A stretch of 64,000 nucleotides of DNA from Pseudomonas putida. GTDB taxonomy: Bacteria; Pseudomonadota; Gammaproteobacteria; Pseudomonadales; Pseudomonadaceae. This document shows positions 1 to 64,000 of this stretch, in pieces (the stretch's first letter is position 1; the number at the start of each line of letters is the position of its first letter). The stretch covers positions 124,001-188,000 of the forward strand of contig NZ_CP113097.1 of the NCBI RefSeq assembly GCF_026625125.1, given 5' to 3'. Below the pieces are notes generated by a model. It worked only from the letters and a program-made list of their open reading frames with translations. It was not told where the DNA came from and searched no databases. Position numbers and translations under genes: made by a program.

Positions 1-729
1 GCGCTGTTGCTGGCCTACATGCTGTTCGGCTGGTTCGGTGCGGTGGTGAAGGAAAGCCGCGCCGGGCTGTACAGCGCGCAGCTGGACCGCTCGTTCCGCT
101 GGGGCATGAGCTGGTTCATCTTCTCCGAGGTGATGTTCTTCCTGGCGTTTTTTGGCGCACTTTTCTATGTACGGGTACTGGCCGGACCCTGGCTCGGCGG
201 AGAAGGCGCCAAAGGTGTCGCACACATGCTGTGGCCCAGTTTCGAGTTCGCCTGGCCCCTGCTCAATACCCCGGACCCCAAGTTGTTCCCGCCGCCCAAG
301 GACGTCATCGACCCTTGGCACCTGCCTTTGATCAACACCATTCTGCTGGTCAGTTCGAGCGTGACCATCACCATCGCCCACCATGCGCTGCGGCGTGGCC
401 ACCGTGGGGCGCTGAAGCTGTGGATGGCCATCACCATCTTGCTGGGGCTGAGCTTTATCGCACTGCAGGCCTACGAATACTTCGAGGCCTACACCCACTT
501 GGGCCTGACGCTGGGCTCGGGGATCTACGGCGCGACCTTCTTCATGCTCACAGGCTTCCACGGTGCCCACGTGACCTTGGGCACGATCATTTTGATCGTC
601 ATGTTCGTGCGCATCCTGCGGGGCCACTTCAACCCGGACAAACACTTCGGCTTCGAGGCGGCAAGCTGGTACTGGCACTTCGTCGATGTGGTGTGGGTTG
701 GGCTGTTCATCTTTGTGTATGTGCTGTGA
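1..729 (+). CDS. coxC: Cytochrome c oxidase subunit III (5' truncated by window edge)
   Basis: This is the membrane subunit III of the aa3-type haem-copper oxidase, the terminal oxidase that reduces O2 with electrons from cytochrome c. The reading frame is open from base 1, so the true start lies upstream; about 242 residues are visible and roughly the first 50 are missing. Features seen are several membrane helices, the conserved stretch around WGMSWFIFSEVMFF, GFHGAHVTLG, and the C-terminal SWYWHFVDVVWVGLF that closes this family. It is followed by the other oxidase assembly genes on the same strand (SURF1, heme A and O synthesis, SCO), which confirms the assignment. Confidence 0.96.
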   Translation, partial: ALLLAYMLFGWFGAVVKESRAGLYSAQLDRSFRWGMSWFIFSEVMFFLAFFGALFYVRVLAGPWLGGEGAKGVAHMLWPSFEFAWPLLNTPDPKLFPPPKDVIDPWHLPLINTILLVSSSVTITIAHHALRRGHRGALKLWMAITILLGLSFIALQAYEYFEAYTHLGLTLGSGIYGATFFMLTGFHGAHVTLGTIILIVMFVRILRGHFNPDKHFGFEAASWYWHFVDVVWVGLFIFVYVL

Positions 730-786
730 AGAGCGACACAGCCCTTTCGCGCCACAAGGCCGCCCCTACAGGTGGCGGCTGACGGC

Positions 787-990
787 CTAGAAGGGAGCGT
801 GGGAGACGAGCTGGCCAGAGATGAAGCCATATGCCACCAGGGCGATGGTCACGCAGGCCAAGGTGACACGCACGGTCAGTGCCTTGAGCAGGCGGGTGGA
901 GTTCTCATCGTCCTTGACCAGAAACACCAGGCCGCTGAACAGGCTGGCGATGGTGGCCAACAGCATCATGACAATCGCGGCCTTGAGCAT
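787..990 (-). CDS. Twin-transmembrane protein, DUF2909 family
   Basis: A 67-residue protein with two hydrophobic helices (about residues 4-25 and 41-60) joined by a charged loop, KDDENSTRLLKALTVRV. This matches the small inner-membrane proteins of the DUF2909 family, which sit in the cytochrome oxidase cluster of pseudomonads. It lies on the strand opposite to its neighbours, between coxC and the SURF1 gene. The function is unknown; location suggests a link to oxidase assembly, which is inference. The start is preceded by a GGAGAA-type ribosome site (complement of 991-1000). Confidence 0.8.
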   Translation of the reverse strand: MLKAAIVMMLLATIASLFSGLVFLVKDDENSTRLLKALTVRVTLACVTIALVAYGFISGQLVSHAPF

Positions 991-1041
991 GGCGTTTCTC
1001 CAGGGGGATGCGGTGATGTGGATAAGTATAGCGAGGCGCCC

Positions 1042-1782
1042 GTGAGGCTGTTTCGCCCGGGCTGGGTACCCACCCTGGTAGTGCTTGCGCTACTGCCGGG
1101 CTTGATCGCCCTTGGCTGCTGGCAATTGGGCCGAGCCGCCGAAAAGCGCGCATTGCTGGCCAGCCATGCCGAGCGTAGCGTCGACGCGCCGCTTTCCGCC
1201 GCCCAGTTGCAGCTGAGCGACGACCCCGCCTTCCGCCGTGTGCACCTCTACGGCCGCTTCGATGCCGAGCACAGCGTGCTGCTGGACAACCGCATGCGCG
1301 ACGGCCAGGCCGGCGTCGAGTTGCTGCAGCCGTTTCTCGACCAGCCCAGCGGCCTGTGGCTGTGGGTCAACCGCGGGTGGCTGCCCTGGCCCGACCGCCG
1401 CGTGCCGGTGCCCTTCGACACCCCTGCGCAGGCTCTGGCCCTGGATGCCTCGGTATACGTAGCGCCGGGCAGCACCTTTCAATTGCACCCCGACCCCGTT
1501 GGCGGCCAGTGGCCGCACCTGCTGACGGCGGTGAACCCCGTGCAACTGTGGCAACAGCTGCGGCGCGCAGGCTTCGCCCATGAACTGCGCCTGCAGCCTG
1601 GCCCGGCGGCGTACCGCCTGGACTGGCCAGTGGTGGCCATGGGGCCGGAAAAACACCTGGGCTATGCCGTGCAATGGTTCGCCCTGGCGACCGCGCTGGT
1701 GTTGCTCTACCTCTACTTTGGCTGGCACAACAAAAAGGAGAACCGCCATGGCCGCCACCACCACTCCACTGGACATGCCTGA
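1042..1782 (+). CDS. SURF1 family cytochrome oxidase biogenesis protein
   Basis: A protein of 246 residues starting at GTG 1042, where the family similarity begins (RLFRPGWVPTLVVLALLPGL). The frame is open further upstream, but that part overlaps the opposite-strand gene and has no family features. Two membrane helices bracket a periplasmic domain: one near residues 7-26 and one near the C-terminus (YAVQWFALATALVLLYLY). The motif VNRGWLPW is the SURF1 signature. SURF1 proteins help insert heme a into oxidase subunit I. It overlaps the next gene by 35 bp, so translation is probably coupled. Confidence 0.9.
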   Translation: MRLFRPGWVPTLVVLALLPGLIALGCWQLGRAAEKRALLASHAERSVDAPLSAAQLQLSDDPAFRRVHLYGRFDAEHSVLLDNRMRDGQAGVELLQPFLDQPSGLWLWVNRGWLPWPDRRVPVPFDTPAQALALDASVYVAPGSTFQLHPDPVGGQWPHLLTAVNPVQLWQQLRRAGFAHELRLQPGPAAYRLDWPVVAMGPEKHLGYAVQWFALATALVLLYLYFGWHNKKENRHGRHHHSTGHA

Positions 1783-2332
1783 ACGTCGCAAACCCAGAGC
1801 CCGCGGGCGTTTGCAGCTGATCCTGATTCTGCTGGTGGTGCTCGGCCCGATGATCCTGGCCACCAGCATGTACAAGCTCAAGTTCTGGGTGCCGGAAGGC
1901 CGAAGCTATCACGGCACGATGATCGGCAATGGCCAGAGCCGCGGCGATATCGGCATCGCTGGCGAGGACGCCCGTTGGCAACTGCTGGTCAGCGCCCCGG
2001 AAAACTGTGCTGAAGACTGCCAGCGTCTGGTTTACCTGGCGCGGCAGATCCAGATTGGCCTTGGCCGGGACGCCAGCCGTGCCAGCCATGCCTTGGCCGC
2101 TGCCCAACCGTTGAGCGCCGGCTACCAGGCCTTGCTGGCGCGCGAGTACCCACAGTTGCAGCGTTATCCACTCGATCCCCAGCGCTACCTTCAGAAGGTA
2201 GGAGACCCCGCGCCGCATCTGTGGATCGTCGACCCGCACGGCAATCTGGTGCTGCGCTATGACGGCAAGGTCAGCGGCAAGCATGTACTGGATGACCTGC
2301 GCCACCTGCTCAAGCTGTCCAACATCGGCTAG
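1748..2332 (+). CDS. Membrane-anchored thioredoxin-like protein of the cox cluster
   Basis: A protein of 194 residues starting at ATG 1748 behind AAGGAG. It has an arginine-rich N-terminus, one membrane helix (about residues 21-40, LQLILILLVVLGPMILA), then a periplasmic domain. That domain ends in PAPHLWIVDPHGNLVLRYD, which resembles the final strand of SCO or thioredoxin-fold proteins, but I see no CxxC or CxxxC pair. The only visible cysteines are close together in ENCAEDCQR. Its place between SURF1 and ctaA suggests a role in oxidase assembly; this is inference. Databases usually list it as a hypothetical cytochrome oxidase-associated protein. Confidence 0.75.
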   Translation: MAATTTPLDMPERRKPRARGRLQLILILLVVLGPMILATSMYKLKFWVPEGRSYHGTMIGNGQSRGDIGIAGEDARWQLLVSAPENCAEDCQRLVYLARQIQIGLGRDASRASHALAAAQPLSAGYQALLAREYPQLQRYPLDPQRYLQKVGDPAPHLWIVDPHGNLVLRYDGKVSGKHVLDDLRHLLKLSNIG

Positions 2333-2342
2333 GAGCCTTGCC

Positions 2343-3416
2343 ATGGCCAGACCTGGATTCCGCCTCGCTGTGTTCGCCACCCTGCTGGCACTGCTGGTCG
2401 TACTGCTCGGTGCGTATACCCGCCTGACTCATGCTGGCCTCGGCTGCCCCGACTGGCCTGGCTGCTATGGCTTCATCAGCGTGCCGAAAACCGACGCGCA
2501 GCTGGCCCATGCCGAACTGCACTTCCCCGAGCACCCGGTGGAGGTCGCCAAGGGCTGGGCCGAGATGGTCCATCGTTACTTTGCCGGCACGCTTGCCGTA
2601 GTGATCGCCCTGCTCGCCTTCCAAGCCGTGCGCCGGCATTCACGCGACGGCCAGCCCTACCGCCTGCCGGTGCTGCTGCTGGGCGCAGTGCTGGCCCAGG
2701 CGGCATTCGGCATGTGGACAGTAACCCTCAAGCTGTGGCCGCAGGTCGTCACCGCACATCTGCTGGGTGGCTTCACTACCCTGGCCTTGCTGTTCCTGCT
2801 ATCGCTGCGTCTATCTCGGGCCTTTGCGCCATTACCGAAACTACCGCTGAGCTTGCGACGGATCGCTGCCTTGGCGCTGCTGGTAGTGATCGGGCAGATT
2901 GCCCTGGGCGGCTGGGTCAGTTCCAACTATGCGGCCGTTGCCTGCATTGACCTGCCGACCTGCCATGGCCAGTGGTGGCCGGCAGCGGACTTCAGCAACG
3001 GCTTCCACCTGACCCAGCACGTGGGCCCCAATTACTTGGGCGGGCAACTGGACAGCGATGCGCGCACGGCCATCCATATCAGCCATCGGCTGGGCGCTCT
3101 TCTGGTCACTGGTGTGTTGCTGATGCTCAGCTGGAAGCTGCACCGCTGTGGCTTGTCTGGGTTGGGGCGCCTGGTACTGCTGGTGCTGGCGCTGCAGGTA
3201 GGCCTGGGCATCAGCAACGTGATGTTGCACCTGCCGCTGGCGGTGGCGGTGGCGCATAACGCAGGCGGCGCACTGTTGCTGCTGAGCATGGTGCTGGTCA
3301 ACTACCGTATCCGTGTCGTCGACAAGGTGCGTGTGGGCCAAGGCTGGCGCCTCACGCCGGTGACAGGCGTGGGCGCGCCCCATCACTTGAGGAACGCTTC
3401 GTGGCGACGCTTTTAA
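2343..3416 (+). CDS. ctaA: Heme A synthase (COX15/CtaA)
   Basis: A polytopic membrane protein of 357 residues that oxidises the C8 methyl group of heme O to give heme A for cytochrome aa3. The start at ATG 2343 follows GGAGCC and gives the typical opening [41 protein letters not shown]; the [14 protein letters not shown] stretch is the family hallmark. About eight helices are visible, with conserved histidines in [22 protein letters not shown] and AHNAGGA that bind heme. The 3' end overlaps the start of ctaB by 16 bp, a sign of translational coupling. Confidence 0.95.
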
Positions 3417-4294
3417 GTGCCCAACGTGCGGGCTGGCGCGACTATCTGGAGCTGACCAAGCCCAAGGTGGTGGTGCTGATGCTGATCACTTCGCTGGTAG
3501 GCATGTTCCTGGCGACCCGTGCCGGGGTGCCTTGGCGTGTGCTGCTGTTCGGCAATCTGGGGATTGCCCTGTGCGCGGGGGCCGCGGCGACGGTCAACCA
3601 TGTGTTGGACCGGCGCATCGATGCGCTGATGGCCCGCACCCACAAGCGGCCGCTGGCCGAGGGGCGGGTCGCGCCGGTGCCGGCACTGTTATTCGCCCTC
3701 GCCCTGGCGCTGCTGGGTATGGCCCTGTTGCTGGTGTTCACCAACGCCCTCGCTGCCTGGCTGACGCTTGCCTCTCTACTCGGCTATGCGGTGCTCTACA
3801 CCGGCTTTCTCAAGCGCGCGACCCCGCAGAACATCGTTATCGGAGGCCTGGCAGGCGCGGCCCCGCCGCTGCTTGGCTGGGTGGCAGTGAGTGGCCATGT
3901 CAGTGCCGAGCCCTTGTTGCTGGTGCTGATCATCTTCGCCTGGACGCCACCACACTTCTGGGCGCTGGCCATTCACCGCAAGCAGGAGTACGCCAAGGCC
4001 GATATCCCGATGCTGCCGGTGACCCACGGCGAGCGCTACACCAAGCTGCACATCTTGCTCTACACCCTGATCCTGCTGGCGGTGACCCTGCTGCCCTACG
4101 CCATCCACATGAGCGGCCCGTTGTATCTGGCCTGCGCCATCGCCCTTGGTCTGCGCTTCCTGCAATGGGCCTGGGTGTTGTACCGTGGCAGCCGGCCGCA
4201 CGCGGCGATCGGCACCTTCAAGTACTCTATCGGGTACCTGTTCGCGCTGTTCATCGCGTTGCTTGTTGACCACTACCTGTTGCTGAACCTATGA
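3401..4294 (+). CDS. ctaB: Protoheme IX farnesyltransferase (heme O synthase)
   Basis: A membrane prenyltransferase of 297 residues that converts protoheme to heme O, the substrate of CtaA. It belongs to the UbiA superfamily: the first aspartate-rich motif is [20 protein letters not shown] near residues 67-86, and many helices follow. The start is GTG 3401 inside the end of ctaA. It overlaps the next gene by 4 bp (ATGA). P. putida genomes often carry a second copy, cyoE, with the bo3 oxidase; this copy belongs to the aa3 operon by position. Confidence 0.95.
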
Positions 4295-4923
4295 CCCGAA
4301 CCCAGAAAACCGTCTTCATCCTCGTTGCCCTGGTCGCGTTGATCATGGGCCTGACCGTCAACAAGGTGCTCAATGGCAGTGACCAGCCAAACCCCACGCA
4401 GTTGATCGATGCCGGCATCATCCTCCTGCCGCAGAGCCGCACGGTCGCCGACGTGACCATGACCAACCAGGACGGCCAGCCGGTGCAGCTGGACGAGCTC
4501 AAGGGCAAATGGTCGCTGCTGTTCTTTGGCTACACCTATTGCCCGGATATCTGCCCTACTACCCTGGCGCAGTTGCGGCAGGTGAAGAGCGAGCTGCCCA
4601 AGGAAGCGGTCGACCGCCTGCAGGTGGTACTGGTGAGTGTCGATCCGAACCGCGACACGCCGAACCAGCTCAAGCAGTACCTGGGCTATTTCGACAAGGA
4701 TTTCGTCGGCGTGGCGGGGTCGATCGAAGATACTCAGAAGCTGGCCAATGCCTTGAGCATTCCGTTCATCCCGGCCGATACCAGCAAGCCCGGTTATACC
4801 GTGGATCACAGCGGCAACCTGGCGATTGTCGGGCCGGACGGTCGTCAGCGTGGGTTCATCCGGGCGCCGTTCAACAACCAGAAGCTGGTGGCGCAGTTGC
4901 CGGGGCTTGTGAAGCGCGATTGA
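4291..4923 (+). CDS. SCO1/SenC copper chaperone
   Basis: A protein of 210 residues with an N-terminal membrane anchor (about residues 9-26) and a periplasmic thioredoxin-fold domain. The copper ligands of the family are visible: C84 and C88 in [10 protein letters not shown], and H173 in [11 protein letters not shown] proteins deliver copper to the CuA site of oxidase subunit II and help reduce its thiols. It is the last gene of the cox operon; the next gene is convergent. Confidence 0.94.
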
Positions 4924-4978
4924 AACTCCCGGCCTGCTTAGGCCAGCGCGGCACAAGGCCGCTCCACAAGGCACCGCA

Positions 4979-4994
4979 CGCGCCTTCAGGCGCG
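4979..4994. terminator. Short GC-rich hairpin between convergent genes
   Basis: A 6-bp stem (CGCGCC/GGCGCG) with a TTCA loop lies in the 97-bp gap between sco and the convergent polyamine-binding protein gene. There is no clear T-run on either strand, so termination here is only plausible. The gap also contains REP-like remnants (CAAGGCCGCTCCACAAGG). Confidence 0.4.
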
Positions 4995-5020
4995 CGCGGT
5001 CTTGCTAACACAAGGCGGTA

Positions 5021-6124
5021 TCAAGTCCCGGACTTGATCCTGGTCCAGGCCCGCGTCCGCGCCCGCTCTGCCTCACGCGTCAAAGGCTTGAGCGTGTACA
5101 GCTTGGCCATTGCCTCAGGGGTCGGATACAGGTTGGGATTATTGCGAATCGCTGGGCTGACCTGATCCGTCGCATCCTTGTTCGGGTTCGGGTAGCCGAC
5201 AAAGTCGCTGATCGGCGCAATCACCTCTGGGCGCAGCAGGTAGTTGATGAACGTATGCGCATCCTCCGGGTTGGCGGCGCCTTTCGGAATCGCCAGCATG
5301 TCGAACCAGATCGGCGCGCCCTCCTTGGGCAGCCGCATGTCCACCACCACACCGTTCTTCGCATCTCGGGCGCGGTTTGCGGCCTGGGAGAAGCTGCCGG
5401 AATAACCAACGGCAACGCAGATATCGCCGTTGGCGATGTCCGCCATGTACTTGGAAGAGTGGAAGTAGGTGATATACGGGCGGATCTTCAGCAGCAGGGC
5501 TTGGGCTTGCTTGTAGTCACCTGGCTTGCTGCTGTTGGGGTCCAGCCCGAGGTATTGCAACGCCAGAGGCAGGATCTCTGATGGCGAGTCGAGCAGCGCT
5601 ACGCCGCACTGCTTGAGCTTGGCGATGTTCTCTTCCTTGAAGAGCAGGTCCCAGCTGTCCACCGGAGCCTTGTCGCCCAGTACTGCCTTGACCTTGTCTG
5701 GGTTGAAACCGATCAGCACCGTGCCGTACATGTAAGGCACGGCGAACTTGTTGCCCGGGTCGTTGGCCTCGATCAGCTTCATCAATGCCGGGTCCAGGTG
5801 TTGCCAGTTCGGCAGCTTGCTGCGGTCCAGTGGCTGGAACACCCCCGCCTCTATCTGCTTGGCGAGGAACACGTTGGACGGCACTACCACGTCGTAGCCG
5901 GAGTTACCCGTTAACAGCTTCGCCTCCAGGGCTTCGTTGGTGTCGAAAATGTCGTAGACCAGCTTGACGCCGCTGTCCTTCTGGAAGCTGGTCAAGGTTT
6001 GCGGGGTGATGTAATCGAACCAGTTGTACACGCGCAAGGTGCGCTGTTCGGCTTGCGCCTGAAGGGCGCCGGCGCACAGGGTGGCCGCGATGAGTGGGGC
6101 GAGCAGGCGCTTGAGTCTGGCCAT
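5021..6124 (-). CDS. Polyamine ABC transporter substrate-binding protein (PotF/SpuD-like)
   Basis: A periplasmic binding protein of 367 residues. The N-terminus is a signal peptide ([25 protein letters not shown]). The mature part opens with [12 protein letters not shown], typical of PotF/SpuD, and contains [18 protein letters not shown] and WDLLFK. These proteins bind putrescine or spermidine in the periplasm. No transporter permease or ATPase genes lie beside it, so it either serves a transporter encoded elsewhere or delivers ligand for sensing. Its ATG overlaps the stop of the upstream acetylpolyamine hydrolase gene by one base (TAATG), so the two are one transcription unit. Confidence 0.9.
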
Positions 6125-7167
6125 TATCGGGCTCCTGGCTGGGCGAGCTGGAAACCTTCCAGCACATTGACCGCGTTGATACCGATTTCTTCCACTGCGT
6201 AGCCGCCTTCCATCACGAACAAGGTCGGCTTGCCGAGCTGGGCGATACGCTTGCCCATTTCCAGGTAGTCCGGGCTGTCCAGCTTGAACTGAGAGATAGG
6301 GTCATCCTTGAAGGTATCCACCCCCAGTGAGATGACAAGCACGTCAGCGTCGTAGCCGGCGATGCGCGTGCAGGCATCCTCCAGCGCAGCGCTCCAGGCG
6401 GCCCAGTCACTGCCCGCTGGCAGCGGATAGTTGATGTTGCAGCCAGCGCCCGCACCTGCGCCGGTTTCGTCCGCGTAGCCCAAAAAGAACGGGAACTCGT
6501 CTTGCGGGTCGCCGTGGATCGAGGCGAAGAACACGTCTTCGCGGTGGTAGAAGATGTCCTGGGTGCCATTGCCATGGTGGTAGTCGACGTCGAGGATAGC
6601 CACCTTGGCCCTGCCCTGGTCGAGGAAGGCTTGGGCTGCGATCGCGGCGTTGTTCAGGTAGCAGTAACCTCCCATCACCTCAGCGGCGGCGTGATGCCCT
6701 GGTGGGCGGCACAGGGCGAAGGCCGCATGGGCGCCTTGCTCGATTGCAGCCTGGGCGGTGAGGGCAACCTGTGCTGCGCTGTAGGCGGCTTGCCAGGTAC
6801 CCGCTGTGATGGGCGCGCCGGCATCGAAACTGTAGTAACCCAGTTCGCCATGCAGGCCGGTGGGTTTGACCTGGCGCAAGGTGCGAGCTGGCCAGGTGAA
6901 GGGCAGCAGGTCGCCTTCCTGACCCAACGCGGCCCAACGCGCCCAGGCACCTTCGAAGAAGTCGAGATAGTCGGCGCTGTGGATGCGCTGCAGCGGTGCA
7001 CGGCCGAAATCGGTCGGGGCCTGGACAGCACCGAGGTTGCGCTTTTTCACTTGCTCGAGCACATGGTCAGCGCGCGACGGCATTTCGAAGCAGGGCATCA
7101 GTTTGCCGTCGATCAGCTCGCAGCGGCCGTGGTGCAGGCGGTGGTCATCGGAATAGATCGTCAGCAT
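6124..7167 (-). CDS. Acetylpolyamine aminohydrolase (histone deacetylase superfamily)
   Basis: An enzyme of 347 residues that removes acetyl groups from acetylated polyamines such as acetylputrescine. The start at 7167 follows GGAGAACAAC; a longer frame exists upstream but lacks family sequence. Catalytic features are visible: PPGHHAAAE (H158, H159), the zinc site [11 protein letters not shown] (D195, H197) and [10 protein letters not shown] with the catalytic tyrosine. These positions match the well-studied bacterial acetylpolyamine amidohydrolases. It is co-transcribed with the polyamine-binding protein downstream. Confidence 0.92.
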
Positions 7168-7278
7168 TGTTGTTCTCCGGTGGTACTGGCGTTGGCCCAT
7201 TTTCACGGGCTGCCGGGTGCGGGAGAACGACGCAAACGGCCAAAAGGGGATCGATGTGGCCAAGCTCGCAGGCCCCGC

Positions 7279-8271
7279 TCAACCTCGGAAATGGCTGGGC
7301 GCAACACCGCTCCACCGCTGGAACGCATGCCGGAAGCTCGCCGTCTCACTGAACCCCAGGCGCTCGGCAATCCGGTAGATCGGCATCTTGTCATCGGCGA
7401 GCAATTGCTTGGCGCGCTCGAACCGAAGCTCATCGAGCAGCTGTTGATAACTGCTGCCGAGCGCCTGCAAGTGCCGGCGCAAGGTGCGAGACGAACAGTT
7501 CATCTGCCGCGCCAAGCCCTCAAGGCCGGGGGCAGCGTCCAGTTGCTGCAGCAGCAACTGGCGAATCCGCCCCAGCCAGGCCTGGCGCCCTGTGAATTCA
7601 AGGTTCAGGCGCCGGCAGCGTTCGCTCATGGCTTTGTGCGTGATCGGGTCGGCAAGCGGCAGCGGCGTGTCCAACCAGTGTCGATCGAACGCAAAGGCGT
7701 TGTCTTTCGCGTCGAAGCCCAGAGGGCAGGGGAAGGCCCCGTTGTAGCGCTGATGGTAGGCAGGCTGGGCATGCGCGAAGCGGGCGCCGAGCAGGGGCAG
7801 TGGCCGGCCCAGCAGGTCGTCACAGATGACTTTGAGCGACACCAGGCAGAACTCGGCATTGAAAGCGGCCAGCGCCGGGAGGTCGCGATATTCGTCGGCG
7901 CTAAGCCAGATGCGCTGGCCGTCGTCTGTCAGGCGTAAGCGAAAGACTGTTCCCAGCAGTGCCGGATACTGCAAAGCCAGCCGCAAGGCGTCACCCAAAG
8001 TGGCACTGGAGAGCAGGGCGTAACCCAGCATGCCGTAGCACGACACATGCATGCGCTGGCCCAGTTCCAGGCCAATGTCCTCACGCCGTGCCACGGCATT
8101 GGCGCATACCTGCAGCTCTTGCTGGGTGGTGATGCGCGCATCGGCATGGCCAAGGTCTGCCAGGCCTATACCGCTGCCAGCCAGCAGCGCCGTAGCCTCG
8201 CACCCTTGCTCCTGGAACAGGTTGAGGATCAGCGAAACCGCGTTGAGGGTGGTCATGTGGCTGTGCAGCAT
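7279..8271 (-). CDS. AraC family transcriptional regulator
   Basis: A regulator of about 330 residues. The N-terminal two thirds match the arabinose-binding-like ligand domain seen in OruR and ArgR type regulators (GLELGQRMHVSCYGMLGYALLSS). The C-terminal 100 residues hold two helix-turn-helix motifs, including MNCSSRTLRRHLQ and the signature IAERLGFSETASFRHAFQRWSG. I chose ATG 8271 because a GGAA ribosome site precedes it; ATG 8301 and ATG 8256 are alternatives. It lies upstream of the acetylpolyamine genes on the same strand, so control of polyamine or amino-acid use is plausible but not shown. Confidence 0.88.
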   Translation of the reverse strand: MLHSHMTTLNAVSLILNLFQEQGCEATALLAGSGIGLADLGHADARITTQQELQVCANAVARREDIGLELGQRMHVSCYGMLGYALLSSATLGDALRLALQYPALLGTVFRLRLTDDGQRIWLSADEYRDLPALAAFNAEFCLVSLKVICDDLLGRPLPLLGARFAHAQPAYHQRYNGAFPCPLGFDAKDNAFAFDRHWLDTPLPLADPITHKAMSERCRRLNLEFTGRQAWLGRIRQLLLQQLDAAPGLEGLARQMNCSSRTLRRHLQALGSSYQQLLDELRFERAKQLLADDKMPIYRIAERLGFSETASFRHAFQRWSGVAPSHFRG

Positions 8272-8336
8272 GCTCGGTATTTCCGTGGGGCTGGGAAACA
8301 TTACAGAGCAAGTTGTGTGCCGGGATCGCGCGGGCG

Positions 8337-8370
8337 AAAAAAAGGGCCCGTAGCGTGCGCTCGGGCCCTT
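8337..8370 (-). terminator. Rho-independent terminator of aspA
   Basis: On the minus strand AAGGGCCCG, an 11-base loop and CGGGCCCTT are followed by a run of seven T residues. The site lies 58 bp after the aspA stop codon and before the AraC gene. Confidence 0.85.
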
Positions 8371-8428
8371 GAAAGGTCGAGAGGTGTCTAGTCCCTCAAA
8401 CCTGGTGAGACTGTTTGCAGCAGCCGGG

Positions 8429-9853
8429 TTACGCCTTCAGCGGAACCAGACGTGGAGCGATCATGTTTTCCGGGCGCAGGATGTCGTTGAGCATCGCTTC
8501 GTCCAGCAGCTGTTCTTCGCGTACCAGCTCCAGCACGCCACGGCCGGTTTCCAGGGCTACGCGGGCAATACGGGTGGCGTTTTCGTAGCCGATGTAAGGG
8601 TTCAGGGCGGTGACCAGGCCGATCGAGTGCTCCACCAGTTCACGGCAGCGCTGTTCGTTGGCGGTGATGCCGACGATGCAGTGCTCGCGCAGCATGTCCA
8701 TGGCACGCTGGAGCAGGCGGATCGAGTCGAAGATCTTGTAGGCGATCAGCGGCTCCATCACGTTCAGCTGCAGCTGGCCACCTTCAGCGGCGACGGTCAG
8801 GGCCAGGTCGTTGCCCATGATGGCGAAGGCAACCTGGTTGACGGCCTCCGGGATGACCGGGTTGACCTTGCCTGGCATGATCGAGCTGCCTGGCTGACGC
8901 GCTGGCAGGTTGATTTCGTTGATGCCGGTACGTGGGCCGCTGGACAGCAGGCGCAGGTCGTTGCAGATCTTCGACAGCTTGACTGCAGTGCGCTTGAGCA
9001 TGCCGGAGAACAGCACGAAGGCGCCCATGTCCGAGGTGGCTTCGATCAGGTCGGCAGCCGGTACCAGCGGCTGGCCGCTGATGGTCGCCAAACGCTGTAC
9101 GGCCAGGGCCTGGTAGCCAGGGTCGGCGTTGATGCCGGTGCCGATGGCGGTACCGCCCAGGTTGATTTCGGTCAGCAGTTCCGGGGCCAGCGAGCGCAGA
9201 CGCTGCAGGTCTTCGGTCATGGTGGTGGCGAAGGCGCGGAACTCCTGGCCCAGGGTCATCGGCACGGCGTCCTGCAGCTGGGTGCGGCCCATCTTCAGTA
9301 CGTGGTCGAACTCTTTACCTTTGGCAGCGAAGGCCTGGATCAGGCTGTCGAGGCTGGCCAGCAGCGCGTCGTGGCCCAGCAGCAAGCCCAGACGGATGGC
9401 GGTCGGGTAAGCATCGTTGGTCGACTGCGCCATGTTCACATCGTTGTTCGGGTGCAGGTACTGGTATTCACCCTTCTGGTGGCCCATGGCCTCCAGCGCG
9501 ACGTTGGCGATGACCTCGTTGGCGTTCATGTTGGTGGAAGTACCAGCGCCACCTTGAATCATGTCCACCACGAACTGGTCGTGGAAGTCACCGCGGATCA
9601 GGCGGGCGCAGGCCTCGCTGATGGCGGCGTGCTTGGCATCGCTCAGGTGCCCCAGCTCACGGTTGGCATCGGCAGCAGCCTGCTTGACCATGGCAAGTGC
9701 CACGACCAGCTTCGGATAGTGCGACAGCGGAACACCGGAGAGATGGAAGTTGTTGGCAGCGCGCAGAGTCTGGATGCCGTAGTAGGCATCGGCAGGGACT
9801 TCAAGGGTACCAAGCAGATCTTTTTCGACGCGGAACGATGCAGCGGAGGACAT
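8429..9853 (-). CDS. aspA: Aspartate ammonia-lyase
   Basis: Aspartase of 474 residues, which converts L-aspartate to fumarate and ammonia. It belongs to the fumarase/aspartase superfamily; the signature GSSIMPGKVNP is present, along with TSTNMNANEVIAN and MGRTQLQDAVPMT. The start at 9853 (MSSAASFRVEKDLLG) is the one usual for pseudomonads; an in-frame ATG 12 bp upstream is an alternative, and neither has a strong ribosome site. A LysR regulator is divergent from it across a 182-bp gap. Confidence 0.95.
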   Translation of the reverse strand: MSSAASFRVEKDLLGTLEVPADAYYGIQTLRAANNFHLSGVPLSHYPKLVVALAMVKQAAADANRELGHLSDAKHAAISEACARLIRGDFHDQFVVDMIQGGAGTSTNMNANEVIANVALEAMGHQKGEYQYLHPNNDVNMAQSTNDAYPTAIRLGLLLGHDALLASLDSLIQAFAAKGKEFDHVLKMGRTQLQDAVPMTLGQEFRAFATTMTEDLQRLRSLAPELLTEINLGGTAIGTGINADPGYQALAVQRLATISGQPLVPAADLIEATSDMGAFVLFSGMLKRTAVKLSKICNDLRLLSSGPRTGINEINLPARQPGSSIMPGKVNPVIPEAVNQVAFAIMGNDLALTVAAEGGQLQLNVMEPLIAYKIFDSIRLLQRAMDMLREHCIVGITANEQRCRELVEHSIGLVTALNPYIGYENATRIARVALETGRGVLELVREEQLLDEAMLNDILRPENMIAPRLVPLKA

Positions 9854-10035
9854 GATGGATATCATCTCGATTTTGACCCGGCACCTGCCGGAATGGCGCT
9901 AATGCTAGGCCTTAAGGGGTTTTTGCGGCCAATGCTGTTGCACGCTAACCTATGCACAAACGGCATAGTGTTTGATGTGACGCCAATTGACATTCGAGCG
10001 TGTTCCATTTTGGTGCATGCCGGGAGATTCGTTTA

Positions 10036-10953
10036 GTGAACCTAGAAAGCAAATGGCTGGAAGACTTCAGTGCGCTGGCCGCCACCCGCAGTTTTTCCCA
10101 GGCAGCGGAGCGCCGTTTCGTCACCCAACCAGCGTTCAGCCGACGTATTCGCAGCCTGGAGGCGGCGCTCGGCCTGACGTTGGTGAATCGTTCCCGCACG
10201 CCCATCGAGCTGACGGCGGCGGGTCAGCTATTTCTCGTAACGGCGCGTACCGTTGTCGACCAGTTGAGTGAAGTTCTACGCCATTTGCATCATCTTGAAG
10301 GTGGCCAGGGCGAGGTGATCCAGGTGGCGGCGGCGCACTCGCTGGCGTCTGGCTTTTTCCCGCGCTGGGTTGCGCAACTGCGTAACGATGGTTTGAACAT
10401 CGCCACGCGGCTGGTGGCCACCAACGTCGGTGATGCTGTGCATGCGTTGCGCGAAGGTGGCTGCGATCTGATGCTGGCTTTCTATGACCCGGATGCGGCG
10501 CTGCAGATGGACGCCGAAATCTTTCCCTCGCTGCACATGGGCACCACCGAAATGCTTCCGGTGTGCGCCGTAGGGGCAGATGGAAAGCCCATGTTCGACC
10601 TTGAGGGCGACGCCAGCGTGCCGTTGCTTGCATACAGTGCGGGCGCCTTCCTTGGCCGTTCCGTGAGCCTGCTGCTGCGCCAGCGCAATTTGCGCTATAC
10701 CACGGTGTACGAGACAGCCATGGCCGACAGTTTGAAGAGCATGGCCTTGGAAGGCATGGGCGTTGCCTGGGTGCCCCGGCTTTCGATGCGTGGCGAACTG
10801 GAGCGTGGCGAGCTGGTCATCTGCGCAGGGGCCCAGTGGCATGTGCCACTGGAAATCCGCTTGTATCGCTGTGCTCTGGTGCGCAAGGCCAACGTGCGCC
10901 TGCTATGGCGCAAGCTCGAGTCCGCGGGTGCGCAAGGCGAAGGCTCAGTGTGA
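10036..10953 (+). CDS. LysR family regulator, HypT/YjiE-like
   Basis: A protein of 305 residues, started here at GTG 10036 because the family sequence begins NLESKWLEDFSALA; the open frame upstream (from 10000) has no homology features. The N-terminal winged helix-turn-helix contains RSFSQAAERRFVTQPAFSRRIRSLE. The opening resembles E. coli HypT (YjiE), a hypochlorite-responsive LysR protein, but I cannot confirm orthology. It is divergent from aspA, so control of aspA or of itself from the shared intergenic region is likely. Its 3' end overlaps the convergent metalloprotease gene by 9 bp. Confidence 0.87.
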   Translation: MNLESKWLEDFSALAATRSFSQAAERRFVTQPAFSRRIRSLEAALGLTLVNRSRTPIELTAAGQLFLVTARTVVDQLSEVLRHLHHLEGGQGEVIQVAAAHSLASGFFPRWVAQLRNDGLNIATRLVATNVGDAVHALREGGCDLMLAFYDPDAALQMDAEIFPSLHMGTTEMLPVCAVGADGKPMFDLEGDASVPLLAYSAGAFLGRSVSLLLRQRNLRYTTVYETAMADSLKSMALEGMGVAWVPRLSMRGELERGELVICAGAQWHVPLEIRLYRCALVRKANVRLLWRKLESAGAQGEGSV

Positions 10954-11565
10954 GTTGTACTTGAGGTAGTCGGCGATATTCGCCCGGTTCTTGTCGCTAT
11001 ACCGGTAGCAGTTCGATCGCGCCGGGATTCGCCGGTGCGTATAGGTTTCGCAAACCCAGCCGTTGAACTTCAGTTCGGCGTCTTCATGCGTGGCGGAAAG
11101 CAGATGGCCGATTTCATGGGCGGCGCTGCTGTAAGCGGCCATTGAGGCGATGGCGGTGTTCTGTTTGAAGTAGGCCAGGCCCGCATTGTAGTTCAGCCCG
11201 CTGTGGTCATAGCTGTTTTGCGTCATCAGCAGGTGCTTGTGCATGAAAGAGAAGCGTTGGTCCGAGGTCAGTTCCTGCACGCCTTGGGTAAATGCCTCAA
11301 GAATCTCGTTGGATGGCTTGCCTTGATAATCCATATCGGTGATGCCCGGAACGTTGCGTCGCACGATCAGTTCCGTGGGGTGGGCGGTGAAACTGCGCAT
11401 CTCATCGATCCAGTGCTGAAAGTAATCCTTGTGCACTTGCTCGTCGCTGATGCTGGCCAGCTCGTCGTGAAGATAAACGGTCACGACCAGTGACTTGGCC
11501 GCTACGGCGCAAGGCAACTGCAGGGACAGCAGGAGGCTGAAAAGGAGGGTGAGGGTCTTGGGCAT
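10945..11565 (-). CDS. Secreted putative zinc metalloprotease (HExxHxxxxxH)
   Basis: A protein of 206 residues with an N-terminal signal peptide (MPKTLTLLFSLLLSLQLPCAVAA) and the zinc motif AAHEIGHLLSATHEDAE: H150, E151, H154 and H160. The HExxHxxxxxH spacing is that of metzincins, although the usual glycine after the second histidine is a serine and no downstream methionine turn is visible. Two cysteines (C172, C186) follow the motif and could form a disulfide. Residues 25-140 show no domain I recognise. The target is unknown. The gene stands alone, with purE divergent from it. Confidence 0.72.
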   Translation of the reverse strand: MPKTLTLLFSLLLSLQLPCAVAAKSLVVTVYLHDELASISDEQVHKDYFQHWIDEMRSFTAHPTELIVRRNVPGITDMDYQGKPSNEILEAFTQGVQELTSDQRFSFMHKHLLMTQNSYDHSGLNYNAGLAYFKQNTAIASMAAYSSAAHEIGHLLSATHEDAELKFNGWVCETYTHRRIPARSNCYRYSDKNRANIADYLKYNSH

Positions 11566-11713
11566 TACGGTTCTCCAGGTAGATCGAGTGGGTGGCCGCG
11601 ATCGTCACCACCTGGCAGGCCGCTCGGCAGTCGGAAAAAGTTGTCCCACGAGACAGCTTGCCCTTTGATCCGACATGTGCTTGTGGGGGTGGGCGGGCCG
11701 ACTTGAAATACGC

Positions 11714-11835
11714 TACAATCCCGCGCCTTCGGCCAGCCTGGTCGATTCAGAATCCGTATGACAAGCCACGCCGGTCCACCTGCGTGGCTTGTTGCTTTTA
11801 GCGCGCCAGAAGGCGCTTGCAGGAGAGGCTCGACG
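11714..11835 (+). promoter_or_regulatory. purE leader with terminator-like hairpin
   Basis: A good -10 hexamer TACAAT (11714-11719) lies well upstream of purE, without a clear -35 at the usual spacing. Between it and the ATG is a perfect 11-bp stem, ACAAGCCACGC (11761-11771) and GCGTGGCTTGT (11782-11792), followed by TGCTTTT. A second small hairpin, GCGCC-AGAA-GGCGC (11803-11816), stands just before the AGGAGAGG ribosome site. The first hairpin could attenuate purEK transcription. No regulator site is recognised. Confidence 0.55.
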
Positions 11836-12327
11836 ATGAGTGCACTGGTTGGCGTGATCATGGGCTCCAAGTCCGATTGGTCCACCCTTAGCCACACCGC
11901 CGATATGCTGGAAAAACTCGGCATTCCCTACGAAGTGAAGGTGGTTTCCGCCCACCGCACCCCGGATCTGCTGTTCCAGTACGCCGAAGAGGCCGAAGGG
12001 CGTGGCATCGAGGTGATCATCGCTGGCGCGGGTGGCGCAGCGCACCTGCCAGGCATGTGCGCCGCCAAGACCCACCTGCCGGTGCTGGGTGTGCCGGTAC
12101 AGTCGTCGATGCTGTCGGGTGTCGACTCGCTGCTGTCGATCGTCCAGATGCCTGCCGGTGTACCCGTTGCCACCCTGGCCATCGGCCGTGCCGGTGCGGT
12201 CAACGCCGCGCTGCTGTCGGCGAGCATCCTCGGCGCCAAATACCCGCACTATCACGCGGCGCTCAAGCAGTTCCGCACCGAGCAGACCGACACTGTGCTG
12301 GACAATCCAGACCCACGTCAGGCTTGA
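11836..12327 (+). CDS. purE: N5-carboxyaminoimidazole ribonucleotide mutase
   Basis: PurE class I, 163 residues. It moves the carboxyl group of N5-CAIR to give CAIR in purine synthesis. Conserved parts are [14 protein letters not shown] and [12 protein letters not shown], all in the first half. The start at 11836 follows AGGAGAGG; the frame upstream is non-coding leader. It is followed after 10 bp by purK, forming the usual purEK pair. Confidence 0.97.
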
Positions 12328-12337
12328 GGCTGAACCC

Positions 12338-13420
12338 ATGAAGATCGGTGTTATCGGTGGCGGCCAGCTGGGCCGCATGCTGGCTCTGGCGGGCACCCCG
12401 CTGGGCATGAACTTCGCCTTCCTCGACCCGGCGCCGGACGCCTGCGCTGCGGCTCTTGGCGAGCATCTGCGTGCCGACTACGGCGACCAGGACCACCTGC
12501 GCCAGCTGGCGGACGAAGTCGACCTGGTGACCTTCGAGTTCGAAAGCGTCCCGGCCGAGACCGTCGCCTTCCTCTCGCAGTTCGTCCCGGTGTACCCGAG
12601 CGCCGAAGCGCTGCGCATTGCCCGCGACCGCCTGTTCGAAAAGAGCATGTTCCGCGACTTGGGCATTCCCACCCCGGCCTTCGCCGATATTCTTTCCCAG
12701 GCCGACCTTGATGCAGCGGTGGCCAGCATCGGCCTGCCGGCCGTGCTCAAGACCCGGACCCTGGGCTACGACGGCAAGGGCCAGAAGGTTCTGCGCACCC
12801 CTGAGGATGTGCTAGGTACCTTTGCCGAGTTGGGCAGCGTGCCGTGCCTGCTGGAAGGCTTCGTGCCGTTCACTGGCGAAGTGTCCCTGGTGGCCGTGCG
12901 AGCACGCGATGGCGAAACCCGCTTCTACCCGTTGGTGCATAACACCCACGAGAGCGGCATCCTGCGCCTGTCCGTAGCAAGCCAGGCACACCCGCTGCAG
13001 GCGCTGGCCGAAGACTACGTCGGCCGTGTGCTCAAGCAGCTGGACTATGTGGGTGTGATGGCCTTCGAGTTCTTCGAAGTCGACGGTGGCCTCAAGGCCA
13101 ACGAGATCGCCCCGCGTGTGCACAACTCCGGGCACTGGACCATCGAAGGGGCCGAGTGCAGCCAGTTCGAAAACCACCTGCGCGCCGTCGCCGGCCTGCC
13201 GCTGGGTTCGACTGCCAAGGTAGGCGAGAGCGCCATGCTCAACTTCATCGGTGAGGTGCCGGCAGTGGACAAGGTCATCGCCATCGATGACTGCCACCTG
13301 CATCACTATGGCAAGGCCTTCAAGGCCGGGCGCAAGGTCGGCCACGCCACCCTGCGTTGCCAGGATATGGCCACCCTCGAGCGCAAGATTGCCGAGGTAG
13401 AGGCCTTGATCAGCAACTGA
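12338..13420 (+). CDS. purK: N5-carboxyaminoimidazole ribonucleotide synthase
   Basis: An ATP-grasp enzyme of 360 residues that carboxylates AIR with bicarbonate and ATP to N5-CAIR, the substrate of PurE. It starts MKIGVIGGGQLGRML. ATP-grasp landmarks are KTRTLGYDGKGQ, FEFFEVDGGLKANEIAPRVHNSGHW and NHLRAVAGLPLG. Length is normal for the family. It is transcribed with purE. Confidence 0.97.
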   Translation: MKIGVIGGGQLGRMLALAGTPLGMNFAFLDPAPDACAAALGEHLRADYGDQDHLRQLADEVDLVTFEFESVPAETVAFLSQFVPVYPSAEALRIARDRLFEKSMFRDLGIPTPAFADILSQADLDAAVASIGLPAVLKTRTLGYDGKGQKVLRTPEDVLGTFAELGSVPCLLEGFVPFTGEVSLVAVRARDGETRFYPLVHNTHESGILRLSVASQAHPLQALAEDYVGRVLKQLDYVGVMAFEFFEVDGGLKANEIAPRVHNSGHWTIEGAECSQFENHLRAVAGLPLGSTAKVGESAMLNFIGEVPAVDKVIAIDDCHLHHYGKAFKAGRKVGHATLRCQDMATLERKIAEVEALISN

Positions 13421-13470
13421 CAGGCCATCTGATCGAACTTCTGCAAGCGGTTCGCCCTCTGAAATGGCAA

Positions 13471-13501
13471 CAAGCCAAAGCGCTGTCTAGGCTTTGGCTT
13501 G
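13471..13501. terminator. Inverted repeat after purK
   Basis: An 11-bp perfect stem (CAAGCCAAAGC and GCTTTGGCTTG) with a 9-base loop lies 50 bp after the purK stop. It has no T-run, so it may act as a weak or protein-assisted terminator or as an mRNA 3' stabiliser. Confidence 0.5.
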
Positions 13502-13528
13502 CTCCATCTTCACTGCAGAGGGATTGCC

Positions 13529-13774
13529 ATGGGCATCATTGGAACTATCTTCATCGGCCTGATCGTTGGCCTGCTGGCGCGCTTCATCAAGCCCGGCGAC
13601 GACAGCATGGGCTGGATCATGACCATCCTGCTGGGTATTGCCGGCTCTTTGATCGCCACGTATGGCGGCCAGGCCCTGGGGATTTATCAGGCTGGCCAGG
13701 CAGCGGGCTTCTTCGGCGCGCTGGTCGGTGCCGTCATCCTTCTGGTTATCTTCGGCTTCATCAAGAAGCGCTGA
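13529..13774 (+). CDS. GlsB/YeaQ/YmgE family small membrane protein
   Basis: A protein of 81 residues with three hydrophobic helices rich in glycine (MGIIGTIFIGLIVGLLARFIKPG, a second near residues 28-45, a third ending FGFIKKR). The GLLARFIKPGDDSMGW stretch is the family mark. These are called transglycosylase-associated proteins, but no enzyme activity has been established. They are often stress-induced. The start at 13529 follows GAGGGATT. Confidence 0.88.
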   Translation: MGIIGTIFIGLIVGLLARFIKPGDDSMGWIMTILLGIAGSLIATYGGQALGIYQAGQAAGFFGALVGAVILLVIFGFIKKR

Positions 13775-13786
13775 ATACTGGTTAGA

Positions 13787-13818
13787 ATGCTCGGCAATTC
13801 ATCCGATTTGCCGAGCAT
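13787..13818. repeat. Perfect hairpin abutting the next start codon
   Basis: ATGCTCGGCAA (13787-13797) and TTGCCGAGCAT (13808-13818) form an 11-bp stem with a 10-base loop. It begins 13 bp after the stop of the previous gene and ends 4 bases before ATG 13823. It could terminate the upstream gene or hide the translation start of the downstream one, since no Shine-Dalgarno sequence fits between the stem and the ATG. Confidence 0.6.
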
Positions 13819-13822
13819 ATTC

Positions 13823-14356
13823 ATGCGTGCCTTTTTTCTCATCCCCATGCTTCTGGCCAGCGCCCTGGCCCATGCCGAGCTGCCTGAAACCGACTGGCTC
13901 GAACTGATGCCCAAGTCGGACCAGAAAGCCCTCGAGCAAATGCCAGAGATTGACCATAACTCGCCGGAGGCGATGGGTACCTTCACCGACAAGGGCGGCC
14001 TCAAGCAAAGCAAGGGCCTGCCAGCGGTGATGTATTCGACCAAGACCGTGGCCGCGATGAACGGCAAGGAAATTCGTCTCGGCGGTTACCCGGTGCCGCT
14101 TGAAAGCGATGCCAAGGGTAATAACACGCTGTTCTTCCTGGTGCCTTACCCGGGCGCCTGCATCCATGTACCGCCGCCGCCGCCCAACCAGCTGGTGCTG
14201 GTGCGCTATCCGAAGGGGTTGAAGATCGATGACATCTACACGCCGTTGTGGGTGAGCGGGACGTTGAAGGTTGAAAAGGTCAGCAACGACATGGCCGATG
14301 CGGCGTATGCGCTGGACGCCGCGAAGGTGAGGGTGGTGCAGGACGCTGACCTGTGA
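13823..14356 (+). CDS. DUF3299 family exported protein
   Basis: A protein of 177 residues with a signal peptide (MRAFFLIPMLLASALAHA) and a DUF3299-like body. Typical elements are IRLGGYPVPLE, FFLVPYPGACIHVPPPPPNQ and YTPLWVSGTLKVE. It is probably periplasmic; the function is unknown. ATG 13823 is chosen because it begins the signal peptide, but no ribosome site is visible; an in-frame ATG at 13787 would add twelve residues and make an unusual N-terminus. Confidence 0.83.
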   Translation: MRAFFLIPMLLASALAHAELPETDWLELMPKSDQKALEQMPEIDHNSPEAMGTFTDKGGLKQSKGLPAVMYSTKTVAAMNGKEIRLGGYPVPLESDAKGNNTLFFLVPYPGACIHVPPPPPNQLVLVRYPKGLKIDDIYTPLWVSGTLKVEKVSNDMADAAYALDAAKVRVVQDADL

Positions 14357-14358
14357 AG

Positions 14359-14375
14359 GGGCTGCTTCGCAGCCC
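14359..14375. terminator. Hairpin between convergent genes
   Basis: GGGCTGC, TTC loop, GCAGCCC lies directly after the DUF3299 gene. It is GC-rich with no T-run. The remaining sequence to 14465 contains REP-like fragments. Confidence 0.45.
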
Positions 14376-14465
14376 ATCGTGAAACAAGGCCGCTCAGGTG
14401 TGGGCGGCCTGCGTAGCAGGAGCTTTGTAGCGCGAAAGAACCGCAAAGCGGTCCCGGCAGTGGAA

Positions 14466-15362
14466 TCAAAGCCCTTCGCTGCCAATCGCCACGTGCAGGG
14501 AATGAACGGCCCCAGGCTTCAACTCCACCACATCGTCCCAGACATTCGCCGTCTCGATGCACAGCATTCGCTGCCAGCCATCATCGGCCATGTCAGGCAA
14601 TTCCTGGGCTCTATCGGTCCAAGGGTTCCAGATCACCGCTGAACGTGAACCACGGCTGTTCAGGGTAATGCGCCGATTCCAGTGCGGATCGACAATGCTC
14701 AGTTGCCCAGGCGTATTCAGGTAGATGCGATCGGTCTCACCGGCAAACGTCAGCGCACCCTGTTGCTGGCGCTGCTCCCAGTCAGCCAGGGTCTCGATGT
14801 AGTCCAGCCCTTCGACACCCTCGACCCGCGCCTCACGCACATCGCTGACGGCAAAGTAGCTGTGCAGGGCCTGGCTGATGGTGACTGAGCTGTTGCCCCT
14901 GTTACGGCTGGTCAGGGTCAGCTCAAGCGCATCACCCATGACGATCAGCAGTTTCAGCTCGACGTCATGCGGCCAGTGCGGCAGATCGCCCTGGGCTTCT
15001 GGCAGTTCGAATTCGATGCGCAGCGCGCTGGCCGCTTCTTCGATGCCCAACAGTTTCCAGTCACGCGTGCGGGCCAGGCCATGGGCCGGCGCCTGCGTGC
15101 CATGGAACATGCCTTGAACAGCTTCGGGGTTGCGCTGCAGGTTGCCGAACCACGGCCAGCACACCGGCACACCTGCGCGCACCGACTTGCCCTGGCGGAA
15201 TATGGCCTGGTCACTCAGCCACAGCAGCGGCGGCTCGCCAACGTGCTGGTAGCTGAGGATCTGCGCACCCTGTTGGGCGATCAGTAGTTCGGCACGGTCG
15301 CTGGTGATACGCCAGCAATTGAGTTCGCCGTGTTGCTCGTTTACGACCTGGTAGGTAGCCAT
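14466..15362 (-). CDS. D-hexose-6-phosphate mutarotase (YeaD family)
   Basis: A cytoplasmic aldose-1-epimerase-like enzyme of 298 residues that interconverts the anomers of glucose-6-phosphate and related sugars. The start at 15362 (MATYQVVNEQHGELNCW) gives the usual length; the open frame upstream lacks homology. Family features are GAQILSYQ, PVCWPWFG, HGLARTRDW with the catalytic histidine, and LCIETANVWDDVVEL near the C-terminus. Confidence 0.9.
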   Translation of the reverse strand: MATYQVVNEQHGELNCWRITSDRAELLIAQQGAQILSYQHVGEPPLLWLSDQAIFRQGKSVRAGVPVCWPWFGNLQRNPEAVQGMFHGTQAPAHGLARTRDWKLLGIEEAASALRIEFELPEAQGDLPHWPHDVELKLLIVMGDALELTLTSRNRGNSSVTISQALHSYFAVSDVREARVEGVEGLDYIETLADWEQRQQQGALTFAGETDRIYLNTPGQLSIVDPHWNRRITLNSRGSRSAVIWNPWTDRAQELPDMADDGWQRMLCIETANVWDDVVELKPGAVHSLHVAIGSEGL

Positions 15363-15433
15363 TGCGCTTGTCTCATTGATTGCCTGTGGGCCTTCGACCC
15401 GCTGCCTTGCAATGAGTTTACCGCTCGCGTGGC

Positions 15434-15832
15434 TTAGCGACGAGGCACTGAACGGGTGCGGCCGCTGCCATCGATGGCGACGAAGACGAACACCGCTTCC
15501 GTGACTTTGCGCCATTCGCTCGACAGCGGGTCGTCGCTCCACACTTCGACCATCATCTGGATCGAGCTGCGGCCGATTTCCAGCGTCTGGGTATAGAACG
15601 ACAGTTGTGCGCCCACGGCCACTGGCACCAGGAAGGCCATACGGTCAATGGCGACCGTTGCCACCCGGCCACCCGCGACGCGGCTCGCCATGGCAGTGCC
15701 TGCCAGGTCCATCTGGGCGACCAGCCAGCCGCCAAAGATATCGCCAAAACCGTTGGTTTCGCGGGGCAACGCAGTGATTTGCAGGGCCAGGTCGCCTTGC
15801 GGGATAGGATCTTCTTGTTCGAGCTCAATCAT
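15434..15832 (-). CDS. Acyl-CoA thioesterase (hotdog fold, YciA-like)
   Basis: A protein of 132 residues. The hotdog thioesterase core is evident: PRETNGFGDIFGGWLVAQMDLAGTAMASR includes the helix and the catalytic aspartate region, followed by ATVAIDRMAFLVPVAVGAQLSFY. It hydrolyses acyl-CoA to the free acid and CoA; the substrate range cannot be read from sequence. ATG 15832 is preferred over longer in-frame starts because the family begins at this point. Confidence 0.88.
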   Translation of the reverse strand: MIELEQEDPIPQGDLALQITALPRETNGFGDIFGGWLVAQMDLAGTAMASRVAGGRVATVAIDRMAFLVPVAVGAQLSFYTQTLEIGRSSIQMMVEVWSDDPLSSEWRKVTEAVFVFVAIDGSGRTRSVPRR

Positions 15833-16188
15833 GCGGTGGGGCCTCTGACCCGTGACGCTTTCGTTGGTGTGGCGCAAAGGCCGAGTAAACGATTCAGCTT
15901 GAAACATACTACGCCGATTTCGTTTCGCTGGACGGCCGTAGGGAAACTCTGCGAAACCGCCTGACATAAAGACCGGCGTTTTCGCACAACATCCCATCGT
16001 GGCGGCAACGTTTTCCTACGAACGGGCAGTATATATAGCCAAACGCTCAGCGACGACCGTGCAGTCATGAATATCTGTATGGATTTTGTATCGCTTTCAG
16101 CAGGCCCCGGCAATTTGCTATCTTCGCCTGTCACCGCCAGAAGCCGCGTGCCAAGCGGCCTGCATGCCCTACAAGAGATGAACAAGCA
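15833..16188. other. 356-bp divergent intergenic region
   Basis: The region separates the minus-strand thioesterase from the plus-strand MFS transporter and must hold both promoters. It is more AT-rich than its surroundings in its second half (for example AGTATATATAGCC near 16030). I find no convincing operator, hairpin or small gene. Short frames present on both strands have no ribosome site or family features. Confidence 0.5.
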
Positions 16189-17478
16189 ATGACCTCCGTG
16201 CCCAGCAGTATCGAGCAGCCCTCGCGGCCGCTGACCCGCAGTGACTACAAGACTCTCTCACTGTCCGCGCTAGGCGGAGCCCTTGAGTTCTACGACTTCA
16301 TCATTTTCGTGTTTTTCGCCACTGTGGTCGGCAAGCTGTTCTTCCCGGCCGACATGCCCGAGTGGCTGCGCCTGATGCAGACCTTCGGCATTTTCGCCGC
16401 CGGCTACCTGGCCAGGCCCCTGGGCGGCATCATCATGGCCCACTTCGGCGACCTGCTTGGGCGCAAGAAGATGTTCACCCTGAGCATCTTCATGATGGCT
16501 CTGCCCACGCTGATCATGGGCCTGCTGCCCACCTATGCCCAGATTGGCCTGTGGGCACCGATCCTGCTGCTGCTGATGCGCGTGATCCAGGGGGCAGCGA
16601 TCGGGGGTGAGGTGCCTGGCGCTTGGGTGTTCGTGTCCGAGCATGTACCTGCGCGCAACACCGGCTATGCCTGCGGCACCCTGACCGCCGGCCTGACCGC
16701 TGGCATTCTGCTTGGCTCGCTGGTGGCAACGCTGATCAACACGGTCTACAGCGTTGAAGAAGTCGCCGACTACGCCTGGCGTATCCCTTTCCTGCTAGGC
16801 GGCGTGTTCGGCCTGTTCTCGGTGTACCTGCGCCGCTGGCTGCATGAAACCCCGGTATTCGCTGAGATGCAGCAACGCAAGGCACTGGCCGAAGAGCTGC
16901 CCCTGCGCGCGGTGCTGCGTGATCACCGTGGCCCGATCATCCTGTCGATGCTGCTGACCTGGATGCTTTCTGCCGGCATCGTAGTGGTCATCCTGATGAC
17001 ACCGGCGCTGTTGCAGAGCATCTACCACATCAGCCCCACCGACTCGCTCAAGGCCAACAGCCTGGCGATCGTGCTGCTCAGCCTTGGCTGCATTGGCTCC
17101 GGCAGCCTGGCCGACCGCTTTGGTGCAGGCCGCGTGTTCGTCATTGGCAGCCTGCTGCTGCTGGTGACGTCCTGGACCTTCTACCACAGCCTGCCGACCC
17201 ACCCGCAGCTGCTGTTCCCCCTGTATGCCATCACCGGCCTGTGCGTGGGGGTGATCGGCGCGGTGCCCTATGTGATGGTCAAGGCGTTCCCGGCGGCGGT
17301 GCGCTTCAGTGGCCTCTCGTTCTCCTACAACGTGGCCTACGCCATCTTTGGCGGCTTGACGCCGATGGTGGTGACCGCGCTGCTCAAGGTGAGCCCAATG
17401 GCGCCTGCCTATTATGTAGCGGGTCTGTGTGCAGTTGGTCTGATCGTGGGCATTTACCTGGTCGCTAACAGGCGCTGA
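16189..17478 (+). CDS. MFS transporter, metabolite:H+ symporter type
   Basis: A protein of 429 residues with 12 membrane helices. Features typical of the ProP/ShiA-like metabolite:proton symporter family are GGALEFYDFIIFVFFA in helix 1, GYLARPLGGIIMAHFGDLLGRKKMF (the cytoplasmic loop signature) and GAAIGGEVPGAWVFVSEH. The substrate is unknown; relatives carry organic acids, betaines or aromatic acids. It stands alone. Confidence 0.88.
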   Translation: MTSVPSSIEQPSRPLTRSDYKTLSLSALGGALEFYDFIIFVFFATVVGKLFFPADMPEWLRLMQTFGIFAAGYLARPLGGIIMAHFGDLLGRKKMFTLSIFMMALPTLIMGLLPTYAQIGLWAPILLLLMRVIQGAAIGGEVPGAWVFVSEHVPARNTGYACGTLTAGLTAGILLGSLVATLINTVYSVEEVADYAWRIPFLLGGVFGLFSVYLRRWLHETPVFAEMQQRKALAEELPLRAVLRDHRGPIILSMLLTWMLSAGIVVVILMTPALLQSIYHISPTDSLKANSLAIVLLSLGCIGSGSLADRFGAGRVFVIGSLLLLVTSWTFYHSLPTHPQLLFPLYAITGLCVGVIGAVPYVMVKAFPAAVRFSGLSFSYNVAYAIFGGLTPMVVTALLKVSPMAPAYYVAGLCAVGLIVGIYLVANRR

Positions 17479-17512
17479 TCGGCTGGCCCTCACCGGCTTT
17501 ATCGTCGGCAAG

Positions 17513-17569
17513 GTGACGCCCACATGTACAGCACAGTTTCAGTAAGGGTGCTGTACATGTGGGCGTCAC
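17513..17569. repeat. 22-bp perfect inverted repeat
   Basis: Bases 17513-17534 and 17548-17569 are exact reverse complements (22 bp), separated by a 13-base loop. The stem begins GTGACGCCCAC and contains the palindromic core TGTACA. It starts 35 bp after the MFS stop codon. There is no T-run after it. It could be a strong terminator, but it is much longer than others in this window and it marks the edge of the AT-rich accessory patch. Confidence 0.75.
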
Positions 17570-17934
17570 AGCCTTATTCAAAATCTAAACGCTTTACCCA
17601 GCCCGCACATGCAGGCCTCAGTGGCGCTTGCCCTTGCCAGGGCGTTCAGCGCGCCCTGTAAATAGGCCTCTTGTATATTGCTCCCTTCAAATTATGCGGG
17701 ATGTTTCCTATCGGCAAAAATTTAAGCCAAGGCGTCTTTGTACCATTCTGCAAATTGGAAACTTCTGCCCGTAGAGAGAATTTTCTCATGTATCGACGGC
17801 ATCTAAATGCCGGCGGAAAAGTAAAAATGTATTCCGAAATTAGTTGAAATAAACAGTTTAACGTAGAGAGATATGTAGTGCAGTTGCCCGACATCAAATG
17901 GGCAACTTGAGCCGTGCAGATAAGGAGACTCTGT
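17570..17934 (+). other. AT-rich gene-free leader of the bacteriocin locus
   Basis: The stretch changes at about 17660 from GC-rich to AT-rich sequence. It contains no convincing gene; an 83-codon frame on the minus strand lacks a ribosome site and protein-like composition. A small hairpin GTTGCCC (17883-17889) and GGGCAAC (17900-17906) lies just upstream of the AAGGAG ribosome site at 17922. The promoter of the broken toxin gene should be here, and I see several AT-rich candidates but none I can single out. Confidence 0.55.
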
Positions 17935-18784
17935 ATGGCTCAAAACACACTCAACGATAATTCAACGGGTGATGTTGTCATCACTCCCGGCTCGTGCCGA
18001 GGCATTGGCGCTTGCGCATCACCAGCGGGTTGGTACGTACAGCCAGGCACATGAAGGTCGACGTGCGCAGCTTGATGCTCACTTCGCAAAACAGTCGAAA
18101 GGCCTGGCACAGGCGCTTCAGGATGAGCTCGTGTGGCCTTGGCGTTCGACGCCGCGATTGTGGAAGGCCAGCCCCCGCGCACCTGGACGCCACTGGTGGC
18201 ACCTGGATCGGAGTTACTGGGACCGACGCCTTTGCCCGAGGCTCCGTTACTGCCGGGCATTCTTCCGGGGGGCGTCGACTGATCCAGTGGGGCCAAGTCT
18301 TGAAATACTTCCAGGCGAGAATCCTGGAGAGACAGGGGCCATAATTCCTGGGTTCGGTCGAGAGGACGATCTACCAGCGCCGGGCCTGGTTAATAACGAG
18401 CCAGCAGAAGAGACTGAAACTGGAGCGTATGGTGATTTGGAGCGCAGAAGTATAAGAGACGATATGGATGTTGATCATATACCTGCTCAAGGCGCGATAA
18501 AACTTTGGCTTGAGAATAATGTTCCGTATTTGTCACCCTATCAAGTCAGAGCGCTTACCAGGCGAGCCCCTGCTGTCGTTATACCTACACATGTGCATAG
18601 GCGGTACAGTGAGACATAGGGTGGACGGAACACCAAAGCGAAGCAAAAGCTAGACGCTGCTGACCTGTTTGAGGCTGTGCGTAGCAACGTCGAGGCGCTA
18701 AGGCCAGGTCTTCCGACTGAGCGAGTTGAAGGAATCAAGGCGGAGCTTACTTATTTGCTTAAAAAATTTATTGAAATGGTGTGA
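17935..18784 (+). pseudogene. Broken HNH-nuclease bacteriocin (S-type pyocin-like)
   Basis: The gene starts at ATG 17935 behind a strong AAGGAG. It reads MAQNTLNDNSTGDVVIT and then loses frame. Joining frames gives one coherent product of about 282 residues: frame changes fit an extra C at 17986-17988, a lost base near 18125-18130 (GAGCT) and an extra G in the six-G run 18267-18272. The final part reads DDMDVDHIPAQGAIKLW and PTHVHRRYSET, a TAG stop at 18617-18619, then GGRNTKAKQKLDAADLFEAV to a stop at 18782. The stop replaces the tyrosine expected in the nuclease motif ETYGGRN. The N-terminus is also short for a bacteriocin, lacking receptor-binding and translocation regions. Raw-read errors could mimic single indels. 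Confidence 0.82.
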
Positions 18785-18786
18785 TC

Positions 18787-19260
18787 ATGACAAGAATTGT
18801 AGAAGTCGAGCATTGGTTGAAGTCCCTAGGTGAAACTCATGCCACGTTGCTTGGTCTTGGACTTGATCCAGATCTCCCTTTCATAAAACTCTATTCTGGT
18901 GCAACAGAGCTGTACCTTGAGCCAGCGCCTGGGGTTAGCTATAGACTTGATACGGAAACTAAAGTATTGCAAGCGGTGATTGTGACAATTATCAGGCGCG
19001 TTGAGCGTGAGCCAGAGTTTAAGGATCTTCTTTCGCAACCCTATGGTTGTCGGGATAAGGATGCTGTTCGGGCGACATGGGGAAATCCCATTAGTTCACG
19101 AGGTCCTATGGCGATGCCGCAACCCATAGGCAAAACGGGTGGATGGGATATTTATGAGCTTTCCTCCCAGGGGTTTGCGAATGTCGAATTAACATATAAT
19201 TATGCTACGGATTTTCAAGTTTCCGGGGTTGTCTTGAGGGCTAAGGAAGATGAAGCTTGA
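18787..19260 (+). CDS. Probable immunity protein, DUF6392-like
   Basis: A protein of 157 residues starting at ATG 18787, two bases after the toxin pseudogene. It opens MTRIVEVEHWLKSLGETHATLLGLGL and continues with LYLEPAPGVSYRLDTETK. This resembles the DUF6392 proteins found beside pseudomonad bacteriocin nucleases. The C-terminal part contains GGWDIYELSSQGFANVELTYN. The gene is markedly AT-rich like the toxin, and is intact. Position directly after an HNH toxin supports an immunity role; this is inference. It overlaps the next gene by 11 bp. Confidence 0.68.
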   Translation: MTRIVEVEHWLKSLGETHATLLGLGLDPDLPFIKLYSGATELYLEPAPGVSYRLDTETKVLQAVIVTIIRRVEREPEFKDLLSQPYGCRDKDAVRATWGNPISSRGPMAMPQPIGKTGGWDIYELSSQGFANVELTYNYATDFQVSGVVLRAKEDEA

Positions 19261-20329
19261 GAAACGATTGCAAGACTACGATGAGCATTCGTTCTTATTG
19301 CTCGTCAAAAATATCTGGGATGTCGAAGGCAAGAGGTCTGAACATAACTCATTCATCGCCCATTTCGATCAGATAATCGGCCACCCCGCCGGCAGCGACC
19401 TCCTGTTCTACTCAACCGCTGACGAAACCGGCAGCATCAACTCCCCTGACCACATTGTTGCAACGATAAAATCCTGGCAAAAAGGCCGCGCAGCCTTCAA
19501 AGGCCAGACCTTGCAACCACCACCGGTTCGCCAAACGCTGACCCCCGCGCAGCGAGCCAGCCAGTCTTCCACCCGCAACCTGGAAAAAGTGCGCAAACTG
19601 GTAGCTGAGATCCAGGCAGCCGAGCAGCAGGGCAAACTGAAGCTGACCGCGTTGGAACAGCAATTGGCTCGCAGCCCAGGCGTCGGCACGCCTGCGCAGC
19701 AACTGGCTGCCAGCCTCGCCGCGCTGCGTGCCCTGGAACTGGCCCAGCATCAAGCCAAGGCCGCCGTCGACCAGCTCAAGCGCTTGCAGATGTCAGTCAA
19801 GTTTGCACTCGATGGCGCAAAGCGCGACGCCACCAGCCCGTTTCTAAACGCTGCAATCCAGGCCGTCGTGCTGCGTGAAATCACCGCAGGTAGCCAGCGT
19901 CATGCCGCGGCCTTGGCTACGGCCCAGGCGCGTCATCCCGCCTTATACGGCCGTGGCGTGAAGCTGATCGAAAGCCTGGAAGCACGTATCGCCCAGTTGG
20001 CCAAGGCCACGGCGACCAGCCCGGGCCATGGGCCTTTGACGTTAAAGACCGCGGCCCATGCAGCAAGCCTGCATCCTGCATTGCTGACAGCGCAAGGCTT
20101 GAGCCGTGAAGTAGCCCAACAGCAGCATCATCTGATCAAGACCTTTCGTTCCGCTGTAGCGGAACTGGATTGGCAGGCAACGTCGCTGCAGGGCGATCAC
20201 CCCGGTACGTATGCGGATGTTGTCGAGTTCGTGTTAAGTACCCCCAGCGACGATCCGCGCTTTGCCGTAACGGTGCCGCTGGTTGAAATGCTCGACAGCG
20301 AGCGGATGGACTGGGCAGCTTTAGGGTAG
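19250..20329 (+). CDS. Colicin/pyocin-type immunity domain fused to a long helical tail
   Basis: A protein of 359 residues. Residues 1-86 match the colicin E/pyocin DNase immunity family: KRLQDYDEHSFLLLVKNIW, then HPAGSDLLFY (45-54) and NSPDHIVATIKSWQ, the helices that bind the DNase. Free immunity proteins end at about this length. Here the frame continues for about 270 residues rich in alanine, leucine and glutamine, predicted mostly helical with coiled-coil character. I recognise no domain in the tail. The first 120 bases are AT-rich and the rest is as GC-rich as the core genome, so the gene looks chimeric. It is the second immunity gene beside a dead toxin. Confidence 0.75.
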   Translation: MKLEKRLQDYDEHSFLLLVKNIWDVEGKRSEHNSFIAHFDQIIGHPAGSDLLFYSTADETGSINSPDHIVATIKSWQKGRAAFKGQTLQPPPVRQTLTPAQRASQSSTRNLEKVRKLVAEIQAAEQQGKLKLTALEQQLARSPGVGTPAQQLAASLAALRALELAQHQAKAAVDQLKRLQMSVKFALDGAKRDATSPFLNAAIQAVVLREITAGSQRHAAALATAQARHPALYGRGVKLIESLEARIAQLAKATATSPGHGPLTLKTAAHAASLHPALLTAQGLSREVAQQQHHLIKTFRSAVAELDWQATSLQGDHPGTYADVVEFVLSTPSDDPRFAVTVPLVEMLDSERMDWAALG

Positions 20330-20354
20330 CCCCTACTTTCCTGCAACATCTTGC

Positions 20355-20387
20355 AAAGGCCATCCCCGATAACCGGTGATGGCCTTT
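20355..20387 (+). terminator. Hairpin after the immunity fusion gene
   Basis: AAAGGCCATC (20355-20364) and GATGGCCTTT (20378-20387) form a 10-bp stem with a 13-base loop, 26 bp after the stop codon. It separates the accessory genes from the Pho box of pstS. Confidence 0.7.
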
Positions 20388-20394
20388 CATCCAA

Positions 20395-20412
20395 TTGTCA
20401 TATTGAAGTCAT
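20395..20412 (+). promoter_or_regulatory. Pho box of pstS
   Basis: TTGTCAT-ATTG-AAGTCAT: two 7-base half sites in direct repeat with an 11-base period, close to the PhoB consensus (CTGTCAT repeats). It lies 76 bp upstream of the pstS ATG, where a PhoB-activated promoter is expected. Confidence 0.8.
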
Positions 20413-20487
20413 ATCGTGTTCATGCGGCCTGCAGATACTTGGGCCCGATCCATCCAACACCCCAAATATTCCTGCTAGGAGCAAGGC

Positions 20488-21486
20488 ATGAAACTGAAGC
20501 GTTTGATGGCGGCCCTCACCTTTGCCGCCGCTGGCGTTGCAACCGCCAACGCGGTAGCCGCCGTCGACCCTGCGATCCCGACCTACACCAAGACCACCGG
20601 TGTTTCGGGCAACCTCTCCAGCGTCGGTTCCGACACCCTCGCGAACCTCATGACCCTGTGGGCCGAGGCCTACAAGAAGGAATATCCGAACGTCAACATC
20701 CAGATCCAGGCTGCCGGCTCCTCCACCGCGCCACCCGCGCTGACCGAAGGCACCGCCAACCTTGGTCCGATGAGCCGCAAGATGAAGGACGTCGAGCTGC
20801 AGGCCTTCGAGCAGAAGTACGGCTACAAGCCGACCGCCATCCCGGTCGCTGTCGACGCCCTGGCCGTATTCGTGCACAAGGACAACCCGATCAAGGGCCT
20901 GACCATGGCTCAGGTCGACGCGATCTTCTCTTCCACTCGCCTGTGCGGTGCCAAGGCCGACGTCAAGACCTGGGGCGACCTGGGCGTGACTGGCGACCTG
21001 GCCAACAAGCCAGTGCAGCTGTTCGGTCGTAACTCGGTATCGGGTACCTACGGCTACTTCAAGGAAGAGGCCCTGTGCAAAGGTGACTTCAAGCCTAACG
21101 TCAACGAACAGCCAGGCTCGGCGTCGGTCGTGCAGTCGATCAGCTCCTCGTTGAACGGCATCGGCTACTCGGGTATCGGCTACAAGACTGCCAGCGTCAA
21201 GACCGTAGCCCTGGCCAAGAAAGAAGGCGGCGAGTTCATCGAAGACAACGAGGCCAATGCCCTGAACGGCACCTACCCGCTGTCGCGCTTCCTGTACGTC
21301 TACGTCAACAAGGCCCCGAACAAGCCGCTGGCCCCGCTGGAAGCTGAGTTCGTCAAACTGGTGCTGTCGCAGGCCGGGCAGCAGGTCGTGGTGAAGGACG
21401 GCTACATTCCGTTGCCATCGAAAGTGGTCGACAAGACCCTCGCTGACCTGGGCCTGTCCCACGCCGGTAACGTTGCAAAAAAGTAA
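20488..21486 (+). CDS. pstS: Phosphate ABC transporter, periplasmic phosphate-binding protein
   Basis: A protein of 332 residues. The signal peptide is [25 protein letters not shown]. The mature protein has phosphate-binding loops including [18 protein letters not shown] and [12 protein letters not shown]. It captures phosphate in the periplasm and passes it to PstCA. The start follows AGGAGCAAGGC. It has its own Pho box and is separated from pstC by a terminator and a second Pho box, so it can be expressed alone at high level. Confidence 0.96.
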
Positions 21487-21496
21487 GTAACTGAGG

Positions 21497-21524
21497 AAAA
21501 GGCCGGCAATTGAGCCGGCCTTTT
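21497..21524 (+). terminator. Rho-independent terminator of pstS
   Basis: AAAAGGCCGGC, loop AATTGA, GCCGGCCTTTT: an 11-bp stem ending in a T-run, 11 bp after the pstS stop. Confidence 0.88.
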
Positions 21525-21584
21525 CCACGAATTCTCGGTCCGAAGCCAGGGCTCCTGAGCGGCGGGCTTTTTTGCGTCAACGCA

Positions 21585-21602
21585 CTGTCATGTTTTTGTC
21601 AT
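21585..21602 (+). promoter_or_regulatory. Pho box of pstC
   Basis: CTGTCAT-GTTT-TTGTCAT: near-perfect PhoB half sites in direct repeat with an 11-base period, only 23 bp upstream of the pstC start codon used here. The short distance implies a very short leader or a start further downstream (in-frame ATG 21649). Confidence 0.85.
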
Positions 21603-21624
21603 ACGGGACCGCTAGGGTGTGCGC

Positions 21625-23913
21625 ATGAATGATCTGGCCAACTCCACCATGACCCAAAAATCCCCTCCCGAGCGGATTGATTTCAATACGCCCGAGTTGC
21701 AACGCAAGCGCCGCATGCGCGCGCTCAAGGACCGCCTGACCCGCTGGTATGTACTGGTAGGCGGGCTTGCTGTGCTGGCAGCCATCACGCTGATCTTCTT
21801 CTATCTGGCCTATGTGGTGCTGCCGCTGTTCCAGGGCGCCGAGCTGACCAGCAAGAAGGCCCTGGAGCCGACCTGGCTGCAGCAGGATGCCGGCAAGCCG
21901 CTGATGATCGCGCTCGAAGAGCAGAACCTGGTCGGCATGCGTGTTTCGGACAAGGGGCAGGCACTGTTCTTCGATACCAAGACCGGTAACGAGCTCAACC
22001 GCGTCGACCTGCCGCTGCCGGCAGGCACCCAGGTCAGCTCGATCAGCACCGACCAGCCGGGTAGCCCACTGGTGGTGCTGGGCTTGTCCAATGGGCAGGC
22101 GCTGGTGTTCCACCACACCTACAAGATCACCTACCCAGACAACAAAAAGACCATTACCCCCGGCATCGACTATCCGTATGGCCAAGAGCCGTACGTGCTG
22201 GATGACCAGGGCCGCGCGCTGGAGCACGTCAGCGTCAACGTCAACGGCGACACCCTGATGCTTGCCGGTTCCACTGGCGCGCACCTGCAGGTGATCGAGC
22301 TGACGCGCACCGAAAACCTGATGACCGAAGAGGTCACCACCGAGCAGAACCGCATCGAGCTGCCGCAAATGACCGAGGCGGTGAAGAACATCTTCATCGA
22401 CCCGCGCCAGCAGTGGCTGTACGTGATCAACGGCCGAGCCACCGCAGATGTCTTCAGCCTGCGCGACAAGAGCCTCAATGGCCGCTACAAGCTGTCTGAA
22501 AGCGCCGACACCGAGATTACCGCTACTGCGCAACTGGTCGGCGGCATTTCGCTGATCATCGGTGACTCCAAAGGCGGCCTGGCGCAATGGTTCATGGCCC
22601 GTGACGCGGATGGCGAATCGCGCTTCAAGCAGATCCGTACCTTCCAGATGGGCAAGGCGCCGATCGTCCAGATCGATGCCGAAGAGCGCCGCAAGGGCTT
22701 CGTCGCCCTGGACGCCGAGGGCAAGCTGGGCGTCTTCCACAGCACCGCGCACCGCACCCTGCTGATCGAGCCTGCTGCCGAAGGCCCGGGCATTCTGGCC
22801 CTGTCACCGCGTGCCAACCGTATCTTCATCGAAGAGGGCGGCAAGCTGCTGCCACTGAGCCTGAAGAACCCGCACCCGGAAATTTCCTTCAGCGCGCTGT
22901 GGGGCAAGGTCTGGTACGAAAACTACGACGAGCCCAAGTACGTCTGGCAGTCGACGGCGTCGAACACCGACTTCGAGCCTAAGCTGAGCCTGTCGCCGCT
23001 GACCTTCGGTACCCTCAAGGCCGCGTTCTACGCGATGATCCTGGCGGCTCCGCTGGCCATCGCCGCAGCTATCTACACTGCTTACTTCATGGCCCCGGGT
23101 ATGCGCCGCAAGGTCAAGCCGGTGATCGAACTGATGGAGGCGATGCCGACGGTGATCCTCGGCTTCTTCGCTGGCCTGTTCCTCGCGCCGTACCTGGAAG
23201 GGCACCTGCCAGGTGTGTTCAGCCTGTTCCTGCTGATGCCGTTCGGCATTCTGCTGGCAGGTTTCACCTGGAGCCGCCTGCCTGAGTCGGTTCGCCTGCG
23301 CGTTCCGGATGGTTGGGAGGCCGCGATCCTGATCCCGGTGATCCTGTTCACCGGCTGGTTCGCCCTGACCATGAGCCCGTACCTGGAAACCTGGTTCTTC
23401 GGCGGCGACATGCGCCTGTGGATAACCAATGATCTGGGTATCACTTATGACCAGCGCAACGCCTTGGTAGTCGGTATCGCCATGGGCTTTGCGGTCATCC
23501 CGAACATCTACTCGATCGCCGAAGACGCCGTGTTCAGCGTGCCGCGCAGCCTGACCCTGGGCTCCCTGGCCCTGGGTGCGACGCCGTGGCAGACCTTGAC
23601 TCGCGTGGTCATCCTTACTGCCAGCCCGGGTATCTTCTCGGCGCTGATGATCGGCATGGGCCGAGCGGTGGGCGAGACCATGATCGTGCTCATGGCCACC
23701 GGCAACACCCCGGTGATGGAGATGAACCTGTTCGAAGGCATGCGTACCTTGGCCGCCAACGTGGCGGTGGAGATGCCCGAATCCGAAGTCGGTGGCAGCC
23801 ATTACCGTGTGCTGTTCCTCGCCGCTCTCGTGCTGCTGATGTTCACCTTCATCATGAACACCTTGGCCGAGCTGATTCGCCAGCGTCTGCGCAAGAAATA
23901 CTCGTCGCTTTGA
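21625..23913 (+). CDS. pstC: Phosphate ABC transporter permease PstC, large pseudomonad type
   Basis: A protein of 762 residues, more than twice the length of E. coli PstC. The first membrane helix is at about 40-62 (WYVLVGGLAVLAAITLIFFYLAYVVLPLF). A long extracytoplasmic domain of about 380 residues follows, rich in beta-strand repeats such as KGQALFFDTKTGNEL that suggest a propeller. The permease part begins near residue 465 with further helices and the ABC permease loop SLTLGSLALGATPWQTLTRVVILTASPGIFSA. It forms the channel with PstA. ATG 21649 is an alternative start. Confidence 0.93.
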   Translation: MNDLANSTMTQKSPPERIDFNTPELQRKRRMRALKDRLTRWYVLVGGLAVLAAITLIFFYLAYVVLPLFQGAELTSKKALEPTWLQQDAGKPLMIALEEQNLVGMRVSDKGQALFFDTKTGNELNRVDLPLPAGTQVSSISTDQPGSPLVVLGLSNGQALVFHHTYKITYPDNKKTITPGIDYPYGQEPYVLDDQGRALEHVSVNVNGDTLMLAGSTGAHLQVIELTRTENLMTEEVTTEQNRIELPQMTEAVKNIFIDPRQQWLYVINGRATADVFSLRDKSLNGRYKLSESADTEITATAQLVGGISLIIGDSKGGLAQWFMARDADGESRFKQIRTFQMGKAPIVQIDAEERRKGFVALDAEGKLGVFHSTAHRTLLIEPAAEGPGILALSPRANRIFIEEGGKLLPLSLKNPHPEISFSALWGKVWYENYDEPKYVWQSTASNTDFEPKLSLSPLTFGTLKAAFYAMILAAPLAIAAAIYTAYFMAPGMRRKVKPVIELMEAMPTVILGFFAGLFLAPYLEGHLPGVFSLFLLMPFGILLAGFTWSRLPESVRLRVPDGWEAAILIPVILFTGWFALTMSPYLETWFFGGDMRLWITNDLGITYDQRNALVVGIAMGFAVIPNIYSIAEDAVFSVPRSLTLGSLALGATPWQTLTRVVILTASPGIFSALMIGMGRAVGETMIVLMATGNTPVMEMNLFEGMRTLAANVAVEMPESEVGGSHYRVLFLAALVLLMFTFIMNTLAELIRQRLRKKYSSL

Positions 23914-23930
23914 TAGAAAGGTAGAGATCC

Positions 23931-25601
23931 GTGAAAAAGGATTCCCTCAAAGGCTGGTTCAAGAGCGGCGCCCCAGGCGTCTGGATCAGCGGTGGCGCGG
24001 TTGCCATGGCGGTCATCATGACCGTCGGCCTGCTGGCCGTGATCGCCGTACGCGGCCTGGGCCACTTCTGGCCCGCCGACCTGGTCCAGGCCACCTACAA
24101 GGTGCCGGGCCAGGGTGACCACGTCATCGTCGGTGAAGTGGTTCAGAAAGAAGAAGTACCTCGCGCCCGCCTCAAGGGTGCCGGCTTGCCGGTGCCTGAC
24201 GAAGGTCCCGAGTTCATGACCCGCGAGCTGATCAAGGTGGGTAACCGTGACCTCAACGGCAGTGACTTCACCTGGGTGGTCGGTGAATGGTTGGTCGACG
24301 AGCAGCGTCCGGTCGACCTGATCGCCCTGGAGCGCCGCGAATGGGGCAACTTCTACGGCTATCTGGTGAGCGTCAAGGAACAAGGCCGCGTGGTCGCCGA
24401 AGGCGCTGGCGCCTGGAATGAGCTGCAGGCACGTCTCAAACGCGCCAACCAGCTCAACAGCGAGCTGCAGCAGCTTGAGAAAAAAGACATCGGTGCCATC
24501 AACCATGGCTTGGAGCGGCTGCGCCTGCAAGGCCGCAAGCTGGAGCTGGAAGGCAAGCTGGACGCTACCGCCCAGGCCGACATGGATGCCGAACGTGCCG
24601 AGTTGAACAGCCGCTACAAGGCCATCGAAGACCGCCTCAGCAGCCTGCATCAGGCCTTCGCCCGCGACAGCCTGGTCGCTCGCGACGGCAACGGCCGGGA
24701 AGTGGAGATCAACCTGAGCAAGGTGGTGCACGCCATCCAGCCCAACGCCATGTCCGGCTTTACCAAGATGGGCACTTATTTCGCCAAGGTCTGGGAGTTC
24801 CTCAGCGACGATCCTCGTGAAGCCAACACCGAAGGCGGTATCTTCCCGGCCATTTTCGGTACCGTCATGATGACCCTGATCATGGCCGTGATCGTCACCC
24901 CGTTCGGCGTGCTGGCGGCGGTCTACCTGCGCGAATACGCCAAGCAAGGCCCGGTGACGCGCCTGATCCGCATCGCCGTGAACAACCTGGCGGGCGTTCC
25001 GGCCATCGTCTACGGCGTGTTCGGCCTGGGCTTCTTCGTCTACGTGCTGGGTGGTTCGATCGACCGTCTGTTCTTCCCCGAATCGCTGCCGGCACCGACC
25101 CTGGGCACGCCAGGCCTGCTGTGGGCTTCGCTGACCCTGGCGCTGCTGGCCGTGCCGGTGGTGATCGTGGCTACCGAGGAAGGCCTGGCGCGTATTCCAC
25201 GCACCGTGCGTGAAGGCTCGCTGGCGCTTGGTGCGACCAAGGCCGAGACCTTGTGGAAAATCGTGCTGCCAATGGCCAGCCCGGCAATGATGACCGGCAT
25301 GATCCTCGCCGTGGCCCGAGCCGCGGGTGAAGTAGCGCCGCTGATGCTGGTGGGTGTGGTCAAGCTGGCGCCGTCGTTGCCGCTGGACGGCAACTATCCG
25401 TACCTGCACCTGGACCAGAAGATCATGCACCTGGGCTTCCACATCTACGACGTCGGCTTCCAGAGCCCCAACGTCGAGGCGGCGCGGCCGCTGGTGTACG
25501 CCACTGCGCTGCTGCTGGTGATGGTGATCGCCACCCTCAACCTCTCGGCGGTGTGGATCCGTAACCACCTGCGCGAGAAGTACAAGGCCCTCGACCACTG
25601 A
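23931..25601 (+). CDS. pstA: Phosphate ABC transporter permease PstA, large pseudomonad type
   Basis: A protein of 556 residues, starting at GTG 23931. One membrane helix lies near residues 18-40. About 230 residues follow outside the membrane, including a heptad-like stretch (LKRANQLNSELQQLEKKDIG and onward) likely to form a coiled coil. The permease domain then carries the EAA-type loop SLALGATKAETLWKIVLPMASPAMMTG. The extra domain, like that of PstC, is absent from the E. coli protein. It lies 17 bp after pstC. Confidence 0.93.
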   Translation: MKKDSLKGWFKSGAPGVWISGGAVAMAVIMTVGLLAVIAVRGLGHFWPADLVQATYKVPGQGDHVIVGEVVQKEEVPRARLKGAGLPVPDEGPEFMTRELIKVGNRDLNGSDFTWVVGEWLVDEQRPVDLIALERREWGNFYGYLVSVKEQGRVVAEGAGAWNELQARLKRANQLNSELQQLEKKDIGAINHGLERLRLQGRKLELEGKLDATAQADMDAERAELNSRYKAIEDRLSSLHQAFARDSLVARDGNGREVEINLSKVVHAIQPNAMSGFTKMGTYFAKVWEFLSDDPREANTEGGIFPAIFGTVMMTLIMAVIVTPFGVLAAVYLREYAKQGPVTRLIRIAVNNLAGVPAIVYGVFGLGFFVYVLGGSIDRLFFPESLPAPTLGTPGLLWASLTLALLAVPVVIVATEEGLARIPRTVREGSLALGATKAETLWKIVLPMASPAMMTGMILAVARAAGEVAPLMLVGVVKLAPSLPLDGNYPYLHLDQKIMHLGFHIYDVGFQSPNVEAARPLVYATALLLVMVIATLNLSAVWIRNHLREKYKALDH

Positions 25602-25604
25602 TTG

Positions 25605-25670
25605 AAGCTTTAAGCCACAAGCGGCAAGCCCCAAGAGGATTGCCGCTCTGCCCTAACTTGCAGCTTGCAG
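25605..25670. repeat. Heptamer-phased repeats between pstA and pstB
   Basis: Five consecutive 7-base units begin AAGC or AAG: AAGCTTT, AAGCCAC, AAGCGGC, AAGCCCC, AAGAGGA (25605-25639). They are followed by two inverted copies of CTTGCAG (25657-25670). A 7-bp hairpin GCGGCAA/TTGCCGC (25621-25646) is included. The unit is the same as in the clearer arrays downstream. Confidence 0.65.
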
Positions 25671-25703
25671 CCCAACGCATGCAGCTACAAACGGAGTGAG
25701 ACC

Positions 25704-26537
25704 ATGCAGCAAGAATCCCACACCCACGGCATCGACATGGCTGCCCTGGGCCGCGACAAGCAGAGCCTGCGCCTGGCCGAAGAGACCGTGGCCATCGAAG
25801 TACCCGGTTTGAGCCTGTACTACGGCGACAAGCAGGCGTTGTTCGACGTCAGCATGAACATCCCCAAGCAACGCGTGACGGCTTTCATCGGCCCTTCGGG
25901 CTGCGGCAAGTCGACCCTGCTGCGCACCTTCAACCGCATGAACGACCTGGTGGACGGTTGCCGCGTCGAAGGCGCCATCAACCTGTACGGCAACAACATC
26001 TACCGCAAGGGTGAGGACGTGGCCGAGCTGCGCCGTCGTGTGGGCATGGTGTTCCAGAAGCCAAACCCGTTCCCCAAGACCATCTACGAGAACGTGGTGT
26101 ATGGCCTGCGTATCCAGGGCATCAACAAGAAGCGTGTGCTGGACGAGGCGGTCGAGTGGGCGCTCAAGGGCGCTGCACTGTGGGATGAGGTGAAAGACCG
26201 TTTGCACGACTCGGCGCTGGGCTTGTCCGGCGGCCAGCAGCAGCGTCTGGTGATCGCCCGTACCATCGCCGTCGAGCCTGAAGTCCTGCTGCTCGATGAG
26301 CCTTGCTCGGCACTGGACCCGATCTCGACGCTGAAGGTCGAAGAGCTGATCTACGAACTGAAATCCAAGTACACCATCGTTATCGTGACCCACAACATGC
26401 AACAGGCGGCCCGTGTTTCGGACTACACCGCGTTCATGTACATGGGCAAACTGGTCGAATTCGGTGATACCGACACCCTGTTCACCAACCCGGCGAAGAA
26501 GCAGACCGAAGACTACATCACCGGTCGCTACGGCTAA
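25704..26537 (+). CDS. pstB: Phosphate ABC transporter ATP-binding protein
   Basis: A protein of 277 residues that powers phosphate import. Walker A is GPSGCGKST, the ABC signature LSGGQQQRL, Walker [14 protein letters not shown], and the switch histidine is in VTHNMQQA. The start at 25704 follows GGAGTGAG; the open frame upstream runs through the heptamer repeats and is not coding. PstB binds PhoU in the signalling complex. Confidence 0.97.
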
Positions 26538-26561
26538 CGGTGCCTTGAGCGGCGGGCTGCG

Positions 26562-26620
26562 AGCTTCAAGCTTCAAGCTTCAAGCTTCAAGCTTCAAGCT
26601 TCAAGCTTCAAGCTTCAAGC
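26562..26620. repeat. Tandem heptanucleotide array, eight copies
   Basis: Eight exact head-to-tail copies of AGCTTCA occupy 26562-26617, followed by a partial unit. The array begins 25 bp after the pstB stop. The unit contains the palindrome AAGCTT across copies, so the transcript can fold on itself. Copy number could vary by slippage. Confidence 0.95.
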
Positions 26621-26670
26621 AGAAGCAAGAGCAGTTAGCGCGGGGCCAGGAACGATACGAACTACTTGAA

Positions 26671-26698
26671 GCTTGCAGCTTGCAGCTTGCAGCTTGCA
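26671..26698. repeat. Tandem heptanucleotide array, four copies
   Basis: Four exact copies of GCTTGCA, ending 27 bp before the phoU ATG. The unit differs from the pstB-side array by one base and can partly pair with it in the opposite orientation. Confidence 0.95.
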
Positions 26699-26725
26699 GC
26701 TGCCGCAGCTTCCCGGAGCGAAACG

Positions 26726-27496
26726 ATGATCAACAAAGAAAGCCTGACGCACCACATTTCCCAGCAGTTCAACGCCGAACTCGAGGAGGTGCGCAGCCAC
26801 CTCCTGGCCATGGGCGGGCTGGTCGAGAAACAGGTCAACGACGCGGTTACCGCGCTGATCGAGGCCGACTCCGGCCTTGCCCAGCAGGTGCGTGAAGTCG
26901 ACGAGCAGATCAACCAGATGGAACGCAACATCGACGAGGAATGCGTGCGCATCCTCGCCCGTCGCCAGCCCGCGGCCTCTGACCTGCGCCTGATCATCAG
27001 CATTTCCAAGTCGGTGATCGACCTGGAGCGCATTGGCGACGAATCGACCAAGATCGCCCGCCGCGCCATCCAGTTGTGCGAAGAAGGCGAGTCGCCGCGT
27101 GGCTACGTCGAAGTGCGCCACATTGGCGACCAGGTACGCAACATGGTGCGCGACGCACTGGATGCCTTCGCCCGCTTCGATGCCGACCTGGCCCTGTCGG
27201 TGGCCCAGTACGACAAGACCATCGACCGCGAGTACAAGACCGCCCTGCGTGAACTGGTGACCTACATGATGGAAGACCCGCGCTCGATCTCGCGGGTATT
27301 GAGCGTCATCTGGGCCCTGCGTTCACTGGAGCGCATCGGCGACCACGCGCGCAACATCTCGGAACTGGTGATCTACCTGGTGCGCGGTACCGATGTACGC
27401 CACATGGGCCTCAAGCGCATGAAAGCCGAAGTTCAGGGAACGGCGGGTGATGAGGCCGAAATCGCTAATGTTCCGGCTCAACCTGACGATAAATAA
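26726..27496 (+). CDS. phoU: Phosphate signalling regulator PhoU
   Basis: A cytoplasmic protein of 256 residues made of two three-helix bundles. Both PhoU repeats are visible: EVDEQINQMERNIDEECVRILARRQPAASDLRLI with SVIDLERIGDESTKIA, and YKTALRELVTYMMEDPRSISRVLSVIWALRSLERIGDHARNI. The acidic metal-binding patches E/D-xxx-D are present. PhoU relays the state of PstSCAB to PhoR and represses the Pho regulon when phosphate is ample. The start at 26726 follows CGGAGCGAAACG. Confidence 0.97.
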   Translation: MINKESLTHHISQQFNAELEEVRSHLLAMGGLVEKQVNDAVTALIEADSGLAQQVREVDEQINQMERNIDEECVRILARRQPAASDLRLIISISKSVIDLERIGDESTKIARRAIQLCEEGESPRGYVEVRHIGDQVRNMVRDALDAFARFDADLALSVAQYDKTIDREYKTALRELVTYMMEDPRSISRVLSVIWALRSLERIGDHARNISELVIYLVRGTDVRHMGLKRMKAEVQGTAGDEAEIANVPAQPDDK

Positions 27497-27514
27497 GATT
27501 GCTCCCGAGCATCG

Positions 27515-27543
27515 ACGCCCGGCTTTCGCCGGGCGTTTTCGTT
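27515..27543 (+). terminator. Rho-independent terminator of the pst-phoU operon
   Basis: ACGCCCGGC, loop TTTC, GCCGGGCGT, then TTTCGTTT, located 19 bp after the phoU stop. Confidence 0.9.
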
Positions 27544-27661
27544 TGCGCTTGAGCAGTCAGCAGGCACCCGCGAACGATGCAAAGAAGTCCCGGCGTGATC
27601 CAGGTGTTGGCAAATGGCCACCAATCGGCGGTAGGCTAGTCGGGATTCAAGAGGAGTATCG

Positions 27662-28573
27662 ATGAGTAAAGTCAATGTGCTGGTCGTGGATGACGCCCCG
27701 TTCATCCGCGATCTGGTGAGGAAGTGCCTGCGTAATGCCTTCCCGGGCATGGTCATCGAAGATGCGGTGAACGGCCGCAAGGCCATGGCCATGCTGGCCA
27801 AGGAAACCTTCGACCTGGTGCTGTGCGACTGGGAAATGCCCGAGATGTCCGGCCTTGAGCTGCTGACCTGGTGCCGCCAGCAGCCAGAGATGAAGAGCCT
27901 GCAGTTCATCATGGTGACCAGCCGCGGCGACAAGGAAAACGTCATCCAGGCCATCCAGGCGGGCGTTTCCGATTTTGTCGGTAAGCCGTTCACCAACGAA
28001 CAGCTGCTGACCAAAGTGAAGAAGGCCCTGACCAAGATCGGCAAGCTTGAAGGCTTGGTAGCCGGTGGTCAGGCGCGGGTGAATTCGGCGTTCGCCAACG
28101 ATTCGTTGAGCGCGCTGACCGGGGGCAAACCTGAAGCGGTCAAGGCCACGCCTGCTGCCGCTGCTGCCGCTGCGCCGGCCAAGCCATTGATCAATGCACC
28201 GAAACCGCAGACGGCTGCTGCGGCCGCCGCGCAGACCGGGCGTGGTCAAGGCCAGCTGCGCCTTTCCAGTGGTACTCAGCCTTGTGTGATCAAGGCGTTG
28301 AGCCTCAAAGAGGCGCTGCTGGTGGTGCGTCGCAGTGCCGTGCTGCCACAGGTGCTCGAAGGCGCTGTGCTGGACCTGGAGCAGGGCGAGAGCGCTGAAG
28401 TCGCTCGCCTGAACGGTTACCTGCATGCCATCGCAGCATTGGAGCCGAAACCTGAGAGCGACTGGCTGCAACTGACCTTCAAGTTCGTCGACCAGGATGC
28501 GCAGAAGCTCGACTACCTGTCGCGGCTGATTGCCCGCGGCACCGCGCAGAAGCACTTCACTCCCGGCGCCTAG
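27662..28573 (+). CDS. Response regulator with C-terminal PilZ-like domain
   Basis: A protein of 303 residues. Residues 1-125 are a receiver domain: acidic pair D10-D11 (VVDDAPF), phosphoacceptor D56 (CDWEMPEMSG), T/S in VTSRGDK and K in VGKPF. An alanine- and proline-rich linker (about 160-195) follows. The last 105 residues end FKFVDQDAQKLDYLSRLIARGTAQKHF, which resembles the end of a PilZ domain, although the c-di-GMP-binding arginines are not obvious. The partner kinase is not nearby. It begins after the phoU terminator. Confidence 0.8.
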   Translation: MSKVNVLVVDDAPFIRDLVRKCLRNAFPGMVIEDAVNGRKAMAMLAKETFDLVLCDWEMPEMSGLELLTWCRQQPEMKSLQFIMVTSRGDKENVIQAIQAGVSDFVGKPFTNEQLLTKVKKALTKIGKLEGLVAGGQARVNSAFANDSLSALTGGKPEAVKATPAAAAAAAPAKPLINAPKPQTAAAAAAQTGRGQGQLRLSSGTQPCVIKALSLKEALLVVRRSAVLPQVLEGAVLDLEQGESAEVARLNGYLHAIAALEPKPESDWLQLTFKFVDQDAQKLDYLSRLIARGTAQKHFTPGA

Positions 28574-28725
28574 TGCCCCGTACAACGCCCTGGGCCGCTG
28601 TGCGGCCCTTTCGCGGCGCATGGCCGTCACTACAGAACTGCGGCGGTCATCCGACCAACTGTCATACCGCTCCCAGATCCGACTGCTAGGCTTCGACAGA
28701 CGGTAACTGTCAAAAAGCCACTATC

Positions 28726-29625
28726 ATGCCTGCTGCCCGCTTGCTGCTGCTCTGTACCTTGCTCACGGCCTCCGCGTCGAGCCTGGGCATGACCATCTAC
28801 AAGACCACCGATAATTTCGGCGTGGCGTCCTACTCCGAGCGGCCCAGCCCAGGTGCCAAGGCGCTGGAGCTGGGCGAGCCGATGTTTGAACAGGTAGAAG
28901 GGCGGGTACGCCTGCAAACCGAGCCATTCCCCGGCGGCGTACGCTTCCTGGTGCGTAATGAGCTGTATGTGCCCATGCAGGTTGAATTGCGTATCGATCA
29001 GTTGGCTAACGCCTTCGGCGGTAACGGTCCGCGGATCGTGCGGGCCGTAGTCGGGCCACGCTCGACCAAGGTGCTCAGTTCTGTATTGGCGGCACCCGGC
29101 GGGGCGCTGAGGTACGCCAGCAAATTCCTGTACGCCATGGGTGACCCCGGCCAGCGCACGCAGGCTTACCGCTACCCGTTCCCGTGGAAAGGCGGCCCTT
29201 TCCGCCTGACTCAAGGCCCCAATGGGCGCTTCAGCCATTACGGCCCCAAGGGCCGTTTTGCCATGGACATCGCTATGCCGGAGGGCACCCCGATCATCGC
29301 GGCCAGGGGTGGGATGGTAGTGAAGATCGAGAACCGCCAGAGCGGGCGGGGGCCCAACCCCTCGGGCAATTTCGTGCGTATTCTTCACCCGGACGGCACG
29401 ATGGGAGTGTATCTGCACCTGATGCGCGGTTCAGTGGTAGTGGCTGAGGGGCAGCAGGTGGCGTTGGGGCAGGCATTGGCCAAGTCGGGCAATACCGGCA
29501 ACAGCACGGGCCCGCACCTGCATTTCGTGGTACAGCGCAACGTCGGCTTGGCGCTGGAGTCGATCCCTTTTCAGTTCGACCGGCCGATTGGCGGTTTGCC
29601 GAACTTTACTGCAGGCAACCCCTAA
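28726..29625 (+). CDS. Secreted M23 family metallopeptidase
   Basis: A protein of 299 residues with an N-terminal signal peptide (MPAARLLLLCTLLTASASS). Residues 20-150 are a beta-rich N-terminal region. The C-terminal LytM/M23 domain has the zinc ligands H and D in SHYGPKGRFAMDIA and the HxH of STGPHLHFVVQ, so all catalytic residues are present. Such enzymes cut peptidoglycan cross-links in the periplasm. It converges on the CorC-like gene. Confidence 0.9.
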   Translation: MPAARLLLLCTLLTASASSLGMTIYKTTDNFGVASYSERPSPGAKALELGEPMFEQVEGRVRLQTEPFPGGVRFLVRNELYVPMQVELRIDQLANAFGGNGPRIVRAVVGPRSTKVLSSVLAAPGGALRYASKFLYAMGDPGQRTQAYRYPFPWKGGPFRLTQGPNGRFSHYGPKGRFAMDIAMPEGTPIIAARGGMVVKIENRQSGRGPNPSGNFVRILHPDGTMGVYLHLMRGSVVVAEGQQVALGQALAKSGNTGNSTGPHLHFVVQRNVGLALESIPFQFDRPIGGLPNFTAGNP

Positions 29626-29628
29626 TAG

Positions 29629-29655
29629 TGTCGGGGCCGCAAAGCGGCCCCGACA
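29629..29655. terminator. Bidirectional terminator
   Basis: A 12-bp perfect stem, TGTCGGGGCCGC and GCGGCCCCGACA with an AAA loop, fills the 32-bp gap between the convergent M23 peptidase and CorC-like genes. Confidence 0.75.
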
Positions 29656-29657
29656 GC

Positions 29658-30998
29658 TCAATCGAGCTTGATCACCTTGGCCAGCACGATCTTGGGCCCT
29701 TTCATCTTCTTGATGATGATGCGCAGGCCTTCGACTTCCAGCACTTCCTCTTCCTCAGGCACACGCTTGAGCGTTTCATAGACAAGCCCGGCCAGGGTTT
29801 CCGCTTCGATGTGGTCAAGGTCGATACCCAGCAGACGCTCCACCTTGAACAGCGGCGTGTCGCCACGCACCAGCAGCTTGCCTGGCTGGTAGGCCAGGAT
29901 GCCGCGCTCGGTCTTGCGGTGTTCGTCCTGAATGTCGCCCACCAGCACTTCCAGCACGTCCTCCATGGTCAGGTAACCGATCACCTTGCCATCGGCTTCC
30001 TCGACCAGCACGAAGTGCGCGCCACCCTTGCGGAACTGCTCCAGCAGCTGAGACAACGGCATGTGCCGCGATACACGCTCCAGCGGGCGCGCCAAGTCTT
30101 CGAGGTCCACGGTTTCGGGCAGGTGCTCGAGTTCGGCCAGTTCCAGCAGCAGGTCCTTGATGTGCAAAAGCCCGGTGAACTCCTCACGCTCGGCATCGTA
30201 CAGTGGATAACGGCTGAACTTGTGGCGGCGCACCAGGGCCAGGATTTCCTTGAGTGGCGCATGGGCGTCGATGCTGATCATGTCTTCGCGCGAGTTGGCC
30301 CAGTCGACCACTTCCAGCTCGCCCATCTCCACGGCCGAGGCCAGCACACGCATGCCTTGGTCGCTCGGGTCCTGGCCACGGCTGGAGTGCAGGATCAGCT
30401 TGAGTTCTTCACGGCTGTAATGGTGCTCGTGGTGCGGGCCAGGCTCGCCCTGGCCGGCAAAGCGCAGGATGGTGTTGGCACTGGCGTTGAGCAGGTAGAT
30501 GGCCGGGTACATCAACCAGTAGAACAGGTAAAGCGGTACCGCAGTCCACAGCGACAGCAGTTCGGGCTTGCGGATCGCCCAGGATTTGGGCGCAAGCTCA
30601 CCGACCACGATGTGCAGGTACGAAATGACGAAGAAGGCGACGAAGAACGAAACACCCTTGATCAACTCGGGCGTGTCCACGCCCAGGTAGGCCAGCAACG
30701 GTTCGAGCAGGTGGGCGAATGCCGGCTCACCGACCCAGCCAAGGCCCAGGGAGGCGAGGGTGATACCCAGCTGGCAGGCCGATAGGTAGGCGTCGAGCTG
30801 GTTGTGTACCTTGCGCAGGATGCTGCCACGCCAGCCGTGCTGCTCGGCAATGGATTCGACACGGGTGGAGCGCAGCTTGACCATGGCGAACTCGGCGGCT
30901 ACGAAGAAGCCGTTGAGCAGCACCAGGAACAGGGCGAAGAGAATCATGCCGAAATCGGCGAATAACGAGGTGAGGCTGATACCAGGGGAAGGGTCCAT
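29658..30998 (-). CDS. CNNM/CorC-like membrane protein with CBS domains
   Basis: A protein of 446 residues, started at ATG 30998 (MDPSPGISL). The N-terminal DUF21 domain has about four membrane helices and the motifs NGFFVAAEFAMVKLRSTR and GELAPKSWAIRKPE. Two CBS domains follow (ISIDAHAPLKEILALVRRHKFSRYPLYD and GYLTMEDVLEVLVGDIQDEH), then a CorC/HlyC C-terminal domain. Family members are linked to magnesium or cobalt efflux; older annotation as hemolysin is misleading. It is downstream of phoR but separated by the phoR terminator. Confidence 0.9.
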   Translation of the reverse strand: MDPSPGISLTSLFADFGMILFALFLVLLNGFFVAAEFAMVKLRSTRVESIAEQHGWRGSILRKVHNQLDAYLSACQLGITLASLGLGWVGEPAFAHLLEPLLAYLGVDTPELIKGVSFFVAFFVISYLHIVVGELAPKSWAIRKPELLSLWTAVPLYLFYWLMYPAIYLLNASANTILRFAGQGEPGPHHEHHYSREELKLILHSSRGQDPSDQGMRVLASAVEMGELEVVDWANSREDMISIDAHAPLKEILALVRRHKFSRYPLYDAEREEFTGLLHIKDLLLELAELEHLPETVDLEDLARPLERVSRHMPLSQLLEQFRKGGAHFVLVEEADGKVIGYLTMEDVLEVLVGDIQDEHRKTERGILAYQPGKLLVRGDTPLFKVERLLGIDLDHIEAETLAGLVYETLKRVPEEEEVLEVEGLRIIIKKMKGPKIVLAKVIKLD

Positions 30999-31037
30999 GA
31001 TGGATTTTTTACGGGGTCCGTCTTTGGGAAAGGTTAG

Positions 31038-31064
31038 AAAAAAAGTGCCAGCTTTTGCTGGCAC
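31038..31064 (-). terminator. Rho-independent terminator of phoR
   Basis: On the minus strand GTGCCAGC, loop AAAA, GCTGGCAC is followed by seven T residues, 51 bp after the phoR stop. Confidence 0.92.
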
Positions 31065-31115
31065 AGGGGGCTCAATGTAGCGGCTGGGGCAGCAAAAGCA
31101 AAGTGGCCCTTGGAA

Positions 31116-32423
31116 TCACGCGTGAGCGTCAGCCAGCTGTGCGGGGGCGAAGTGGCAGGTGAAGGTGCTGCCATGGCCCGGTACGCTGCTGATCTCAAGG
31201 CGCCCGCGATGGCGCATGAGCACATGCTTGACGATCGCCAGCCCCAGGCCCGTACCTCCTGTGGTGGAGGCGCGGCTGGAGTCGACGCGGTAAAAGCGTT
31301 CGGTCAGGCGCGGCAGGTGCTTGGCGTCTATTCCGACACCCGAGTCCTGCACTGTCAGGTGAGCGCCCTCGGCGTCGGCCCACCAACGGATACGAATCTT
31401 GCCTTCGTCCTGGGTGTACTTCACCGCGTTGAACACCAGGTTGGAGAAAGCGCTGCGCAACTCCGACTCGCTGCCTTTGAGGCGCAGGCCCGGCGTGGCC
31501 TCCAGGGTAATGTGCTGGTTGCGCGGCCCGGACAGCGCCTGGGCGTCGCTCATGATCGCACCGAGCAGTGCGTCGACTGCCACCGGCTGGTTGTCCGATG
31601 GGTAATCGGTGGCTTCCAGCTTGGCCAGCAGCAGCAGGTCGTTGAGCAGGGCCTGCATGCGCGAGCCTTGCTGGCTCATCTGCTGCAGTGCCCGGTTCCA
31701 GCGCGGGTTCACGTCTTCGACGTTATCCAGCAGGGTTTCCAGGTACCCGGCAATCACCGTCAGGGGGGTACGCAACTCGTGCGATACGTTGGCCACGAAA
31801 TCTTTGCGCATCTGTTCGAGTTGATGGATGCGGGTCACGTCGCGCACCAGCATCAGGTGCTCATTGTTGCCGTAGCGTGTGAGGTGCAGCTGCACGCGCA
31901 TGCGGTCATTGATGGGGGAGGGAATTTCCAGCGGTTCGGCGAAGTTATGCGACTCGAAGTATTCCTTGAAGCGTGGGTGGCGTACGAGGTTGGTGACCGG
32001 TTGGCCGCCATCTTGCGGGGTCTTGAAGCCCAGCAGGGTTTCTGCGGCGCGGTTCCACCATTCCAGGTTGCCGTCGCTGTCGAGCATGATCACCGCGTCG
32101 CGCAGGGCGGCCGTTGACTCCTGCACCCGGTCGATCACTGCCTGCAAGCGGCCGCGTACGCGCTGGTCGCGGCGTTGCAGGTGATAGATGCTGTCGAACA
32201 CTTCGCCCCACAGGCCGTAGCCGTCGGGGGGCGCTTCGTCGGGCTGATGGTTGCGCAGCCAGTCGTGCAGGCGCAGCAACTGTTTGAGGGTCCAGCCCAG
32301 GTAAAGGCCCAGGCCGATGGCCAGGCTCCAGCCGTAATAACCGCTGACCAGGCCGCCTATCAGGCAGACAGTGATCAGCAGCAGCAGGTGGCGAATGAGG
32401 GTTGCGTGCCAGTTCTGGTTCAA
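31116..32423 (-). CDS. phoR: Phosphate regulon sensor histidine kinase PhoR
   Basis: A kinase of 435 residues. Two N-terminal membrane helices lie within residues 9-45 with almost no periplasmic loop. A PAS domain follows (about 100-195, DAVIMLDSDGNLEWWNRAAETLLG). The phosphorylated histidine is H215 in ANVSHELRTPL. ATPase boxes are NLVFNAVKYT, VQDSGVGID and GTGLGLAIVKHV. PhoR phosphorylates PhoB when phosphate is low and is held inactive by Pst-PhoU. The gene is separated from phoB by 136 bp of inverted heptamer repeats, an unusual gap for a kinase and its partner. Confidence 0.96.
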   Translation of the reverse strand: MNQNWHATLIRHLLLLITVCLIGGLVSGYYGWSLAIGLGLYLGWTLKQLLRLHDWLRNHQPDEAPPDGYGLWGEVFDSIYHLQRRDQRVRGRLQAVIDRVQESTAALRDAVIMLDSDGNLEWWNRAAETLLGFKTPQDGGQPVTNLVRHPRFKEYFESHNFAEPLEIPSPINDRMRVQLHLTRYGNNEHLMLVRDVTRIHQLEQMRKDFVANVSHELRTPLTVIAGYLETLLDNVEDVNPRWNRALQQMSQQGSRMQALLNDLLLLAKLEATDYPSDNQPVAVDALLGAIMSDAQALSGPRNQHITLEATPGLRLKGSESELRSAFSNLVFNAVKYTQDEGKIRIRWWADAEGAHLTVQDSGVGIDAKHLPRLTERFYRVDSSRASTTGGTGLGLAIVKHVLMRHRGRLEISSVPGHGSTFTCHFAPAQLADAHA

Positions 32424-32444
32424 TTGACAGATCCTTCGGATCCA

Positions 32445-32472
32445 GCTGCAAGCTGCAAGCTACAAGCTGCAA
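32445..32472. repeat. Heptamer array on the phoR side of the phoB-phoR gap
   Basis: Four units GCTGCAA, GCTGCAA, GCTACAA, GCTGCAA (one substitution), 22 bp upstream of the phoR start. They are the reverse complement of the array at 32531-32558. Confidence 0.92.
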
Positions 32473-32530
32473 GAAGAAGCGGATCGGTGATGCTGATAGT
32501 CCTTTTCTAGCCTGGAAGCTGCTCGTTTTT

Positions 32531-32558
32531 GCTTGCAGCTTGCAGCTTGCAGCTTGCA
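32531..32558. repeat. Heptamer array at the phoB stop codon
   Basis: Four exact copies of GCTTGCA that end one base before the phoB stop codon (32560-32562 on the minus strand). With the inverted array at 32445-32472 it can form a stem of about 28 bp in the phoB-phoR transcript, with a 58-base loop. Confidence 0.95.
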
Positions 32559-32559
32559 G

Positions 32560-33249
32560 CTAGCTCTTGGTCGAGAAGCGGTAGCCAGTGCCCCGGACGG
32601 TTTGTACCAGATTTTCGTAGGCTTCACCCAGTGCCTTGCGCAGGCGGCGGATGTGCACATCCACGGTGCGTTCCTCGACATAGACGTTGCCGCCCCAGAC
32701 CTGGTCGAGCAACTGGCCTCGGGTGTAGGCGCGTTCCTGGTGGGTCATGAAGAACTGCAGCAGGCGGTATTCGGTGGGGCCCATCTCGGCCGGCTTGCCG
32801 TCGATGGTCACGCGGTGGCTGATCGGGTCCAGCAGCAGGCCGCCGACTTCGATAGGGGCCTCGCTGTCGCTCGGGCCGGCACGACGCAGCACGGCTTTCA
32901 GGCGTGCTACCAGCTCGCGAGGCGAAAAAGGTTTGGTGATGTAGTCGTCGGCGCCGACTTCCAGGCCCTGGATCTTGTTGTCCTCTTCGCCTTTGGCGGT
33001 GAGCATGATGATCGGAATATCGCCGGTGAGTTCATCGCGCTTGAGGCGGCGCGCCAACTCGATGCCGGAAGTGCCCGGGAGCATCCAGTCGAGCAGGATC
33101 AGGTCCGGTTTACGGTCGACGATGATTGCGTGGGCCTGTTGCGAGTTCTCGGCTTCCAGGCAGTCATAGCCGGCCATTTCCAATGCAACGGCGATCATCT
33201 CGCGAATGGGCGCTTCGTCGTCGACGATCAGAATGTTTCTGCCAACCAT
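32560..33249 (-). CDS. phoB: Phosphate regulon response regulator PhoB
   Basis: A protein of 229 residues. The receiver domain has the acidic pair D10-D11, phosphoacceptor D54 (LLDWMLPG) and K in ITKPFSPRE. The C-terminal OmpR-type winged helix contains [14 protein letters not shown] [20 protein letters not shown] and the recognition helix [15 protein letters not shown]. It binds Pho boxes and activates phosphate-scavenging genes. The start at 33249 follows AGGAGAGG; a longer in-frame start at 33288 is unlikely. A Pho-box-like site lies upstream, fitting autoregulation. Confidence 0.97.
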
Positions 33250-33302
33250 GCTTTGAACCTCTCCTGGAATTTCGGGGCTGGCCCGCATTAGATAACGGAA
33301 TT

Positions 33303-33320
33303 ATTGCAGCTGTGTGACAG
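33303..33320 (-). promoter_or_regulatory. Pho-box-like site of phoB
   Basis: On the minus strand CTGTCAC-ACAG-CTGCAAT. The first half site is strong and the second is degenerate; spacing is the 11-base period of Pho boxes. It lies 54 bp upstream of the phoB start. Confidence 0.6.
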
Positions 33321-33424
33321 GGCGTTGGCCATTCTGGCGACTTCGCATGACTGGACTAGGCTTGCAGAGGCCGCTGCGGCGGCTGTGCGAACTCATTCCA
33401 CCCCCCGAATACAAGGTGATTCCA

Positions 33425-33796
33425 ATGACACGACACACGCTGAGCTGGATGGCCTTCTGCGCTGCGCTGGCACTGCCCGGAGTAGCGTCGGCCCACCATG
33501 CCATGGAAAAGGACGGCATGTGGGTCGATCACGCGGGCATGACGCTGTACACCTTCGACAAGGATGCTGGCGGCAAGTCGATGTGCAATGGCGAGTGCGC
33601 TAGCAACTGGCCGCCGCTGCTGGTCAAGGCCGACGACGAGCCTGCCAAGGGCAAGTGGTCGGTGGTGATGCGCGACGATGGCAAGAAGCAGTGGGCGTAT
33701 GACGGCAAGCCCCTGTATACCTTCGTCAAGGACAAGAAGGCTGGAGACATGACCGGTGATGGTTTGAAAGACGTCTGGCACGTCGCCAAGCCTTGA
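33425..33796 (+). CDS. Secreted lipoprotein-repeat protein (COG4315 type)
   Basis: A protein of 123 residues with a signal peptide (MTRHTLSWMAFCAALALPGVASA). Two copies of the family repeat are visible: WVDHAGMTLYTFDKDAGGKSMCNGECASNWPPL and QWAYDGKPLYTFVKDKKAGDMTGDGLKDVWHV. There is no lipobox cysteine, so it is probably soluble in the periplasm. Its function is unknown. It is divergent from phoB, 175 bp away, so phosphate control is possible but not shown. Confidence 0.82.
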   Translation: MTRHTLSWMAFCAALALPGVASAHHAMEKDGMWVDHAGMTLYTFDKDAGGKSMCNGECASNWPPLLVKADDEPAKGKWSVVMRDDGKKQWAYDGKPLYTFVKDKKAGDMTGDGLKDVWHVAKP

Positions 33797-33868
33797 GACC
33801 GCCAGGGCCGCTTTGCGGCCCAATCGTCGGCAAGCCGGCTCGCACAGGTTGGCTTGCCGGGGTTGTGG

Positions 33869-34759
33869 TCAGCGCAGGGCGTAATCGAGCACCACACCCA
33901 TGAACACCAGCAGCCCCGCCCAGTGGTTGTGCAGAAACGCCTTGAAGCACGACTCCCTGTCCAGCTTGCGCGTCGACCAGTATTCCCAGGCAAAGCACAG
34001 TGCGGCCCCCAGCAGCCCGAGGTGGAACCAGCCACCCAGCTCGAAGCGGCTCCCCGCCAGTAACAGGCAGCCCAGCGACAGCATCTGCAGGGTCAGAATG
34101 ATCACCCGGTCGGATTCGCCGAACAGGATCGCGGTCGATTTCACCCCGATTTTCAGGTCATCGTCCCGGTCGACCATGGCGTAGTAGGTATCGTAGCCCA
34201 CCGTCCACAGCAGGTTGGCGATGTACAGCAGCCAGGCGCTGGCCGGCAACTCGCCGCCGGCGGCGGTGAAGGCCATGGGGATGCCCCAGGAATACGCGGC
34301 CCCCAGCACCACCTGCGGGTAATAGGTGTAGCGCTTCATGAACGGGTAACAGGACGCCAACGCCACTGCACCGAATGACAGCCACACGGTCCTGCTGTTG
34401 GTGCAAAGCACCAGCAGGAAGCTCACTGCCACCAGGATCGCAAACAGCGCCAGGGCTTCGCGTGGCGTGACCCGGCCACTGGCCAGTGGCCTGTCGGCGG
34501 TACGTTTGACGTGGCCATCGACCTTGCGGTCAGCGAAGTCATTGATGCAGCAGCCAGCGGCACGCATCAGTACGACGCCCAGGCCGAAGATAAGCACGTT
34601 GGCCAAGGTTGGCGAACCAAGCCCTGCGATCCACACCGCCGTCAGGGTAGGCCACAGCAGCAGGTAGATGCCGATCGGCCGGTCCATGCGGCTGAGCTGG
34701 ATGAAGTCCCACGCGCGCGGGTGCACGCGGTTGAGCGACTTGAGCAGTTGCAGGTACAT
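33869..34759 (-). CDS. ubiA: 4-hydroxybenzoate octaprenyltransferase
   Basis: A membrane protein of 296 residues that joins the polyprenyl chain to 4-hydroxybenzoate in ubiquinone synthesis. The two aspartate-rich motifs are [21 protein letters not shown] and [17 protein letters not shown]. About eight helices are visible. The start at 34759 ([30 protein letters not shown]) is the usual one. It overlaps the ubiC stop by one base (TGATG). Confidence 0.96.
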
Positions 34760-35316
34760 CAGCGGTTTTCCTCCTTGGCTGCTTGCCACAGTGCCGGCAG
34801 GAATACTTCGGCCACCAGCAGGTCGAGGCCGTCGCGTTCAAAGCGCGAACGTCGCCCCCACAGGCCGTCATGGGCAACCTCGGCGGGCAGCCAGGCCTGT
34901 GGATAACTACCCACTTCGATAGGATGGCGGATGAACGCCTGGTCGCAGAACAGCAATTCCCCCAGCGACCGGCTGCCGAGGGTTTCCAGGTCCAGGCCGC
35001 CGCGCTCTAGCGCCTGGCGGCTGGCCACGCTGCGGGCGAACACCCAAGGCAGGCCATGGCCGCGCAGGTACACCTCGCGTACCCAGCCTTCGGCGCCTGG
35101 GGCGATGCCCAGTGCCAGGCACTCGTCATCGCGCAGTGGCTGCCAGCCTTCGAACAGGGGGGTAACGCTGAATTGGCCGCCGGACAGGCGGGTCAGGCGG
35201 CGAGTCAGAGAACCTTCATCGAACAGCCAGTCGTGGGTGTGCTGGTCGATATTGGTCGCCAGCTGTGAATACGCCAGCCACGCGACAGCGGCTGCTTGCG
35301 GGGATTCGTACGACAC
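34759..35316 (-). CDS. ubiC: Chorismate lyase
   Basis: An enzyme of 185 residues that converts chorismate to 4-hydroxybenzoate and pyruvate, the first committed step of ubiquinone synthesis. Typical elements are [35 protein letters not shown] with the active-site arginines, and LGELLF. The gene is coupled to ubiA. Confidence 0.94.
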
Positions 35317-35447
35317 GTCGGTATGCTTGATTACAGCCAGAGAGGCGGCGAGCTTAGCATGATTGCCCCAACTGCTTGCATAATGCCCGCGTAAGGGCCC
35401 TGAGCCCGAATGACAAAGCCTGAGCCTGCAGCGAGGAACGACAAATC

Positions 35448-35615
35448 ATGAAGAAGTGGCAGTGTATTGTCTGTGGCCTGATCTACGACGAGGCCCAAGG
35501 GTGGCCGGATGACGGCATCGCGCCGGGTACGCGCTGGGAGGATGTGCCACAAGATTGGCTGTGCCCCGATTGCGGCGTTGGCAAAAGCGATTTTGAAATG
35601 ATCGCCATCGGCTGA
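35448..35615 (+). CDS. Rubredoxin
   Basis: A 55-residue iron protein, starting at ATG 35448 behind GAGGAACG. Two CxxCG pairs bind one iron: [11 protein letters not shown] and [13 protein letters not shown]. The central [19 protein letters not shown] is the rubredoxin signature. It passes electrons from the NAD-dependent reductase encoded next, from 35650, to an acceptor such as an alkane hydroxylase or another oxidoreductase; no such partner is in this window. Confidence 0.96.
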
Positions 35616-35649
35616 TCGCAATGCTGTTCAACCAAGAGGAAAGCACGAC

Positions 35650-36798
35650 ATGACGTCCCCCGTGGTCATCATCGGAACCGGCCTGGCCGGTTACAACCTG
35701 GCCCGTGAGTTTCGCAAGCTCGATGGCGAGACGCCGCTGCTGCTGATTACGGCCGACGACGGTCGCTCCTATTCCAAGCCCATGCTTTCCACCGGCTTCG
35801 CCAAGCAAAAGGACGCCGATGGCCTGTGCATGGCCGAGCCGGGGGCCATGGCCGAGCAACTCAAGGCGGTGATCCGCACCCACACGCGCATCAGCGGTAT
35901 CGACCCTGGCCACAAGCGCCTGTGGATTGGCGAAGAAGCGGTGGAGTACCGCGACCTGGTGCTGGCTTGGGGCGCGCAGACGGTGCAGGTGCCGGTCGAG
36001 GGTGACGGGGCTGATCATGTGTTCCCGATCAATGATCTGGAAGACTACGCACGTTTTCGTGCTGCTGCGGCTGGCAAGCAGCGTGTCTTGATCCTCGGCG
36101 CCGGCCTGATTGGCTGTGAGTTCGCCAATGACATGCGCCTGGGTGGTTTTGAGGTCGATGTGGTGGCGCCCTGCGAGCAGGTCATGCCGACCCTGTTGCA
36201 TCCTGCCGCTGCCGCTGCTGTTCAAGGTGGCTTGCAAGGGCTGGGCGTGCGCTTTCACCTGGGCCCCGTACTCACTCGTCTGCAGCAGGTGAGCGAAGGC
36301 CTTGAGGCGTATCTGTCCGATGGCAGCGTGATCGCCTGCGACCTGGTGGTGTCGGCCATCGGCCTGCGCCCGCGCACCGACCTGGCTGCGGCAGCCGGCC
36401 TGCAGACCAACCGCGGTGTAGTCGTGGACCGCCAGCTGCGCACCTCCCACGGCAACATTTTCGCGCTGGGCGACTGTGCTGAAGTCGAAGGTATCAACCT
36501 GCTCTATGTGATGCCCTTGATGGCCTGTGCGCGAGCCCTGGCCCAGACGTTGACAGGCAACCCGGCGCAGGTCAGTTACGGGCCGATGCCCATCACCGTG
36601 AAAACACCGGCCTGCCCATTGGTGGTTTCGCCGCCGCCGCCTGGCTGTGAGGGAAGCTGGCAGGTGCAAGGGCAGGGCAGTGACCTGAAAGTGCTCTGTC
36701 ACGCCGCTGACGGCCAGTTGCTCGGCTATGCCCTGACGGGCAGCGCTGTGACGGAAAAACTGGCGTTGAACCGGCAGCTGCCCGCGCTGATGGCATAA
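35650..36798 (+). CDS. Rubredoxin-NAD(+) reductase
   Basis: An FAD enzyme of 382 residues. The first dinucleotide fold is [20 protein letters not shown], the second [18 protein letters not shown], and the FAD motif [14 protein letters not shown] lies near residue 270. It moves electrons from NADH to rubredoxin. It follows the rubredoxin gene by 34 bp with AAGAGGAAAG as ribosome site. Confidence 0.94.
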
Positions 36799-36986
36799 AC
36801 AGCGGGCGTTCTGTCGGATTTATCCTGTAGTTGACCGCACAATGGCCGCCCAGATACTGGCGCGGCCCCGGTCGGCGTGCCATTCTCACTTCCGTCTGCC
36901 GCAGATTAGAGCCTGCGGTGCCTTGAACGCTGCTTCACGGGCAGCACGGCAATAACAACAAGAATTCCCGTCAAAGAGGCTTCATT

Positions 36987-37286
36987 ATGCGTAAACCAGA
37001 ACTCGCCGCCGTCATCGCCGAAAAGGCCGATCTGACCAAGGAAAAGGCCAACCAGGTGCTCAACGCCATTCTCGACAGCATCACCGGTGCGCTGGACAAA
37101 GACACCGTGACGCTCGTGGGCTTCGGTACGTTTGAAAAACGCCATCGTGGCGCCCGCACCGGCAAGAACCCTCAGACGGGTGAGCCGGTGAAAATCAAGG
37201 CCAGCAATACAGTGGCCTTCAAGCCTGGTAAAAACCTGCGTGACAGCGTCAATGTGTCTGCCAAGCCAGGCAAGAAAGCCAAATGA
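36987..37286 (+). CDS. hupN: HU family DNA-binding protein (HupN type)
   Basis: A 99-residue nucleoid protein. Family marks are MRKPELAAVIAEKADLTKEKANQVLNA and GFGTFEKRHRGARTGKNPQTGEPVKI, the DNA-binding arm. P. putida has three HU genes, hupA, hupB and hupN; the location downstream of rubredoxin reductase and the MRKPELAA start fit hupN. The lysine-rich tail SAKPGKKAK extends a little beyond the usual 90 residues. Confidence 0.92.
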   Translation: MRKPELAAVIAEKADLTKEKANQVLNAILDSITGALDKDTVTLVGFGTFEKRHRGARTGKNPQTGEPVKIKASNTVAFKPGKNLRDSVNVSAKPGKKAK

Positions 37287-37314
37287 TCGACGTTTGACGT
37301 GCAGCCTCTGTTCA

Positions 37315-37338
37315 AACGGGCGCCTTAGTGCGCCCGTT
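37315..37338 (+). terminator. Terminator of hupN
   Basis: AACGGGCGC, 6-base loop, GCGCCCGTT, followed by GCGCTTTC, 29 bp after the hupN stop. Confidence 0.75.
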
Positions 37339-37433
37339 GCGCTTTCTGAACGCATGACGCTGCGAATTTGCGTAAATTGTCCAGGAAACGGATAAACTGC
37401 GAGCTTCGGTCACATTATATTCGAGGCGCGTTG

Positions 37434-37811
37434 ATGAAGTTCCGCTTTCTTCTCTGGGCCATGGGGCTGTTGATGGCCAGGGCCAGCCGTAACAACCCGG
37501 CATTTCAGCAGCAACTCGTGGGCAAGGACCTGGTGTTCCAGATGCAGACGCTCGATGGCAAGGTTGCCCGGCACTTCATCGTCAGTGGCGAACGCATCAG
37601 CAGCAAAGGTGGCGCTCATGCACAGCCAGCCTTTGCCATTGCGTTCAAGGACGCCGCCTACGGCTTCGCCACGATGCAGGCGAGCAACAAGCAGCTGGCG
37701 TTCATGCAGGGCATCCAGGACAAAAGCATCCAGATCAAGGGCAATCCGGCGCTGGTGATGTGGTTTCAGGGCTTGATGAAATACCTGAAACCGAAGAAGA
37801 AAAAAGGCTGA
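37434..37811 (+). CDS. Hypothetical protein, SCP2-like
   Basis: A protein of 125 residues starting at ATG 37434. It opens with a hydrophobic stretch (MKFRFLLWAMGLLMARAS). The body, LVFQMQTLDGKVARHFIVSGERISSKGG followed by FAIAFKDAAYGFATMQASNKQLAFMQGIQDKSIQIKGNPALVMWFQGLMKYL, has the pattern of SCP-2 lipid-binding domains (strand, strand, then an ion-like G-N-P-A-L helix). The C-terminus is very basic (KPKKKKG). The function is unknown. Confidence 0.7.
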   Translation: MKFRFLLWAMGLLMARASRNNPAFQQQLVGKDLVFQMQTLDGKVARHFIVSGERISSKGGAHAQPAFAIAFKDAAYGFATMQASNKQLAFMQGIQDKSIQIKGNPALVMWFQGLMKYLKPKKKKG

Positions 37812-37843
37812 ATGGCTGGGGCTGCCGAACAGCCCCAACGTAT

Positions 37844-39247
37844 TCAGTGCGGTGCGTTGAACTGCGACGCCAGTTCGCGCAGCAAGCTCTCGGCCTCGAG
37901 CACCTTGTTCACCACGTCCTCAGCCTTCTCCCGGCTGACGCCCAGGCGCTCCAGCAACTCGTCAGGGATCGCCTCCTGCGGCCCCGAGCCGATGCCGCGG
38001 CAGCGTAGCAGGCGGGTCGCCAGGCACACCAGGTTGGGGTACGCCGAGTATTCGCCGTCATAGGCAGGATCGTGCTGGAACCGCAGCGCGGTCGACAGCT
38101 CTTCGGGCATGTCCCACAGCTTCATCAGCCAGGCGCCGATCTGCTCCCGGCTGATACCCAGCAGGTGCTGCTCCACATAGGTGTGGCAGAGGTGCGGGTT
38201 GACCTCCAGATGACGGCAGATCAGCGAGAAGTGCGGTGGGAACACATGGGCCAGCAGTAAGTAGCCGAAGTTGTGCAGCAGCCCGGCCAGGTAAGTCAGG
38301 CCGGCCTCAGGACGTTCGGCCCGGGGCATGGCCCGGGTCAGGCCTTCGATGATCGCCGCGGTGTAGATCGACTGCTGCCAGTACGGCGTCGCCTGTTGCG
38401 GGTGGTCCTTGGGCAGGCTCAAGGTCTTGCCCAATGCCAGGCCCAGGGCCAGGTTGATCACCAGATCGAAGCCCAGGACGCGGACGATGGCATCTTCCAC
38501 CGAGCGGATCTTGCCTGGAGAGGCGTAATAGGGCGAGGCTGCCCAGCTGACGACTTGGGCGGCCAGGGCCGGGTCGGTTTCGACCACGCCGGTGATGTCA
38601 TCGATGCTGGCGTTGGGGTCGACGCGCAGCTTGATGATTTTCTGCGCCGTATCGGCCAGTGGCGGAATCTCGATGGTTTCTTCCAGGCGCTTCTGGATGC
38701 GGCGGGCGGTGAAGGCCTGCACTGCCAGGGTAATCTCCCTGGAGTCATCATCCGGGCGGTCGAGATTGGGGCGGATTTCCCTGACGGGTTGGCCGAAAGT
38801 GCCAGCGCTGGCCTTGTGCATCATGCGCTTGAAGTCATCACGCTGGATTTCCAGCAGCAGCCCGGCTTCGCCAGACTGGATCAGCAGGCGGTCGGCATCG
38901 AGCAACTTGCCTTCATAGAGGCAGGGCGAACTGGTCAAGGCCGGAATCGCCGGCAAGGCCTTCAGATGATGCTTGTCGAGCATCTGCTTCAGGCGCTGTA
39001 ACGGCACGGCCTTGAGCTTGCGCCCCGTCAGCTCTTCCAGACGATTGAGGTCCAGCAGTTTGCTATGCGGGAACAGCACCATCAATGCGCCGATCTCGTC
39101 ATCGAGCAGGATCGCCTGTACCCGTGAAGCAGCCGGCAGTTGCGTATGCTCAGGCACCTCGCGATAGGCAATGCCCAGCTTTTCGAGCAACAGCCGGATG
39201 ACAGAGGGTGCGTGTGGGGTTGCGGTGTCCAGGGCAGCTTCAGTCAT
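37844..39247 (-). CDS. HDOD domain protein with N-terminal YbaK-like domain
   Basis: A protein of 467 residues. The first 150 residues (VIRLLLEKLGIAYREVPEH, AILLDDEIGALMVLFPHSKLLDLNRL, LTGRKLKAVPL) look like a YbaK/prolyl-tRNA editing domain. Residues from about 190 to 400 form an HDOD domain: IPPLADTAQKIIKLRVDPNASIDDITGVVETDPALAAQVV, and TYLAGLLHNFGYLLLAHVFP. HDOD proteins are signalling modules without proven hydrolase activity. The role is unknown; the gene lies downstream of recG on the same strand, 78 bp away. Confidence 0.85.
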   Translation of the reverse strand: MTEAALDTATPHAPSVIRLLLEKLGIAYREVPEHTQLPAASRVQAILLDDEIGALMVLFPHSKLLDLNRLEELTGRKLKAVPLQRLKQMLDKHHLKALPAIPALTSSPCLYEGKLLDADRLLIQSGEAGLLLEIQRDDFKRMMHKASAGTFGQPVREIRPNLDRPDDDSREITLAVQAFTARRIQKRLEETIEIPPLADTAQKIIKLRVDPNASIDDITGVVETDPALAAQVVSWAASPYYASPGKIRSVEDAIVRVLGFDLVINLALGLALGKTLSLPKDHPQQATPYWQQSIYTAAIIEGLTRAMPRAERPEAGLTYLAGLLHNFGYLLLAHVFPPHFSLICRHLEVNPHLCHTYVEQHLLGISREQIGAWLMKLWDMPEELSTALRFQHDPAYDGEYSAYPNLVCLATRLLRCRGIGSGPQEAIPDELLERLGVSREKAEDVVNKVLEAESLLRELASQFNAPH

Positions 39248-39325
39248 GGTCCGTATCCACTGATTCTTTTAAACGCGAAGTATAACCAGTCTGGTCGCAA
39301 AGCTGGATCCATTCTGGTACTGGCG

Positions 39326-41404
39326 TCACACTTGGCCATATTGCTGGCCGTGGCGCAGCCAGCGGTCGAGCAGGGGACTCACGTGCTCGGGCCAGCGTGC
39401 GATGAGGGCCTGTGCGGCATCGCGCACGGCGGGTAACAGGTCGGCATCACGCATCAGGTCGGCGACCTTGAATTGTAACAAGCCGGTCTGACGTGTCCCG
39501 AGCATTTCGCCCGGGCCGCGCAGTTCCAGGTCCTTCTCGGCAATCACGAAGCCATCGTTGGTTTCGCGCATGATCCCCAGGCGTTCGCGGCCAATCTGCG
39601 ACAGCGGCGGGTGATACAGCAGCACGCAGTGGCTCACCGCGCTGCCGCGGCCAACCCGGCCGCGCAGCTGGTGCAATTGAGCAAGGCCCAGGCGTTCAGG
39701 GTTCTCGATGATCATCAGGCTGGCGTTGGGCACGTCCACACCCACCTCGATCACGGTGGTCGCGACCAGCAGTTGCAGGTCGCCTTGCTTGAACTCGGCC
39801 ATCACCGCGGCTTTTTCCGCAGGCTTCATGCGCCCGTGGATCAGCCCTACGCGCAGTTCGCCCAAGGCGCTGCCCAGTTCCTCGTAGGTGCTCTCGGCTG
39901 CCTGGCAGGTCAGTTCTTCGGATTCTTCGATCAGCGTGCAGACCCAATAGGCCTGGCGCCCTTCGGCACAAGCGGCGCGTACCCGCTCCACCACTTCGAA
40001 ACGCCGGCTATCGGCGACCAGCACGGTGTTCACCGGTGTGCGCCCTGGCGGCAGTTCGTCGAGCACCGAGGTGTCGAGGTCGGCGTAGGCGCTCATCGCC
40101 AGTGTGCGCGGGATCGGGGTGGCGGTCATGATCAGCTGGTGCGGGCACAGTTCGCCTGCAACACCCTTCTTGCGCAGGGCCAGGCGTTGTTGCACCCCAA
40201 AACGGTGTTGTTCGTCGATGATCGCCAGGGCCAGGTGCTTGAATTGCACTTCTTCCTGGAACAACGCGTGGGTTCCCACCACCATCGGTGCACCGTTGGC
40301 GATCTGTTCCAGGGCGCTGGCGCGGGCCTTGCCCTTGAGCTTGCCCGCCAGCCAGGCGACTTCCAGGCCCAGCGGCTCCAGCCAGCGCTTGAAGGTGATG
40401 TAGTGCTGCTCGGCGAGAATCTCGGTGGGCGCCATCAGCGCCACCTGGTAGCCCGCCTCCAGTGCTTGCAGCGCCGCCAGTGCGGCAACCACGGTCTTGC
40501 CGGCGCCGACATCGCCCTGTACCAGGCGCATCATCGGCTCGGCCTGGCTCAGGTCGTAGGCGATTTCACCGGCTACCCGCTGCTGTGCGCCGGTCGGCTT
40601 GAAGCCCAGGTTGGCCAGGTATTGCACCTGCAGGCGCTTGGCCTTGGGCAGAACGGGGGCGCGCAAGCTGCGCAGGCTTTCCCGCAGCCGTTGTTGCGAC
40701 AGCTGGTGGGTAAGCAGCTCTTCGAAGGCAAGGCGGTGCTGGGCCCAGTGCTGGCCTTCGGCGAGTTCATCAAGGTCGGCATCAGCCGGCGGGTTGTGCA
40801 GGTAGCGGATGGCATCATCCAGCGGTGCCAGGTGGTAGTCCCGGGCCAGTTCGTCCGGTAGCCAGTCCGGTAGGCTGCGCGGGCCGAGCATACCCAGGCT
40901 CTGCTGGCAGAGCAGGCGCAGGCGCTGCTGGGTGAGGCCTTCGGTGGACGGGTAGATCGGCGTCAGGGTCTGCTCGTCCGGCGGTGGCGGCTCGTCGCCA
41001 TTGAGTGCGCGGTACTCCGGGTGGTAGATCTCCAGGCCCGAGGCGCCGGGGCGGGCCTCGCCATAGCAGCGCAGGTGCGTACCGCGCTTGAGGCCTTCCT
41101 TCTGCGCATTGCTGAAGTGATAGAAGCGCAGGCTGAGCACGCCGCTGCCATCACCCAGGCGCACGACCAGGCTGCGGCGCTTGCCCATGGTCACATCGGC
41201 GCCACTGACCACGCCTTCGATCACTGCGTCCTGGCCGGGGCGCAGGGCGCCGATAGGCACCACACGGGTGCGGTCCTGATAGCGCAGCGGCAGGTGGAAC
41301 AACACGTCTTGCAGGTTTTCCAGGCCGACCTTGGCGAGCTTCTGCGCCATGGCTTCGCCTACGCCCTTGAGCGCGGTGACCGAGACCTTCGACAACTCAG
41401 TCAT
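39326..41404 (-). CDS. recG: ATP-dependent DNA helicase RecG
   Basis: A helicase of 692 residues that reverses stalled replication forks and moves Holliday junctions. The N-terminal wedge domain (about 60-150) contains the OB fold. Walker A is VQGDVGAGKTVVA, motif II IIDEQHRFGVQQR, motif III MTATPIPRTLAMS, and the C-terminal motifs include GRVGRGSAVSHCVLLY. It starts 3 bp after the oxyR stop, the well-known oxyR-recG operon of pseudomonads, so it may rise with oxidative stress. Confidence 0.97.
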   Translation of the reverse strand: MTELSKVSVTALKGVGEAMAQKLAKVGLENLQDVLFHLPLRYQDRTRVVPIGALRPGQDAVIEGVVSGADVTMGKRRSLVVRLGDGSGVLSLRFYHFSNAQKEGLKRGTHLRCYGEARPGASGLEIYHPEYRALNGDEPPPPDEQTLTPIYPSTEGLTQQRLRLLCQQSLGMLGPRSLPDWLPDELARDYHLAPLDDAIRYLHNPPADADLDELAEGQHWAQHRLAFEELLTHQLSQQRLRESLRSLRAPVLPKAKRLQVQYLANLGFKPTGAQQRVAGEIAYDLSQAEPMMRLVQGDVGAGKTVVAALAALQALEAGYQVALMAPTEILAEQHYITFKRWLEPLGLEVAWLAGKLKGKARASALEQIANGAPMVVGTHALFQEEVQFKHLALAIIDEQHRFGVQQRLALRKKGVAGELCPHQLIMTATPIPRTLAMSAYADLDTSVLDELPPGRTPVNTVLVADSRRFEVVERVRAACAEGRQAYWVCTLIEESEELTCQAAESTYEELGSALGELRVGLIHGRMKPAEKAAVMAEFKQGDLQLLVATTVIEVGVDVPNASLMIIENPERLGLAQLHQLRGRVGRGSAVSHCVLLYHPPLSQIGRERLGIMRETNDGFVIAEKDLELRGPGEMLGTRQTGLLQFKVADLMRDADLLPAVRDAAQALIARWPEHVSPLLDRWLRHGQQYGQV

Positions 41405-41407
41405 GAC

Positions 41408-42334
41408 TCAGGCCGGTTGTTCCACAGCGGGCTTGGCTACCGAGCAGAGGCGAATCGAGTCGGCAAGGATCTCGATGGCCTTGGGCCGCGGGAAGCTTGC
41501 GCGCCAGGCGATGGCTACGGTGCGGAAGGGAGCCGGCGCGGTAAGCGGGCGCACTTCGATGACCCCCGGTGCGTAGTGGTGGCTGTGCACCGCCGAAAGC
41601 GGCAGGATCGACACGCCCAGGCCTGAAGCGACCATGTGGCGGATGGTTTCCAGCGAGCTGGACTCCACCGTGGTGTGCTTGGCGCCTTCACCGCCTTTGT
41701 TCAGCGTCGGGCAGGCTTCCAGAACCTGGTCGCGGAAGCAGTGGCCCTCGCCGAGCAGCAGCAGGCTCTTGTCGTTGAGCATGGCGGTGTCGATGGTCTT
41801 TTTCGCGGTCCAGGGATGGTCGGCGGGCATCAGGGCGCAGAATGGCTCATCGTACAGTGGCAGGGTCAGCACGTCGGCTTCGTTGAACGGCAGGGCGATG
41901 ATCACCGCGTCGAGTTCACCGTTGCGCAGTTTTTCGCGCAGCACGTGGGTGAAGTTCTCTTCGATGTACAGCGGCATCTGCGGGGCCACGCGGTGCAGCT
42001 GCGGGATCAGGTGCGGGAAGAGGTAAGGGCCGACGGTATAGATCGCACCGACCTTCAGCGGGGCGGTGAGCTGGTTCTTGCCGGCTTGGGCCAGCTCGCG
42101 GATGCCCTGCGCCTGCTCCAGTACCTTCTGCGCCTGGGCGACGATGCTTTCACCGACTGGCGTCAGGCGCACCGCGCTCTTGCTGCGCTCGAAGATCAGC
42201 ACGCCAAGCTCGTCCTCAAGCTTTTTAACACCGACGGACAGGGTGGGCTGGCTGACATGGCAACGCTCGGCGGCGTGGCCGAAGTGCTGCTCCTGGGCGA
42301 GCGTGACGATGTAGCGTAATTCTGTGAGGGTCAT
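41408..42334 (-). CDS. oxyR: Hydrogen-peroxide-sensing regulator OxyR
   Basis: A LysR-type regulator of 308 residues. The helix-turn-helix is HFGHAAERCHVSQPTLSVGVKKLE. The peroxide-sensing cysteines are C199 and C208 in LLGEGHCFRDQVLEACPT, at the same numbers as in E. coli. Oxidation forms a disulfide and activates catalase and alkyl-hydroperoxide reductase genes. It is transcribed with recG. Confidence 0.97.
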   Translation of the reverse strand: MTLTELRYIVTLAQEQHFGHAAERCHVSQPTLSVGVKKLEDELGVLIFERSKSAVRLTPVGESIVAQAQKVLEQAQGIRELAQAGKNQLTAPLKVGAIYTVGPYLFPHLIPQLHRVAPQMPLYIEENFTHVLREKLRNGELDAVIIALPFNEADVLTLPLYDEPFCALMPADHPWTAKKTIDTAMLNDKSLLLLGEGHCFRDQVLEACPTLNKGGEGAKHTTVESSSLETIRHMVASGLGVSILPLSAVHSHHYAPGVIEVRPLTAPAPFRTVAIAWRASFPRPKAIEILADSIRLCSVAKPAVEQPA

Positions 42335-42428
42335 AACGTGCGTCCATGAAGTTGCGAGCCCAGCATAGCGGCTGCAATCGATAGACGCACGTTATCAGAC
42401 TTGCCGATTTGTGACAGAAACAAAAGTC

Positions 42429-43163
42429 TCAGCGACGGTCCAGCGAGTAGACGAACGGTGCTACGACTTCAATCGTGCCATTGTTCAGCAATTCCGCTGG
42501 CGGCTTGGGCACCTTGCCGGCCCTGCGGATCATTTCCATGGTTGCCCGGTCCAGCGCTGCGCTGCCCGAACCCCCTGCCATCGAGTACGAGAGCACCTTG
42601 CCGTCAGCATCGACCACGAAGCGCAGGCGGTTGATGCCCTGAAGACCCCGGCGGCGAGCGTCTTCCGGGTAGCGCTTGTACTTCGCCAGGTGGCGCAGCA
42701 GGTCGCTCTGCCACGTCGGCAGCGCCTTGCTGTTCGCGGCAATGCTTGGTGCCGGTGCCGCCGACTTCTGCGGTGGCGTATTGGTTGGCGGCGTGTCCAC
42801 GACCTGTTCTTTGGTCGGTGGCTCATCCTTCGGCGGCTCAGGCTTTTTCACAGGCTTCGGAGGTTGAGGCTTGGGTTTGGGCTTGGGCGGCTTGGCGATG
42901 GCGATCTTTGGTTTGGGCGCTTCAGCTACCTTGGGCAACGGCGGTTCTTCGACCGGTGCCGGCGGCTGTGGAGCGGCCTTCGGTGGTGGTGGCGGTGCCG
43001 GCTCGGGCAGCGGTGCCAGCTCGACCATCATGGCTGCCGGGGGCAGCTCGACGGCCTGGGGCACCGACCAGTTGAGCGTGAGCAGCACAGCGACGGCATG
43101 GACACCCAGCACAAGTACCAGGCTGCCGCTGTAACGCGCCAGATTGTGCCGCGTCTTCGTCAT
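42429..43163 (-). CDS. tonB: TonB family energy transducer
   Basis: A protein of 244 residues. One N-terminal membrane helix (about 13-31, SLVLVLGVHAVAVLLTLNW) is followed by a long proline- and lysine-rich spacer (about 50-125) that spans the periplasm. The C-terminal TonB domain has the usual YKRYPEDARRRGLQGINRLRFVVDADGKV. It couples the ExbBD proton motor to outer-membrane receptors for siderophores and other ligands. It overlaps exbD by 4 bp. Confidence 0.93.
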   Translation of the reverse strand: MTKTRHNLARYSGSLVLVLGVHAVAVLLTLNWSVPQAVELPPAAMMVELAPLPEPAPPPPPKAAPQPPAPVEEPPLPKVAEAPKPKIAIAKPPKPKPKPQPPKPVKKPEPPKDEPPTKEQVVDTPPTNTPPQKSAAPAPSIAANSKALPTWQSDLLRHLAKYKRYPEDARRRGLQGINRLRFVVDADGKVLSYSMAGGSGSAALDRATMEMIRRAGKVPKPPAELLNNGTIEVVAPFVYSLDRR

Positions 43164-43588
43164 TTCTTGGCTGCCGTCTCGAGACCTACCAGACCGACTT
43201 TGAGGTAGCCGGCCGCGCGCATGTTGTTCATCACTTCCATCAGGTCACCGTAATCCACACCTTTGTCGGCCTGGAAGAAGATGGTGGTTTCCTTGTCGCC
43301 CTTGGTCTTGGCGTCGAGCATCGGGCCAAGCTGGTTGGGTGCAGGCACCTGATCGTCACCGACATACAGCTTCTGGTCGGCCTTGACGCTGACGAACACG
43401 GGTTTTTCCGGCCTCGGTGCCGGCTTGGCGGTCGAGGCCGGCAGGTCGACCTTGATGTCGACCGTGGCCAGCGGCGCGGCCACCATGAAGATGATCAGCA
43501 GTACCAGCATCACGTCGATGAACGGCGTGACGTTGATTTCGTGGTTTTCGGCGAGGTCGTCGCCACCTTCGTTGAGATGCAGGCCCAT
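43160..43588 (-). CDS. exbD: Biopolymer transport protein ExbD
   Basis: A protein of 142 residues with one membrane helix near residues 20-43. The essential aspartate is in INVTPFIDVMLVLLIIFMV. The periplasmic part ends VMNNMRAAGYLKVGLVGLE. With ExbB it forms the proton-driven motor for TonB. It lies 3 bp after exbB. Confidence 0.95.
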   Translation of the reverse strand: MGLHLNEGGDDLAENHEINVTPFIDVMLVLLIIFMVAAPLATVDIKVDLPASTAKPAPRPEKPVFVSVKADQKLYVGDDQVPAPNQLGPMLDAKTKGDKETTIFFQADKGVDYGDLMEVMNNMRAAGYLKVGLVGLETAAKK

Positions 43589-43591
43589 GGC

Positions 43592-44563
43592 TTACCCCAC
43601 TTTCACCATGTGCGGGGCGACGCGCTCGCCACCCTGGTGGTCCAGGTCACGGCTGACCAGCAGCAGGACCTGCGCCGAAGCATCGGAAACCTGGGCTTTG
43701 TAGCCGGCGATGGAGCGGGCGAAGACGTTGTAGATGACTACGGCCGGGATCGCGGCGACCAGGCCCAGGGCGGTGGCCAGCAGGGCTTCGGCGATACCGG
43801 GGGCAACCACGGCGAGGTTGGTGGTCTGGGTTTTGGCGATACCGATGAAGCTGTTCATGATGCCCCACACGGTACCGAACAGGCCGACGAACGGCGCAGT
43901 GGAACCGATGGTGGCGAGCACGCCGGTGCCGCTGCTCATGTTGCGGCCGCTGGCATGCACCAGGCGCTCCAGGCGGAAGCTGACACGTTCCTTGATGCCC
44001 TCTTTTTCGCGGGCGTTGGCCGACAGGCGCATTTCTTCCAGGGCATCGTGGACCAGCGTGTGGGCCAGAGTACCTTCCTTGTTGGAGACTTCGCTGGCTT
44101 CCTTGAGGCTGGCAGACTTCTTCAGCTGGGCGATTTCGCCGCGCAGACGACGCTTGGCGCCCATCAACTCGAAGCCCTTGGCGATCCAGATGGTCCAGGT
44201 GATGATCGAGGCGATGGCCAGGCCGATCATGACCGCTTTCACCACCACGTCGGCGTTCTTGTACATGCCCCACGGCGACAGGTCATGGGCCATGCCCAGT
44301 GAAGTGTCCTCAACCACCGCTTCGGTGCTCGGGGCTGCCGCTGCCGGCGCATCGACCGGTGTAGCGACCTGAGCGTCGCCAGCAGGGGCCTGGCCTTCGC
44401 TGGCAGGGGTGGCTGGCGCGCTTGCAGCTGCAGGGGTGCTGACGTTGGTATTGGGCTCATCGGCCATAGCCACTGGGGCCAGGACCAGGCTGAACATCAG
44501 CGCGGCGATGGCGCGCCAGGCGCGCGACGGGGTTGGCGAAGCGGAAGGTTGAGTACGTGTCAT
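43592..44563 (-). CDS. exbB: TonB-system energizer ExbB, long type
   Basis: A protein of 323 residues started at ATG 44563 (MTRTQPSASPTPSRAWR). An N-terminal signal-like helix (about 16-34) and an alanine- and proline-rich periplasmic segment (about 37-95) precede the usual three-helix core: DVVVKAVMIGLAIASIITWTIWIAKG, then APFVGLFGTVWGIMNSFIGIA and IAEALLATALGLVAAIPAVVIYN. The long N-terminus is normal for pseudomonads. The operon order is exbB-exbD-tonB. Confidence 0.94.
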   Translation of the reverse strand: MTRTQPSASPTPSRAWRAIAALMFSLVLAPVAMADEPNTNVSTPAAASAPATPASEGQAPAGDAQVATPVDAPAAAAPSTEAVVEDTSLGMAHDLSPWGMYKNADVVVKAVMIGLAIASIITWTIWIAKGFELMGAKRRLRGEIAQLKKSASLKEASEVSNKEGTLAHTLVHDALEEMRLSANAREKEGIKERVSFRLERLVHASGRNMSSGTGVLATIGSTAPFVGLFGTVWGIMNSFIGIAKTQTTNLAVVAPGIAEALLATALGLVAAIPAVVIYNVFARSIAGYKAQVSDASAQVLLLVSRDLDHQGGERVAPHMVKVG

Positions 44564-44638
44564 GCTGGCCGGACCTGATGAAGAAAAAGTGTGCGTTCTC
44601 CAAGGCCTCGATACAGGCCGAGAACAGATAGGGGCGCT

Positions 44639-44654
44639 ATTATTGCAAGTAATT
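44639..44654 (-). promoter_or_regulatory. Candidate Fur-type operator upstream of exbB
   Basis: An AT-rich patch upstream of exbB reads AATTACTTGCAATAAT on the minus strand. It is a partial match to the hexamer arrangement of Fur boxes, with no clean full site. It is proposed mainly because exbB-exbD-tonB operons are usually iron-controlled. Confidence 0.3.
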
Positions 44655-44753
44655 CTTGTTAACAAAAGTAATATTGTAGCTTTTTTCGCCCATGGTCTAG
44701 CCGCCCATCGTGTAATACGGCTAGCCTGAACCTTTGGTCTAGGGAGTTAAGTG

Positions 44754-45611
44754 ATGTCAGACCGTTCCGTATTGATCGTGGGTTGTGGTGACGTAGGCGG
44801 CCGGCTGGCTCGGCAATTACTCGCCCGTGGCTGGCAGGTAAGCGGCCTGCGTCGCTCGGTCGAACACCTGCCACAGGGTGTTGTACCGATCGCGGCCGAC
44901 CTGTCCGATCCGGGCATGCCCCAGGCTTGGCCGCAGCACTCCCCGGATTATCTGGTGTACTGCGTAGCCGCCAGCCAGCACGATGAAGCGGGTTACCAAA
45001 GCGCCTACGTCGAAGGCTTGCGTCACGTGCTGGGTTGGTTGGCCGAGCGTGGGCAACGTCCGCGCCGCCTGCTGTTCGTCTCCAGCAGCAGCGTGTTTGC
45101 ACAAAAGGATGGGGAGTGGATCGATGAGACCGCACCTACCGAACCGCAAGGCTATTCGGGGCGCGTGATGCTGGAGGCGGAGCGGCTGGCGCTGAGCAGC
45201 GGCCTGCCCGCAAGCATCGTGCGCCTGACCGGGATCTATGGCCCTGGGCGTGAGTGGCTCCTGAGCCAGGTGCGTCAGGGCTATCGGGTGGCCACCGAGC
45301 CGCCGCTGTATGGCAACCGTATTCATGCCGAGGATGCCGCAAGCCTGCTGGCGTTCCTGCTGCAGGCCGATGCCGAGGGTGTGGCGTTGGATGATTGCTA
45401 CATAGGCGTTGATGACGACCCTGCGCCACTGGCCGATGTGGTCGGCTGGTTGCGAGCGTACATGGGCGTTACCGAATGGTCCGATGAGCAGCGGGTGCGC
45501 CGCACTGGCAGCAAGCGCTGCAGCAATGCCCGGGTGCGGGCATTGGGCTGGGTACCGCAGTATCCGAGTTACAAGGAAGGGTACGCGGCGATCCTGAAAG
45601 GCGAAGGCTGA
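44754..45611 (+). CDS. NAD(P)-dependent sugar-epimerase-like SDR protein
   Basis: A protein of 285 residues of the extended short-chain dehydrogenase family. The Rossmann start is VLIVGCGDVGGRLARQLLARGWQVSGLRRS. A serine patch FVSSSSVFAQ and IVRLTGIYGPGREWL follow; the usual active-site YxxxK is replaced by YSGRVMLEAE, with no lysine at the fourth position, so the catalytic tyrosine-lysine pair is incomplete. The substrate is unknown. ATG 44754 is used; GTG 44751 directly precedes it. Confidence 0.83.
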   Translation: MSDRSVLIVGCGDVGGRLARQLLARGWQVSGLRRSVEHLPQGVVPIAADLSDPGMPQAWPQHSPDYLVYCVAASQHDEAGYQSAYVEGLRHVLGWLAERGQRPRRLLFVSSSSVFAQKDGEWIDETAPTEPQGYSGRVMLEAERLALSSGLPASIVRLTGIYGPGREWLLSQVRQGYRVATEPPLYGNRIHAEDAASLLAFLLQADAEGVALDDCYIGVDDDPAPLADVVGWLRAYMGVTEWSDEQRVRRTGSKRCSNARVRALGWVPQYPSYKEGYAAILKGEG

Positions 45612-45624
45612 AGCCTGCTGGCCC

Positions 45625-45707
45625 TATCGCCGGCAAGCCGGCCCCACGCTGGGCAGTGTCAGACCGCAGGCCTGCACCGTAACTGTGGGGCCCGACTTGC
45701 CGGCGAT
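45625..45707. repeat. Pair of inverted REP elements
   Basis: ATCGCCGGCAAGCCGGCCCCAC (45626-45647) and its near reverse complement at 45685-45707 (one or two mismatches) sit in the gap between convergent genes. This is the common P. putida REP type and the pair forms a large hairpin. Confidence 0.8.
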
Positions 45708-45736
45708 CAGGCCAGTGAAGCCAGGCGGGGCTTGAG

Positions 45737-46462
45737 TCAGTCCTTCTCCAGCACCCACTGGCGATTACCGGCGGCCAGTTGCGGGATTTCATCGGGCTGT
45801 GCACGGTTGAGCGCCTGGAAGATCTCCAGCTTGTCGCCATCGCGCTTGAAGATGAATGGCGCGCCACGCTGGTTACGCTCCAGCCACAGGCTGTCGTTGC
45901 TGCCCCCCATGCTGGCGCAATCGCCGGCCAGGCACAGAGCGTAGCGGTCCGGGCCGGGCAGGCCGGTTACGCCGCCGTTGTCGGCGAAGTGGACGACGCT
46001 ACCTTTGCCCTGGCCTTCGACGATCTTCCAGTCCCCACCCAGGTACGCCTGGTACAGTGCTTTTTCGAAGCTGCTACCCAGGCTCACATTGCCGGGTTGT
46101 TTGGCGCGGACGAAGCTGCGTTCGGCGCCGGTTGTGTCTGTGGCCTTCAGTTCGTCGCCATCGAGCGCCAGCTGTTCGGTCTGGCCGCCCGGGAAGCTGG
46201 CCTGCCACTGCTTGTCAGTGGCACTCAATTGGCCGTCAGCGGCCTCGAAACCATTGCTGTAGCTGGCCCGCTGGCTGGCCACATCGAGTTTCCACTCGAA
46301 GATGGGGCCGTGCTCATCGAGGGCCTGACGCAGGCTGCCACCTTTGACGGCGGCGTCGATGGCGTCCTGGTTGATCCAGGTGCCGTTGAAGTCTTCGGGT
46401 TTGTGGCTGGCGCAGCCGCTCAGAAGCAGGGCTGCCAGCGCGAAGGGCAGTGCTTGACGCAT
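45737..46462 (-). CDS. Hypothetical lipoprotein
   Basis: A protein of 241 residues with a lipoprotein signal (MRQALPFALAALLLSGCASHKPED; lipobox LSGC). The body contains FNGTWINQDAIDAAVKGGSLRQALDEHGP and VVHFADNGGVTGLPGPDRYALCLAGDCASMGG; I do not recognise the fold. The second half suggests a small lipocalin-like or META-like beta domain. It is probably outer-membrane anchored. No functional link to neighbours is visible. Confidence 0.78.
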   Translation of the reverse strand: MRQALPFALAALLLSGCASHKPEDFNGTWINQDAIDAAVKGGSLRQALDEHGPIFEWKLDVASQRASYSNGFEAADGQLSATDKQWQASFPGGQTEQLALDGDELKATDTTGAERSFVRAKQPGNVSLGSSFEKALYQAYLGGDWKIVEGQGKGSVVHFADNGGVTGLPGPDRYALCLAGDCASMGGSNDSLWLERNQRGAPFIFKRDGDKLEIFQALNRAQPDEIPQLAAGNRQWVLEKD

Positions 46463-46517
46463 GGTAGGTTGACCTTGAACTGAAAGGTGACGGGCAGGGT
46501 GCCCGTCACCTGCGGCA

Positions 46518-46898
46518 TCAATCGATGACCAGGATGGCGTCCATTTCTACCTGGGCGCCTTTTGGCAGCGCGGCAACACCAATGGCAGCACGGGCTGGAT
46601 ATGGCTGCTCGAAATAGCGGCCCATGACTTCGTTGACCTTGGCGAAGTGGCTCAGGTCGGTGAGGAAGATGTTCAGCTTGACGATGTCCTTGAACGAACC
46701 GCCGGCAGCTTCAGCGACGGCCTTGAGGTTCTCGAAGACCTGTACGGTCTGGGCCTCGAAGCCCTCAACCAGTTCCATGGTGTTCGGGTCCAGCGGGATC
46801 TGGCCCGACATGTAAACGGTGTTGCCGGCTTTGATCGCTTGCGAGTAGGTACCGATGGCGGCAGGGGCCTTGTCGCTGTTGATGACGGTCTTGCTCAT
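46518..46898 (-). CDS. ridA: RidA family enamine/imine deaminase
   Basis: A protein of 126 residues that hydrolyses reactive enamine/imine intermediates from PLP enzymes. Family signatures are [31 protein letters not shown] and [21 protein letters not shown], with the active arginine in PARAAIG. The start at 46898 follows AAGGAGTCATC. It is 23 bp after spoT and probably co-transcribed. Confidence 0.95.
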
Positions 46899-46921
46899 GA
46901 TGACTCCTTGCGGTTGGCGGA

Positions 46922-49027
46922 CTACGCACGCATGCGGGTGATGCGGACCACGCCGGTCAGCGTACGCAGCTTCTTGATCACACGAGCCAGGTGCACGCGG
47001 TCGTGCACGCTGACCACCAGTTGGACAACGCTGATGCGGCCGTCGCGTTCGTCCATGCTGATCTTCTCGATGTTGCCGTCGGCGGCATTGACGCTGCTGG
47101 CCAGCAGGGCGATCAGGCCGCGCTGGTGCTCCAGCTCGACACGCAACTCGACATTGAATTCGCCGGTGATGTCCTTGGCCCAGGAAAGCTGTACGCACTT
47201 CTCCGGGTTATGGCGGATTTCACTGATGTTGCGGCAGTTCTCCAGGTGCACGACCATGCCCTTGCCTGCCGACAGGTGGCCGACGATCGGGTCGCCCGGG
47301 ATGGGCGTACAGCACTTGGCGTAGCTCAATACCAGGCCTTCGGTGCCGCGGATCGCCAACGGGCCTTCCGGCGCCGGCAGCTGCTCGCCTTCGGCTGACA
47401 GCAGGCGGCGGGCCACCACATAGGCCATGCGGTTGCCCAGGCCGATGTCTTCGAGCAGGTCCTCGATCAGTTCCAGGCGGTACTCGGCGAGAATCGCGTT
47501 GATACGCTCCTGAGGGATTTGCTCGAGGCTGCTGTCGAAACCGGTCAGCACCTTGTTCAGCAGGCGCTCGCCCAGGTTGATCGACTCGGAACGTCGCTGC
47601 TGCTTGAGTGCGTGGCGGATGTGCGTACGGGCCTTGCCAGTGACCACGAAATTGAGCCAGGCCGGGTTGGGCCGCGCGCCCGGGGCGCTGACGATCTCAA
47701 CCGTCGAACCGCTCTGCAGCGGCTCGGACAGTGGCGCCAGGCGCCGGTTGATGCGGCAGGCGATGCAGCTGTTGCCCACATCGGTATGCACCGCATAGGC
47801 GAAATCCACGGCGGTGGAGCCTTTGGGCAGCTCCATGATCCTGCCTTTGGGCGTGAAGACATAGACCTCGTCAGGGAACAGGTCGATCTTCACGCTCTCG
47901 ATGAATTCCAGCGAGTTGCCGGCACGCTGCTGCAGCTCGAGGATGCCCTTGACCCACTGGCGGGCGCGCGCATGGTTGCCTTTGGGCTGCTCGTCGTTGG
48001 ACTTGTACAGCCAGTGCGCGGCGATGCCGTTGTTGGCCATCTCTTCCATTTCGCGGGTACGGATCTGGATTTCGATGGGCACGCCGTGCATGCCGAACAG
48101 CGTGGTGTGCAACGACTGATAGCCGTTGGCCTTGGGGATCGCGATGTAGTCCTTGAAGCGCCCGGGCAGCGGCTTGTACAGGTTGTGCACGGCACCGAGC
48201 ACGCGGTAGCAGGTGTCGACCTTGTCGACGATGATGCGGAAGGCGTACACGTCCATGATCTCAGTGAAGGCGCGGCGCTTGCCGCGCATCTTCTTGTAGA
48301 TGCCATAGAGGTGTTTCTGCCGGCCGCTGACCTCGCCTTTAATACCGTCGGCAGCCAGGCAGTTGGCCAGCGAGTGCTCGATCTTGGCGACGATCTCTTT
48401 GCGGTTGCCGCGTGCGCTCTTGACCGCCCGATGGATCAGCGACGACCGCATGGGGTGCATGGCCTTGAAGCCAAGGTCTTCGAACTCTACGCGCACCGTG
48501 TGCATGCCCAGCCGGTTGGCGATGGGGGCGTAGATTTCCAGGGTTTCCTTGGCGATGCGTCGGCGTTTTTCGCCAGACAGCACTTCCAGGGTGCGCATGT
48601 TGTGCAGGCGGTCGGCAAGCTTGACCAGGATCACGCGGATATCGCGGGCCATGGCCATGGCCATCTTCTGGAAGTTTTCAGCCTGCGCTTCGGCCTTGGT
48701 CTCGAAGTTCATCTGGGTCAGTTTGCTGACCCCATCGACCAGCTCGGCAACCGTTTCGCCAAACTGCTGGCTGAGCGCTTCCTTGGCGATGCCGGTGTCT
48801 TCGATCACGTCGTGCAACATGGCCGCCATCAGGCTCTGATGGTCCATGTGCATGTCGGCGAGGATGCTGGCTACCGCCAGCGGATGGGTCACGTAGGGCT
48901 CGCCGCTGCGGCGGCGTTGCCCATCGTGTGCCTGTTCGGCGTAGAAATAGGCGCGCCGAACCAGGTTGACCTGTTCGGGGCCCAGGTAGGTCGACAGCCG
49001 TTCGGCTAAGGCTTCTATGCCCGGCAT
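46922..49027 (-). CDS. spoT: Bifunctional (p)ppGpp synthetase/hydrolase
   Basis: A protein of 701 residues. The N-terminal HD hydrolase has H72-D73 in LHDVIEDT. The synthetase domain includes [39 protein letters not shown] domain ([31 protein letters not shown]), a zinc-finger/helical part and a C-terminal ACT domain follow. It makes and destroys the alarmone of the stringent response. It is downstream of rpoZ, the standard gene order. Confidence 0.97.
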
Positions 49028-49086
49028 GATTTCACCTCTTGCCGAGGAAGAGGGCCTTGTGCCGCGCGACGTCGACCAGGCATGGA

Positions 49087-49350
49087 TCAGACAGCCTCGT
49101 TGGACTCGTCCTCGAAGGCGGCGAAGACCGGATCCTCGGTAACGATCTCTTCAGCAGCAATGAATTCGTTGGTGACGATGCCTTCTGCGATTTCACGCAG
49201 GGCAACGACGGTTGGCTTGTCGTTTTCCCACGCTACGCGCGGCTCTTTGCCGCCGGTAGCCAGCTGACGGGCGCGCTTGGTCGAGAGCATGACCAGCTCA
49301 AAACGGTTATCCACGTGTTCCAGGCAGTCTTCAACAGTTACGCGGGCCAT
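49087..49350 (-). CDS. rpoZ: RNA polymerase omega subunit
   Basis: An 87-residue protein that helps fold beta-prime and carries a ppGpp site in many bacteria. The start at 49350 gives [30 protein letters not shown], the omega signature. The gene precedes spoT by 59 bp, so polymerase subunit and alarmone enzyme are in one operon. Confidence 0.97.
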
Positions 49351-49553
49351 GGTCTTCCTCAGTAGCAAATGCGATGGGCGTGCAGCCCAATATGGGCAGG
49401 CGGACTCGATAGTTTAAAAAATCACCAGCCAATAGGGAAGCGCTGTTTTGCCGGCTACCCAATCAGGCCTGCATCCTTCACCCTGCGCACGCGGCCTTGT
49501 CGAGGCGCCGAACCACCGCGAAAGGGCCGTAACAGACACACTCATCTTGTATC

Positions 49554-50426
49554 TCACAACATCGCGCCGCGCAACCTCGGGGTCAGCTCTTCGAACAATG
49601 TCTGCACCGAGCGCAAAGCCCGGCAATCGGGCCGGGTCAGCAACCACAGTTGGGTGTCGCAACCGGCCAGCGGTCCGCTCAGCGCCTCGACGCCAGGCAG
49701 CGCGTGGACCATGTAGTCGGGCAGTGCCGCAACGCCCAGCCCCGTGCTCACCAGCTGTGCAATGGTCGACATGCTGCTGCACTGGTAGCGCGGGCTCAGC
49801 CCGGGGTACTGCTGGTTGCGCCAGACCACGGTGGGGTGGTCCTGCATGGAGTCGTCCGGGGCAATCCATGGCACGTTGTGGTGAGACTCGCTCAGGCGTT
49901 CGCGCCATTGCGCCTGGCCACAGATCACATAGGACGTCGAACCCAGGCAACGGCCGACCAGGTGCTCAGGCGGCGTATTGGTCAGGCGCAGGGCAATGTC
50001 GGCATCGCGCCTGCTGAGGTTGGCGAAGGTGTTGGACGTGCCCATCTCCAGCGACAGTGCCGGGTAATTGGGCATGAACTCGGCCAGGGCCGGCAGCAGC
50101 AAGCTGTGCATGACCGCCTCGGTGCACGTCAGGCGCACGGTACCGCTGACCACCTGCTCGCCACTGGTCATGGCGATGCGCGCGGCATCCAGTGCCTGCT
50201 CGGCGCGTTCGGCCTGCTCGGCCAGGGCCTGGGCCGTGTCGGTCGGCAGGTATCCCTTGCGGCTCTTGACGAACAGTGCGGTGCCCAGTGCCGACTCGAG
50301 CCGGCGAATCGAACGGAACACGGTCGATACATCGACCTTGAGCAGTTCGGCGGCCTTGGCCAGTGAGCGCCCGCGCTCCAGGGCCAGGACCAGGGAGAGG
50401 TCGGCGTGGGTGATCTGATATTGCAT
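49554..50426 (-). CDS. LysR family regulator of the polyamine cluster
   Basis: A protein of 290 residues, started at ATG 50426 (MQYQITHADLSLVLALERG). The helix-turn-helix is RSLAKAAELLKVDVSTVFRSIRRLE. The C-terminal effector domain contains DIALRLTN and GLGVAALPDYMV. It is divergent from the glutamine-synthetase-like gene across 205 bp, so it probably controls that operon; the ligand is not known. Confidence 0.86.
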   Translation of the reverse strand: MQYQITHADLSLVLALERGRSLAKAAELLKVDVSTVFRSIRRLESALGTALFVKSRKGYLPTDTAQALAEQAERAEQALDAARIAMTSGEQVVSGTVRLTCTEAVMHSLLLPALAEFMPNYPALSLEMGTSNTFANLSRRDADIALRLTNTPPEHLVGRCLGSTSYVICGQAQWRERLSESHHNVPWIAPDDSMQDHPTVVWRNQQYPGLSPRYQCSSMSTIAQLVSTGLGVAALPDYMVHALPGVEALSGPLAGCDTQLWLLTRPDCRALRSVQTLFEELTPRLRGAML

Positions 50427-50631
50427 TGGTGCACGCTCTACTTGCCGAAATGCCAATGTCTGTTGCGTTGAGGCCATTTTATAGTGGAACTGCCCCCGGG
50501 AATCAATGCGCTCGGTCGGGCAACCAATCCCCACGATGGGAAAGTTAAAAAAACAACAGCTGCAACCATCGTCGCCCGTGAGGCGCCAGCCGTATCCCCC
50601 TATCGCCGCAGCCCTTCAAAGGATGTACACC

Positions 50632-52014
50632 ATGACGTCGGTCACCCCGTGCGCCAGTTCTTCCAGCGAGATGAAAGACTTCCTCCAGGCCCATCCGGAA
50701 ACCCAGTACGTCGATCTGCTGATCTCCGACATGAATGGCGTGGTACGTGGCAAGCGCATCGAGCGGGCCAGCCTGCACAAGGTGTACGAAAAGGGGATCA
50801 ACCTGCCGGCATCGCTGTTCGCCCTCGATATCAATGGCTCGACCGTTGAAAGCACAGGGCTTGGGTTGGACATCGGCGATGCCGACCGGATCTGCTACCC
50901 GATCCCCGGGACGCTGTGCAACGAGCCCTGGCAAAAGCGCCCGACCGCCCAGTTGCTGATGACCATGCACGAGTTGGAGGGCGAGCCGTTCTTCGCTGAC
51001 CCACGCGAAGTGTTGCGCCAGGTGGTGAGCAAGTTCGATGACCTGGGCCTGGACATCTGCGCCGCGTTCGAGCTGGAGTTCTACCTGATCGACCAGGACA
51101 ACCTCAACGGTCGCCCGCAGCCGCCGCGCTCACCCACTTCAGGCAAGCGTCCGCAGTCGACCCAGGTCTACCTCATCGACGACCTCGACGAATATGTCGA
51201 CTGCCTGCAGGACATGCTGGAAGCCGCCAAGGAGCAGGGCCTGCCGGCCGATGCCATCGTCAAGGAAAGCGCCCCCGCGCAGTTCGAAGTCAACCTGCAT
51301 CACGTTGCCGACCCGCTGAAGGCGTGCGACTACGCGATCCTGCTCAAGCGCCTGGTCAAGAACGTCGCCTACGACCATGAAATGGACACCACGTTCATGG
51401 CCAAGCCGTACCCGGGGCAGGCGGGCAACGGCCTGCACGTGCACATTTCGCTGCTCGACAAGAAGACCGGCAAGAACATCTTTGCCCATGAAGACCCGCT
51501 GCAGAGCGACGCGCTGCGCCATGCCATTGGTGGCGTGCTGGAGACCATGCCGGCGTCGATGGCGTTCCTGTGCCCGAACGTCAATTCCTACCGCCGGTTC
51601 GGCGCACAGTTCTACGTGCCGAACGCGCCGAGCTGGGGCCTGGACAACCGTACCGTGGCTGTCCGCGTACCGACTGACAGCAGCGAAAACGTGCGCATCG
51701 AACACCGCGTGGCGGGGGCCGATGCCAACCCTTACCTGATGCTCGCCGCGGTTCTCGCCGGTATCCACCACGGCTTGACCAGCAAGGTCGAACCTGGTGC
51801 GCCGATCGAGGGCAATTCGTACGAGCAGCTGGAGCAAAGCCTGCCGAACAACCTGCGCGATGCGCTGCGCGCGCTGGATGACAGCGAAGTCCTCAACCAA
51901 TACATAAGCCCGGACTACATCGATATCTTCGTGGCCTGCAAGGAAAGTGAGCTGGCCGAGTTCGAAGTATCGATCTCCGACCTCGAGTACAACTGGTACC
52001 TGCACACGGTGTAA
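50632..52014 (+). CDS. Gamma-glutamylpolyamine synthetase (glutamine synthetase family)
   Basis: A protein of 460 residues of the PuuA/SpuI group, which join glutamate to putrescine or other polyamines with ATP. Visible elements are DMNGVVRGKRIERASL, the metal-binding AAFELEFYLID, the ATP region NGLHVHISLLD and RIEHRVAGADANPYLMLA. The assignment to polyamines rests on its pairing with PuuD and an APC permease. ATG 50632 is preferred since AAAGGATG lies 5-9 bases before it; ATG 50623 would sit within that site. Confidence 0.9.
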   Translation: MTSVTPCASSSSEMKDFLQAHPETQYVDLLISDMNGVVRGKRIERASLHKVYEKGINLPASLFALDINGSTVESTGLGLDIGDADRICYPIPGTLCNEPWQKRPTAQLLMTMHELEGEPFFADPREVLRQVVSKFDDLGLDICAAFELEFYLIDQDNLNGRPQPPRSPTSGKRPQSTQVYLIDDLDEYVDCLQDMLEAAKEQGLPADAIVKESAPAQFEVNLHHVADPLKACDYAILLKRLVKNVAYDHEMDTTFMAKPYPGQAGNGLHVHISLLDKKTGKNIFAHEDPLQSDALRHAIGGVLETMPASMAFLCPNVNSYRRFGAQFYVPNAPSWGLDNRTVAVRVPTDSSENVRIEHRVAGADANPYLMLAAVLAGIHHGLTSKVEPGAPIEGNSYEQLEQSLPNNLRDALRALDDSEVLNQYISPDYIDIFVACKESELAEFEVSISDLEYNWYLHTV

Positions 52015-52018
52015 GCCC

Positions 52019-52768
52019 ATGAGCGCATTTGCGGTCCCCTTGATCGGTGTCAGCGCCTGCCGTCAGCAGGTAGGAAAAAACTCGTCGCACACGGTGGGTG
52101 ACAAGTATGTCGAGGCGGCCGGCTTTGCCGGGCTCCCACTGATCCTGCCGGCCCGCGACGGCGGCAGCGACACGCAGGCTTTGCTGGCACGGCTCGATGG
52201 CATTCTTTTTACCGGCTCGCCTTCAAATGTCGAGCCGCATCATTACAATGGCGCCCCCAGCGCGGAAGGTACCCGGCACGATCTTGCACGTGACCGCCTG
52301 ACCTTGCCGCTGCTGCAGGCGGCCATCGCCGCCGGCGTGCCGGTGTTCTGTATCTGTCGTGGTTTCCAGGAATTGAACGTGGCCCTCGGCGGCAGCTTGT
52401 ACCAGCGCGTGCACGAGCTGCCGGGTTACCTGGACCACCGTGAACCTGAGGACGCACCCCTGGAGGTGCAATACGGCCCTCGTCATCCTGTCGGCATTGT
52501 GCCTGGCGGGGTGTTCGAGCGCCTGGGCCTGGCTGCGCAGTTCGAGGTCAACTCGCTGCACAGCCAGGGTATCGACCGCTTGGCCCCGGGCCTGCGTGTC
52601 GAGGCGCGGGCCCCGGATGGCCTGATCGAAGCGGTGTCGATGCCTGATGCGCCTGGCTTTGTGCTCGGCGTGCAGTGGCACCCGGAGTGGCGTTTTGCCG
52701 AAAACCCGGTCTCCAAGCGCCTGTTCCAGGCGTTTCGCGAGGCCTGCATTGCCCATGCTGCACGGTAG
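52019..52768 (+). CDS. Gamma-glutamyl-gamma-aminobutyrate hydrolase (PuuD-like)
   Basis: A class I glutamine amidotransferase-like hydrolase of 249 residues. The nucleophile is C113 in VFCICRGFQELN, and the histidine and glutamate are in VLGVQWHPEW. GSPSNVEPHHY is typical of PuuD. It releases GABA from its gamma-glutamyl form in the putrescine route. It starts 4 bp after the synthetase gene, so they share one transcript. Confidence 0.92.
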   Translation: MSAFAVPLIGVSACRQQVGKNSSHTVGDKYVEAAGFAGLPLILPARDGGSDTQALLARLDGILFTGSPSNVEPHHYNGAPSAEGTRHDLARDRLTLPLLQAAIAAGVPVFCICRGFQELNVALGGSLYQRVHELPGYLDHREPEDAPLEVQYGPRHPVGIVPGGVFERLGLAAQFEVNSLHSQGIDRLAPGLRVEARAPDGLIEAVSMPDAPGFVLGVQWHPEWRFAENPVSKRLFQAFREACIAHAAR

Positions 52769-52882
52769 GGTCGTTACCCGAAGGTCTTGGATGACTGATA
52801 CCGATACGCAAGCTTTCAATGAGTGAAAGCGCCTTGTTCGCAGGGCCTGTGACAACAATTCCAATAGTTACGGCAAATACTC

Positions 52883-54421
52883 ATGAGCAATTACACAGAA
52901 GCTGGCCGCCCACCCGATGTGGCCGATTCAGGCAGCACTCAGCGCAGCAAAGGCCTGGCAAAAGGGCGTCTTGGCCTGTTGGCCAGCGTGGTGCTGGGCA
53001 TCTCCACAATCGCCCCGGTCTACACCCTGACTGGGGCCCTTGGCCCCACCGTGCGGGAGGTCGGCCAGCACCTTCCGGCCGTCTTCATCGTTGGCTTCCT
53101 GCCTATGCTGCTGGTTGCCCTTGGCTACCGTGAGCTGAACGCGGCGGAGCCGGACAGCGGTACTTCCTTTACCTGGTCGGCCCGTGCCTTCGGCCCGATG
53201 ATCGGCTGGATCGGTGGTTGGGGGCTGGTCGTTGCCACCACCATTGTGTTGTCCAACCTGGCCGGCGTGGCCGTTGATTTCTTCTATCTATTCCTGGGGC
53301 AGATCACCGGTCACCAGGGGTTGGCTGCCTTGGCGGATAACCTGCTGATCAACATCACCACCTGTTGCGTGTTCATCGCCATGGCCGTGTGGATCTGTTG
53401 TCGCGGCATGGCCACCACCATGACCGTGCAATATGGATTGGTGGCCTTGCAGCTGCTGGTGCTGATCGGCTTCGCCTTCGCCGCGTTCGGTGAGACCACC
53501 GCGCCTGCCCCGCTGGAGTTCGACCTGGCCTGGTTCAACCCCTTCGGTGTGGAGTCGTTCTCGGCCTTTGCCGCCGGCCTGTCCTTGTCGATCTTCATCT
53601 TCTGGGGGTGGGACGTGTGCCTGACCGTCAGTGAAGAATCGATCGGCAGCGACGAGGTACCGGGCAAGGCGGCGACCTGGACCGTGCTGCTGATTCTGGG
53701 TCTGTATCTGCTCACTGCCATCGCTACCCTGCAATTCGCCGGGATCAGCGAGCATGGGCTGGGCTTGAACAATCCGCGTATCCAGGAGAACGTCTTTGCC
53801 CACCTGGCCGGGCCCGTCATGGGGCCGCTGGCGATCCTGATGTCCATCGCCGTGCTGGCGAGCACCGCCGCTTCGCTGCAATCGACCTTCGTCTCGCCAG
53901 CGCGCACGCTGCTCGCCATGGGTTACTACGGTGCGGTGCCTGAGCGTTTTGCCAAGGTTTGCCCGCGTTCGCAGACGCCACGTTACGCAACCATCTGTGC
54001 CGGCGTCGCCGCAGGCCTGTTCTACGTGACCATGCGTACCCTGAGCGAAAACGTGCTGGCGGACACCATCACCGCCCTGGGCATGATGATCTGCTTCTAC
54101 TATTCGCTGACCGCGTTCGCCTGCGTGTGGTATTTCCGCCACAGCCTGTTCGACAGCCTGCGCCACTTCTGCATGCGCGGCCTGTGCCCGTTGTTGGGTG
54201 GGGTGATCCTTTCGGTGATCTTCGTGCGCACCGCCATCGACAGCGCGTCGCCGGACTTTGGCAGTGGCTCGCATGTGGCTGGCGTTGGGCTGGTGTTCGT
54301 GATTGCGGCGATCATCTCGGCACTGGGGATAGTGCTGATGATGCTGTCGCGGATGCGTGCGCCGGCTTACTTCCTGGGCGCTACCCTGCGACAGCAGGCG
54401 ACCCTGCAGCTGCAGGACTGA
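52883..54421 (+). CDS. APC family amino acid/polyamine permease
   Basis: A protein of 512 residues with about 12 membrane helices. The first core helix contains VVLGISTIAPVYTLTGALGPTVREVG, a pattern of APC transporters, and WGWDVCLTVSEESIGSDEVPGKAA follows helix 6. It lies 114 bp after the PuuD gene on the same strand and likely imports putrescine or another amine substrate. The substrate assignment is inference from context. Confidence 0.88.
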   Translation: MSNYTEAGRPPDVADSGSTQRSKGLAKGRLGLLASVVLGISTIAPVYTLTGALGPTVREVGQHLPAVFIVGFLPMLLVALGYRELNAAEPDSGTSFTWSARAFGPMIGWIGGWGLVVATTIVLSNLAGVAVDFFYLFLGQITGHQGLAALADNLLINITTCCVFIAMAVWICCRGMATTMTVQYGLVALQLLVLIGFAFAAFGETTAPAPLEFDLAWFNPFGVESFSAFAAGLSLSIFIFWGWDVCLTVSEESIGSDEVPGKAATWTVLLILGLYLLTAIATLQFAGISEHGLGLNNPRIQENVFAHLAGPVMGPLAILMSIAVLASTAASLQSTFVSPARTLLAMGYYGAVPERFAKVCPRSQTPRYATICAGVAAGLFYVTMRTLSENVLADTITALGMMICFYYSLTAFACVWYFRHSLFDSLRHFCMRGLCPLLGGVILSVIFVRTAIDSASPDFGSGSHVAGVGLVFVIAAIISALGIVLMMLSRMRAPAYFLGATLRQQATLQLQD

Positions 54422-54425
54422 TGCT

Positions 54426-54446
54426 TGGGGCGCGCTGTGCGCCCCA
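54426..54446. terminator. Bidirectional hairpin between permease and gmk
   Basis: TGGGGCGC, loop GCTGT, GCGCCCCA, between the convergent permease and gmk genes. No strong T-run on either side. Confidence 0.55.
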
Positions 54447-54453
54447 GCTCTCT

Positions 54454-55951
<1,498 letters not shown>

Positions 55952-56178
55952 GGTGAGTACCTCGCGTAGATGATGTGAACGGGAAAGCCTTTCGGCTGCA
56001 AGGCGCAGGATTGTAGCGCAGTGTGCCCTTGGCGCCCAATCCGCCCATGTTACAGAGCCCTCGTCTGCCGGTGGGAAAAGGCGACAGGCTGTGCGCGGCG
56101 CGACGATAAGCATGTCCTCACCGGGCTACGGGCTTTATAATGCCCGGCAGATTCAAAGTCCCAGTACAGGTATCCCAG

Positions 56179-56901
56179 ATGAAACGTCCAAGTGGTCGCG
56201 CCGCCGATCAGCTCCGCTCGATCCGCATCACCCGCAACTACACCAAGCACGCCGAAGGGTCGGTACTGGTCGAGTTCGGTGACACCAAGGTCATCTGCAC
56301 GGTCAGCGTTGAAAACGGTGTGCCGCGCTTCCTCAAAGGCCAGGGTCAAGGCTGGCTGACCGCCGAGTACGGCATGCTGCCGCGCTCCACCGGTGAGCGT
56401 AACCAGCGCGAAGCCAGCCGTGGCAAGCAGGGTGGTCGCACCCTGGAAATCCAGCGCCTGATCGGCCGCTCGCTGCGCGCCGCGCTGGACATGAGCAAAC
56501 TGGGTGACATCACCTTGTACGTCGACTGCGATGTGATCCAGGCCGATGGCGGCACCCGCACGGCCTCGATCACCGGCGCCATGGTCGCCTTGGTCGATGC
56601 CCTGGCAGTGATCAAGAAGCGTGGTGGCCTGAAGGCCGGCAACCCGCTCAAGCACATGATCGCCGCCGTATCGGTGGGCATGTATCAGGGTGAAGCCGTA
56701 CTCGACCTGGACTATCTGGAAGACTCCGCTGCCGAGACCGACCTGAACGTGGTCATGACCAGTGCCGGTGGTTTCATCGAAGTGCAGGGTACTGCAGAGG
56801 GTGCGCCGTTCCAGCCCGAAGACTTCAACGCCATGCTGGCGCTGGCGCAAAAGGGCATGAACGAGATCTTCGAACTGCAGCAGGTCGCTCTGGCCGACTG
56901 A
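56179..56901 (+). CDS. rph: Ribonuclease PH
   Basis: A phosphate-dependent exonuclease of 240 residues that trims tRNA 3' ends. It starts [34 protein letters not shown]; catalytic parts are [33 protein letters not shown] and [20 protein letters not shown]. The reading frame is intact to its normal end, unlike the frameshifted rph of E. coli K-12. It is divergent from yicC. Confidence 0.97.
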
Positions 56902-56917
56902 GTGAGCAGCAGGTACA

Positions 56918-56945
56918 AAAAAGCCGACATCGATGTCGGCTTTTT
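56918..56945. terminator. Bidirectional terminator between rph and crc
   Basis: AAAAAGCCGACAT and its reverse complement form a perfect 28-base palindrome with A- and T-runs on both ends, placed between the convergent rph and crc genes. Confidence 0.92.
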
Positions 56946-56961
56946 CGTGCCTGAGCAGTGC

Positions 56962-57741
56962 TCAGATGGTCAACGTCCAGTCATAGTCGACGATCAGCGG
57001 CGCGTGCTGCGAGAAGCGCGGCTGTCGCGGCAGGCGCGCATTGCGCACAAAGCGCCGCAGGCCTGGGGTGAGGATCTGGTAGTCGAACCGGTAGCCCAGG
57101 TTGAGCATCTCGGCCTGCTCGTTGTCTGGCCACCAGCTGTACTGGTCACCCTCACGGCTGACTTCGCGCAGGGCATCCACGTAGCCCATGTCGCCAGTGA
57201 TCGCATCCATCCAGGCACGTTCAGGCGGCAGGAAGCCGGGCGACTGCTGGCTGTCACGCCAGTTCTTGATGTCGAGCTTCTGCTGCGCCACGTAGAACGA
57301 GCCGCAATAGATGTACTCACGACGCTTGCGCCGCTGCTTGTCCAGGTACTTGGCGAAGTCGTCCATCAACTTGAACTTCTGGTTCAAGTCGTCGTCGCCG
57401 TTCATGCCCGAAGGCAATAGCAGGCTGGCAATACTGACTTTGTCGAAATCTGCTTGCAGATAACGCCCGTAGCGATCGGCTGTCTCGAAGCCCAGGCCGG
57501 TGATGACTGCCTTGGGCTGCATGCGCGAGTAAAGTGCCACGCCACCTTGGGCGGGTACCTCCGCGTCGCAGGCATAAAGGAAATAGCCATCGAGCTGGAA
57601 AGCTGGGTCGTCGAGTTCAAAGGCCGAGGCGCGGGTATCCTGAAGGCAGATGACGTCGGCATTCTGGGCTTGCAGCCAACTGAGCAATCCACGCTCGGCT
57701 GCAGCCTGAATGCCATTTACGTTCACACTGATGATCCGCAT
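56962..57741 (-). CDS. crc: Catabolite repression control protein Crc
   Basis: A protein of 259 residues of the exonuclease III fold. It starts MRIISVNVNGIQAAAERGLLSWLQ at 57741. Pseudomonad Crc is not an active nuclease; it acts with Hfq to block translation of transport and catabolic mRNAs until the CrcZ/CrcY RNAs remove it. Length and the position beside pyrE and rph match the standard pseudomonad locus. Confidence 0.96.
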   Translation of the reverse strand: MRIISVNVNGIQAAAERGLLSWLQAQNADVICLQDTRASAFELDDPAFQLDGYFLYACDAEVPAQGGVALYSRMQPKAVITGLGFETADRYGRYLQADFDKVSIASLLLPSGMNGDDDLNQKFKLMDDFAKYLDKQRRKRREYIYCGSFYVAQQKLDIKNWRDSQQSPGFLPPERAWMDAITGDMGYVDALREVSREGDQYSWWPDNEQAEMLNLGYRFDYQILTPGLRRFVRNARLPRQPRFSQHAPLIVDYDWTLTI

Positions 57742-57821
57742 AAATGGCCCCAAAAATCTCGTGCGTGTATGATACCCGAGCTCAACCCATTTAGCTAAAT
57801 CCGTGGTGTCCGGGACTTTCC

Positions 57822-58463
57822 ATGCAGCCGTATCAGCGCGACTTCATCCGTTTTGCCATCGATCGCGGCGTTCTGCGCTTCGGTGAATTCACCCTGAAAT
57901 CGGGGCGTACCAGCCCGTATTTCTTCAATGCCGGCCTGTTCAACACAGGTTCTGCCCTGGCTCAGTTGGGGCGTTGCTATGCGGCGGCCATCGTCGACAG
58001 CAAGATCCCGTTCGACGTACTGTTCGGCCCGGCCTACAAGGGTATCCCGCTGGCTGCGGCCACCGCCGTGGCCCTGGCCGAGCAACATCAACTGGACGTA
58101 CCGTGGTGCTTCAACCGCAAGGAAGCCAAGGATCACGGCGAAGGCGGCAGCCTGGTCGGCGCGCCATTGGCCGGTGATGTGCTGATCATCGACGACGTGA
58201 TCACCGCCGGTACCGCCATCCGCGAGGTCATGCAGATTATCAATGCCCAGCAGGCCAAGGCCGCTGGCGTGCTGATCGCGCTTAACCGCGAAGAGCGCGG
58301 CAATGGCGAATTGTCGGCGATCCAGGAAGTGGAGCGCGACTTCGGTATCCCGGTAGTCAGCATCGTTTCGCTGACCCAGGTGCTGGAGTTTCTGGCCGAT
58401 GATCCGCAGCTCAAGCAGCATCTGCCGGCGGTCGAGGCCTATCGGGCGCAGTACGGGATCTGA
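57822..58463 (+). CDS. pyrE: Orotate phosphoribosyltransferase
   Basis: An enzyme of 213 residues that joins orotate to PRPP to give OMP in pyrimidine synthesis. It opens [29 protein letters not shown]; the PRPP loop is [17 protein letters not shown], with [13 protein letters not shown] as the flexible catalytic loop. It is divergent from crc. Confidence 0.97.
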
Positions 58464-58479
58464 CTGCGGCTCGGAAATG

Positions 58480-58512
58480 AAAAAGGCGACCTTAGCGGGT
58501 CGCCTTTTTTTA
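58480..58512 (+). terminator. Rho-independent terminator of pyrE
   Basis: AAAAAGGCGACC, 6-base loop, GGTCGCCTTTTTTT, 16 bp after the pyrE stop. Confidence 0.92.
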
Positions 58513-58533
58513 TGCGCTGCCTATACGGGCGCT

Positions 58534-58662
58534 ATCGCCGGCAAGCCGGCTCCCACATGGATTGCGCCGGCTTTTGGAAGTTGGGCAAGCCGGTTGCTTC
58601 CAAAGGTAAAGCGCCGGCCTGAAGAGCTACGCGGTCGTGGTGGGAGCCGGCTTGCCGGCGAT
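58534..58662. repeat. REP pair with nested inverted repeats
   Basis: Bases 58534-58556 and 58640-58662 are perfect reverse complements (23 bp) of P. putida REP type, containing CGCCGGCAAGCCGGCTCCC. Between them is a second inverted pair, TTTGGAAG and CTTCCAAA. The unit fills the gap between convergent pyrE and argB. Confidence 0.88.
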
Positions 58663-58749
58663 GGGCTGCGCAGCAGCCCCCATAGCGGAGCTGCAATAGC
58701 CCGAGCGCGATCGATCGGGCCAGCGAGCATCTGGAGCCACTTCCGGCGA

Positions 58750-59685
<936 letters not shown>

Positions 59686-61083
59686 TCAGAACGGCAGTTG
59701 CAGCTCAGGGGCAACCCGCAGCAACTGGGCGCGGAAAACATCCTTGATACGTTGCAACTCGGCGTCGGTTTCGGCCTCGAAACGCAGCACCAGCACCGGT
59801 GTGGTGTTGGAGGCGCGAACCAGGCCCCAGCCCTGGGCATAGTCGACCCGCACACCGTCGATGGTGGTCAGGCTGGCTTGGCCCCAGTCGGCGTCGCGTT
59901 GCAGTGCATCAATGATGCTGAATTTACCCTCGTCGGTCACATCAATATTGATTTCCGGCGTCGAAATATCGTTCGGGAATGCGGCAAACAGGCTTTCGGC
60001 GTCCTGCTCGGCCTTACTGAGGATCTCCAACAGGCGTACGGCGCTGTAGATGCCGTCGTCGAAACCGTACCAGCGCTCCTTGATGAAGATGTGCCCGCTC
60101 ATCTCGCCGGCCAGCAACGAACCACTCTGCTTCATCTTCTTCTTGATCAAAGAGTGACCAGTCTTCCACATCAAGGCGCGGCCGCCGTGTTGCTCGATCA
60201 GCGGTGTCAGGCGGCGGGTGCACTTGACGTCGAAGATGATCTCGGCCCCCGGGTTGCGCGCCAGCACGTCCTGAGCGAACAGCATCAGCAGGCGGTCGGG
60301 GTAAACGATGCTGCCGGTGTTGGTCACTACACCGACGCGGTCACCGTCGCCGTCGAAGGCCAGGCCGATATCGGCACCGGTTTGCTTGACCTTGGCAATC
60401 AGGTCTTCAAGGTTTTCAGGCTTGCCCGGGTCCGGGTGGTGGTTGGGGAAGTTGCCATCCACCTCGCAGAACAGTGGGATGACTTCGCAGCCCAACGCTT
60501 CGATCAGCTGCGGCGCGATGACGCCGGCAGCGCCGTTGCCGCAGTCCACCACCACCTTGAGCTTTTTCGCCAGCTTCACGTCAGCGACGATCTGCTGGAA
60601 GTAGCGCTCGAGGATCTCGACCTTCTCCACGCTGCCTTCGCCACGGGTCAGGTCATTGGTTTTCAGGCGGGTCAGCAGGGCCTGGATCTGTTCGTTGGCC
60701 AAGGTATCGCCGGCGATGACGATCTTGAAACCGTTGTAATCCGAAGGGTTGTGGCTGCCAGTCAGCATCACGCCGGACTTGCCGGCCAGGACGTTGGCAG
60801 CAAAATACAGTGCCGGGGTCGGCACCAGGCCAACATCGCTGACCTGGCAACCGGCATCGGCCAGGCCTTTGATCAGCTGTTCGACCAGCAGCGGGCCGGA
60901 CAGGCGGCCATCGCGGCCAACGGAAATCTGTGGCTCGCCTTGGGCGAGCGTCTGCGCGCCAATGGCGCGGCCGATCCAGTAAGCGGTGTCGGCGTGCAGG
61001 GTCTTGCCGACCACGCCACGGATGTCATAGGCGCGGAAAATACTGTCGGGCAGTGCGGGGACCCGTTGGGCCATGTCGTTCAT
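59686..61083 (-). CDS. algC: Phosphomannomutase/phosphoglucomutase AlgC
   Basis: An enzyme of about 465 residues that interconverts the 1- and 6-phosphates of mannose and glucose, for alginate, LPS and other polysaccharides. The phosphorylated serine is S110 in MLTGSHNPSDYNG (S108 in P. aeruginosa); the metal loop is AFDGDGDRVGVV and the sugar loop GEMSGHIF. The start is uncertain among ATGs at 61098, 61083 and 61074; none has an ideal ribosome site. Confidence 0.95.
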   Translation of the reverse strand: MNDMAQRVPALPDSIFRAYDIRGVVGKTLHADTAYWIGRAIGAQTLAQGEPQISVGRDGRLSGPLLVEQLIKGLADAGCQVSDVGLVPTPALYFAANVLAGKSGVMLTGSHNPSDYNGFKIVIAGDTLANEQIQALLTRLKTNDLTRGEGSVEKVEILERYFQQIVADVKLAKKLKVVVDCGNGAAGVIAPQLIEALGCEVIPLFCEVDGNFPNHHPDPGKPENLEDLIAKVKQTGADIGLAFDGDGDRVGVVTNTGSIVYPDRLLMLFAQDVLARNPGAEIIFDVKCTRRLTPLIEQHGGRALMWKTGHSLIKKKMKQSGSLLAGEMSGHIFIKERWYGFDDGIYSAVRLLEILSKAEQDAESLFAAFPNDISTPEINIDVTDEGKFSIIDALQRDADWGQASLTTIDGVRVDYAQGWGLVRASNTTPVLVLRFEAETDAELQRIKDVFRAQLLRVAPELQLPF

Positions 61084-61201
61084 CTCTGGAAGCTCCATTA
61101 GTCAAAGGCTGTCTGGGCAGGCGCAAACTGAACGCTTGGACGGTGGTTTCATCAGAGAGTTCGCCATCCATGGCCTGAACGGTCGCCGGTCGCCGGTCGG
61201 C

Positions 61202-61657
61202 TCAGTGGCTGCCGGAATGGCCGAAACCGCCGGTGCCGCGCTGGCTTTCGTCGAAGGCCTCGACGACTTCAAAGTGCGCTTGTACCACCGGTACCAGCAC
61301 CAGCTGGGCGATGCGCTCGCCAACGGCGATGGTGAAAGGCGTGTTGCCACGGTTCCAGCACGACACCATCAGCTCACCCTGGTAGTCCGAGTCGATCAAG
61401 CCGACCAGGTTACCCAGCACGATGCCATGCTTATGGCCCAGGCCCGAGCGGGGCAGGATCATCGCGGCCAGGCCCGGGTCGCCGATATAGATCGACAGGC
61501 CGGTAGGAATCAGCAGGGTCTGGCCCGGCTCCAGGACGGTGTCTTCCTTGAGCAGGGCGCGCAGGTCCAGGCCGGCGGAGCCAGGGGTGGCATATTGCGG
61601 CAGCGGAAATTCACTGCCCAGGCGTGGGTCGAGGATCTTGGCTTGAAGAGCGTGCAT
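61202..61657 (-). CDS. dut: Deoxyuridine 5'-triphosphate nucleotidohydrolase
   Basis: A dUTPase of 151 residues, which removes dUTP and supplies dUMP. The five motifs are visible: [50 protein letters not shown] and [10 protein letters not shown] at the C-terminus. It lies 5 bp after coaBC. Confidence 0.97.
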
Positions 61658-61662
61658 GTAAC

Positions 61663-62874
61663 TTATTGAACCTGGTTGAGCCGTTCGGCGATGAAGGCGA
61701 CCAGTTGCCGGGCAATCTTGCCTTTGCTGGTCTGCGCGAAGAGGGTTTGATGCTGCTGGCGGTCGATCACGGTCAGGGCATTTTCCTCGCTGTTGAAGCC
61801 GATGCTGGGGTTGGCCACATCATTGGCGACGATCAGGTCGAGGTTCTTGTCCTTGAGCTTGCGCGTGGCGTAATCGAGCAGATGTTCGGTCTCGGCAGCG
61901 AAGCCGACACTGAACGGGCGGTCGTCGCGTCCAGCAATGGTGGCAAGGATATCGGGATTGCGCACCATCTGCAGCAGCATGCCGTCGCCTGTCGTGGGAT
62001 CTTTCTTGAGCTTTTGTGTGGCAACGACCTCCGGGCGGTAGTCCGCGACCGCTGCCGAGGCGATGAACAGGTCGCACGGCATGGCCGCCTCGCAGGCTGC
62101 AAGCATGTCCCGCGCGCTGACCACGTCGATCCGGTTGACCCGGTCCGGGGTCTGCAGATGCACAGGGCCGGTGACGAGGGTCACCCGAGCACCGGCTTCT
62201 GCGGCCGCCTCGGCCAACGCGAAACCCATCTTCCCGGAGCTATGATTGGTGATGTAACGCACCGGGTCGATGTTTTCCTGGGTGGGCCCGGCGGTGATCA
62301 GCACATGTTTGCCGGTGAGCGCCTGGCGCTTGAAGCTCTCGGCGGCGCACCAGGCCAGGTCGGTGGCTTCAAGCATGCGACCCAGGCCTATGTCGCCGCA
62401 GGCCTGGCTGCCGGAGGCCGGGCCGAACACCTGGATGCCACGGGTCTTGAGCAGGTCCAGGTTGGCCTGGGTCGCCGGGTCGCGCCACATGGCCTGGTTC
62501 ATGGCCGGCGCCACGGCCACGGTGGCGTCGGTGGCCAGTACCAGGGTGGTCAGCAAGTCGTCGGCCATGCCTTGTGCCATGCGCGCCATGAGGTCGGCGG
62601 TGGCGGGGGCGATCAGTACGAGGTCGGCCCATTTTGCCAGCTCGATATGGCCCATGGCCGCTTCGGCGGCAGGGTCGAGCAGATCCATGTGTACCGGGTG
62701 GCCGGACAGCGCCTGCAGGGTCAGCGGGGTGATGAATTCAGCACCACCACGGGTCATGACGACGCGCACTTGCGCGCCGTGCTCCAGGAGTCGGCGAATC
62801 AGCTCGGCGCTCTTGTAGGCGGCAATGCCGCCCCCCACGCCGAGAACGATGCGCTTGCGATACAGCCGCTGCAT
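61663..62874 (-). CDS. coaBC: Bifunctional phosphopantothenoylcysteine decarboxylase/phosphopantothenate-cysteine ligase
   Basis: A protein of 403 residues for coenzyme A synthesis. The N-terminal flavin-dependent decarboxylase (CoaC, about 1-190) starts [36 protein letters not shown] and carries [17 protein letters not shown]. The C-terminal synthetase (CoaB) has [26 protein letters not shown] and a lysine-rich [11 protein letters not shown] loop. The start at 62874 is the family start. It is divergent from radC. Confidence 0.96.
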
Positions 62875-63004
62875 AGGCTTGCCTTTTTCCAGAGAGAGCG
62901 GGCAGCGACGAACAGGATTGCCTGCGGCAGAACGTCGCATGTACTAGGCGAAATAGATTAACACAGGGCCTAAACGTGTCGCAGCAGGGCGCAGAGGAGA
63001 TGCA

Positions 63005-63685
63005 ATGAAGATAAGGGAGTGGCCAGCCGAGGAGCGGCCCAGGGAAAAGCTGATGCAGCGAGGGGTGGGCAGCCTTTCGGATGCCGAATTGCTGGCTGTG
63101 TTTCTCGGCTCTGGCGTGAGAGGCCGCAACGTGGTGGAGCTGGCGCGAGGGTTGCTCGCCAGGTTCGGCGGCTTGCGCCAGTTGCTTGAAGCTGACAGGG
63201 AAGCATTCGTGGGGGAGCTCGGGCTTGGGCCGGTGCGGTATGGGCAGCTGCAGGCACTGCTGGAGATCGGCCGGCGCAACCTTGCCACTGCGATCGAGCG
63301 CGACTGCGCCCTGGAGAGCCCGTCGGCGGTGCGCAGGTACCTGAAAGCCATGCTGCGTCATGAGCCCAGCGAAGTATTTGGCTGCCTGTTCCTGGATAGC
63401 AAACACCGGCCGCTGGCGTTCGAAATCCTGTTCAGAGGGACGATCGACCGGGCCAGCATCTATCCGCGGGAGGTGGTGCGCCGTTCGTTGATGCATAACG
63501 CTGCGGCATTGATTCTCTGCCACAACCATCCTTCGGGTAACAGTGAGCCGAGCCAGGACGATGTGCACATGACGCTTGCATTGAAGCAGGGGTTGGCGCT
63601 GATCGACGTGCGGGTGCTCGATCACATCATCGTCGGTGATGGGGAGCCGCTGTCGATGGTGGAGCAGGGGTGGATTATCGCTTAG
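63005..63685 (+). CDS. radC: RadC family protein
   Basis: A protein of 226 residues. An N-terminal helix-hairpin-helix part ([14 protein letters not shown]) is followed by an MPN/JAB domain with the metal motif [18 protein letters not shown] and a final [17 protein letters not shown]. It was long described as a repair protein, but the function is not settled. The start at 63005 follows GGAGATGC. Confidence 0.94.
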
Positions 63686-63698
63686 TTGCTGCCTGGCT

Positions 63699-63744
63699 GC
63701 AGGCTCGACCAGCCGCCGGCAAGCCAGCGGTGGGTCGAGCCTGC
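63699..63744. terminator. Inverted repeat between radC and the peptide-binding protein gene
   Basis: GCAGGCTCGACC (63699-63710) and GGTCGAGCCTGC (63733-63744) form a 12-bp perfect stem whose loop contains a smaller REP-like hairpin (CCGC...GCGG). It lies in the gap between two convergent genes and probably serves both. Confidence 0.7.
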
Positions 63745-63755
63745 AAAGCCAAGGG

Positions 63756-64000
63756 TCAGCGTTTCACCGAGACCTTGCTCAGGTCCAAACGCCCGAACGG
63801 ACTCACCTGGTACCCCTCGACCCCGTCGCGCAACAGCGCTGCCGCCGTCGGGTGCGCCAGCGGCACCCAGAGCGCCTGTTGCTGAATCAGCGTCTGCGCC
63901 TGCTGGTACAACCGGCTGCGCACGCTCTGGTCGTTGGTGGTGCGCCCTGCACTGATCAACTGGTCCAGCCGGTTGTCACAGAACCGCGCGAAGTTGGTCC
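63756..64000 (-). CDS. Dipeptide/oligopeptide ABC transporter binding protein (C-terminal end only)
   Basis: The frame runs off the window edge at 64000, so only the last 80 or so residues are seen. TNFARFCDNRLDQLI and then LYQQAQTLIQQQALWVPLAHP are typical of the C-terminus of family 5 peptide-binding proteins (DppA/OppA type). The partner transporter genes would be outside the window. Confidence 0.85.
   Translation of the reverse strand, partial: TNFARFCDNRLDQLISAGRTTNDQSVRSRLYQQAQTLIQQQALWVPLAHPTAAALLRDGVEGYQVSPFGRLDLSKVSVKR

Follow-up and report, generated by a model that had tools for sequence, protein, structure and literature searches.

A truncated immunity-domain fusion of Pseudomonas putida belongs to a conserved family that closes pyocin operons and may dock on a dead DNase domain

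The open reading frame at 19250..20329 of the window, by which we mean the whole analysed stretch of 64,000 nucleotides of Pseudomonas putida DNA (contig NZ_CP113097.1, positions 124,001 to 188,000), is a 3′-deleted member of a conserved Pseudomonas family in which a colicin-type immunity (Im) domain, a helical bundle and a translocation domain (T-domain) with its IMT part are fused, and which closes a pyocin operon. The partner pyocin of the family contains a dead DNase domain; the family assignment, the truncation and the dead DNase, taken together, we regard as practically certain. The best explanation overall, toward which we lean slightly on the strength of the sequences, would be a two-protein bacteriocin with an Im/dead-DNase joint, the fusion being its second subunit. 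The features of the window locus are as follows.

17935..18781, plus strand: wrecked pyocin gene, by comparison with the pyocin of the intact locus L006
18350..19350, plus strand: AT-rich, probably exchangeable cassette that takes in the remnant of the terminal toxin, the DUF6392 gene and the start of the Im domain, from the GC profile
18781..19260, plus strand: DUF6392-type gene, probable immunity gene of the terminal toxin, overlapping the fusion start
19250..20329, plus strand: truncated Im, helical bundle and T-domain fusion of 359 aa, an ORF with an ATG start; intact relatives have about 505 aa
19259..19501, plus strand: Im domain, residues 4-84 of the fusion (PF01320), from the Pfam match, PDB relatives and the fold of the intact relative L006
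19544..20011, plus strand: helical bundle, equivalent to residues 101-256 of the L006 fusion, coordinates transferred from it by alignment
20021..20326, plus strand: first two fifths of a colicin-type T-domain, from alignment and the L006 model, with the deletion junction read by eye
20488..21486, plus strand: downstream neighbor, by eye the phosphate-binding protein PstS, the right border of clade A loci

The ORF and its immunity domain, as described in the earlier note, are real: PF01320 (Colicin_Pyocin) matches residues 4-84 with 57.2 bits against a cut-off of 21.2 (E 1.8e-15), and a PDB search with the Im part gave 28 distinct sequences (best E 2.2e-11) and a resemblance to Im9, Im2 and Im7. 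The shift from AT-rich to core-like composition within this domain is likewise seen in a profile of 100-base steps, in which GC stays at 0.37-0.57 over the 900 bases that precede the fusion start and the first 100 of the fusion itself, and at 0.58-0.70 over the 700 bases after that. The 270-residue tail reaches the cut-off of no Pfam or NCBIfam family, so that calling it unassignable was fair from the sequence alone; through its relatives it can be assigned as bacteriocin-derived. It consists of a helical bundle and, after it, approximately the first two fifths of a translocation domain, and is not coiled coil only. The protein is incomplete, since intact relatives run about 145 residues further into the Pyocin_S domain. 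The preceding DUF6392-type gene scores 20.5 bits with PF19929, under the cut-off of 25.9, and is 78% identical to its L006 counterpart.

A protein search with the window protein, in which scoring was limited to the 8000 candidates sharing most words, gave at least 44 matches; 40 of the 44 carry both PF01320 and PF06958 (Pyocin_S) and 43 cover at least 97% of the query. A profile search of proteins under the same limit gave at least 47 matches, both domains being present in 41 of the 47. Intact fusions are about 485-525 aa long (typically about 505), with PF01320 first, PF06958 last and mostly no nuclease. The window protein shares its end point with two 361-aa relatives, P0001 (the L018 locus of P. 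putida HAI-2) and P0002. Compared by eye with L006, the window fusion is deleted up to near the original stop and the Pyocin_S (IMT) part is gone; this domain spans residues 357-498 of the L006 fusion (80.9 bits) and falls under the cut-off in the truncated copy. Toward the end of its Im domain the window copy is also two residues shorter than its closest relatives, through the absence of one in-frame 6-base unit, and it differs from the HAI-2 fusion at 10 sites (six codons synonymous, four not) plus one 6-base gap.

Structure prediction models the intact L006 fusion as an Im domain, helices and a complete colicin T-domain. The bundle part equivalent to L006 residues 90-215 is specific to the fusion family, and the stretch from 216 to 505 has counterparts in ordinary pyocins, namely their helical segment and IMT domain. 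Whether the tail occurs in bacteriocins, a point raised in the earlier note, can be answered in the affirmative: residues 216-340 match seven of nine ordinary pyocins, a biased sample because seven of those nine loci were fetched through matches to the fusion profile. Together with the T-domain fold, these matches rule out the tail as an unknown effector. The suggestion of an immunity protein deliberately equipped with a tail for anchoring or as effector came close. The alternative suggestion, a chimera with a captured bacteriocin fragment, was right about the origin of the tail; the fusion is nonetheless old and conserved, recurring in 32 of 298 Pseudomonas genomes by its profile (A3, E ≤ 1e-125; truncated copies of the window lineage included), which rules out a one-strain accident. 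Run-on into an adjacent core gene is also ruled out, the next gene (20488-21486) being separate and the homologues sharing the tail. A plasmid-borne module was rejected, since no plasmid record matched at E 1e-20, as was spread through the order, where only 2 of 293 genomes matched at E 1e-60, both of them Pseudomonas.

The 505-aa form ends with the T-domain and has no C-terminal cytotoxic domain. In L055, L060 and L063 the fusion runs on into a truncated DNase that lacks the metal-binding His pair of the C-terminus, a hint that this passenger formerly carried a nuclease. At L070 (7567-7923) a truncated DNase piece forms a separate ORF rather than the end of the fusion. The Im domain and the family-specific bundle occupy the place of the N-terminal receptor-binding part, and we infer that the fusion looks like a pyocin whose receptor-binding part has been swapped for an Im plug.

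Intact clade A loci, such as L006 of Pseudomonas sp. 10-1B, have the order MFS gene, pyocin of about 860 aa, DUF6392 gene, fusion and pstS, the outer two genes being what we take, by eye, to be MFS and pstS. From its Gly-rich N-terminus this pyocin runs through long helices and a divergent Pyocin_S domain into a colicin-type DNase domain (about residues 506-634), and then through a Pro-rich linker to a different terminal toxin, for which no Pfam family scored above the cut-off in clade A. A structure model of the pyocin (mean pLDDT 54.4) is usable for the inner DNase and terminal toxin only. In L006 (2853-3700), L009 (2781-3601) and L014 (3088-3378) a second DUF6392-type gene, encoded on the minus strand, separates the MFS gene from the pyocin and is followed in the first two by a small ORF. 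In the window a perfect 22-base inverted repeat with a 13-base loop (17513-17569), found by eye 35 bases past the MFS gene, is perhaps a terminator.

The clade B loci (L049-L071) have fusions 31-34% identical to that of L006 and lie at other chromosomal sites. Here the inner DNase and linker lead in some loci to a live second DNase, accompanied by an ordinary Im gene (about 91 aa), and in others to a DUF6392-type toxin, and the fusion comes last. A terminal DNase is in frame in 13 of the 21 clade B pyocins with an inner domain and in none of 11 from clade A. On the right flank of several clade B loci, for example L049, L051, L052, L053, L054 and L071, the same protein end recurs (HSELV-EIA-EPNY-AALAVLK), presumably that of thiol peroxidase, from which it follows that clade B operons share a chromosomal slot distinct from the pstS slot of clade A. 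Extra immunity genes and C-terminal toxin fragments are found in L017 (5219-6971) and, between pyocin and fusion, in L057, L059, L062, L067 and L073; these arrays resemble the orphan cassettes of polymorphic toxins. The genome of the window (G000, contig C1) has further pyocin/Im loci outside the window, near 308468-310008, 1016834-1018210 and 4759786-4761245, including one for an ordinary pyocin of some 730 aa that has Pyocin_S, an HNH DNase and an Im.

The inner DNase sits between the pyocin's own divergent Pyocin_S domain and the exchangeable terminal toxin. Positions are given in ColE9/Im9 numbering, with the HNH roles of that system, an exosite range of 72-98 and helix II as the specificity helix. 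At the metal-ligand positions 102, 127 and 131 all 32 inner domains have residues other than His, whereas His stands there in all 16 terminal DNases and in all 32 ordinary DNases of the genus. These counts leave aside, for the inner domains, L013 (partial inner domain), L075 (same contig as L012) and L018 and L027 (window lineage, no inner domain), and, for the terminal DNases, the partial fragments of L013, L062 and L073; 33 ordinary DNase-Im loci were fetched and 32 scored, L117 having given no Im. Hence the DNase domain that has no other immunity gene serving it is dead in 32/32 cases; it is absent from the window pyocin.

Dead DNase and fusion are coupled in the genomes. With a profile of the inner domain plus linker (A2, built without L007, where the frame breaks after the inner domain), the full module is found in 27 of 298 Pseudomonas genomes at E ≤ 1e-90, and in every one of these 27 the fusion lies 754-2490 bp from it on the same contig (Fisher p 1e-33, without phylogenetic correction). 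The remaining five genomes with a fusion comprise G112, with a partial inner domain, G215 of the window lineage, with linker and toxin only, and G000, G155 and G245, with no inner module there. Below the thresholds, G159 has pieces of both, G128 part of the fusion and no full module, and G107 part of the inner module and no fusion match.

Both partners are under purifying selection. Among pairs with dS of 0.05-1.5, clade A gives median pairwise dN/dS values of 0.19 for the whole fusion (28 pairs), 0.19 for the T-domain part of the fusion and 0.135 for the dead DNase (24 pairs), and clade B values of 0.20 (28 pairs), 0.24 and 0.164 (131 pairs), respectively; these values are rough, because most dS are near saturation, with a median above 1.

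The putative Im-binding face of the dead DNase appears, by sequence comparison, to be among its best-kept parts in clade B, and that of live DNases among their least conserved. Mean identity across the exosite (72-98) is 0.85 in clade B inner domains, against 0.64 and 0.63 elsewhere in the domain, and 0.50 in terminal DNases, against 0.68 and 0.67; clade A inner domains have no such contrast (0.69 versus 0.68 and 0.70). Among 104 windows the exosite takes rank 7 in the inner domains of clade B, 64 in those of clade A and 98 in terminal DNases. On the other side of the supposed joint, Im helix II has an identity of 0.72 in clade B fusions, 0.48 in clade A fusions and 0.27 in ordinary Ims; helix I is much alike in clade B fusions and ordinary Ims (0.69 versus 0.68). 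Trp92 of the DNase occurs in 32/32 inner domains and 0/16 terminal DNases, and Trp23 of the Im in 33/35 fusions (L069, with its internal stop, not counted) and 0/20 ordinary Ims; neither is present in 32 ordinary DNase-Im pairs. The conserved faces and the Trp pair would fit a joint with one fixed partner in clade B.

Not all interface features are those of an ordinary pair. Among the E9-Im9 complexes listed in the PDB are the mutants R54A, N75A, F86A, K97A, V34A, E41A, D51A, Y54F and Y55F; the ColE9 contact Arg54 is replaced by an acidic residue in 27/32 inner domains. The median charge of the fusion Im is -4, versus -8 in ordinary Ims, and the exosite charge is +2 (clade A) and +1 (clade B) in inner domains and +3 in terminal DNases, so the predicted charge complement is weaker in fusion/inner-DNase pairs than in ordinary ones. 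In clade A the distances between Im domains correlate with those of the inner domain at r 0.58, below coil (0.92) and IMT (0.91), and two Im variants face much the same inner exosite.

The Im domain might still serve as a true immunity protein that neutralizes the DNase bacteriocins of competitors, its T/IMT tail placing it where toxins cross the envelope or competing for their import route. Bacteriocin producers need immunity, the Im fold and hot-spot helix are kept (D at Im position 50 in 35/35 fusions, F53 in 34/35), and the window lineage retains the Im part in frame. However, the adjacent DNase is dead and each live terminal DNase comes with an ordinary Im of 91 aa, the constancy in clade B of helix II, which varies in ordinary Ims, fits one fixed partner better than many attackers, and a cytoplasmic immunity protein would not need a complete T-domain. 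We therefore think this reading unlikely, and docking of the fusion Im domain on the dead inner DNase is in our judgment rather probable.

Toxin and immunity gene probably move together as one cassette, whose right-hand crossover in clade A would fall inside the Im domain; this is indicated by the low GC and by the dependence of the start of the Im domain on the toxin type. In the window, L006, L008 and L010 the stretch of low GC covers roughly -900 to +100 bases relative to the fusion start. Among clade A fusions of toxin type 1, identity is 0.81 for residues 1-15 and again for residues 46-60; among those of type 2 it rises from 0.51 in the first of these segments to 0.67 in the second, and between types from 0.44 to 0.75. 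The composition shift in the window fusion would have its origin in this exchange. Across 13 loci, terminal-DNase distances barely track those of the inner domain (r 0.19); the parts of the fusion do (r 0.62-0.77), as does the N-terminal part of the pyocin (r 0.82).

These data raise the question of whether the left-hand dead DNase with its linker and the right-hand fusion are simply conserved arms for cassette exchange, with no role in delivery. An AT-rich cassette does lie between the arms, the first 45 Im residues of clade A tend to follow the cassette type, and orphan cassettes occur between pyocin and fusion at several loci. An arm, on the other hand, need not stay conserved as protein over 505 residues, least of all in a T-domain far from the cassette with dN/dS of about 0.19-0.24, and in clade B the low-GC stretch stops before or near the fusion start. 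Such a role for the two arms seems to us quite improbable.

In the two-protein bacteriocin that we prefer, the Im domain, once the neutralizer of the now dead DNase, would have become a plug that docks on that domain, and the N-terminal part of the pyocin would carry the docked fusion along. The fusion might then place its IMT domain beside the terminal toxin and help that toxin across the inner membrane, protection of the producer being left to the separate immunity gene. In the available portion of PMC9040868, the IMT domain is required to move the pyocin G nuclease across the inner membrane. For clade A, the pyocin's own IMT reaches 24.5-29.6 bits (three pyocins), as against 53.8-80.9 for the IMT of the fusion (five clade A-like proteins). 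For clade B the gap is small, with 46.7-51.0 bits in four pyocins and 54.5-54.7 in two fusions; the IMT of an ordinary pyocin scores 100.5. Why a second IMT domain should be needed besides the one retained in the pyocin is not obvious, and for the fusion as putative supplier of this domain in trans we consider the case evenly balanced. More tentative is the wider picture of a tight toxin-antidote pair made into a structural joint, with the IMT in trans and the warhead freely swapped, in which the dead nuclease end of the passenger might, in a few lineages, take a further passenger.

The coupling and conservation data would fit equally well a chaperone or release factor, which holds the long pyocin by its dead DNase, folded or releasable, inside the producer and is not delivered. 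Such a factor would have no need of a complete T-domain like that of imported nuclease bacteriocins, and we give this possibility little credence.

The window locus itself is most likely a decayed weapon with retained immunity, as its pyocin has lost the region of the putative docking domain and its fusion the Pyocin_S part. The pyocin remnant consists of the equivalents of L006 pyocin residues 1-21, 79-126 and 642-857, without 22-78 and 127-641, and it is frame-shifted, with a stop inside the terminal toxin at 18617-18619. The DUF6392 gene alone seems undamaged.

Im-DNase pairs serve as a model of very tight binding between proteins, and the crossing of the inner membrane by nuclease bacteriocins is only partly understood. 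The proposed two-subunit bacteriocin, if true, would offer a natural system in which to test whether an IMT domain works in trans, and would explain why tandem pyocins retain a nuclease that does not cut. The database names "S-type pyocin domain-containing protein" and "bacteriocin immunity protein" would then not describe the role of the family.

Among the closest known systems are the hybrid pyocins PsdH1 and PsdH2 (Ghequire and De Mot 2014, as described in parts of PMC5358913 and PMC5536347), which have two nuclease modules, an extra DNase without a functional HNH motif and two downstream immunity modules. Compared by description, the 13 partner operons with a terminal DNase fit this layout and the gutted window pyocin does not. 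The partner pyocins end in a live HNH DNase or a DUF6392-type toxin, none identified as S3-like; and in the same portions of these two articles the second immunity module is not described as T-domain-fused or as a docking partner. Colicin_Pyocin is among the Pfam domains co-occurring with IMT (Pyocin_S, PF06958) in the legend to Fig. 1D of PMC9040868, the available text of which gives no architecture, partner or function for the combination. An Im-T-domain fusion as constant partner, and the docking idea, were not found in the literature searched, which included parts of PMC9040868, PMC5536347, PMC5358913 and PMC12927319. A tandem pyocin with a dead DNase is thus already known, and the fused Im-T-domain partner is apparently undescribed within that literature.

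With Im2, Im7, Im9, ImS2 and ImAP41 (PF01320) the fusion shares the sequence family, the four-helix fold and the hot-spot helix; colicin and pyocin Ims are, however, usually separate proteins of about 85-95 aa beside a live DNase, and the present family is fused to a bundle and T-domain beside a dead one. The IMT domain of nuclease bacteriocins (PF06958) is the same domain as in intact fusions, which share with S-type nuclease pyocins the helical segment and the T/IMT domain and differ from them in having an Im domain for the receptor-binding part and a nuclease end that is missing or a His-less remnant. Set beside these systems, the window gene points beyond a strain-specific chimera, toward a family for which docking on a dead DNase is plausible.
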